Source: a virus. Taken from it: a DNA stretch of 25,270 bases. The notes beneath the pieces were generated by a model. That model had not been told where the DNA came from and did not search any database. It saw nothing but the letters and a program-made list of their open reading frames with translations. The stretch is from the IMG/VR virus record IMGVR_UViG_3300035698_011368, positions 1 to 25,270 of that record. The stretch is one strand, 5' to 3'. A program made the position numbers and the translations under genes. Shown here piece after piece: positions 1-25,270 of the stretch; the stretch's first letter is position 1, and every line of letters starts with the position of its first letter.

Positions 1-330
1 TGCTGCTATCTGTATTACAAGCTCACCCAAGCGAGCCGGAAGGGACTCGAACTGATAGCGGCCTTGGAGCTGCTACACAAGCATTTTAAGATCTCCGAAG
101 CAGGGGTGAAGCAGCTGCGGATGCGGCTCGACGTGTTGCTAGGGGAATTGGTGGACCTCAAGTGCGCGTTGGCGGTTATCCCCCTTGGGGAGGGTGAAGT
201 GGTCTTGATAACTGCGAAGGAGGAAGGCGGCTATCTAGCCACGTGCGACAAGCCCAAATTCAGGGTCGACGGAAAGGACATGACCGTAACCCTTGGGAAA
301 ATCGTAAGGAAACTCGGCTGCAGGTCATAA
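1..330 (+). CDS. hypothetical protein, 5' end outside the window
   Basis: An open frame runs from the first base to a TAA at 328-330, so the gene probably begins upstream of the window. A TTG at 64 is the first possible start inside, but coding-like sequence continues before it with no stop and no clear ribosome binding site at the TTG. About 109 residues are visible. The N-terminal half is helical and rich in Leu, Lys and Glu; the C-terminal half looks like a small beta domain. No family is recognised. It is followed by an inverted-repeat element at 334-437, so it may end a transcription unit. Confidence 0.55.
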   Translation, partial: CCYLYYKLTQASRKGLELIAALELLHKHFKISEAGVKQLRMRLDVLLGELVDLKCALAVIPLGEGEVVLITAKEEGGYLATCDKPKFRVDGKDMTVTLGKIVRKLGCRS

Positions 331-333
331 GTC

Positions 334-437
334 GCAGGGGTCTCTAGGTGTGGTCGTTACCTTTACAAAGGGTACGATTAAAATTAAGTATAACAGTGTG
401 TTGTTGAAGAAGGGGAAAGACACCCGGAGACCCCTGC
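334..437. promoter_or_regulatory. inverted-repeat element, left copy (origin- or operator-like)
   Basis: Arms at 334-351 (gcaggggtctctaggtgt) and 420-437 (acacccggagacccctgc) are inverted and match at 16 of 18 positions. The arm-to-arm length is 104 bp. A smaller imperfect hairpin lies at 358-374 and an AT-rich stretch at about 376-396. A closely similar element lies at 24734-24835 in the same orientation. Each right arm contains a tandem half-site (ACACCCGG then ACACCCC or AGACCCC). This looks like iterons or an operator pair; function is inferred. The arms are too far apart for an ordinary terminator. Confidence 0.55.
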
Positions 438-467
438 AAGTGTTGAAATCTAGGAAGGACGGTACAG

Positions 468-944
468 ATGGATATCAAGGAGACGATGGTTAAGTTGGAG
501 GAAGGCGGCTTCACGTGCGTTGCTGGCGAATTGAAGAACTGCATAGATTGGGTGGAGCTTAAACATTGGGTCGCCAACGTGGAGCAATTGGTGAGCATGC
601 ACATCCACGCTGCTGAATTCGGGGAGGAGGACAATCCGGTCGTAAATGCCGAACCACAGGCTGAGGGGGGTGAGGCTGTGAGTGAAGGGCCTCGCTACTT
701 TACCACCATTGGGTACGCAGGGCAGCTGAAGGCCTCAGTGCTTCGAGAATTGGGTAAGCTCGAAATTGAGGAGCAGCTAAGCATGGCAACAACAAACTCC
801 GTTGACGAGCACTACAGCCGCATCAACGTCTACGCTACGGAAAAAGTCCGGGAGCAAACCATATCAAGGTTGGCCGGGGTCAACACCATCAGCTGGCGGT
901 ACGTGCGAACCGAGGAAGGGGACGTCGCCAATGCCCCAACATGA
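468..944 (+). CDS. hypothetical phage protein, 158 aa
   Basis: ATG at 468 follows an AAGGAC-type ribosome binding site at about 455-460. The predicted protein is acidic, with no membrane segment or recognised motif. The N-terminal 45 residues are helical and contain two Cys; the middle (about residues 53-72) is a Glu/Gly/Ala-rich linker. It is the first gene after the inverted-repeat element and starts a run of short genes that overlap or nearly touch (next gene overlaps by 14 bp). Function unknown; position upstream of the terminase genes fits an accessory or regulatory phage gene. Confidence 0.6.
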   Translation: MDIKETMVKLEEGGFTCVAGELKNCIDWVELKHWVANVEQLVSMHIHAAEFGEEDNPVVNAEPQAEGGEAVSEGPRYFTTIGYAGQLKASVLRELGKLEIEEQLSMATTNSVDEHYSRINVYATEKVREQTISRLAGVNTISWRYVRTEEGDVANAPT

Positions 945-1155
945 AAACGAGACCCGGCACCACGAGTGCGTGTGGGAGGTACTGCTTGAAGGCAAATTGG
1001 ATTGGTGCTCTACGTGCGGTTCTATTCGCACACACAGCCACCACGACAACAGGGAAGGCGAGCGCACGCACCGCACTAGGATAAGGCGTCCTGTGTGGGC
1101 TGAGGCTCTTCGTCATGCACGCAGGGTGTGCCTCTACGTAACGGAAAGGAATTAG
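931..1155 (+). CDS. small Cys/His-rich protein, 74 aa, possible zinc-binding
   Basis: ATG at 931, with a purine-rich ribosome binding site at 911-920, overlaps the upstream gene by 14 bp. An in-frame start at 802 would give a long overlap with no SD and is rejected. The protein has His-His-Glu-Cys near the N-terminus and a CSTCG motif near residue 30, followed by several His residues, a pattern compatible with a small zinc-binding fold. The C-terminus is basic. Known for such motifs: metal binding or nucleic-acid contact. Function here is unknown. Confidence 0.6.
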   Translation: MPQHENETRHHECVWEVLLEGKLDWCSTCGSIRTHSHHDNREGERTHRTRIRRPVWAEALRHARRVCLYVTERN

Positions 1156-1157
1156 GG

Positions 1158-1454
1158 ATGACCAATTCGAAATCAGCTGGGCTGTGCGGAGAGCGGTTGG
1201 AGGATATGCGCGACCTGACCTACGCCTTGGCGCTTGAACGGCTAAGCGAAGTGCTTGAGGAATTCAAGCGGGGTGCACGTTGCGGATACACGGCACGCTG
1301 TATGCGACGTGAGGCGGTTTCGGAGGGGGATCGCACCGGGTTAAGCACTTGGCCTGTTGAAGACCTCCTGGAGCTTAAAACGTATCTGATGCAAGGGCGA
1401 ATGCGGGTCAAGGCCAAGATGCCCAAACGAATTAAGAAGAAGGGATCGAAATGA
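1158..1454 (+). CDS. hypothetical protein, 98 aa, basic C-terminus
   Basis: ATG at 1158 is preceded by AAAGGA at 1145-1150 (7-nt spacing), three bases after the previous stop; a GTG at 1128 in frame lacks a site of this quality. Residues 15-45 are predicted helical with Leu-Glu heptad character. The last 20 residues are strongly basic (KMPKRIKKKGSK), suggesting nucleic-acid contact. Three Cys are present. No family is recognised. It overlaps the next small gene by four bases (ATGA). Confidence 0.55.
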   Translation: MTNSKSAGLCGERLEDMRDLTYALALERLSEVLEEFKRGARCGYTARCMRREAVSEGDRTGLSTWPVEDLLELKTYLMQGRMRVKAKMPKRIKKKGSK

Positions 1455-1630
1455 AAAGGCGATGTTGCTGGTGGGATGATGATCGGGAAATAAGGTGTCG
1501 ACGCAAAGGGATGTCTTCAGGACTAGTGTACAGCGGCTCTTGCGTTGTTAGAGTAGACATGTGCCTTGAACACGGTACCGCGCTGTGGTGTTCACCGCCT
1601 CGCAAAAGAAAGCAGGCTCGAGATGAGTAG
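1451..1630 (+). CDS. very small Cys-rich protein, 59 aa
   Basis: Coding from ATG at 1451 (overlapping the upstream TGA as ATGA) to TAG at 1628-1630; the next gene starts inside its end at 1623, so it exactly bridges two overlapping neighbours. The protein starts MKRRCCWW, has Cys at residues 5, 6, 16, 31, 38 and 47, and contains a CLEHG segment near residue 38, giving a pattern like a small zinc-binding knuckle. The C-terminus is basic. The tiling by overlapping codons is the main evidence that it is real. Function unknown. Confidence 0.5.
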   Translation: MKRRCCWWDDDREIRCRRKGMSSGLVYSGSCVVRVDMCLEHGTALWCSPPRKRKQARDE

Positions 1631-1943
1631 CAAACGATTAAAGTTGGCGAAGACTTTTGATCAGCAGTTGGTGGACGACGCGAAGCGGGTGCAAATGGAA
1701 GAAAGGTGGCAGGAAGCAGCTGAAGCCGAACCGCTGTCAGCAGCCCGGTTGGATCACCTTCGGAACATGGCTCAAGCCGTGGCCTTCGAGAAGGCCGCAG
1801 ACATCTTCAAGGAGCAGCGCAAGGGACAACGGGAAGGCTGGTGCGGACGACAGCCTCCTAGCATGCACAGGGTGCGCTACAGCGCCGCAGACGTGCGACA
1901 GCTCCATCTCTACTTATCCCTAGGAAGGCCGGGTACGACATGA
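1623..1943 (+). CDS. hypothetical helical protein, 106 aa
   Basis: ATG at 1623 lies inside the end of the upstream small gene, with AAGAAAGCAGG upstream as a weak ribosome binding site. The frame stays open from 1566, but the upstream part overlaps the preceding gene and lacks an SD. Residues 1-70 are rich in Lys, Glu, Gln and Ala and probably form long amphipathic helices; the C-terminal 35 residues hold one Cys. Its TGA overlaps the next ATG. No family recognised. Confidence 0.5.
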   Translation: MSSKRLKLAKTFDQQLVDDAKRVQMEERWQEAAEAEPLSAARLDHLRNMAQAVAFEKAADIFKEQRKGQREGWCGRQPPSMHRVRYSAADVRQLHLYLSLGRPGTT

Positions 1944-2134
1944 ATGAAACAGAGTTCGTGTATACCTACGCCGGAATCGCCAACGAGATCGGGTGTTCGG
2001 AGCGCTCGTTGCGACGTTGGTTGAAGAGGGAGAGTATTGTACTCCCGAAGTGGAAGACCGGGTTGACGTCTGCTGTGTTCATTCCGAAGAGCCAGATTCC
2101 TGTACTGAAAACCCGCTTGTTACGGTCATCCTGA
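1940..2134 (+). CDS. helix-turn-helix DNA-binding protein, 64 aa
   Basis: ATG at 1940 overlaps the previous stop (ATGA). The segment YAGIANEIGCSERSLRRWLK at about residues 10-29 is a clear helix-turn-helix: a first helix with Ala-Asn-Glu-Ile, a turn at Gly-Cys-Ser, and a recognition helix with Arg-Arg-Trp. It is followed by a short beta-hairpin-like tail (VFIPKSQI) as in MerR-like or excisionase-like winged folds and small terminase N-termini. The position just upstream of the packaging genes fits a terminase-associated DNA-recognition protein or a transcription regulator of the late genes; these cannot be separated by sequence. Confidence 0.65.
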   Translation: MNETEFVYTYAGIANEIGCSERSLRRWLKRESIVLPKWKTGLTSAVFIPKSQIPVLKTRLLRSS

Positions 2135-2187
2135 CGATTTCTTTTGCGCTGACCCGCTCGCACGCGTTACACCACGCTTTGACACGG

Positions 2188-2262
2188 GGTGCAACGTGCA
2201 GACTGCTTGCACCGCAAAGGATTAACTTGCGACGGTACCAATCAAGAACGGTTGGTGCCGTC
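2188..2262 (+). promoter_or_regulatory. two tandem hairpins upstream of the small-terminase candidate
   Basis: The non-coding gap 2135-2286 holds two stem-loops. The first pairs 2188-2194 (GGTGCAA) with 2207-2213 (TTGCACC), a perfect 7-bp stem. The second pairs 2231-2241 (GACGGTACCAA) with 2252-2262 (TTGGTGCCGTC), 11 bp with one wobble. Neither is followed by a T-run, so they are not standard terminators. In cos phages the packaging site often lies next to the small terminase gene, so a cos-proximal binding site is one possibility; a leader RNA structure is another. Confidence 0.4.
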
Positions 2263-2286
2263 GCTGACGTCAAATGGAGGATGGCC

Positions 2287-2652
2287 ATGCCAGTGGCAAA
2301 ACCATGGGTCAAGGGGCAGAGCGGGAACCCGGCTGGAAAGAAGCCCGGCACACTTTGCGGACGTAACCGTGCGTTGAAGGTCCTCGACATGCTGCTTTGC
2401 GATGAGGACAACCTGATGCTCCTCAAGCAAGACATGCAAGGCGTCTTCCGAGCCAACCCCTCCGGGTTCTTCGAGCGGTTCATCATGCCGATGCTGCCAC
2501 GGCAAGCGTCGCTGACCGTTGCGGATGACGAGGGTGGCGGTCTAAACTTTATGTTCGAGGTGTTGGGTGGTGGCGCTAAGGCTGCTCACCCAGAAGAGAA
2601 GGTAGTCGAAGGCACAAGTCGACGCATCGTACGCAGGGTGAAGAAGCCCTGA
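2287..2652 (+). CDS. DUF5681-type protein, candidate terminase small subunit
   Basis: Residues 5-20 read KPWVKGQSGNPAGKKPG, the hallmark of the DUF5681 domain found next to phage terminase genes and probably involved in DNA recognition. Two ATGs lie close together (2281 and 2287); the SD GGAGG at 2276-2280 abuts the first and is 6 nt from the second, so 2287 is chosen (121 aa). The middle is helical; the C-terminus is basic (RRIVRRVKKP). It lies two genes upstream of recognisable packaging genes. Small-subunit function is inferred from motif and position; DUF5681 proteins are not all proven terminases. Confidence 0.6.
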   Translation: MPVAKPWVKGQSGNPAGKKPGTLCGRNRALKVLDMLLCDEDNLMLLKQDMQGVFRANPSGFFERFIMPMLPRQASLTVADDEGGGLNFMFEVLGGGAKAAHPEEKVVEGTSRRIVRRVKKP

Positions 2653-2671
2653 CGGTGGGTCGGCCTTTTTT
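2646..2671 (+). terminator. intrinsic-terminator-like hairpin overlapping a stop codon
   Basis: The stem pairs GCC (2646-2648) plus GAC (2651-2653), with a two-base bulge, to GTCGGC (2659-2664), enclosing a GGTGG loop. It is followed by C and six T at 2666-2671. It overlaps the end of the DUF5681 gene. The short stem and bulge predict partial rather than complete termination, so transcription into the terminase and head genes would need read-through or a downstream promoter. Confidence 0.4.
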
Positions 2672-2699
2672 GTGTCTTCAAATAAAGAGGAGAGTTCAG

Positions 2700-3137
2700 A
2701 TGAGGAAGCAATTCATGTTAGCAGCCGCAGCCGTTGCGTTGGTGGTTGCGTTGGCGTTGTCATGTATGGCAGCTGATGCGGTGGAGTCACCCACCTACAC
2801 CATCACAAGCGCATTGAGCGATAGCGCGTCAAACCTTACCGCGACCCCGGCGTTCTACGGAACGACGATCGCCTTCACGAACTGCCTGTGCTTGGACACG
2901 GACAACGTCTCCACCCAAGGTCTGGACACGGTGGCTGTAGAATTGCGAGTAGGGACAGCAGCGTCCTCAACCGCATACGCCTGCACAACCAACACCGTGA
3001 CGGACACGTGGTACGTGAGCAGCGTCGTTGTTCCCAGCAACACAAGCTCCTACGTTCAGGTGAAGATCACGGACTCTACCTCCAACGTCCGCATCTACCC
3101 TTGGCGCACGTTGCGCGCATCGGCACCTCTGCAGTAG
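2700..3137 (+). CDS. secreted-type small protein with signal peptide, 145 aa
   Basis: ATG at 2700 has AGAGGAGAG at 2686-2694 as SD. The N-terminus (two basic residues, then a hydrophobic stretch to about residue 22 ending SCMAADA) is a textbook Sec signal peptide, with likely cleavage after the first or second Ala group. The remaining ~118 residues are rich in Thr, Ser, Val and Asn and look like a single beta-sandwich domain with three Cys. It lies between the DUF5681 gene and the large terminase, an odd place for an exported protein. Four other proteins in the window share this architecture. Decoration or periplasmic role is possible but unproven. Confidence 0.65.
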   Translation: MRKQFMLAAAAVALVVALALSCMAADAVESPTYTITSALSDSASNLTATPAFYGTTIAFTNCLCLDTDNVSTQGLDTVAVELRVGTAASSTAYACTTNTVTDTWYVSSVVVPSNTSSYVQVKITDSTSNVRIYPWRTLRASAPLQ

Positions 3138-3139
3138 GG

Positions 3140-3346
3140 ATGGCAATCCCGTACATAACCGTGACCCTCCGCTACAAGGAGAAGCGCGCGCTTGATGGTG
3201 AGTACTGCCGTGCTTGCCACGAGCGCATGTTCGGGAAGACTCTGGAGCTGCACGTATACGCCGGGGTGCAACGCATCTCGGTCTTGGATGGAAGGTACTG
3301 CGCGTCGTGTGCGGACCTGATCAAAGGAAAGGTGAAGGCGGTCTGA
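3140..3346 (+). CDS. small two-CxxC protein, 68 aa, probable zinc-binding
   Basis: ATG at 3140 follows the previous TAG by two bases; the ribosome binding site is weak, so translation is probably coupled. Two parallel motifs, YCRACHERMFG (about residues 22-32) and YCASCADLIKG (about 53-63), each place CxxC before a helix, giving four Cys ligands in a zinc-ribbon or treble-clef arrangement. Such small zinc proteins are common in phages next to terminase or nuclease genes, but no specific role can be assigned. The TGA overlaps the next ATG by one base. Confidence 0.6.
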   Translation: MAIPYITVTLRYKEKRALDGEYCRACHERMFGKTLELHVYAGVQRISVLDGRYCASCADLIKGKVKAV

Positions 3347-3555
3347 TGGGTGTAGTTCAAATAGAACTTGACGGTCGGCGCTCTTACCCTGGACGTTTCA
3401 CAGTGCGCACAGACGAAGCACTAACTCTGCAAGAGTTCGAAGCAATCAAAAGTGGACGCAAGTACGGACCACGCTCGGTGCTCACGCCTAAGGGTGCCCG
3501 ACCATCGGAGCGTAGGGAACGCGGTGCTCCCACCAATTCGACAGGAACCAAGTAA
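3346..3555 (+). CDS. hypothetical protein, 69 aa
   Basis: ATG at 3346 overlaps the upstream TGA (TGATG). AAAGGAAAGG at about 3324-3332 is rather far upstream, so coupling is likely. The N-terminal half carries a short beta-rich segment and the phrase LTLQEFEAI; the C-terminal 25 residues are basic and low-complexity. No family recognised. It ends two bases before the terminase start. Earlier in-frame starts lie inside the preceding gene and are not preferred. Confidence 0.5.
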   Translation: MGVVQIELDGRRSYPGRFTVRTDEALTLQEFEAIKSGRKYGPRSVLTPKGARPSERRERGAPTNSTGTK

Positions 3556-3557
3556 CA

Positions 3558-4925
3558 ATGGACGTCAAGGTACAGCTCCTGAAGAAGCAGGCCGACTTCA
3601 TCAACGCTCCGGAGAAAGAGGTCCTTTACTCTGGCGCGTTCGGAGCCGGGAAGAGCCGTGCCTTGTGCTTTAAAGTTTTAGAACGCGCGCGCATACCGGG
3701 CAACACGGTTGGCCTCTGTCGCAAGACCCTTGTGGCATTGAAGGCTTCAACCCTTAGGACGTTGTTGTTCCCGGATGGCGCGCTCCCCCCTGTCCTTCCA
3801 GCTGGCACGTACGAGTGGCACAAAACCGAGAACCGAATCCACATCCATGGCGGTGGGGAGATCGTTTACTTCGGCTGCGACGACCCGATCCGTGTTGGCT
3901 CGCTGCATGGTATAGGAAGCATCGGAGTGGACGAGGCCACCGAGCTTGACAAAGACGAATGGATCATGCTGCTGGGACGCTGTCGCAATCACATCGACGA
4001 CCGTAGGCAACTCTTCGCCGCAACGAATCCGGGTGGGCCCTCCCACTTCCTCTATGAGCGGTTCTTCAACCCGGACGCCAAGGGCAAGAAGCTGCGGAGG
4101 CTGATCCAAACCCGGTCGGATGAGAATCTATTCCTCCCTCCAGATTACGTGGAGATGCTTAACTCATTTACCGGGATGCATTATCAACGTTACGTCCTTG
4201 GAAACTGGATCGCCTTCGAAGGCCTGGTCTACGGTGAGCTGTGGGATCGCGACGCGCACATTCGTAAGCGCATGAAGAGCCGCTTCCCGGACTTCATCGT
4301 TGGCGTTGATGACGGTTACGTTAACCCGGCAGTCCTGTGCCGTTGGGGGATCGACAACGACCGTCGCATGCACGCGTTGGACATCTGGTATAAACGCAAG
4401 AAGATCCCTTCAGCCATAGCGGATGCTGCAGAAGCCATGAACATCGGCGACACGATCTTTGTCATCGATCCCTCGGCGGCTGGTTTGATCGCAGAGCTGC
4501 AGGCGCGCGGCCTCGAATGCATCCACGCCAACAACGATGTGGACCTCGGGATTAAGCTGATGATGGAACGGCTGAAGGTGCAGAAGGACGGTCTTCCCCG
4601 GTTGACCATCGACCCGCGTGCACCTGCTGATAAAGCACAGCTTGAATTTGAATCCTACTGCTGGAAGTTGAACAAGGCTGGCGGTGTACCTGAAGACAAA
4701 CCCAAGAAGGAGATGGACCACTTCCTGGATCAGGCTCGCTACGTTGCGGCTTACCTCGATGCGGATTTCATGGATCCTCATACGCAGAGCAGCAAGGAAA
4801 TCGAAGAGGAAGAACAGGCCGAGGTGCAAGAGCGCCGACGTGCCTACGAGGAAGATGGTCTCGAAGCTGAAAGCGAGGAGGAGTTCCACGAACGCCTTCT
4901 CGAAACACAAGGAGCGTGGTCGTGA
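3558..4925 (+). CDS. terL: terminase large subunit (packaging ATPase and nuclease)
   Basis: 455 aa, the usual length. It powers DNA translocation into the prohead and cuts the concatemer. The ATPase domain has Walker A SGAFGAGKS at 25-33, Walker B around VDEATEL (D125, E126) and the coupling motif AATNPGG at 154-160. The RNase H-like nuclease domain follows: first acidic cluster VGVDDG with D251/D252, second FVIDPSAAG with D304, third EMDHFLDQARY with D387 and D391. The C-terminal 45 residues are highly acidic and probably flexible. The ATG at 3558 follows the previous stop by two bases. It acts on the portal encoded next. Every catalytic motif is present, so the enzyme looks intact. Confidence 0.95.
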   Translation: MDVKVQLLKKQADFINAPEKEVLYSGAFGAGKSRALCFKVLERARIPGNTVGLCRKTLVALKASTLRTLLFPDGALPPVLPAGTYEWHKTENRIHIHGGGEIVYFGCDDPIRVGSLHGIGSIGVDEATELDKDEWIMLLGRCRNHIDDRRQLFAATNPGGPSHFLYERFFNPDAKGKKLRRLIQTRSDENLFLPPDYVEMLNSFTGMHYQRYVLGNWIAFEGLVYGELWDRDAHIRKRMKSRFPDFIVGVDDGYVNPAVLCRWGIDNDRRMHALDIWYKRKKIPSAIADAAEAMNIGDTIFVIDPSAAGLIAELQARGLECIHANNDVDLGIKLMMERLKVQKDGLPRLTIDPRAPADKAQLEFESYCWKLNKAGGVPEDKPKKEMDHFLDQARYVAAYLDADFMDPHTQSSKEIEEEEQAEVQERRRAYEEDGLEAESEEEFHERLLETQGAWS

Positions 4926-6379
4926 GTATAAGAGAGAAGTTTGCTGATATGGTCAGCGTGCTGCGCGCTGGTAACGGACCGACTACCGCTTCAATGCAAC
5001 AGTCGACCGGAGCTGCGCAGCCTGTGGACAAAGCAGCGCTACTACAACGGAACAAAAGCTGGGCCTACTCGTTCGCCAAGATGAACTCGGTGGCGGTAGC
5101 CTCAACACCCCTGCGCCTTTACGCGCGCAAACGTTCTAACGAGCCGCAGTTCCGGCGTGCTGGCAAGCCTATCACGAAGGAGCTAGACCGCTACCTTCGA
5201 GGCAACCCAAGCTTGTCGAAGAACGTCACTGGTGCCACGGAGATTGTGGAGATCACGGAGCACCCCTTCTTGGATCTGTGGTCCGAAGTCAACGACGACA
5301 TGAACGGCTACGCGATGGAAGAGCTGCTCACGCTTTACCAGGAGCTAACCGGGGATGCGTATCTCTGGGTAGAAATGAATGCGTTGTCCCGGCCAACAAA
5401 GCTCATGACTCTGCTCCCGCAGTTCACGCGGGTCGTACCCGGTACCGAGCGGTTGGTCTCCGGTTACCTGTACGGCAAGAGCATCATCGACCGGGTCGCG
5501 TTAGAGTCCGAGGAGGTCGTCCACTTCCGGTACACCAATCCGAACAACCTCTTCTACGGTATGTCCCCTCTCGAGGCGGCGATCGGATCGGACGTGCTGC
5601 TGCAGGAGTTAAAGCAATACGAAACCGACCTGCTTAAGAACGACGCGCGGCCTGACTTCGCGGTGATCTACAAGGGCCAGCTGACCAAGAAGAAGAGGCG
5701 CGAGCTTTTGAGAGAGTGGTACCACCTGCTCGGCAAGCGCAGCCGGGGTAAGCCCTTCATCGCGGACAGCGAAGTGAAGCTTGAGAAGCTAGGCTTCCCT
5801 CCCAGAGAGATGGCTTGCTTGGAGTTGGCCACGTGGGAGCTGGGCACCATGGCTAAGGCCTTCGACATCCCCCGATCCTTCTGGGCTGAGGGTGTGAACC
5901 GCGCGACAAGCTTCGTTGACGAATTCAGAATGGGCAAGTATAACACGCTCCCTCGCTGTCGGCGTCAAGAGCAGACTCTAAACGAACGGCTGCTTCCTTT
6001 ATGGCAACCGGACGGTCGGCTCTTCGCGGCTTACGACAATCCGGTTCCGATGGATGTTGAGCAAGCCATGCGCAAGGCGAACGTTGCCCGGCAGATGAGC
6101 GAAGTCATAACCAAGGACGAGATGCGTGAGATGATGGGATTGCCTCCGATGGAAGACGCCAATGATGGCGCGACGTTGTACGTAGCTAAGCCGAGCAGCG
6201 GTGGCGGTGGCGGCAATCCAGCTGGACCTGAAGGCCCTGAGCCGCCGGAGAAGCGCTTGAAGGCTCACAACCCTGAGGGGTGGGCGGTTAAAGGGATCCC
6301 CGCGTTCACGCAGGGCCTGCGCAGCTTGTATGATGGAATCGAAACCGAAGTAATGGGAGCGCTCGATGCCTCTGAGTAA
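4922..6379 (+). CDS. portal protein, HK97 gp3-like
   Basis: GTG at 4922 is chosen because AAGGAG at 4909-4914 is 7 nt upstream; an in-frame GTG at 4916 is only one base from the SD. The 485-aa product shows portal landmarks: HPFLDLW near residue 114, GDAYLWVEMN near 145, a wing/clip region with VVHFRYTNPN and YGMSPLEAA near 200-220, and the helix with FDIPRSFW near 315. The C-terminus has a Gly/Pro-rich linker. The dodecameric portal forms the DNA channel and docks the terminase encoded just upstream (4-bp overlap) and the connectors downstream. Confidence 0.92.
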   Translation: MSIREKFADMVSVLRAGNGPTTASMQQSTGAAQPVDKAALLQRNKSWAYSFAKMNSVAVASTPLRLYARKRSNEPQFRRAGKPITKELDRYLRGNPSLSKNVTGATEIVEITEHPFLDLWSEVNDDMNGYAMEELLTLYQELTGDAYLWVEMNALSRPTKLMTLLPQFTRVVPGTERLVSGYLYGKSIIDRVALESEEVVHFRYTNPNNLFYGMSPLEAAIGSDVLLQELKQYETDLLKNDARPDFAVIYKGQLTKKKRRELLREWYHLLGKRSRGKPFIADSEVKLEKLGFPPREMACLELATWELGTMAKAFDIPRSFWAEGVNRATSFVDEFRMGKYNTLPRCRRQEQTLNERLLPLWQPDGRLFAAYDNPVPMDVEQAMRKANVARQMSEVITKDEMREMMGLPPMEDANDGATLYVAKPSSGGGGGNPAGPEGPEPPEKRLKAHNPEGWAVKGIPAFTQGLRSLYDGIETEVMGALDASE

Positions 6380-7034
6380 CAAAGCCGTTAAGAAGCTTTT
6401 CAACAAAGCCAAGTTCAAGAAGCAGCTGGCCGCGTTGTCGGAGACGTTCCTCGAACTCAACTACATGGGTGGTGCAGAGGAAGCTGCTGGCGCAGCGTCG
6501 ATGTCTTTGGTGCCTGACTTCGTAGAGCGTCCTGAAGTTGCGCGCTACGTTCGCACGCACTCCATGAAGTTTGCTGCGTCCGTTTCGAACGAGACCGAAC
6601 GGCACCTGAAGAACACGATCTCCCAAGGCCTGAGCCGGGGGGAGCCGATGGCCTCAATCAAGAAACGCGTTGGTAAAGTATTTACGGCTTACAAGAAGTC
6701 GCATTGCGAATTGATCGCGCGTACCGAAACAACCCGCGCGTACACGGGAGGCTTTAGAGAAGTTGGAGCCATGAGCAGCGTGGTGGTCGGGTACACTTGG
6801 AACGCGGCAGGGGACTCTTGTCCGTTCTGTGCAGAGCTAGACGGCCAGCACATCAAGGGGGATGCAAGCTTCTTCGAGCTTGGGGAACACATGACCGTGG
6901 ACGGCAGTACTTTGAAATTTGATTATGACCGTGTCGAAGGTCCGCCGCTGCATCCGTCTTGCCGTTGCAGCTTGCTGGCCGTGACACGAGACGTGCAAAG
7001 CACACCTAAGGTACCCGAGGCATTCAAACAGTAA
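6366..7034 (+). CDS. MuF-like minor head protein (SPP1 gp7/Mu F domain)
   Basis: 222 aa, ATG at 6366 overlapping the portal by 14 bp. The C-terminal half has the classic domain: ARTETTRAYTGGF at 118-130, CPFCAELDGQ at 152-161 and PPLHPSCRCSLLAV at 193-206, with C152, C155, H196, C199 and C201 likely binding metal. The N-terminal half is helical. In SPP1 and Mu this protein associates with the portal, enters the prohead and is ejected or helps DNA delivery. It is shorter than many MuF proteins and has no extra C-terminal toxin domain. Confidence 0.9.
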   Translation: MPLSNKAVKKLFNKAKFKKQLAALSETFLELNYMGGAEEAAGAASMSLVPDFVERPEVARYVRTHSMKFAASVSNETERHLKNTISQGLSRGEPMASIKKRVGKVFTAYKKSHCELIARTETTRAYTGGFREVGAMSSVVVGYTWNAAGDSCPFCAELDGQHIKGDASFFELGEHMTVDGSTLKFDYDRVEGPPLHPSCRCSLLAVTRDVQSTPKVPEAFKQ

Positions 7035-7048
7035 CAAGGAGGATGGAG

Positions 7049-8017
7049 ATGCAGACCAGGTTGAAATTAGGACAGTTGATGGACAAGCTTCCGGGACTCG
7101 GGTTCGATGCGGACGCGATCCTGAAGGCGGTGAAGGATGAAGTGGGTGATGACGTTGCGAAGGTTGACGATGTGGATGTCAAGCGGTCGACGTTTGCAAA
7201 GACCCCGACGCTGTCCCCAGAAGAGCGCGCCGAGATAACTTACGTCTCCACACGCAACCTTGACCGGGATGCTGAGATCCTCGTGCCGTCGGGTGCTGTG
7301 CTCACGGAGTTTAACAAGGCGAAGCAAGTCCTCTGGGGCCACAACTATTCCATACCGCCTATCGGCTCGGACGACTTCATACAAGCCGACGAGCGCGGCC
7401 TCAAAGCGAAGACGATCTACGCGGACACCGGGGAAGGTACGCTGGCGAACGTCCTCTGGAAGTTGATCCAGCAAGGGCACCTGAAGACCTCGTCCGTTGG
7501 CTTTGCGGTTCTTGGATATACGATGCCGGGGCATGCTGACTGGGACAAGACGGTGCGCACGCTCACAGCGCGCTGGCCGGAGTTCGCCAAGGTAGCGGAC
7601 ACGACTCGGCGTGTCATAACTAAATGGCTCCTGCTGGAGCATAGCAAGGTCAGCGTCGCAGCTAACCCATACGCCCTGACGCTGAACGTAGCGAAGGGTG
7701 CTGGCGCTGGCGACGACCAGCTGGAAGCTCTTGGATTTGTAATGGATGGCGGGTTGTACCGCTACAAAGGACAGGTGCCGTCATGCGGCTTTGACGATGA
7801 TGACGCCACGGGTAGTAACCACGAAGATCCCCCGGATGAGCCGGAGGGTAACAAAGGAGGTGGCGCGCGCACGACAGCCGTAAAGGTTCGAGGCGCAATG
7901 GAAGTAGTTCATGGACCCGTTGAAGTCGTGACGGACGGACCCAGTATCAAGGATGCTGAAGTCGTTGGCCGGGTGGTCAAGGACAGGTTCGAGACTGAAG
8001 TGTTGGGTATGGTGTAG
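7049..8017 (+). CDS. prohead maturation protease, HK97 gp4-like
   Basis: AAGGAGG at 7036-7042 abuts an ATG at 7043 but lies 6 nt from ATG 7049, so 7049 is chosen (322 aa). Residues 60-210 form the S78-type protease core: the catalytic His in VLWGHNY (H98), the Ser in LKTSSVGF (S148 or S149), and the LLEHSKVSVAANPYAL segment at about 195-210, matching the family's conserved late-core motif. The last 110 residues are an extra region without a recognised fold. It should cleave the delta domain of the capsid protein encoded next. Confidence 0.88.
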   Translation: MQTRLKLGQLMDKLPGLGFDADAILKAVKDEVGDDVAKVDDVDVKRSTFAKTPTLSPEERAEITYVSTRNLDRDAEILVPSGAVLTEFNKAKQVLWGHNYSIPPIGSDDFIQADERGLKAKTIYADTGEGTLANVLWKLIQQGHLKTSSVGFAVLGYTMPGHADWDKTVRTLTARWPEFAKVADTTRRVITKWLLLEHSKVSVAANPYALTLNVAKGAGAGDDQLEALGFVMDGGLYRYKGQVPSCGFDDDDATGSNHEDPPDEPEGNKGGGARTTAVKVRGAMEVVHGPVEVVTDGPSIKDAEVVGRVVKDRFETEVLGMV

Positions 8018-8102
8018 TCCCCGAAGGTCGGCGCTTCATTGCGCCTGCCGGATCGACAGCCGAGGGTAGAAGTAAACCACATTCCTAAGAAAGGGAATAC
8101 GC

Positions 8103-9458
8103 ATGAAGAAGATGATTAAGTTGCTCGCAGCCTACGCCGAGTTCAAATCCGGTACGGTGCTGCGAATGGATGAGGCTGAAGCTGATGACCTCATTGAGAA
8201 GGGTGTAGCGGAGATCTACGATCCTGAAGCAGAGCGTGCAGCCTCCGAGAAGAAGAAGGCCGAACGCGACGCCGAAGAGAAGCGCATCGCTGAGATCGCG
8301 CAGAAGGCGGCAGACAAGAGCCTGGGTACGGTGGTGGAAGCGTTGAAGGCCACGGACGGCAAGTCGGTGGAGATCAACGGGACGTCGATCAAGGTCGTGT
8401 CCGCTCCTGCTGATGAGGGTTTCAAATCCCTCGGTGAGCAGCTCCACGCCGTTGTGGAATTCGCGAAGACTGGTAAGGTCGACTTGAAGCAGGAAGCGGT
8501 GACGAAAGCCGCGTCCGGATTCCAAGAAGGCATTGACTCGGAAGGTGGCTTCCTTGTGCAGCAGGACTTCCAGCAGGAGCTTCAAACGCGCGCCTTCGAC
8601 ACGGGTGTGGTTGTGAATGACTGCGAGCGCGTTCAGATCGGTCCGAACTCCAACGGGCTGTATTGGAATGAGCTGCGTGAAGACTCCCGCGCGGCAGGTT
8701 CGCGTCGTGGTGGCATCCGGGTATACCGGGCACACGAAGCTGCAGCGCACATCGCGTCGCAGGCCAAATTCCAGCGTCGCCAGATGCTGCTCGAAAAGAT
8801 GACCGGGCTTTACTACTGCACGGACGAACTCCTGCAGGATGCCAACGCGTTGACCTCGATGGTCGGCTCGTGGTTCGGTGACGAATTCGCATTCGTTATT
8901 GACGATGAGATCTATCGCGGAACAGGTGCCGGGCAGATGCTCGGAATTCTGAACTCCGACGCGCTCGTCGAAGTGGCGAAAGAGACCGGGCAGGATGGTG
9001 GTACCATCGTAGCGGAGAACATCCAGAACATGTGGACCTCGATGTGGCCGCGTGGCTTGGCTCGCGCCAAGTGGTATATCAACCAGGAATGTTACCCGCA
9101 GCTCATGGGTCTGCATCTCAAAATCGGTACGAGCGGCATTGCGCTGTTCACTCCTCCGAACGGTCTCGTCGACGCGCCTTACGGCATGCTCTTCGGTCGT
9201 CCGGTTGTTCCGGTTGAACATGCTGAAGCACTCGGCACCGTTGGCGATATCGTATTCGGCGACATGGGTGAGTATCGTGTGATTGAGAAGGGTGGCGTCA
9301 AAGCCGACTCGTCCGTGCACGTGCGCTTCCTCTATGATGAGATGACCTTCCGCTTCTGCGTCCGTAACAACGGTGCACCGAAGTGGCGCACGTCCTTGAC
9401 TCCGTACAAGGGCAGCATCTCCATCTCGCCGTTCATCGCCTTGGCGACTCGGTCCTAG
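8103..9458 (+). CDS. major capsid protein, HK97 gp5 fold
   Basis: 451 aa; ATG at 8103 after AAGAAAGGG. Residues 1-40 (LLAAYAEFKSGTVLRMDEAE and on) resemble a small stand-alone phage head domain of the DUF7210 type. Residues 42-72 are a charged coiled coil and, with the linker to about 140, form the delta (scaffolding) region removed by the protease. The mature part starts near EGGFLVQQDF (148-157) and shows the HK97 pattern: an E-loop-like stretch with YWNELRED, a spine helix, and the late TRS end. The gene is set off by an 85-bp spacer, consistent with high expression. Confidence 0.92.
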   Translation: MKKMIKLLAAYAEFKSGTVLRMDEAEADDLIEKGVAEIYDPEAERAASEKKKAERDAEEKRIAEIAQKAADKSLGTVVEALKATDGKSVEINGTSIKVVSAPADEGFKSLGEQLHAVVEFAKTGKVDLKQEAVTKAASGFQEGIDSEGGFLVQQDFQQELQTRAFDTGVVVNDCERVQIGPNSNGLYWNELREDSRAAGSRRGGIRVYRAHEAAAHIASQAKFQRRQMLLEKMTGLYYCTDELLQDANALTSMVGSWFGDEFAFVIDDEIYRGTGAGQMLGILNSDALVEVAKETGQDGGTIVAENIQNMWTSMWPRGLARAKWYINQECYPQLMGLHLKIGTSGIALFTPPNGLVDAPYGMLFGRPVVPVEHAEALGTVGDIVFGDMGEYRVIEKGGVKADSSVHVRFLYDEMTFRFCVRNNGAPKWRTSLTPYKGSISISPFIALATRS

Positions 9459-9497
9459 ACTAACTATTGTTAACTGCAGAAAGAAAGGTATTCTATA

Positions 9498-9983
9498 ATG
9501 CAATCTGCAAACGGTTCTCTCGTTGAGAAGCTCAACTTTGTTGGAGGCGTGGCACCTGTGGTGATCGCGACTGCTGGCAAGGACAGCGACATCATTTCGC
9601 TGCGCAACTGCGAACACATCACCGCGCTGATCATCGTCGGCGCGTTGGGTTCGGCCTCGTACTGCCGTGTGACCCCCTACCAAGGGGCGAGCATCAGCAC
9701 GTGCGCAACGGCGTTCACTCCCCAGAACTACTGGCTCGCCGCTGGTGGTGCTGAGACGGACGACGCATGGGTCAAGACGGCTTGGGGTGCGAACGCCTAT
9801 GTCGATCTCGACGCGGCCAACGACATGATGATTCTGGAGGTCGATGCTTCCGAGCTTACCTCCGGGCAGTGGTCGTTCAAGATCAACTGCGATTCCGATG
9901 ACAACACTGGCCCCACGGTTAGTGTGATCTTCATCGGAACGTATCTGCGCTTCTCGTCTCCTCCGGTTTCGCAACTGGCGTAG
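9498..9983 (+). CDS. candidate head decoration/auxiliary protein, 161 aa
   Basis: ATG at 9498 has AAGAAAGG at 9481-9488. The protein is beta-rich, with no signal peptide. Features: NFVGGVAPVVIATAGKDSDI at the N-terminus, four Cys, and a late SVIFIGTYLRFSSPP strand. The gene follows the capsid gene immediately, where decoration or head-stabilising proteins are usually found, and ends before a terminator-like hairpin, so it is probably expressed at a level close to the capsid protein. Assignment rests on position and fold character only. Confidence 0.5.
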   Translation: MQSANGSLVEKLNFVGGVAPVVIATAGKDSDIISLRNCEHITALIIVGALGSASYCRVTPYQGASISTCATAFTPQNYWLAAGGAETDDAWVKTAWGANAYVDLDAANDMMILEVDASELTSGQWSFKINCDSDDNTGPTVSVIFIGTYLRFSSPPVSQLA

Positions 9984-10003
9984 ATGGGTCGGGTTAATTC
10001 TGT

Positions 10004-10042
10004 GCAGGGTGTAAGGTTCGCCGGACCACCCTGCTCTTTCTT
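10004..10042 (+). terminator. terminator-like hairpin after the capsid genes
   Basis: GCAGGGTG (10004-10011) pairs perfectly with CACCCTGC (10027-10034) around a 15-nt loop, followed by TCTTTCTT. The stem is strong but the T-tract is interrupted, so partial termination or an RNA-stabilising 3' end of the capsid message is more likely than a full stop. Confidence 0.4.
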
Positions 10043-10057
10043 GAAAGGAAAGTAAGA

Positions 10058-10465
10058 ATGAAGAAAGTAATTCTGATTGCGCTGCTGGCGCTGACGTGCA
10101 CGATCGCCGTCGCGGAGCTGACATCTCGTTGGTCCGGTGGCGCCTTGATCTTCTTCAACAAAGCAACCGGGGTCTCGGTGCTGACGATTGCCGATGATGG
10201 AGTAACCTTCAACATCGCGCCGACGTTCAGCGACGGGGCCATCCCGCTTGTTTCGCTTGCGGCGCTTGAGCCGGGGCAGATCATCGTAGGTAACGCGACT
10301 TCGAACGCGGCTGCGGTGGTGGTGTCCGGGGACATGACGCTTGCGACGAACGGAGTAGTGGCGACAGCTGGTATTGATACGAACATCAGCTTCATCACGG
10401 ACACCGGAGTCACGAACATCATCAACGTCACGAACGGCCAGATCTACGCTGTGAGTGCGCCTTAA
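10058..10465 (+). CDS. signal-peptide protein in the head module, 135 aa
   Basis: ATG at 10058 with AAAGGAAAG just upstream. MKKVILIALLALTCTIAVAE is a typical Sec signal peptide with SPase I cleavage likely after AVA. The mature part is short-strand, Gly/Thr/Val/Asn-rich, with phrases such as GQIIVGNATSNAAA and VTNIINVTNGQIYAVSAP that resemble repeat strands of phage fibre or collar proteins. It is flanked by hairpins on both sides and followed by a second signal-peptide gene. It may decorate the virion or be exported; the family is not recognised. Confidence 0.6.
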   Translation: MKKVILIALLALTCTIAVAELTSRWSGGALIFFNKATGVSVLTIADDGVTFNIAPTFSDGAIPLVSLAALEPGQIIVGNATSNAAAVVVSGDMTLATNGVVATAGIDTNISFITDTGVTNIINVTNGQIYAVSAP

Positions 10466-10469
10466 CCTT

Positions 10470-10519
10470 CGTTGCCATGGGTGTTGCGTCGCGTCGGTTC
10501 ACCCCGGCGTGGCGTAACG
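10470..10519 (+). other. imperfect long hairpin between two signal-peptide genes
   Basis: CGTTGCCATGGGTG at 10470-10483 can pair with the CACCCC, TGGC and AACG blocks ending at 10519, with a bulge of several bases. No T-run follows. It lies five bases after the stop and ahead of the next SD (AAAGGAAG at 10520-10527), so it could stabilise or attenuate the message. Weak evidence. Confidence 0.3.
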
Positions 10520-10529
10520 AAAGGAAGCT

Positions 10530-10970
10530 ATGAAGAGAATAATTTTGTTGATAACCTTGCTGGCGGCTGTGCTGGTCTTCGCCGAGGGAACGGTCACCCC
10601 GACGCGCATGGGCAAGTCGGCTACGGTGGAACGCTACTCGCTAGCGTGGACGACCTCGACGAACGAGTTCGCGACTTACACAACGACCGATGCCATTCGC
10701 GGAGAGATTCTGCGGGTAACGTTTACGCATGCAGCCGGGGTGTCCAACCTCTATGACGTTACGCTGACCGATCCGAACGGGGTAGATGTGCTGGCCGGGA
10801 ACGGTGCGAACATAGCGGTGGCCACGGTTGTCACTTCTGTCCCAGAACTCCCCGTGACGGACGGAGTCACCACTTCGATGGTGCCGTTCGCCGTTTGTGA
10901 TTTCGTGACCTTGACGGTTACGAACGCCGGATCGGAATTGTCCGGCACGGTTAACCTATACGTAAAGTAA
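10530..10970 (+). CDS. signal-peptide protein in the head module, 146 aa
   Basis: ATG at 10530 follows AAAGGAAG. MKRIILLITLLAAVLVFAEG is a Sec signal peptide, probably cleaved after VFA. The mature 127 residues look like one beta-sandwich domain: alternating Thr/Val strands, a DVTLTDPNGVDVL segment resembling beta-sandwich turns, and a final TLTVTNAGSELSGTVNLYVK. Its overall plan resembles the signal-peptide protein at 2700-3137. The unit sits between capsid and connector genes, where decoration proteins can occur. Function unknown. Confidence 0.6.
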   Translation: MKRIILLITLLAAVLVFAEGTVTPTRMGKSATVERYSLAWTTSTNEFATYTTTDAIRGEILRVTFTHAAGVSNLYDVTLTDPNGVDVLAGNGANIAVATVVTSVPELPVTDGVTTSMVPFAVCDFVTLTVTNAGSELSGTVNLYVK

Positions 10971-10987
10971 CAACCCGGAGAAAGACC

Positions 10988-11317
10988 ATGGAAGACCTAG
11001 ATAAGAAGACTGAGGCTGATAAGGCCCTAGATACGGCAACAGGAGACGCCAGCACCCCACAGGACGGCTCGCAAGGGGAATCTGGCACCCCTGCGGCCTT
11101 GAAGCCGCCTCACGTGCCTAGGAAGCGCAAAGCTCCTAAGCCGAGAATGAAGAAAGCTAAGCCCTTTCCTCGCAGCTTCCGTGGCAAGGTCGCCATGCTT
11201 AGCGTGGTGGTTGAAGGACCCGTGTGCCGGGTTGTTTCGATCGACGCCAACGGAGTCCGGACGACCAAGCGTATCGCAACGCCGAAGAGCGGAGTTGTCT
11301 CCGTCGTCGTGGGGTAG
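10988..11317 (+). CDS. basic, low-complexity protein, 109 aa
   Basis: ATG at 10988 has GGAGAAAG 3-10 nt upstream. Residues 1-40 are acidic and Ser/Thr/Gly-rich; residues 41-60 are Lys/Arg/Pro-rich (PRKRKAPKPRMKKAKP); the last 40 residues are beta-like (VEGPVCRVVSIDANGVRTTK). This layout suggests a flexible nucleic-acid-contacting or scaffold-like tail attached to a small domain. No family recognised. It lies between the signal-peptide proteins and the head-tail connector. Confidence 0.5.
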   Translation: MEDLDKKTEADKALDTATGDASTPQDGSQGESGTPAALKPPHVPRKRKAPKPRMKKAKPFPRSFRGKVAMLSVVVEGPVCRVVSIDANGVRTTKRIATPKSGVVSVVVG

Positions 11318-11370
11318 CAAGATGCAACGCAACGCTGAAGACAAGATGATGCGGAAAGGAGATCGTCACC

Positions 11371-12219
11371 ATGAGCGTGATGTTAACGACAAGTCAAAGG
11401 GTGGCAGACTATTGCGGAACAACAAGCAACGAGCAGACCGCGTTGCTGATCGCACAAGTCTCCGCCGAGATTGAAGAGCGCACCGCGCGAACGTTCACTT
11501 CGACCGAGTACCGAGTCTGGGTGGATGGATTCGGTGACGACTGCATCTTGCTTCCCCAATTCCCGATCACGGAGTTGCGGATGGTTTGTGTTGGCGGGAT
11601 CAACGCTGCGCGAGTATCGTGCACGCTTGACAACGTCACGCAAGCCAGCGTTGCTTTCAACGGCACGAACTTTACACTGTGTTGGTTTGACACAAGCGGG
11701 GTAGCCCAAAACGAGAACTATGCGATCGCGACGTACAAGACTCTGGCCGCGCTGAAGACGCAGGTGGAAGGCAACACCGGGTGGGCCATGGACGTGCTCA
11801 CCAACTACACAGGACAGCCGAGCGCGCTGCTCAAACCGTTCCAAGCGTTGGATGCGATCCGGGGTGCACAAGTCTACGTCCCAGAAGTTGCGACTGACGT
11901 TGCGTTGGATCCGGAGACGAACCGGGGGATCCTCCGCGTGCATGCAGCAGGCTTCCCGGTTGGTGTGCAGAACGTATTCGCTTGGTACGTGGCCGGGTAC
12001 GTGCTTCCGACTAACGACGATGTTGGAACGCTGCCGGGTGGGCTGCGTTTGTTGGTCGAGCAAATCGTATCCGAGCTGCAAGCCAATTCGGATGAGGACT
12101 TGGCAATGAAGTCTGAGACCATAGGCGATTACAAGTATGTGCGCGCTTCAGGCAACGTGCGCAGTGCCTGCGATGCAAGGCAAGATGAGATCAGGCGTTA
12201 CGCCGGGGAGATCCTATGA
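11371..12219 (+). CDS. head-tail connector (HK97 gp6 / phiE125 gp8-like), 282 aa
   Basis: ATG at 11371 has AAAGGAGA at 11356-11363. Residues 5-45 (RVADYCGTT...AEIEERTARTFTSTEYRVW) are the helical start typical of gp6-like adaptors, and residues 235-282 (GGLRLLVEQIVSELQAN...DYKYVRA) match the usual C-terminal helix pair. Between them, roughly 70-230, is an insertion of beta-rich sequence that makes the protein longer than the common 100-200 aa. It should form the ring below the portal. Its end overlaps the next ATG. Confidence 0.7.
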   Translation: MSVMLTTSQRVADYCGTTSNEQTALLIAQVSAEIEERTARTFTSTEYRVWVDGFGDDCILLPQFPITELRMVCVGGINAARVSCTLDNVTQASVAFNGTNFTLCWFDTSGVAQNENYAIATYKTLAALKTQVEGNTGWAMDVLTNYTGQPSALLKPFQALDAIRGAQVYVPEVATDVALDPETNRGILRVHAAGFPVGVQNVFAWYVAGYVLPTNDDVGTLPGGLRLLVEQIVSELQANSDEDLAMKSETIGDYKYVRASGNVRSACDARQDEIRRYAGEIL

Positions 12220-12554
12220 GCTTCCGATCGTTGTTGAATAAAACGGGAACCGTCTACCCGGTACTGCACGGTGCAGCCGGGACGCGGGACTCCGTGGGTG
12301 GGAACGAACCCGCGCGTGACACCGCGCGCTTCACGGACATGCCGTGTGGCATTCGGATGTTGCGAGCGTCCGAGAGGCGCATCCAAGAACAAGACCGCGT
12401 TGAATCAACACATCGCATCTACGCTGAAGTGGCATACAGCGCGATCATCCATACGGATGAAATTGTAATAGATTCAGTTACGTATGAAGTCTTGTTCTTG
12501 GACTCGCCTCGCGGACACCATCTAGAGATCGATGCTTTTAAGGTGGTGCGCTAA
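12216..12554 (+). CDS. head closure / head-tail joining protein, 112 aa
   Basis: ATGA overlap with the connector gene. The protein has a beta-barrel-like pattern with an N-terminal SLLNKTGTVYPVL strand, a Cys-containing PCGIRMLRASERRI segment, a loop at RVESTHRIYAEV, and a final EVLFLDSPRGHHLEIDAFKVV, typical of SPP1 gp16-like or Ad-type stopper proteins. It closes the head after packaging and binds the tail. The single-base overlap with the next gene (TAATG) supports the assignment. Confidence 0.65.
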   Translation: MSFRSLLNKTGTVYPVLHGAAGTRDSVGGNEPARDTARFTDMPCGIRMLRASERRIQEQDRVESTHRIYAEVAYSAIIHTDEIVIDSVTYEVLFLDSPRGHHLEIDAFKVVR

Positions 12555-13000
12555 TGAAGAGCGGAGCGCAAATGAACTGGGCACCCGGCAAGTTCGAAGA
12601 GTCTATCTGGGAAGACACGGAACGTCGTTTAGACATGGCCGCGCTTCACCTGGTAAACGCAGTGCGCCAGTCCTTCGGAGCGGCTCCCCCTGAACCTAAG
12701 AAGCGCGGCAAGGGTAACAAGAAGACCGTGTCAAAGAAATGGAGACGCACGCACCCTTCATCCCCCGGCGAACCTCCGCACGTTCAGACTGGCACCTTGA
12801 GGAACTCTATCACGTTCGACAAACCCAAAGCGTTGACGCGTCGCGTGGGTTCAACGCTCAAGCCGCAAGGAGGACAAGCAGCAAGCTACGCGTTGTATCA
12901 GGAGTTGGGTACGAGCAAGATGGCGGCTCGTCCGTACCTTGTCCCGGCCTTGAAAAGTAACAAGAGTCAAATGCGCCGCATACTAACAGCGGCCAAGTAA
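12554..13000 (+). CDS. neck / tail-completion protein, HK97 gp10-like
   Basis: 148 aa, ATG at 12554. Signature residues: HVQTGTLRNSITFDKPKAL, RVGSTLKPQ, then YALYQELGTSKMAARPYLVPAL near residues 112-133, which is the diagnostic end of the HK97 gp10 family. An internal basic loop (about 50-65, KKRGKGNKKTVSKKWRR) is longer than usual. Such proteins sit between head and tail during joining. Order connector, closure, gp10, terminator, tube agrees with siphophages. Confidence 0.85.
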   Translation: MKSGAQMNWAPGKFEESIWEDTERRLDMAALHLVNAVRQSFGAAPPEPKKRGKGNKKTVSKKWRRTHPSSPGEPPHVQTGTLRNSITFDKPKALTRRVGSTLKPQGGQAASYALYQELGTSKMAARPYLVPALKSNKSQMRRILTAAK

Positions 13001-13012
13001 GGAGAAGAAGAA

Positions 13013-13189
13013 ATGGCAACCGACACGAAGAAGAAAGATAACGAAGTCTTCCTGCGCGCGCAGACCCGGATGGAATCGGTGAAGTGCGGTGACAAGGGCG
13101 GCAAGCGCAATGTGCGCAAACGGTTTGTCACCTACCGCAATACTGAAACTGGTGAGACGCGCGAAGTCAAGAAGGCTTCGGGAAGGTAG
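13013..13189 (+). CDS. small basic protein, 58 aa
   Basis: Short frame from ATG 13013 with SD GGAGAAGAAG at 13001-13010, ending in TAG at 13187. The product starts MATDTKKKDNEVFLRAQ and is rich in Lys and Arg, with one Cys. It fits the 195-bp gap between the gp10-like and terminator genes, with 12 bp before and 6 bp after, which supports it. Function unknown. Confidence 0.55.
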   Translation: MATDTKKKDNEVFLRAQTRMESVKCGDKGGKRNVRKRFVTYRNTETGETREVKKASGR

Positions 13190-13195
13190 GCAGAA

Positions 13196-13612
13196 ATGTT
13201 TACCGCGTTATTCGAAGCCTTAGTCACCTTGTGGAACAATGGTGCCGTGCCTGCCGCAGTGGCCATCAAAGCAGTTGCGGGAGACCTGCACGCTTACCAT
13301 GCGCCAGCCGGAACTGACGCGCCTTACTTCACCGTGAGTCTGGTAGGTAGTAGTGAATCGGATACCATGTCGAGCAATCACGAAGAGCCAGTGATCCAGT
13401 TCAACGGACACAGCAGCAAAGACGAAACGCCCAAGCAGGCCCTGCAGATGCTTGATCTGCTAACAGCCTTGATGGACGATGTTGCGCTCAGTGTTTCGGG
13501 TTGGACAACGGTTCGCTGCGACCGCACGTTCTCGAACGTGATGGAAGATCCGGACGGTGAAGGTTTCGACGCGCACGTACAATACACATTGCTCCTGGAT
13601 GACGGAGCTTAA
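13196..13612 (+). CDS. tail terminator-like protein, 138 aa
   Basis: ATG at 13196 seven bases after the previous stop. Residues 1-25 form the starting helix (LFEALVTLWNNG), followed by PYFTVSLVG, VIQFNGHSSKD and a late HVQYTLLLDD strand, the pattern of DUF3168/tail-terminator proteins that cap the tube and stop its growth. It is directly upstream of the tube gene, the canonical place. Confidence 0.7.
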   Translation: MFTALFEALVTLWNNGAVPAAVAIKAVAGDLHAYHAPAGTDAPYFTVSLVGSSESDTMSSNHEEPVIQFNGHSSKDETPKQALQMLDLLTALMDDVALSVSGWTTVRCDRTFSNVMEDPDGEGFDAHVQYTLLLDDGA

Positions 13613-13635
13613 CAGGTAAAGAAGGAGAAGAAGGA

Positions 13636-13983
13636 ATGTCTACAGCCGCACTCTCAGGAAAAAACGGTTCGGTCAGCTGCGACGGCGCAGTGGCAGAAGT
13701 AAAGGCTTGGCGCTCGTCGTTGACGTGCAAGTCGCTTGACGCTACCTCATTCGATTCAGCCGGATGGGAAGAGTTCATCGAAGGTTTGTTCGGTGGAACT
13801 TTTGAGTTCAACTCGCTCACCGATGAGATCGCCGTTGGCGCTGTCACCGCGTTGTCTTTGACACTCACATCGGGTCCGACGATCTCTGGCGCAGCGCTCA
13901 TCGAGGAAGGTCCCGTCGAGGTCGAGGTTGACGGCATACTTGAGTACAGCTATCGCGGCAAGTTCTCGGGGCCAATCGCGTGA
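13636..13983 (+). CDS. major tail tube protein, 115 aa
   Basis: ATG at 13636 follows AAGGAGAAGAAGG. Features: KNGSVSCDGAVAEVKAWRS at residues 9-27, DATSFDSAGWEEFIEGL at about 36-52 and a final VDGILEYSYRGKFSGP, the pattern of small tail tube proteins of the TP901-1/lambda gpV-like group. Located after the terminator and before the chaperones as expected. Its TGA overlaps the GTG of the chaperone gene. Confidence 0.75.
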   Translation: MSTAALSGKNGSVSCDGAVAEVKAWRSSLTCKSLDATSFDSAGWEEFIEGLFGGTFEFNSLTDEIAVGAVTALSLTLTSGPTISGAALIEEGPVEVEVDGILEYSYRGKFSGPIA

Positions 13984-14513
13984 GCACTCTGCACGAACTC
14001 GGTAACGGGGTTTTCGAGTTGCAAGTCGGAGGGGAGACCCTCCGGCTTCGCGCGATCACGCTTGACGACATGTCCTCGCTCGAGAAGTGGGTGGTCGCGC
14101 GCCAGCTGGAACGCTACAGGGAAGCCGCCAAGGATATGGCCCCAGAAGATAAGGCCAAGTTCCTCACCGACGCGGTTTCTGAAATTCCGCAGGGAGTTGC
14201 ATTCAGGATGCTCGTGCATGAATCTTTAAACGAGCTGAGCGGAACGATCAGGCTTTTGTGGATGGCGGCGCGCAAGGAGCATCCTGACCTGACCGTGGAG
14301 CACGTAGGTAGCCTGCTCACGCTGGAGAACATAGACGAGGTGGCCACGTGCATTGACATAGCCTCAGGCATCTCGGTAGCCGACGTAAAAAAAAACCAGA
14401 AGAAAGCGAAGAGGGAACTCCGGAAGTTCAAGAGGAAGATTTGGATTGGGAAGAAGTTTACCAGACGTTCTTCGCGGTCAAAGGGTGGTCTCCCACGGAC
14501 GTTGGAAGACTGA
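13980..14513 (+). CDS. tail assembly chaperone G-like protein, 177 aa
   Basis: GTG at 13980 overlaps the tube stop (GTGA); the SD is weak, so coupling is likely. Residues 20-140 are mostly helical (LRLRAITLDDMSSLEKW ... IDIASGISVADVKK). A run of nine A at 14387-14395 follows codon 136; in the zero frame translation continues into a basic tail. A -1 shift here gives the GT fusion. Chaperones of this kind coat the tape measure before tube polymerisation. Position between tube and tape measure is diagnostic. Confidence 0.8.
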   Translation: MSTLHELGNGVFELQVGGETLRLRAITLDDMSSLEKWVVARQLERYREAAKDMAPEDKAKFLTDAVSEIPQGVAFRMLVHESLNELSGTIRLLWMAARKEHPDLTVEHVGSLLTLENIDEVATCIDIASGISVADVKKNQKKAKRELRKFKRKIWIGKKFTRRSSRSKGGLPRTLED

Positions 14514-14707
14514 CCCTGCGCCAGTTCGCATCCCTCTGGCAGGTGCTGCAAGCTATGCAGGAACCCGTTGAAGCTCCTGAGAAGCCAACTGAAGACGAAG
14601 CTGACAATGATCTATTCAAAACGTACTATGATCAAGCGGTTGAACAAGGGTTGGAGAACCCAGCTGCGTTTGCCGTATTCAAAGTAGGGCAGGAAAACGA
14701 TGTCTAA
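13980..14707 (+). CDS. GT fusion product by -1 frameshift, 242 aa
   Basis: Zero-frame codons GTA AAA AAA AAC at 14385-14396 contain a canonical slippery heptamer A AAA AAC at 14390-14396. After a -1 slip reading resumes at 14396 as PEESEEGTPEVQEED, and no stop occurs until TAA at 14705. The downstream frame has no good start of its own: only a TTG at 14441 without an SD. The T part contains DWEEVYQTFFAVKGWSPTDV. A small hairpin at 14415-14429 may help, though it is 18 nt away. In lambda and relatives a low rate of slippage makes gpGT, which recruits the tube. Confidence 0.82.
14387..14396 (+). promoter_or_regulatory. -1 ribosomal frameshift slippery site
   Basis: Nine A then C. The zero frame reads AAA AAA AAC; both tRNAs can re-pair one base back on AAA AAA. 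It is placed exactly where the chaperone frames must be joined. Confidence 0.8.
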
Positions 14708-16382
14708 AATAGCAGACGCCTACGTCAACATAGGAGCCAACACAGGGCAGTACTCATCGGCCATGATGGGAGTCGGCAGATCGCTGTCGGCAACCACCAT
14801 GTCGATGGCTGCGTTCGCGATAAAGTCGGTCGCCGTTATCTACGTGGTAAAGTTGCTGGCCGACGCGTTCAGCTCCGGCGTGGATGAGGTGCGGAACTTT
14901 GATCGTGCCATGCGGCAAGCTACTGCGGTGTCCGACACCACCACGCATCAGTATTTGGTGATGGCTGAAGCAGCCCATCATGCCGCGCGCGAAATGGGGA
15001 TGTCAGCTGAGGACGCGGCTTCGGGTTTCTACTTCTTGGGATCAGCAGGCCTCAGCGCCGAGAACCAGATCAAAGCGTTCCCGGCTGTAGCCACAATGGC
15101 GCGCGGTGGTATGATCGGGATGGCCCAATCAGCTAAGATGGTTTCCGACGTCATGGCTGGATTTAGAATTAACTTTGAGCATACCCGGTACGTGACAGAC
15201 CAGATCGCCACCTCGGTGATCAATGCGCAGATGAACTTCGGCGAGCTGCAAGAGGCCTTGGGGTATGCGTCCGGGTCGGCGCGGCAGTTCAACAACACAC
15301 TCCCAGATACCCTGTCGGCTATTGGAGCTTTCGCTCGGGTGGGTATTCGAGGTTCCCGCGCGGGTATGAACTTCTCGACCGCGTTGTTCAGACTTGCTGC
15401 GCCAGCTTCGGAGGCGCGCTCGCACCTCAAGAAGCTAGGGGTGGAAATCTACAACACCAACAACGGAGCGATGAAGCCGTTGGTTCAGATACTGGCTGAA
15501 ATGGTTCCGGCGATGAAGGGGGTCAGTGATGAAGAACAGAACATGGCGCTCAAGGCGATGTTCGGATTGAGATCGGTACGCGGCATGCTGGAGCTTATGG
15601 ATCGCGGCGCGCCTGAACTGGAAGCATTCTCCGCCAAGGTTAAGAACGGTGTTGGAGCTTCGTTTACGCTGGCAGAAAAGCAAATTGATTCCTTCAGCGG
15701 AGCCACTGACGTGTGGCAGCAGAAGTTTAAAAGTGTCGGTCGCAGCGTCGCGGACTACCTCAGCAAGCCTTTTCAAAAGTTCACCGAAGCATTACTTCAG
15801 GCTAACCGAGAGATAAAGAATTCGGATCACAAAGCGTATCTAGAATCTTGGAACTCAAAGTTGGAGATGACCAAGAAGGCAACTTATGACCTTGCCAAGG
15901 CTGAACGCTACCGTGAAAATCAGTTGCGAGAATTCATGCACAAGCGCCGCCTTGACGCTGCACCGCTGGATAAAGCAAGAGCCAACCTCGGAGCATTGCA
16001 TGCTGCGCGCATCGCGAATGAGGATCGCCGCAAGGCACTGGCTGACCAGTACAATATCGCAGCGGCCACCAAGGAAGAGGCTGACTACTTGAAGGAAGTT
16101 GCCGAGTGGGAAGCTAGCATAACCAAGATCAAGAAAGAACGCATGCGCAGCCAGCTCGGAAGTTTCATGTCGGCAGGCGCAGTGCGCTCACGGGTGCAGT
16201 CTAACGCTTCACTTCCTGAAAGGCCTGAAAAGGACAAGCCGGGTACGCGTTACGACGAGAACGGTAAACGACAGCTGACCAAACTTCAAACGATTGCTGA
16301 AGCCATCGGCGACTCCAACGATCGCCTTGAAGATCTCAAAACCGCAATTGAAGAAGAGAATGAAATCGTATCGGGGAGCTAA
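14700..16382 (+). CDS. tail tape measure protein, 560 aa
   Basis: ATG at 14700 overlaps the end of the GT frame. Residues 37-57 (AFAIKSVAVIYVVKLLADAF) are hydrophobic. Residues 65-330 show the TP901-like core with AAREMGMSAEDAASGFYFLG and GELQEALGYASGSARQFN. Residues 370-500 are long charged helices. It sets tail length and enters the cell during ejection. At about 0.15 nm per residue the tail would be near 80-85 nm, a rough rule only. It has no obvious peptidoglycan-hydrolase domain. Confidence 0.88.
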   Translation: MSKIADAYVNIGANTGQYSSAMMGVGRSLSATTMSMAAFAIKSVAVIYVVKLLADAFSSGVDEVRNFDRAMRQATAVSDTTTHQYLVMAEAAHHAAREMGMSAEDAASGFYFLGSAGLSAENQIKAFPAVATMARGGMIGMAQSAKMVSDVMAGFRINFEHTRYVTDQIATSVINAQMNFGELQEALGYASGSARQFNNTLPDTLSAIGAFARVGIRGSRAGMNFSTALFRLAAPASEARSHLKKLGVEIYNTNNGAMKPLVQILAEMVPAMKGVSDEEQNMALKAMFGLRSVRGMLELMDRGAPELEAFSAKVKNGVGASFTLAEKQIDSFSGATDVWQQKFKSVGRSVADYLSKPFQKFTEALLQANREIKNSDHKAYLESWNSKLEMTKKATYDLAKAERYRENQLREFMHKRRLDAAPLDKARANLGALHAARIANEDRRKALADQYNIAAATKEEADYLKEVAEWEASITKIKKERMRSQLGSFMSAGAVRSRVQSNASLPERPEKDKPGTRYDENGKRQLTKLQTIAEAIGDSNDRLEDLKTAIEEENEIVSGS

Positions 16383-16384
16383 CC

Positions 16385-17134
16385 ATGTCGTACTCAGAAT
16401 TACTTCGCAATTACTCGTTCGTTGAAACTGATGTTGAAATGCGCGCTACTAGGGTCTTCCAGACGAACCCCAACGGCACCACAGCCGCCTTACCTGAAAT
16501 AGGGGACGCATTCGTCAGGCCTTCCAACGGGGACGTCTACGACAACGTTAAGCTGCGCAGAATCCGCGAACGCATACCGTCCGGAGCCTCGGGGAGCCAA
16601 CCAACTTTTACTTGCATCTATTCCAACAGACCTTCAGCCGCGTCAGTCCATGATCCAGAGGATGGTGACAGCGAAGAAGACCTTCCAATGACAGTGGACT
16701 TCTCAGCTGAGTATCTAAGCATAGGTTCTGGGGCCATGAAATGGTACACCAGCGGAGTAGCCACTGAGCAGCCTGCGTTTAAGCGCATACCCATAATCGA
16801 CTTCGCACTTTCTCGCGTGGTCAACCAAGTCAACTTCGTCAAGCTGAAGAACGCGATTGGTAAAGTAACCAACGCGGCATGGAACTCACTGCCTGCTGGA
16901 GCTTGGATGTTCCAAGGCGCGCAGACGCGTGAGTTCTACAATTCGGATGACGAGAAGGTTTGGGAGATCACGTATCAGTTCCAAGCCAAACTGCAGACCG
17001 GGGACCCTGACAACGACGGCTGGAACTACTTCTACAATGAGACCACCAAGCTTTGGGACAAGATCGTCTTCCCTAACGGGGATGCGGTATACCCCTCGTA
17101 CAATATGGCCACCTTGTTTACCGGAGACAACTGA
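16385..17134 (+). CDS. putative distal tail/tail tip protein, 249 aa
   Basis: ATG at 16385 two bases after the tape measure. A beta-rich protein with VETDVEMRATRVFQTN at the start, an acidic linker around residues 90-100 (DPEDGDSEEDLP), the segment NFVKLKNAIGKVTNAAW, and an aromatic C-terminus with DNDGWNYFYNETTKLWDKIV. The place after the tape measure is normally held by Dit- or tip-proteins. No strong motif match, so the role is inferred from position. It overlaps the next ATG by one base. Confidence 0.5.
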   Translation: MSYSELLRNYSFVETDVEMRATRVFQTNPNGTTAALPEIGDAFVRPSNGDVYDNVKLRRIRERIPSGASGSQPTFTCIYSNRPSAASVHDPEDGDSEEDLPMTVDFSAEYLSIGSGAMKWYTSGVATEQPAFKRIPIIDFALSRVVNQVNFVKLKNAIGKVTNAAWNSLPAGAWMFQGAQTREFYNSDDEKVWEITYQFQAKLQTGDPDNDGWNYFYNETTKLWDKIVFPNGDAVYPSYNMATLFTGDN

Positions 17135-17499
17135 TGCCTCGAATTGAGTACATTCCTCCGCACGCCAAGAAGCTTGATTTCAAAACGCTCAAGCAGATCG
17201 TGGACGCATGCAATGCATTCATACGCTTGCGCTTCGACCCGCGTTACTTCAACACGTTGGGAGACTTAATCTCGATGCGAGAAACCAGTTCCTCAGCGTT
17301 TTCTGGCGTGGCGTTCGCGCCGAATGGAAATCCGACAACGGGGTTGAATTCCAACACGTCGAAAGCTTGGGTCAAGTACGATTACGATTTGGATAAGTTT
17401 ACACAAGAAACCGGACCACCAAACGAGACATGGTCCACTAACGAGGTATGGTTTGAAAAAGCTAACACTTACGGCAACATCGTTATTACTCGCGTGTAG
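17134..17499 (+). CDS. hypothetical tail protein, 121 aa
   Basis: TGATG coupling with the upstream gene. The N-terminal 45 residues are helical with KTLKQIVDACNAFIRLRF; the rest is Thr/Ser/Asn-rich and beta-like. Its last 47 bases also encode the signal peptide of the next gene in another frame. It may be a small tip or adaptor component. No family recognised. Confidence 0.5.
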   Translation: MPRIEYIPPHAKKLDFKTLKQIVDACNAFIRLRFDPRYFNTLGDLISMRETSSSAFSGVAFAPNGNPTTGLNSNTSKAWVKYDYDLDKFTQETGPPNETWSTNEVWFEKANTYGNIVITRV

Positions 17500-19159
17500 C
17501 GCTTCGTTCGCCGGGTGGAACACTAACGCTTGGCCGTCAACGGACTTTTACCGCTTCGTAGTAACCACGAACGTCGACAACCGCGTTGTGGTGTCGAACC
17601 TTTATGCACGCAAACACACAATTGTCTTCTCACAAACTTCCACCACGAACTTTATACCTTCGTTGACCGCGCTCGAAGTCTGGGAAAATCTTTTTTACGG
17701 CGGACCCGACGGAACAATCTGGGACTTTGACGATAGGTATTCTGCCGCCGTTTCAATCGCAGCTGCAAGCACGAATGCGCGCACATGGTCGAACACGTTC
17801 TACGACAGCATGCAAGTTGACGTACCCGCAACGCTCGTAGCTGCCTGGTCTTGGTCGAATCCTCCCGACAGTTGGGGTCTGCCTGTCACGAACGAAGCGG
17901 AATTTGTACTAGGGGGTGTCACCCAGATCGCATACACCGTTGTAGAGAGCCACACGACGACTGGAGGCCTTTTGTTGGCGCACATGGACGCTGTTGACGT
18001 GTGGGGTCTGGAATGCTACCAAGCGCGTGCTGAGCGCTGGTACGCGTTGAACCCGACGGCCAGCGACATCCGGGATGACTTGTCCAGCGCGCATAAACCT
18101 GTTTTCTACAAAAGCATGCGCGACAACCTGCTGGCCCATAAGGCTTGGTGCAAAGCGAATGCTGCAGCGTTCCTCGACCCGGACACGAATCAGCTGGATG
18201 TGCTGAACGCCACGACAAACTTCATGCCCTTCACCGCAACCGGGAATCTTGTCCGCGCGTCGGCACCGACAAACTATTATGACTTTACTCCGTGGCGCGA
18301 GTTGTCCGGTCGTGGAATCGGGGAAGGCCGCATTGTTACAAACCGATTCACAATAGCGGCTGCGGCTGGTGAAACGGTTACGAACACAGTTACCGATTAC
18401 TGCGGAAACGAATCTGACATTGTCGGTACGAACGGGCAGGTGTTTTCGTGGACGTGCACAAACGTGGACGTGCAAGTAGGATATACAACGCTTGACTACG
18501 GATGGAAGTACGCGCGGGAGATCGTAAATCCCCTTGTCATGGTTGAGGTCGACCCTACCACGACATCGCTCGTTGTCACGAATTACTTCTACAACACTGG
18601 AGACACCGGAACTTGCGCGCTGGTCGAAGCTGAACTGCCGAACAATCCGTACTACTACCAATACGTAAGTGCCGACGTTGGAATTCGGTACGACATGCAC
18701 GTAGGCAGCGAATGGCGTTTCCCTCCAGGAGATTACGTTTACTATACAAACATCACCGGGATGGCGCGTCATTCAAACTGGCGGTTGTATTCGCACGCTG
18801 ACGCGTGGACAAACGCGGCACACGGCACAACGTTCTACGCGTTGCCAATCGACCCGTCAGATACGCCAGGACCTTACCGCGAAGTGGTTTATGAAGATTA
18901 CACCGACGGAAACTTCACCGTCGACGTGTGGTCTGCATTCTCCTACGTGGTGGGATCCGAAGCAAGCCCGACTTCAGGCGTGCTTGGCTTCACGAACACC
19001 TTCCCAGAACCTTTTCCACCGTGCACCGAAATAACGTGGTCGTTCCCGTTGGGAAGTGAGAATCAAACAAGTAAAGTTTATGGCATTGAATTTGACACGG
19101 ACTACCGCGCGCATACTCGGTACGACGTTTCTAACGGTTTCGAGTTCGTTGAAGACTAG
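17453..19159 (+). CDS. large secreted-type protein with signal peptide, 568 aa
   Basis: TTG at 17453 with GAGG at 17443-17446 (6-nt spacing). The first residues, MKKLTLTATSLLLACSASFA, form a textbook signal peptide, so this rare start is preferred; the first downstream in-frame ATG is beyond residue 110. The mature part is Asn/Thr/Tyr/Trp-rich with many beta strands and no recognised catalytic motif. A LLAC stretch could also act as a lipobox, though it is non-standard. The gene lies in the tail-tip region, where a receptor-binding or tip hub protein is expected; export of such a protein would be unusual. Confidence 0.65.
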   Translation: MKKLTLTATSLLLACSASFAGWNTNAWPSTDFYRFVVTTNVDNRVVVSNLYARKHTIVFSQTSTTNFIPSLTALEVWENLFYGGPDGTIWDFDDRYSAAVSIAAASTNARTWSNTFYDSMQVDVPATLVAAWSWSNPPDSWGLPVTNEAEFVLGGVTQIAYTVVESHTTTGGLLLAHMDAVDVWGLECYQARAERWYALNPTASDIRDDLSSAHKPVFYKSMRDNLLAHKAWCKANAAAFLDPDTNQLDVLNATTNFMPFTATGNLVRASAPTNYYDFTPWRELSGRGIGEGRIVTNRFTIAAAAGETVTNTVTDYCGNESDIVGTNGQVFSWTCTNVDVQVGYTTLDYGWKYAREIVNPLVMVEVDPTTTSLVVTNYFYNTGDTGTCALVEAELPNNPYYYQYVSADVGIRYDMHVGSEWRFPPGDYVYYTNITGMARHSNWRLYSHADAWTNAAHGTTFYALPIDPSDTPGPYREVVYEDYTDGNFTVDVWSAFSYVVGSEASPTSGVLGFTNTFPEPFPPCTEITWSFPLGSENQTSKVYGIEFDTDYRAHTRYDVSNGFEFVED

Positions 19160-19177
19160 CAAGGGAGGGGTACGAAA

Positions 19178-19774
19178 ATGGCTGACGAAGTTAGAAGGTT
19201 GATGACCGTCTACCTAAACGGGGACGAGTCGAAAGAGGTAGGAGTTAACGGGTTGAAGATGAACGCGAGGAAGATCTTCAGAGGCAACCGATTGCTTCTC
19301 CAGATGCACCTGCGTAAAGATGACAACGTTACGTATTACTCTTTACCAGCCAGCGCCACTTTCGGTTTCGGTATTGACGCCGAATATGGTGTAGGTGACG
19401 CGAATGCGATTTGGTCTGCTAACGCGAAGTTCAATGTCTCCGGTGACTGGGCGGACTCTGATCCTACGGCAGGGAAACTATCCGTACAGGTTGACACGAA
19501 CACAGCCGCGATCGGAGCACTTTTGACCGCGTCCGCTGGTGGCCGTATCACGGTGAGCTGCGGATTGTGGATGACCTACGCGGGTGCGAATACCTTGCTG
19601 TGCCACTGGGACTGGCTGCTCTTCGACACACGGGTGGACTACGGTACCCTGAGCACTGCGGACGCTCAAGCGTGGAACGAACTGCTGGAGACCTATGTCG
19701 CGGCTAGCGGTGCTCCGGCGCTGAGATTGAAATACGAAGATGGAACAACTGCAGACACATGGGAGAAGTACTGA
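19178..19774 (+). CDS. putative tail tip/fibre-associated protein, 198 aa
   Basis: ATG at 19178 has a strong SD AAGGGAGGGG at 19161-19170. The N-terminus (ARKIFRGNRLLLQMHLRKDD, about 29-48) and TFGFGIDA resemble the start of baseplate/fibre adaptor domains. The remainder is beta-rich with two Cys and a helical WNELLETYV near the end. No signal peptide. It overlaps the next ATG by one base. Role inferred from position. Confidence 0.5.
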   Translation: MADEVRRLMTVYLNGDESKEVGVNGLKMNARKIFRGNRLLLQMHLRKDDNVTYYSLPASATFGFGIDAEYGVGDANAIWSANAKFNVSGDWADSDPTAGKLSVQVDTNTAAIGALLTASAGGRITVSCGLWMTYAGANTLLCHWDWLLFDTRVDYGTLSTADAQAWNELLETYVAASGAPALRLKYEDGTTADTWEKY

Positions 19775-20925
19775 TGTACAAGAAGCTGATAGTTATACTT
19801 AGCATGCTGGTGGTCGGAACGGCGCTGGCTGGACCCGGACGCTTCGCGCCTACGGTCTTCATGAACGACGTCGAGGTCGGCTCGTGGGCTGCTGCCACGA
19901 ACGTAGCCGGGGCCATGACCAACCACGTCTACTCGGTCTACACGAATGCGGCAGTGACATACACCAACTACTACCGGGTAGGCGGCACGAACGGGCAAGG
20001 TTACATTCCGCTTTCTTCCCAGGATAGCGTGATCTTCGTTGGTAACACTAACGGTGTTTCGAATGCAGTAGCTGTGACATGGGATCGGGTAGATGGCATC
20101 TGGATGTACGCTTTGGAACGCTCCACGAACTCAGGATCGACGTGGGCTTGGTACTCGCTTGACGAGTCCACCCAAACGTTCATAGATTACGGTGATACAA
20201 CGGACTGGACATCCGGGTCGGTCACGGATTCGGTAAGCGCCATAGGAGCCGCTACAGTCGATTTGTCAGGTGCAGCCGCCTTGGTGGTGCCGCTAACCCC
20301 TGCTGCGGATGCTGAGGCGGCTTCTAAGAAATACGTGGATGACGAGATTTCAGGGTTCGCCCCGGTTGAAGCCGACCCGTTCTTTGTGGCTTATTCAAAC
20401 TCGGCTGCCTTCATCGCCGATGTTAGAACCGCACAAACGAACGACGGTTATGAAGCGAACACCGATACTCAACTCGACATTGCTACATTCGCGAAGCTCG
20501 ATACAATTGTCGCTGACAAGACGTTGATGAATGACGCTGACGATATCGGAGTATCGGTTCAAGCGTGGGACGCAGACCTAGACTATCTTGCAGGATTCAC
20601 CATGTCGGCCAATGTCAAGTCCATCCTGAATGCAGCGAACTATGCCGCGATGCGAGGGTTGCTCGACCTTGAAGCTGGCACAGACTTCTACGGCCTGACC
20701 GCAGAGAACACTTGGCGCAATAGTGTGACTCAAACTGAAATGGGATACCTTGATGATGTGACAAGCGATATCCAAACGCAGATAAACACCAAGCTGGAGT
20801 GGGCTTCTGCTCCCGCTTCTGCAACTGCGGCAGGCACGGCTGGTCAGATAGCCTACGATTCAAACTATATCTATGTGTGTGTTTCAACTGATGTGTGGCG
20901 TCGCAGTGTCATAGCTGCTTGGTAA
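19774..20925 (+). CDS. tail fibre protein with N-terminal signal peptide, 383 aa
   Basis: ATG at 19774 overlaps the upstream stop (TGATG); an in-frame ATG at 19759 lies inside the preceding gene and would bury the signal peptide. MYKKLIVILSMLVVGTALAG is a Sec signal peptide. Residues about 95-140 look like a fibronectin-III-like domain (VTWDRVDGIWMYALERSTNS). Residues 184-192 are SKKYVDDEI, a motif widespread in phage fibres. Then come fibre-typical segments (QAWDADLDYLAGF, TQTEMGYLDDVTSDIQTQI) and the C-terminal domain GTAGQIAYDSNYIYVCVSTD. Clearly a fibre by sequence; the leader is anomalous. Confidence 0.75.
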   Translation: MYKKLIVILSMLVVGTALAGPGRFAPTVFMNDVEVGSWAAATNVAGAMTNHVYSVYTNAAVTYTNYYRVGGTNGQGYIPLSSQDSVIFVGNTNGVSNAVAVTWDRVDGIWMYALERSTNSGSTWAWYSLDESTQTFIDYGDTTDWTSGSVTDSVSAIGAATVDLSGAAALVVPLTPAADAEAASKKYVDDEISGFAPVEADPFFVAYSNSAAFIADVRTAQTNDGYEANTDTQLDIATFAKLDTIVADKTLMNDADDIGVSVQAWDADLDYLAGFTMSANVKSILNAANYAAMRGLLDLEAGTDFYGLTAENTWRNSVTQTEMGYLDDVTSDIQTQINTKLEWASAPASATAAGTAGQIAYDSNYIYVCVSTDVWRRSVIAAW

Positions 20926-20946
20926 CTAACTAACTGGAGAATAATC

Positions 20947-21147
20947 ATGGCTGACAAAGACCTGAAATTGATTCAAGAACAAGCCGACGGATCGTTCCTC
21001 GAAGTGGACACGACTCCTGCGGTTAATGAGGTGCTTGGTTTCGACGCAAGCAAAAACCCAGTGAGTAAAGATGCCCACGATATCGACTCCGGAAGCGCAG
21101 TGATTGGCGGGGATGCAAACTTAATACTAGACGGAGGTACAGCATGA
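20947..21147 (+). CDS. small fibre-associated protein, 66 aa
   Basis: ATG at 20947 after CTGGAGAATAATC. Contains LKLIQEQADGSFLEVDTTPA and VLGFDASKNPV, phrases like those in small proteins or domains preceding phage fibres. It ends ILDGGTA, with TGA overlapping the first ATG of the repeat array (ATGA). It was probably once directly coupled to the fibre gene at 21274. Confidence 0.55.
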   Translation: MADKDLKLIQEQADGSFLEVDTTPAVNEVLGFDASKNPVSKDAHDIDSGSAVIGGDANLILDGGTA

Positions 21148-21245
21148 GGATTCATAATACTAGACGGAGGTACAGCATGAGGATTCATAATACTAGACGG
21201 AGGTACAGCATGAGGATTCATAATAAAAACGGAGGTACAGCATGA
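21144..21245 (+). CDS. micro-ORF from the repeat array, 33 aa
   Basis: From the first repeat ATG, the 33-bp units keep frame for three copies, giving the 11-residue unit MRIHNTRRRYS twice and then MRIHNKNGGTA. The switch to 32-bp units makes the frame end at a TGA that overlaps the fourth ATG. It has its own SD. Whether it is translated for a purpose or only passes ribosomes on is unknown. Confidence 0.3.
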   Translation: MRIHNTRRRYSMRIHNTRRRYSMRIHNKNGGTA

Positions 21246-21277
21246 GGATTCATAATAAAAACGGAGGTACAGCATGA
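21242..21277 (+). CDS. micro-ORF from the repeat array, 11 aa
   Basis: From the fourth ATG, with its SD at 21231-21235, to a TGA that overlaps the fibre gene's ATG. The peptide is MRIHNKNGGTA and ends with the same four residues as the upstream gene product. Possible leader or relay peptide. Confidence 0.3.
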   Translation: MRIHNKNGGTA

Positions 21278-22470
21278 GGATTCAGAATAAAAGAGATACG
21301 GCGGCAAACTGGACAAGCGCAGATACAGTATTGCTGGAAGGCGAAGTCGGCTTTGAAACCGATACGGGTCTGTTCAAGATTGGTGACGGTTCAACGGCAT
21401 GGACTTCCCTTGCGTATGCTGGTGGTGGAGGTACAGCGCAAGTAGACGGAACCTACGGCATTGAAGCAACAGCCGAAGGCGCAACTGCTGGTAATGCCCG
21501 TGGCGAGAACTCAGTAGACTTATGTACGAAGCGAAGCAATGCGGCTTATGTTCCTGCTGGCATTTGTTCAATGAATGCTGCTGGTGAGAATAACGGTGGG
21601 AGCGGAACTCATACGATTTATTCTGGTAAGAATAACCACACCAACACAGGCGACTACTGCTCAATCAGCGGCTCCTACCACCACAGCAACTCAGGCAATT
21701 ACTGCCAAATCAGCGGCGGCGGTAACTACAGCAACTCAGGTACTCACTGCTCAATCAGCGGTAGCGGCAACCACAGCAACACTGGCAATTACTGCATAAT
21801 CAGCGGCGGCGGTAACTACAGCAACACTGGCAATTACTGCCAAATCAGCGGCTTCTACCACCACAGCAACACTGGCAATTACTGCCAAATCAGCGGCGGC
21901 AGTAACCACAGCAACTCAGGCACCCACTGCCAAATCAGCGGCCTCTACAACCACAGCAACACAGGCAATTACTGCCAAATCAGCGGCGGCAGTAACCACA
22001 GCAACTCAGGCAATTACTGCATAATCAGCGGCGATAATGCAAACAACAACAATCTTGATTTGGCAAGAGTTCATGGTGGCAATACAAACGCCCGAATTAT
22101 TGACCTTGTTGCTCAGATTGATTCAAGTGGAACAGGAGCTACAGAATTGCTATTAGGTGGTTCTGGTGGAACTAGAATTATCATACCCGACCAAAGTGCG
22201 TGGAATGTAGATGTTAGATTTGTAGCTAAAACTGCAACAGGAGCAAATGCAGCTATCCAGAACTTCACTGGAATCATCATGCGTGATGGAACAAGCACAA
22301 CCTATGCAGCAGGAACGTCTGATGCAGCGATTACTGAGATAGGAACAAGTACGGCCGCATTCACGGTTGCGGCTGACGATACGAATGAAGCCCTGAAGTT
22401 GACGGTAGCGGCAAGCTCTGGTGTGCTGAGAGCATCTGCCCGTATCCAGTTGACCCAAGTAGATTATTAA
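21274..22470 (+). CDS. tail fibre / receptor-binding protein with Cys-ladder repeats, 398 aa
   Basis: Starts at the fifth repeat ATG. Residues 1-48 (IQNKRDTAANWTSADTVLLE ... GFETDTGLFKIGDGSTAW) form a known phage fibre N-terminal module. Residues 126-260 contain nine 15-residue units of the form GNYCQISGGxNxSNS, with Cys at 129, 144, 159, 174, 189, 204, 219, 234 and 249, suggesting a stacked beta-helix or trimeric fibre shaft. The C-terminal ~110 residues, with IIIPDQSAWNVDVRFVAKTATG and LKLTVAASSGVLRASARIQ, resemble a domain common at the end of fibres and tailspikes. It should bind the host surface. Confidence 0.8.
   Translation: MRIQNKRDTAANWTSADTVLLEGEVGFETDTGLFKIGDGSTAWTSLAYAGGGGTAQVDGTYGIEATAEGATAGNARGENSVDLCTKRSNAAYVPAGICSMNAAGENNGGSGTHTIYSGKNNHTNTGDYCSISGSYHHSNSGNYCQISGGGNYSNSGTHCSISGSGNHSNTGNYCIISGGGNYSNTGNYCQISGFYHHSNTGNYCQISGGSNHSNSGTHCQISGLYNHSNTGNYCQISGGSNHSNSGNYCIISGDNANNNNLDLARVHGGNTNARIIDLVAQIDSSGTGATELLLGGSGGTRIIIPDQSAWNVDVRFVAKTATGANAAIQNFTGIIMRDGTSTTYAAGTSDAAITEIGTSTAAFTVAADDTNEALKLTVAASSGVLRASARIQLTQVDY
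21649..22053 (+). repeat. nine tandem 45-bp in-frame repeats
   Basis: Units are highly alike in DNA as well as protein, with cores such as aattactgccaaatcagcgg followed by ggcagtaaccacagcaac. The last unit decays after the Cys. In-frame length (45 bp) means copy-number change would lengthen or shorten the shaft without a frameshift. Confidence 0.9.
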
Positions 22471-22477
22471 GAAAACG

Positions 22478-22509
22478 CTGGCCGTGAGCGGTGCGCCTCA
22501 CGTTGCCAG
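22478..22509 (+). other. hairpin after the fibre gene
   Basis: CTGGC plus CGTGAG (22478-22488) pairs with CTCACG (22497-22502) and GCCAG (22505-22509), with a TT bulge and an 8-nt loop. There is no T-run (TACAAATAAAC follows), so RNA stabilisation or partial termination is more likely than a full terminator. Confidence 0.4.
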
Positions 22510-22541
22510 TACAAATAAACAAGTCGCACAGGAGAAAGACC

Positions 22542-22805
22542 ATGCCAGAGATAGTATTAGAATTAGGATCAGTGACAATACCTGATAACGCGGTGGGCAG
22601 TGGTAAGCTGACACAGCAGGACTTGAAGGATTGGCTGGATGAGCAGTACGACACCGAGAATGCGGGCGGAAGCTACGTGCCTCGCATGAAAGCCGCCATC
22701 GTGAAGATTGGTGTTCGTGGTGTGACGGGTCGCACAGGCCATCACAAGTACAGTAAAGCTCGCAGGGCTGCGGGTGGCGTTCAGGGTGATCTAATCGAAG
22801 ACTAA
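22542..22805 (+). CDS. hypothetical protein, 87 aa
   Basis: ATG at 22542 follows AGGAGAAAG at 22530-22538; earlier in-frame starts overlap the hairpin and lack an SD. N-terminus EIVLELGSVTIPDNAVGSGK is beta-like; QQDLKDWLDEQYD is helical; the C-terminus is basic (GHHKYSKARRAAGG). Sits between the fibre and sulfotransferase genes. Might be a small fibre accessory or DNA/RNA-binding protein; not recognised. Confidence 0.5.
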   Translation: MPEIVLELGSVTIPDNAVGSGKLTQQDLKDWLDEQYDTENAGGSYVPRMKAAIVKIGVRGVTGRTGHHKYSKARRAAGGVQGDLIED

Positions 22806-22817
22806 CAATGAAATCAA

Positions 22818-22897
22818 TGCACACCACAGGACATGAAGATCGGAGACTAGGACTCGCCTTTCCTAGTGTCTTGTGGTGTGCAACCAAAGGAGTCCTA
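22818..22897 (+). promoter_or_regulatory. structured leader of the sulfotransferase gene
   Basis: Outer stem 22818-22833 with 22867-22882: 16 bp with one wobble. Inner stem 22847-22852 (CTAGGA) with 22861-22866 (TCCTAG). A competing 8-bp pairing joins 22848-22855 (TAGGACTC) to 22890-22897 (GAGTCCTA), covering part of the SD AAAGGAG at 22886-22892. The competing helix and the inner stem cannot both form; with the outer stem it would be a pseudoknot. This looks like an attenuator or translation switch; no known riboswitch class recognised. Confidence 0.5.
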
Positions 22898-22899
22898 CA

Positions 22900-23718
22900 A
22901 TGATATTTTTTAACAGCTCAATGCCCCGTTCAGGTTCAACCCTGATTCAGAACATCATGGGTCAAAACCCTGATATACACGTCACGCCTACGGATGGGTT
23001 TCTGGAACTGATCTACGGTGCCAGAGTCAACTACACAAACAACGCTGAGTTCAAGGCGCAAGACGCTGAACAGATGCAGGCCGCGTGGCGAGGATTCTGT
23101 CTGGAAGGAATGAAGGGCTACGTTGCTGGTCTGTCCGATAAGCCGAACACTTGCATCAAGAGCCGTGGTATCGGAGAGCAGTTCAACTGGTTCTCTGCCT
23201 TTATGGGTAAAGACCCGAAGGTGATCGTCATGGTGCGGAATGTGAAATCCGTACTTGCTTCGATGGAGAAGATGCACAGGGCCAACAGCGAGAAAGCCCA
23301 AGCGGTTCACAACCCAAGTGAGCTGCGGGGATTGACCACAGAGAGCCGTGTCAGCCAGTGGTTGCAAGGACCGCCCGTAGGCTTAGCGTTACAGCGCTTA
23401 CAGCAGATGAGCCTTGAGGGAACCGTGGATAAGTGCCTGATCGTTCGCTACGAGGATTTGTGCAAGAATCCTGCTATCGAACTGGGCAGGGTGTACCAGT
23501 ACCTCGGCCTTGATCCTTTTGCCCACGACTTCGAGAACGTGGAGCAGGTCACGCAAGAGGATGATGCGGTGTATGGTATGACCCCGACGCTACATAAGGT
23601 TCGCAAGAAGGTTGAGGTTAGCAAGCCTGACTATCTGGATGTTCTTGGCGAAGGACTCTGCAAATGGATCGATGAACAGTGCGCTGGATATCAACAGGAC
23701 TACGGGTATCGAGCGTAA
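22900..23718 (+). CDS. sulfotransferase (PAPS-dependent, Sulfotransfer_3-like)
   Basis: 272 aa, ATG at 22900 with AAAGGAG at 22886-22892. The N-terminal PSB loop SSMPRSGSTLIQNIM (residues 6-20) binds the 5'-phosphosulfate of PAPS. The second site VIVMVRNVKSVLASM (about 108-122) supplies R113 and S117 for the 3'-phosphate. A later LIVRYEDLCKNP (180-191) is the usual family segment. The enzyme should transfer sulfate to a glycan, lipid or protein; substrate unknown. Its location after fibre genes suggests a target on the virion or the host surface. The donor PAPS would come from the host. Confidence 0.82.
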   Translation: MIFFNSSMPRSGSTLIQNIMGQNPDIHVTPTDGFLELIYGARVNYTNNAEFKAQDAEQMQAAWRGFCLEGMKGYVAGLSDKPNTCIKSRGIGEQFNWFSAFMGKDPKVIVMVRNVKSVLASMEKMHRANSEKAQAVHNPSELRGLTTESRVSQWLQGPPVGLALQRLQQMSLEGTVDKCLIVRYEDLCKNPAIELGRVYQYLGLDPFAHDFENVEQVTQEDDAVYGMTPTLHKVRKKVEVSKPDYLDVLGEGLCKWIDEQCAGYQQDYGYRA

Positions 23719-23746
23719 CAACAACATAAAGGAATGAGGTACCACT

Positions 23747-24193
23747 GTGACAGGTCCCGAACTACTCAGCAGAGTAAAACGTAATAACCAGCTGACCGAG
23801 CTGAATCTGGTCAGCGCAACGAAAGGAGTAGAGTGCGCCGCACTTCCCGCTATGAGAGATGCGATTCGCCGTGGCAACGATAACCACGAACTGTTCGCCG
23901 AGTTCTTTGCGACGAACTTTAATGGCGCGGAGAAGCGTCCCGCGCCAGCGGTAGATCCGAAAGCACCTGAGAACTCAATGGTCATACCTTGGCTCGGCAA
24001 CATGAAAATTAAAGGACCCATCGTCACGACAATCTTCCGCGTGATGGGACTCGCCGTGTTGGTCTACATCGTCTGGATGTTGCACGCGAGACAAGAAGTT
24101 AATATTGAAACACCGAGAGCAACCCCTGAGGAGGTTATCGCATGGCTAAGCTCCACTACCGCTTCATCCGAGACGAACTTGAACCAGCCTTAA
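23747..24193 (+). CDS. single-pass membrane protein, 148 aa, possible holin-like
   Basis: GTG at 23747 with TGAGG at 23735-23739. The first 85 residues are soluble and charged; one hydrophobic segment (about residues 91-112, IVTTIFRVMGLAVLVYIVWM) is followed by a basic residue and a short 35-residue tail. It overlaps the next gene by 52 bp. A one-helix membrane protein joined to a hydrolase-like gene fits a lysis accessory (holin or spanin-like), but a large cytoplasmic domain ahead of the helix is unusual for a holin. Inference from context. Confidence 0.5.
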   Translation: MTGPELLSRVKRNNQLTELNLVSATKGVECAALPAMRDAIRRGNDNHELFAEFFATNFNGAEKRPAPAVDPKAPENSMVIPWLGNMKIKGPIVTTIFRVMGLAVLVYIVWMLHARQEVNIETPRATPEEVIAWLSSTTASSETNLNQP

Positions 24194-24723
24194 TCCTGGC
24201 TGGACGCAACGAATCAGGAGCCGCTACACCGAAGGCGATCAGATCGCTCTTAGGCTCGTACACGAATCACAACGCGCTGATCCTACGGCGTCCTAGCGGC
24301 TTCAGCGTAGGCGACACAACACCTCCGCGCGCGGCCATCGTTCCGTTGGAGCACTACGAAGACCTGATGAACGCCGGGACCTACGTTGTTAGGATCTGGA
24401 AAGTCCGTTCCATCACCCCAGAAGAAGCACAACGTGTGTCCGACATCTGGGTGAATGAATGCAACGGGGTGGACTACCCGGAGAAAGGTATCTACCGCCT
24501 GTGGGTCTTCCGCTTTGTCAACCACCTGCCGTATGAGATACCCGGTAAGTGGTGCACGAAGAACACCGTCCATCCGTTCAGCTTTGTCCTCCCGGCAGCG
24601 CGCAATCCCCGCACGCGAACGGACGGTGTGCTGAAGCTTAATCCGACTCCACGAACCATGGAGAATCGTTTGGTGTCCGGCGTGTTGGAAGACGTAACCG
24701 ACCGGGTAATTGAACTCGCCTAA
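24142..24723 (+). CDS. possible permuted NlpC/P60-like hydrolase (lysis), 193 aa
   Basis: ATG at 24142 has a very strong SD GAGGAGG at 24128-24134. N-terminal AATPKAIRSLLGSYTNHNAL contains H43 in a TNHNALIL setting, and a later KWCTKNTVH holds C138; the His-then-Cys order and a following Pro-rich TPRTMENRLVSG segment resemble permuted papain-like (YiiX/NlpC) hydrolases of phages. Such enzymes cleave peptidoglycan or related amides. Similarity is loose, and C138 as nucleophile is untested. The last gene of the cluster; an inverted-repeat element follows it. Confidence 0.4.
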   Translation: MAKLHYRFIRDELEPALILAGRNESGAATPKAIRSLLGSYTNHNALILRRPSGFSVGDTTPPRAAIVPLEHYEDLMNAGTYVVRIWKVRSITPEEAQRVSDIWVNECNGVDYPEKGIYRLWVFRFVNHLPYEIPGKWCTKNTVHPFSFVLPAARNPRTRTDGVLKLNPTPRTMENRLVSGVLEDVTDRVIELA

Positions 24724-24733
24724 GTCACAGGTT

Positions 24734-24835
24734 GCAGGGGTGTCCTAGGGGGTTGTTTCAACCTCCTTAAACCCCTTTCCAAAACCCACGCTTTTTTTTT
24801 GTTAGAGTTAAGGTTAGACACCCGGACACCCCTCC
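24734..24835. promoter_or_regulatory. inverted-repeat element, right copy (origin- or operator-like)
   Basis: Left arm 24734-24752 begins gcaggggtgtcctagg; right arm 24818-24835 is acacccggacacccctcc. Total length is 102 bp, versus 104 bp for the left copy, in the same orientation. Inside are a 9-bp hairpin with a TTT loop (AGGGGGTTG 24747-24755 and CAACCTCCT 24759-24767) and a T9 run at 24792-24800. The hairpin could act as a terminator for the lysis genes, although its T-run is distant. Confidence 0.55.
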
Positions 24836-24945
24836 AACGAGTGACCTGCAGCGGAGCACTTCGCAAGGCAAAAACGCGCGCTCCAAACGGGTCGAGCGTG
24901 TCACCCAGGATGTCGGCCTCCTTCTTTCGCCACCCCCCCTTACGC

Positions 24946-24984
24946 CGCATCTATGCGTAGAGTCTGCACCTATACATAGATGCG
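24946..24984. repeat. 10-bp perfect inverted repeat, 19-bp spacer
   Basis: CGCATCTATG at 24946-24955 and CATAGATGCG at 24975-24984. The pairing is perfect and not followed by a T-run. Spacing of about two helical turns between arms would suit a dimeric regulator binding site, or a cruciform near an origin. No partner protein is known. Confidence 0.5.
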
Positions 24985-25270
24985 CTACACTCGAGATACT
25001 CCACCGGGTTTCTTGGGCCACAGGGCCTAAAAAGCGCATTTATTTTTAATCACACAACCCCCTGTAGCTGCAGGCACTTACGTCGAAAAGTGGACCCATC
25101 TGGATCGGTTCTCTGAAAATAAAGCGTGGCATTGCGGTCAGGATACGGCAACATGCGCGCGGGTTCGATTGTTCTTTGACAACTGGGGATGGAGACCGAG
25201 AGCGGACGGAGTTGACTCCGACGCAAGTGGGCATCGTTGGAAATGCTCGGCACCCCGAATGAAGTATGAA

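Follow-up and report, generated by a model that had tools for sequence, protein, structure and literature searches.

The fibre gene of the phage analysed here is preceded by five tandem copies of a segment that carries both a Shine-Dalgarno (SD) sequence and a start codon. This raises the question of whether the number of copies controls fibre expression or whether the array has another origin. The window is the complete 25,270-base virus record IMGVR_UViG_3300035698_011368 of IMG/VR and, since it is the whole record, the copy number of the array rests on a single assembly. No close relatives of the phage were found in IMG/VR in searches by the unit sequence and two neighbouring proteins, and protein P0002 had no match among phages; the capsid shows only distant kinship to capsids of Streptomyces, Bradyrhizobium and Caulobacter phages. 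SD-like sequences precede most genes of the phage, and overlaps of -4 and -1 nt are found at other junctions (12216, 12554, 13980 and 17134).

Sequence and reading frames of the array

The initial annotation described a tandem duplication of an SD sequence and start codon in five units of 33 or 32 bp, and a letter-for-letter check agrees with this exactly: positions 21122-21284 read (TAATACTAGACGGAGGTACAGCATGAGGATTCA)x3 followed by (TAATAAAAACGGAGGTACAGCATGAGGATTCA)x2 (Table 1). Its location for the array was right, but the edges that it gave (21121-21292) are slightly too wide; the array comprises 163 bp and a short partial repeat up to about 21289. The TRF score is 287, at 33 bp. All five units carry GGAGG-N6-ATGA. 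Allowing at most three mismatches, the unit core has five matches in the window, all of them within the array, against a chance expectation of 0; the array is not a chance product. The unit sequence had no exact match in other viral contigs. The 32-bp type could be a hybrid with the sequence just downstream of the array (AATAAAAGAGATACGG at 21286). Folding of the array is no greater than that of shuffles (z +0.88), no promoter-like site was found in it, and it has no Rfam match.

The ORF coordinates also bear out the relay that had been read from the sequence, in which the 66-aa gene stops on the first start codon (ATG1), a 33-aa micro-ORF on the fourth and an 11-aa micro-ORF on the fifth, which is the fibre start. 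The codons GGA GGT of the 66-aa ORF form the SD of unit 1, and this ORF had no match in Pfam, PHROG or the phage collection. The relay is an arithmetic result of ATGA and a 32-bp period (2 mod 3), and for this reason we dropped it as independent evidence of design.

The Major tropism determinant N-terminal domain (Mtd_N, PF18454) matches fibre residues 3-41 (E 5.9e-14, 52.2 bits, cut-off 26.3). Since the match opens at residue 3, ATG5 is very likely the real fibre start. A second tandem array, which adjoins the first, lies inside the fibre gene at 21634-22033 and consists of about nine in-frame 45-bp (15-residue) repeats of the NHSNTGNYCQISGG type. Directly downstream of the fibre module is a sulfotransferase-family gene (22873-23718; PF13469/PF00685), which matches PHROG 27463 (function unknown). 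By eye, signal-peptide-like N termini (e.g. MKKVILIALLALTCTIAVAE, MKRIILLITLLAAVLVFAE and MKKLTLTATSLLLACSASFAG) were seen in ORFs 2655-3137, 10058-10465, 10530-10970, 17453-19159 and 19759-20925, in or beside the structural module, which is odd for virion or tail genes.

Table 1. Features of the array and of the adjoining genes, in positions of the window.
Feature	Coordinates	Strand	Description
66-aa ORF before fibre	20947..21147	+	ends ...LILDGGTA-stop; TGA overlaps ATG1 (ATGA)
Unit 1	21122..21154	+	33 bp; SD GGAGG 21133-21137; ATG 21144
Unit 2	21155..21187	+	33 bp, identical to unit 1; ATG 21177
Unit 3	21188..21220	+	33 bp, identical to unit 1; ATG 21210
Unit 4	21221..21252	+	32 bp, TAATAAAAACGG replacing TAATACTAGACGG; ATG 21242
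Unit 5	21253..21284	+	32 bp, identical to unit 4; ATG 21274, the fibre start
33-aa micro-ORF	21144..21245	+	MRIHNTRRRYSMRIHNTRRRYSMRIHNKNGGTA-stop; ATG1, ATG2 and ATG3 share the frame; stop on ATG4 (ATGA)
11-aa micro-ORF	21242..21277	+	stop on ATG5 (ATGA)
Fibre gene, 398 aa	21274..22470	+	starts at ATG5; Mtd_N, then 15-residue repeats

Copy number and the fibre gene

We modelled 19 copy-number states, combining 0-4 of the 33-bp units with 0-3 of the 32-bp units. The fibre ORF was complete and had its own SD and ATG in all 19, so a change in copy number cannot switch the fibre off. The upstream ORF kept its 66 aa in the model whenever at least one 33-bp unit was retained, and otherwise became only a few residues longer. 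An N-terminal extension (+11 aa per extra unit) appeared only when both 32-bp units were gone and at least two 33-bp units were left, and the normal start persisted. It had been stated correctly that 33-bp units keep the frame and 32-bp units break it, yet no switching follows from this. The N-terminal extension that had been predicted from copy-number change is thus retained for the loss of both 32-bp units and rejected as a switch, since the normal start stays. In a contingency locus, which the array resembles according to the initial annotation, the number of units switches a gene on or off or alters its frame; the modelled states offer the optional extension only and do not support that assignment.

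The unit as a copy of a gene junction

The unit is a copy of an overlapping stop/start junction, that is, an ATGA with the SD inside the upstream gene. The upstream gene ends in Asp-Gly-Gly-Thr-Ala-stop, and a G-G-x-x-stop ending is forced by the 6-nt spacing together with ATGA (GGA GGN NNN NNA TGA). At the four loci with the closest fibre N termini (L003-L006), the upstream ORF ends in NGGSA or NGGTA before the stop and shares 1 nt with the fibre start; at L011 it ends in DGGSSL before the stop, with a 4-nt overlap. The junction is single-copy at each of these loci. Because a coupled junction is ordinary here, both in the relatives and in view of the other overlaps of the phage, the fivefold copy is the unusual and new part. 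The array in the window phage is a real feature with an ordinary mechanism and an unusual copy number.

Replication slippage probably amplified the ATGA junction between the small tail gene and the fibre gene in tandem. Each unit joins the last codons of the upstream gene, among them the Gly-Gly codons that hold the SD, to the first ones of the fibre gene. Such a duplication leaves both proteins intact: whatever the copy number, the first unit still closes the upstream gene and the last one still opens the fibre. Ribosomes that have finished the 66-aa gene may restart at ATG1, make the 33-aa micro-peptide and stop on ATG4; they may then restart there, make a peptide of 11 aa, terminate on ATG5 and begin again at the fibre. 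Experiments in E. coli and Haloferax have demonstrated SD-dependent termination-reinitiation at overlaps of the ATGA type (PMC6728339), and coupled re-initiation, as originally suggested for the array, is supported as a plausible route. Each of the five strong SD sites could also take up ribosomes directly, since the region lacks structure and de novo initiation is therefore possible at every one. Some ribosomes should drop off at every step of a reinitiation chain, and by itself the relay could thus reduce fibre output. Any net change in fibre dose is expected to be modest, in either direction.

Junction arrays in other genomes

In order to survey the architecture more widely, we scanned viral and genome contigs for two or three SD-ATG units and ran pattern searches on three sets of about 400 whole genomes each. 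Exact SD/ATG spacing was required, matches were filtered by unit (lag) identity and reading frame, and ORF calls were used, not annotation. An array was included if ATG1 coincided, at a 4- or 1-nt overlap, with the end of an upstream ORF that has 50 codons or more, and if the last ATG opened an ORF of 90 aa or more. The matches of a first broad two-copy scan were mostly acidic coding repeats (GAGGAGGATGA...) and chance pairs, which lag identity and reading frame removed.

The same architecture exists elsewhere, in 2-5 copies with periods of 17-50 bp, before unrelated genes. These include genes for shikimate dehydrogenase/kinase, a response regulator, a zinc dehydrogenase, a sugar kinase, an NADH-dehydrogenase-type antiporter, an ABC transporter, an iron-sulfur protein and a TPP enzyme, among others. 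Since the downstream genes are so varied, the architecture is not a fibre device, contrary to how it had first been read. One of the three genome sets, with 397 genomes of the phylum to which G004 (L164, Thermomonas) belongs, yielded no additional array, and the class is therefore rare in that phylum.

Among the matches listed, and with the window excluded, there are 18 uniform-period arrays at overlapping junctions. The period is 2 mod 3 in fourteen of them (L170, 50 bp; L217, 41; L219, 26; L233, 50; L237, 38; L239, 29; L242, 41; L253, 29; L271, 38, viral; L302, 23; L308, 35; L338, 38; L339, 20; L340, 23), 1 mod 3 in three (L189, L215, L348) and 0 mod 3 in one (L305). In 14/14 of the 2-mod-3 arrays every micro-ORF stops precisely on the start that follows it, and two of the three 1-mod-3 arrays still close a micro-ORF no more than 8 nt from the following ATG (L348 at -1, L189 at +8). 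Compared to an expectation of 1/3, 14/18 corresponds to p = 1.4e-4 among the matches listed, in a small survey whose array class was defined after the first examples and in which the two-copy arrays L308, L338 and L339 are either short or diverged. With the same restriction to the matches listed, the comparison of 2 with 1 mod 3 only gives 14/17 against 1/2 (p = 0.006), and arrays of at least three copies give 10/12 (p = 0.019). The arrays found after the idea arose, a small set, agree with this at 5:1:1 (2:1:0 mod 3) plus one mixed array. Arrays without a clear gene start divide into 16 at 2 mod 3 and 11 at 1 mod 3, and for this reason the contrast between the array classes is suggestive only.

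Mixed periods (17, 17, 18) occur at L346, in the family of G002, like those of the window (33, 33, 32, 32); the last step at L346 is an in-frame extension, as the window would show after the loss of its 32-bp units. In one viral contig (L278:1799-1937) a DUF5906 gene follows five SD-ATG units of 34 bp that have diverged from one another, with SD and ATG kept and the remainder different. With its period of 1 mod 3, it is perhaps an older array in another phase. A single actinobacterial MAG (G001) has two separate 26-bp junction arrays (L219 and L261) with similar units, GGAGGCACGCGATGAGCACCGTGCCC x4 and GGAGGGCGCGAATGAGCACCGCGACC x5.

The simplest account for all of these arrays is that slippage may duplicate any stretch of DNA and that a duplicate of an ATGA junction would survive if ribosomes passed from the first start to the true one. 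A period of 2 mod 3 would lead to termination-reinitiation, a period of 0 mod 3 to an in-frame extension, and a period of 1 mod 3 would send ribosomes into the third frame. The window array uses only the residues 2 and 0 mod 3, the two that are permitted. The distribution of periods suggests that selection keeps termination-reinitiation intact in junction arrays.

Weighing the explanations

Taken as a whole, the account that we consider likely is that of a slippage-amplified junction, in which the array is most likely tolerated and would at most tune fibre translation mildly, in an analogue manner, without turning it on or off. A contingency (phase-variation) locus, where copy number would switch fibre expression or yield N-terminally extended fibres and so create subpopulations, has some attraction: identical tandem units can slip, the array adjoins a host-range-type gene, and, with both 32-bp units lost, fibre isoforms would arise that exceed the normal length by 11, 22 or more residues. 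Nevertheless, the fibre ORF or its start was lost in none of the modelled states, housekeeping genes are preceded by the same architecture elsewhere, and units of 32-33 bp are long compared to classical contingency repeats, which are shorter; we give this reading little probability. A selected dosage amplifier, with five SD sites raising ribosome loading so that fibre copies exceed those of the upstream protein, is somewhat easier to defend and still unlikely. The five sites have the optimal GGAGG-6-ATG form with no stable folding, and in M. tuberculosis fpg1 mRNA was higher where the tandem array that ends at the start codon of this gene was longer (PMC2734929). However, the fpg1 repeats differ from the present ones and their effect was seen at the mRNA level (PMC2734929). 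In addition, initiation at ATG1-4 yields micro-peptides and needs reinitiation to reach the fibre, the upstream sites may compete, and one site suffices in the relatives.

The array is known from a single virus record without reads, so an inflated or chimeric copy number in a short-read metagenome was also considered. We judge such an artefact to be very improbable: the longest exact internal repeat (71 bp) is shorter than ordinary 150-base reads, two distinct unit types stand in order, comparable arrays are present in genomes of named Streptomyces strains (e.g. L215 and L217), and assemblers tend to collapse repeats more than to invent them. Operators and iterons are commonly identical tandem units, and the array could in principle bind a repressor protein, a small RNA or a recombinase instead of serving translation. 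This is scarcely credible, since the gene-junction copy explains the unit fully, the array shows no promoter-like site, Rfam family or excess folding, and the record has no further copy of the unit core. Going beyond the preferred account of a tolerated, slippage-amplified junction, one may propose that tandem junction amplification is a widespread, undescribed kind of repeat in bacteria and phages which is selected for periods of 2 (or 0) mod 3 and thereby records selection for termination-reinitiation, with the window array tuning fibre dose by serial reinitiation. We regard this larger proposal as possible and lean against it.

Most of the interest lies in the wider array class and in the bias of its periods. 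If the bias holds in a full survey, the arrays would be a natural experiment that shows, with no need for reporter constructs, that selection maintains ATGA coupling across unrelated genes and hosts and that ribosomes can pass through a series of several micro-ORFs. The phage would then illustrate how a fibre gene can carry a rapidly changing leader and yet not risk the loss of the fibre, which is the opposite of an on/off switch.

Comparison with known systems

The searchable literature, with most subscription papers outside its scope, gave no description of tandemly amplified overlapping junctions or duplicated SD arrays, and several known systems share part of the architecture. Translationally coupled overlapping pairs (ATGA/TGATG; PMC6728339) are defined by a stop/start overlap of the type ATGA or TAATG/TGATG with an SD in the upstream ORF, and the window has ATGA with an SD inside the upstream ORF at ATG1, ATG4 and ATG5; such pairs ordinarily have one junction, whereas the window has five in series with micro-ORFs between them. 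The rnc-fpg1 repeats of M. tuberculosis (ETR-F/VNTR3239) are intergenic tandem repeats that likewise end at a start codon and whose length correlates with expression, but they are longer and composite, their effect is on mRNA, and a micro-ORF relay is not described for them in the available part of the source (PMC2734929). Bicistronic designs and leader minicistrons (PMC12548453, PMC5995908) resemble the array in that a short SD-bearing leader ORF feeds a closely coupled downstream start; they are engineered with a single leader, whereas the window array is natural and repeated. The TAACTGA heptamer repeats before Beggiatoaceae start codons (PMC4679880) are also tandem repeats at the ribosome-binding region, although with 7-bp units that have little SD character and no start codon.

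The form of the array had been regarded as unfamiliar, but it does have a precedent in the mycobacterial interspersed repetitive units (MIRUs), which were first reported from between senX3 and regX3 (Supply et al. 1997, as cited in PMC12548453 and PMC2734929). A 2025 review states that MIRUs insert at start codons, where an ORF within the repeat becomes coupled to the gene at -4 nt, and that expression is probably little affected (PMC12548453). Both have a repeat-borne small ORF with a 4-nt stop/start overlap with the next gene (in the window, as ATGA at units 4 and 5), in both the neighbours stay translatable, and MIRUs are tandem at some loci. They differ in size, MIRUs being 40-100 bp (PMC2734929) compared to the 32/33-bp unit here, and in distribution, since MIRUs are apparently mobile and occur at many loci of a mycobacterium, whereas the window unit is a local junction copy in a phage, found in the array only within the 25-kb record. 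As it has neither the size nor the scattered, mobile nature of a MIRU, the array works like one without being one; MIRUs are the nearest known case, and the array has the same working principle.
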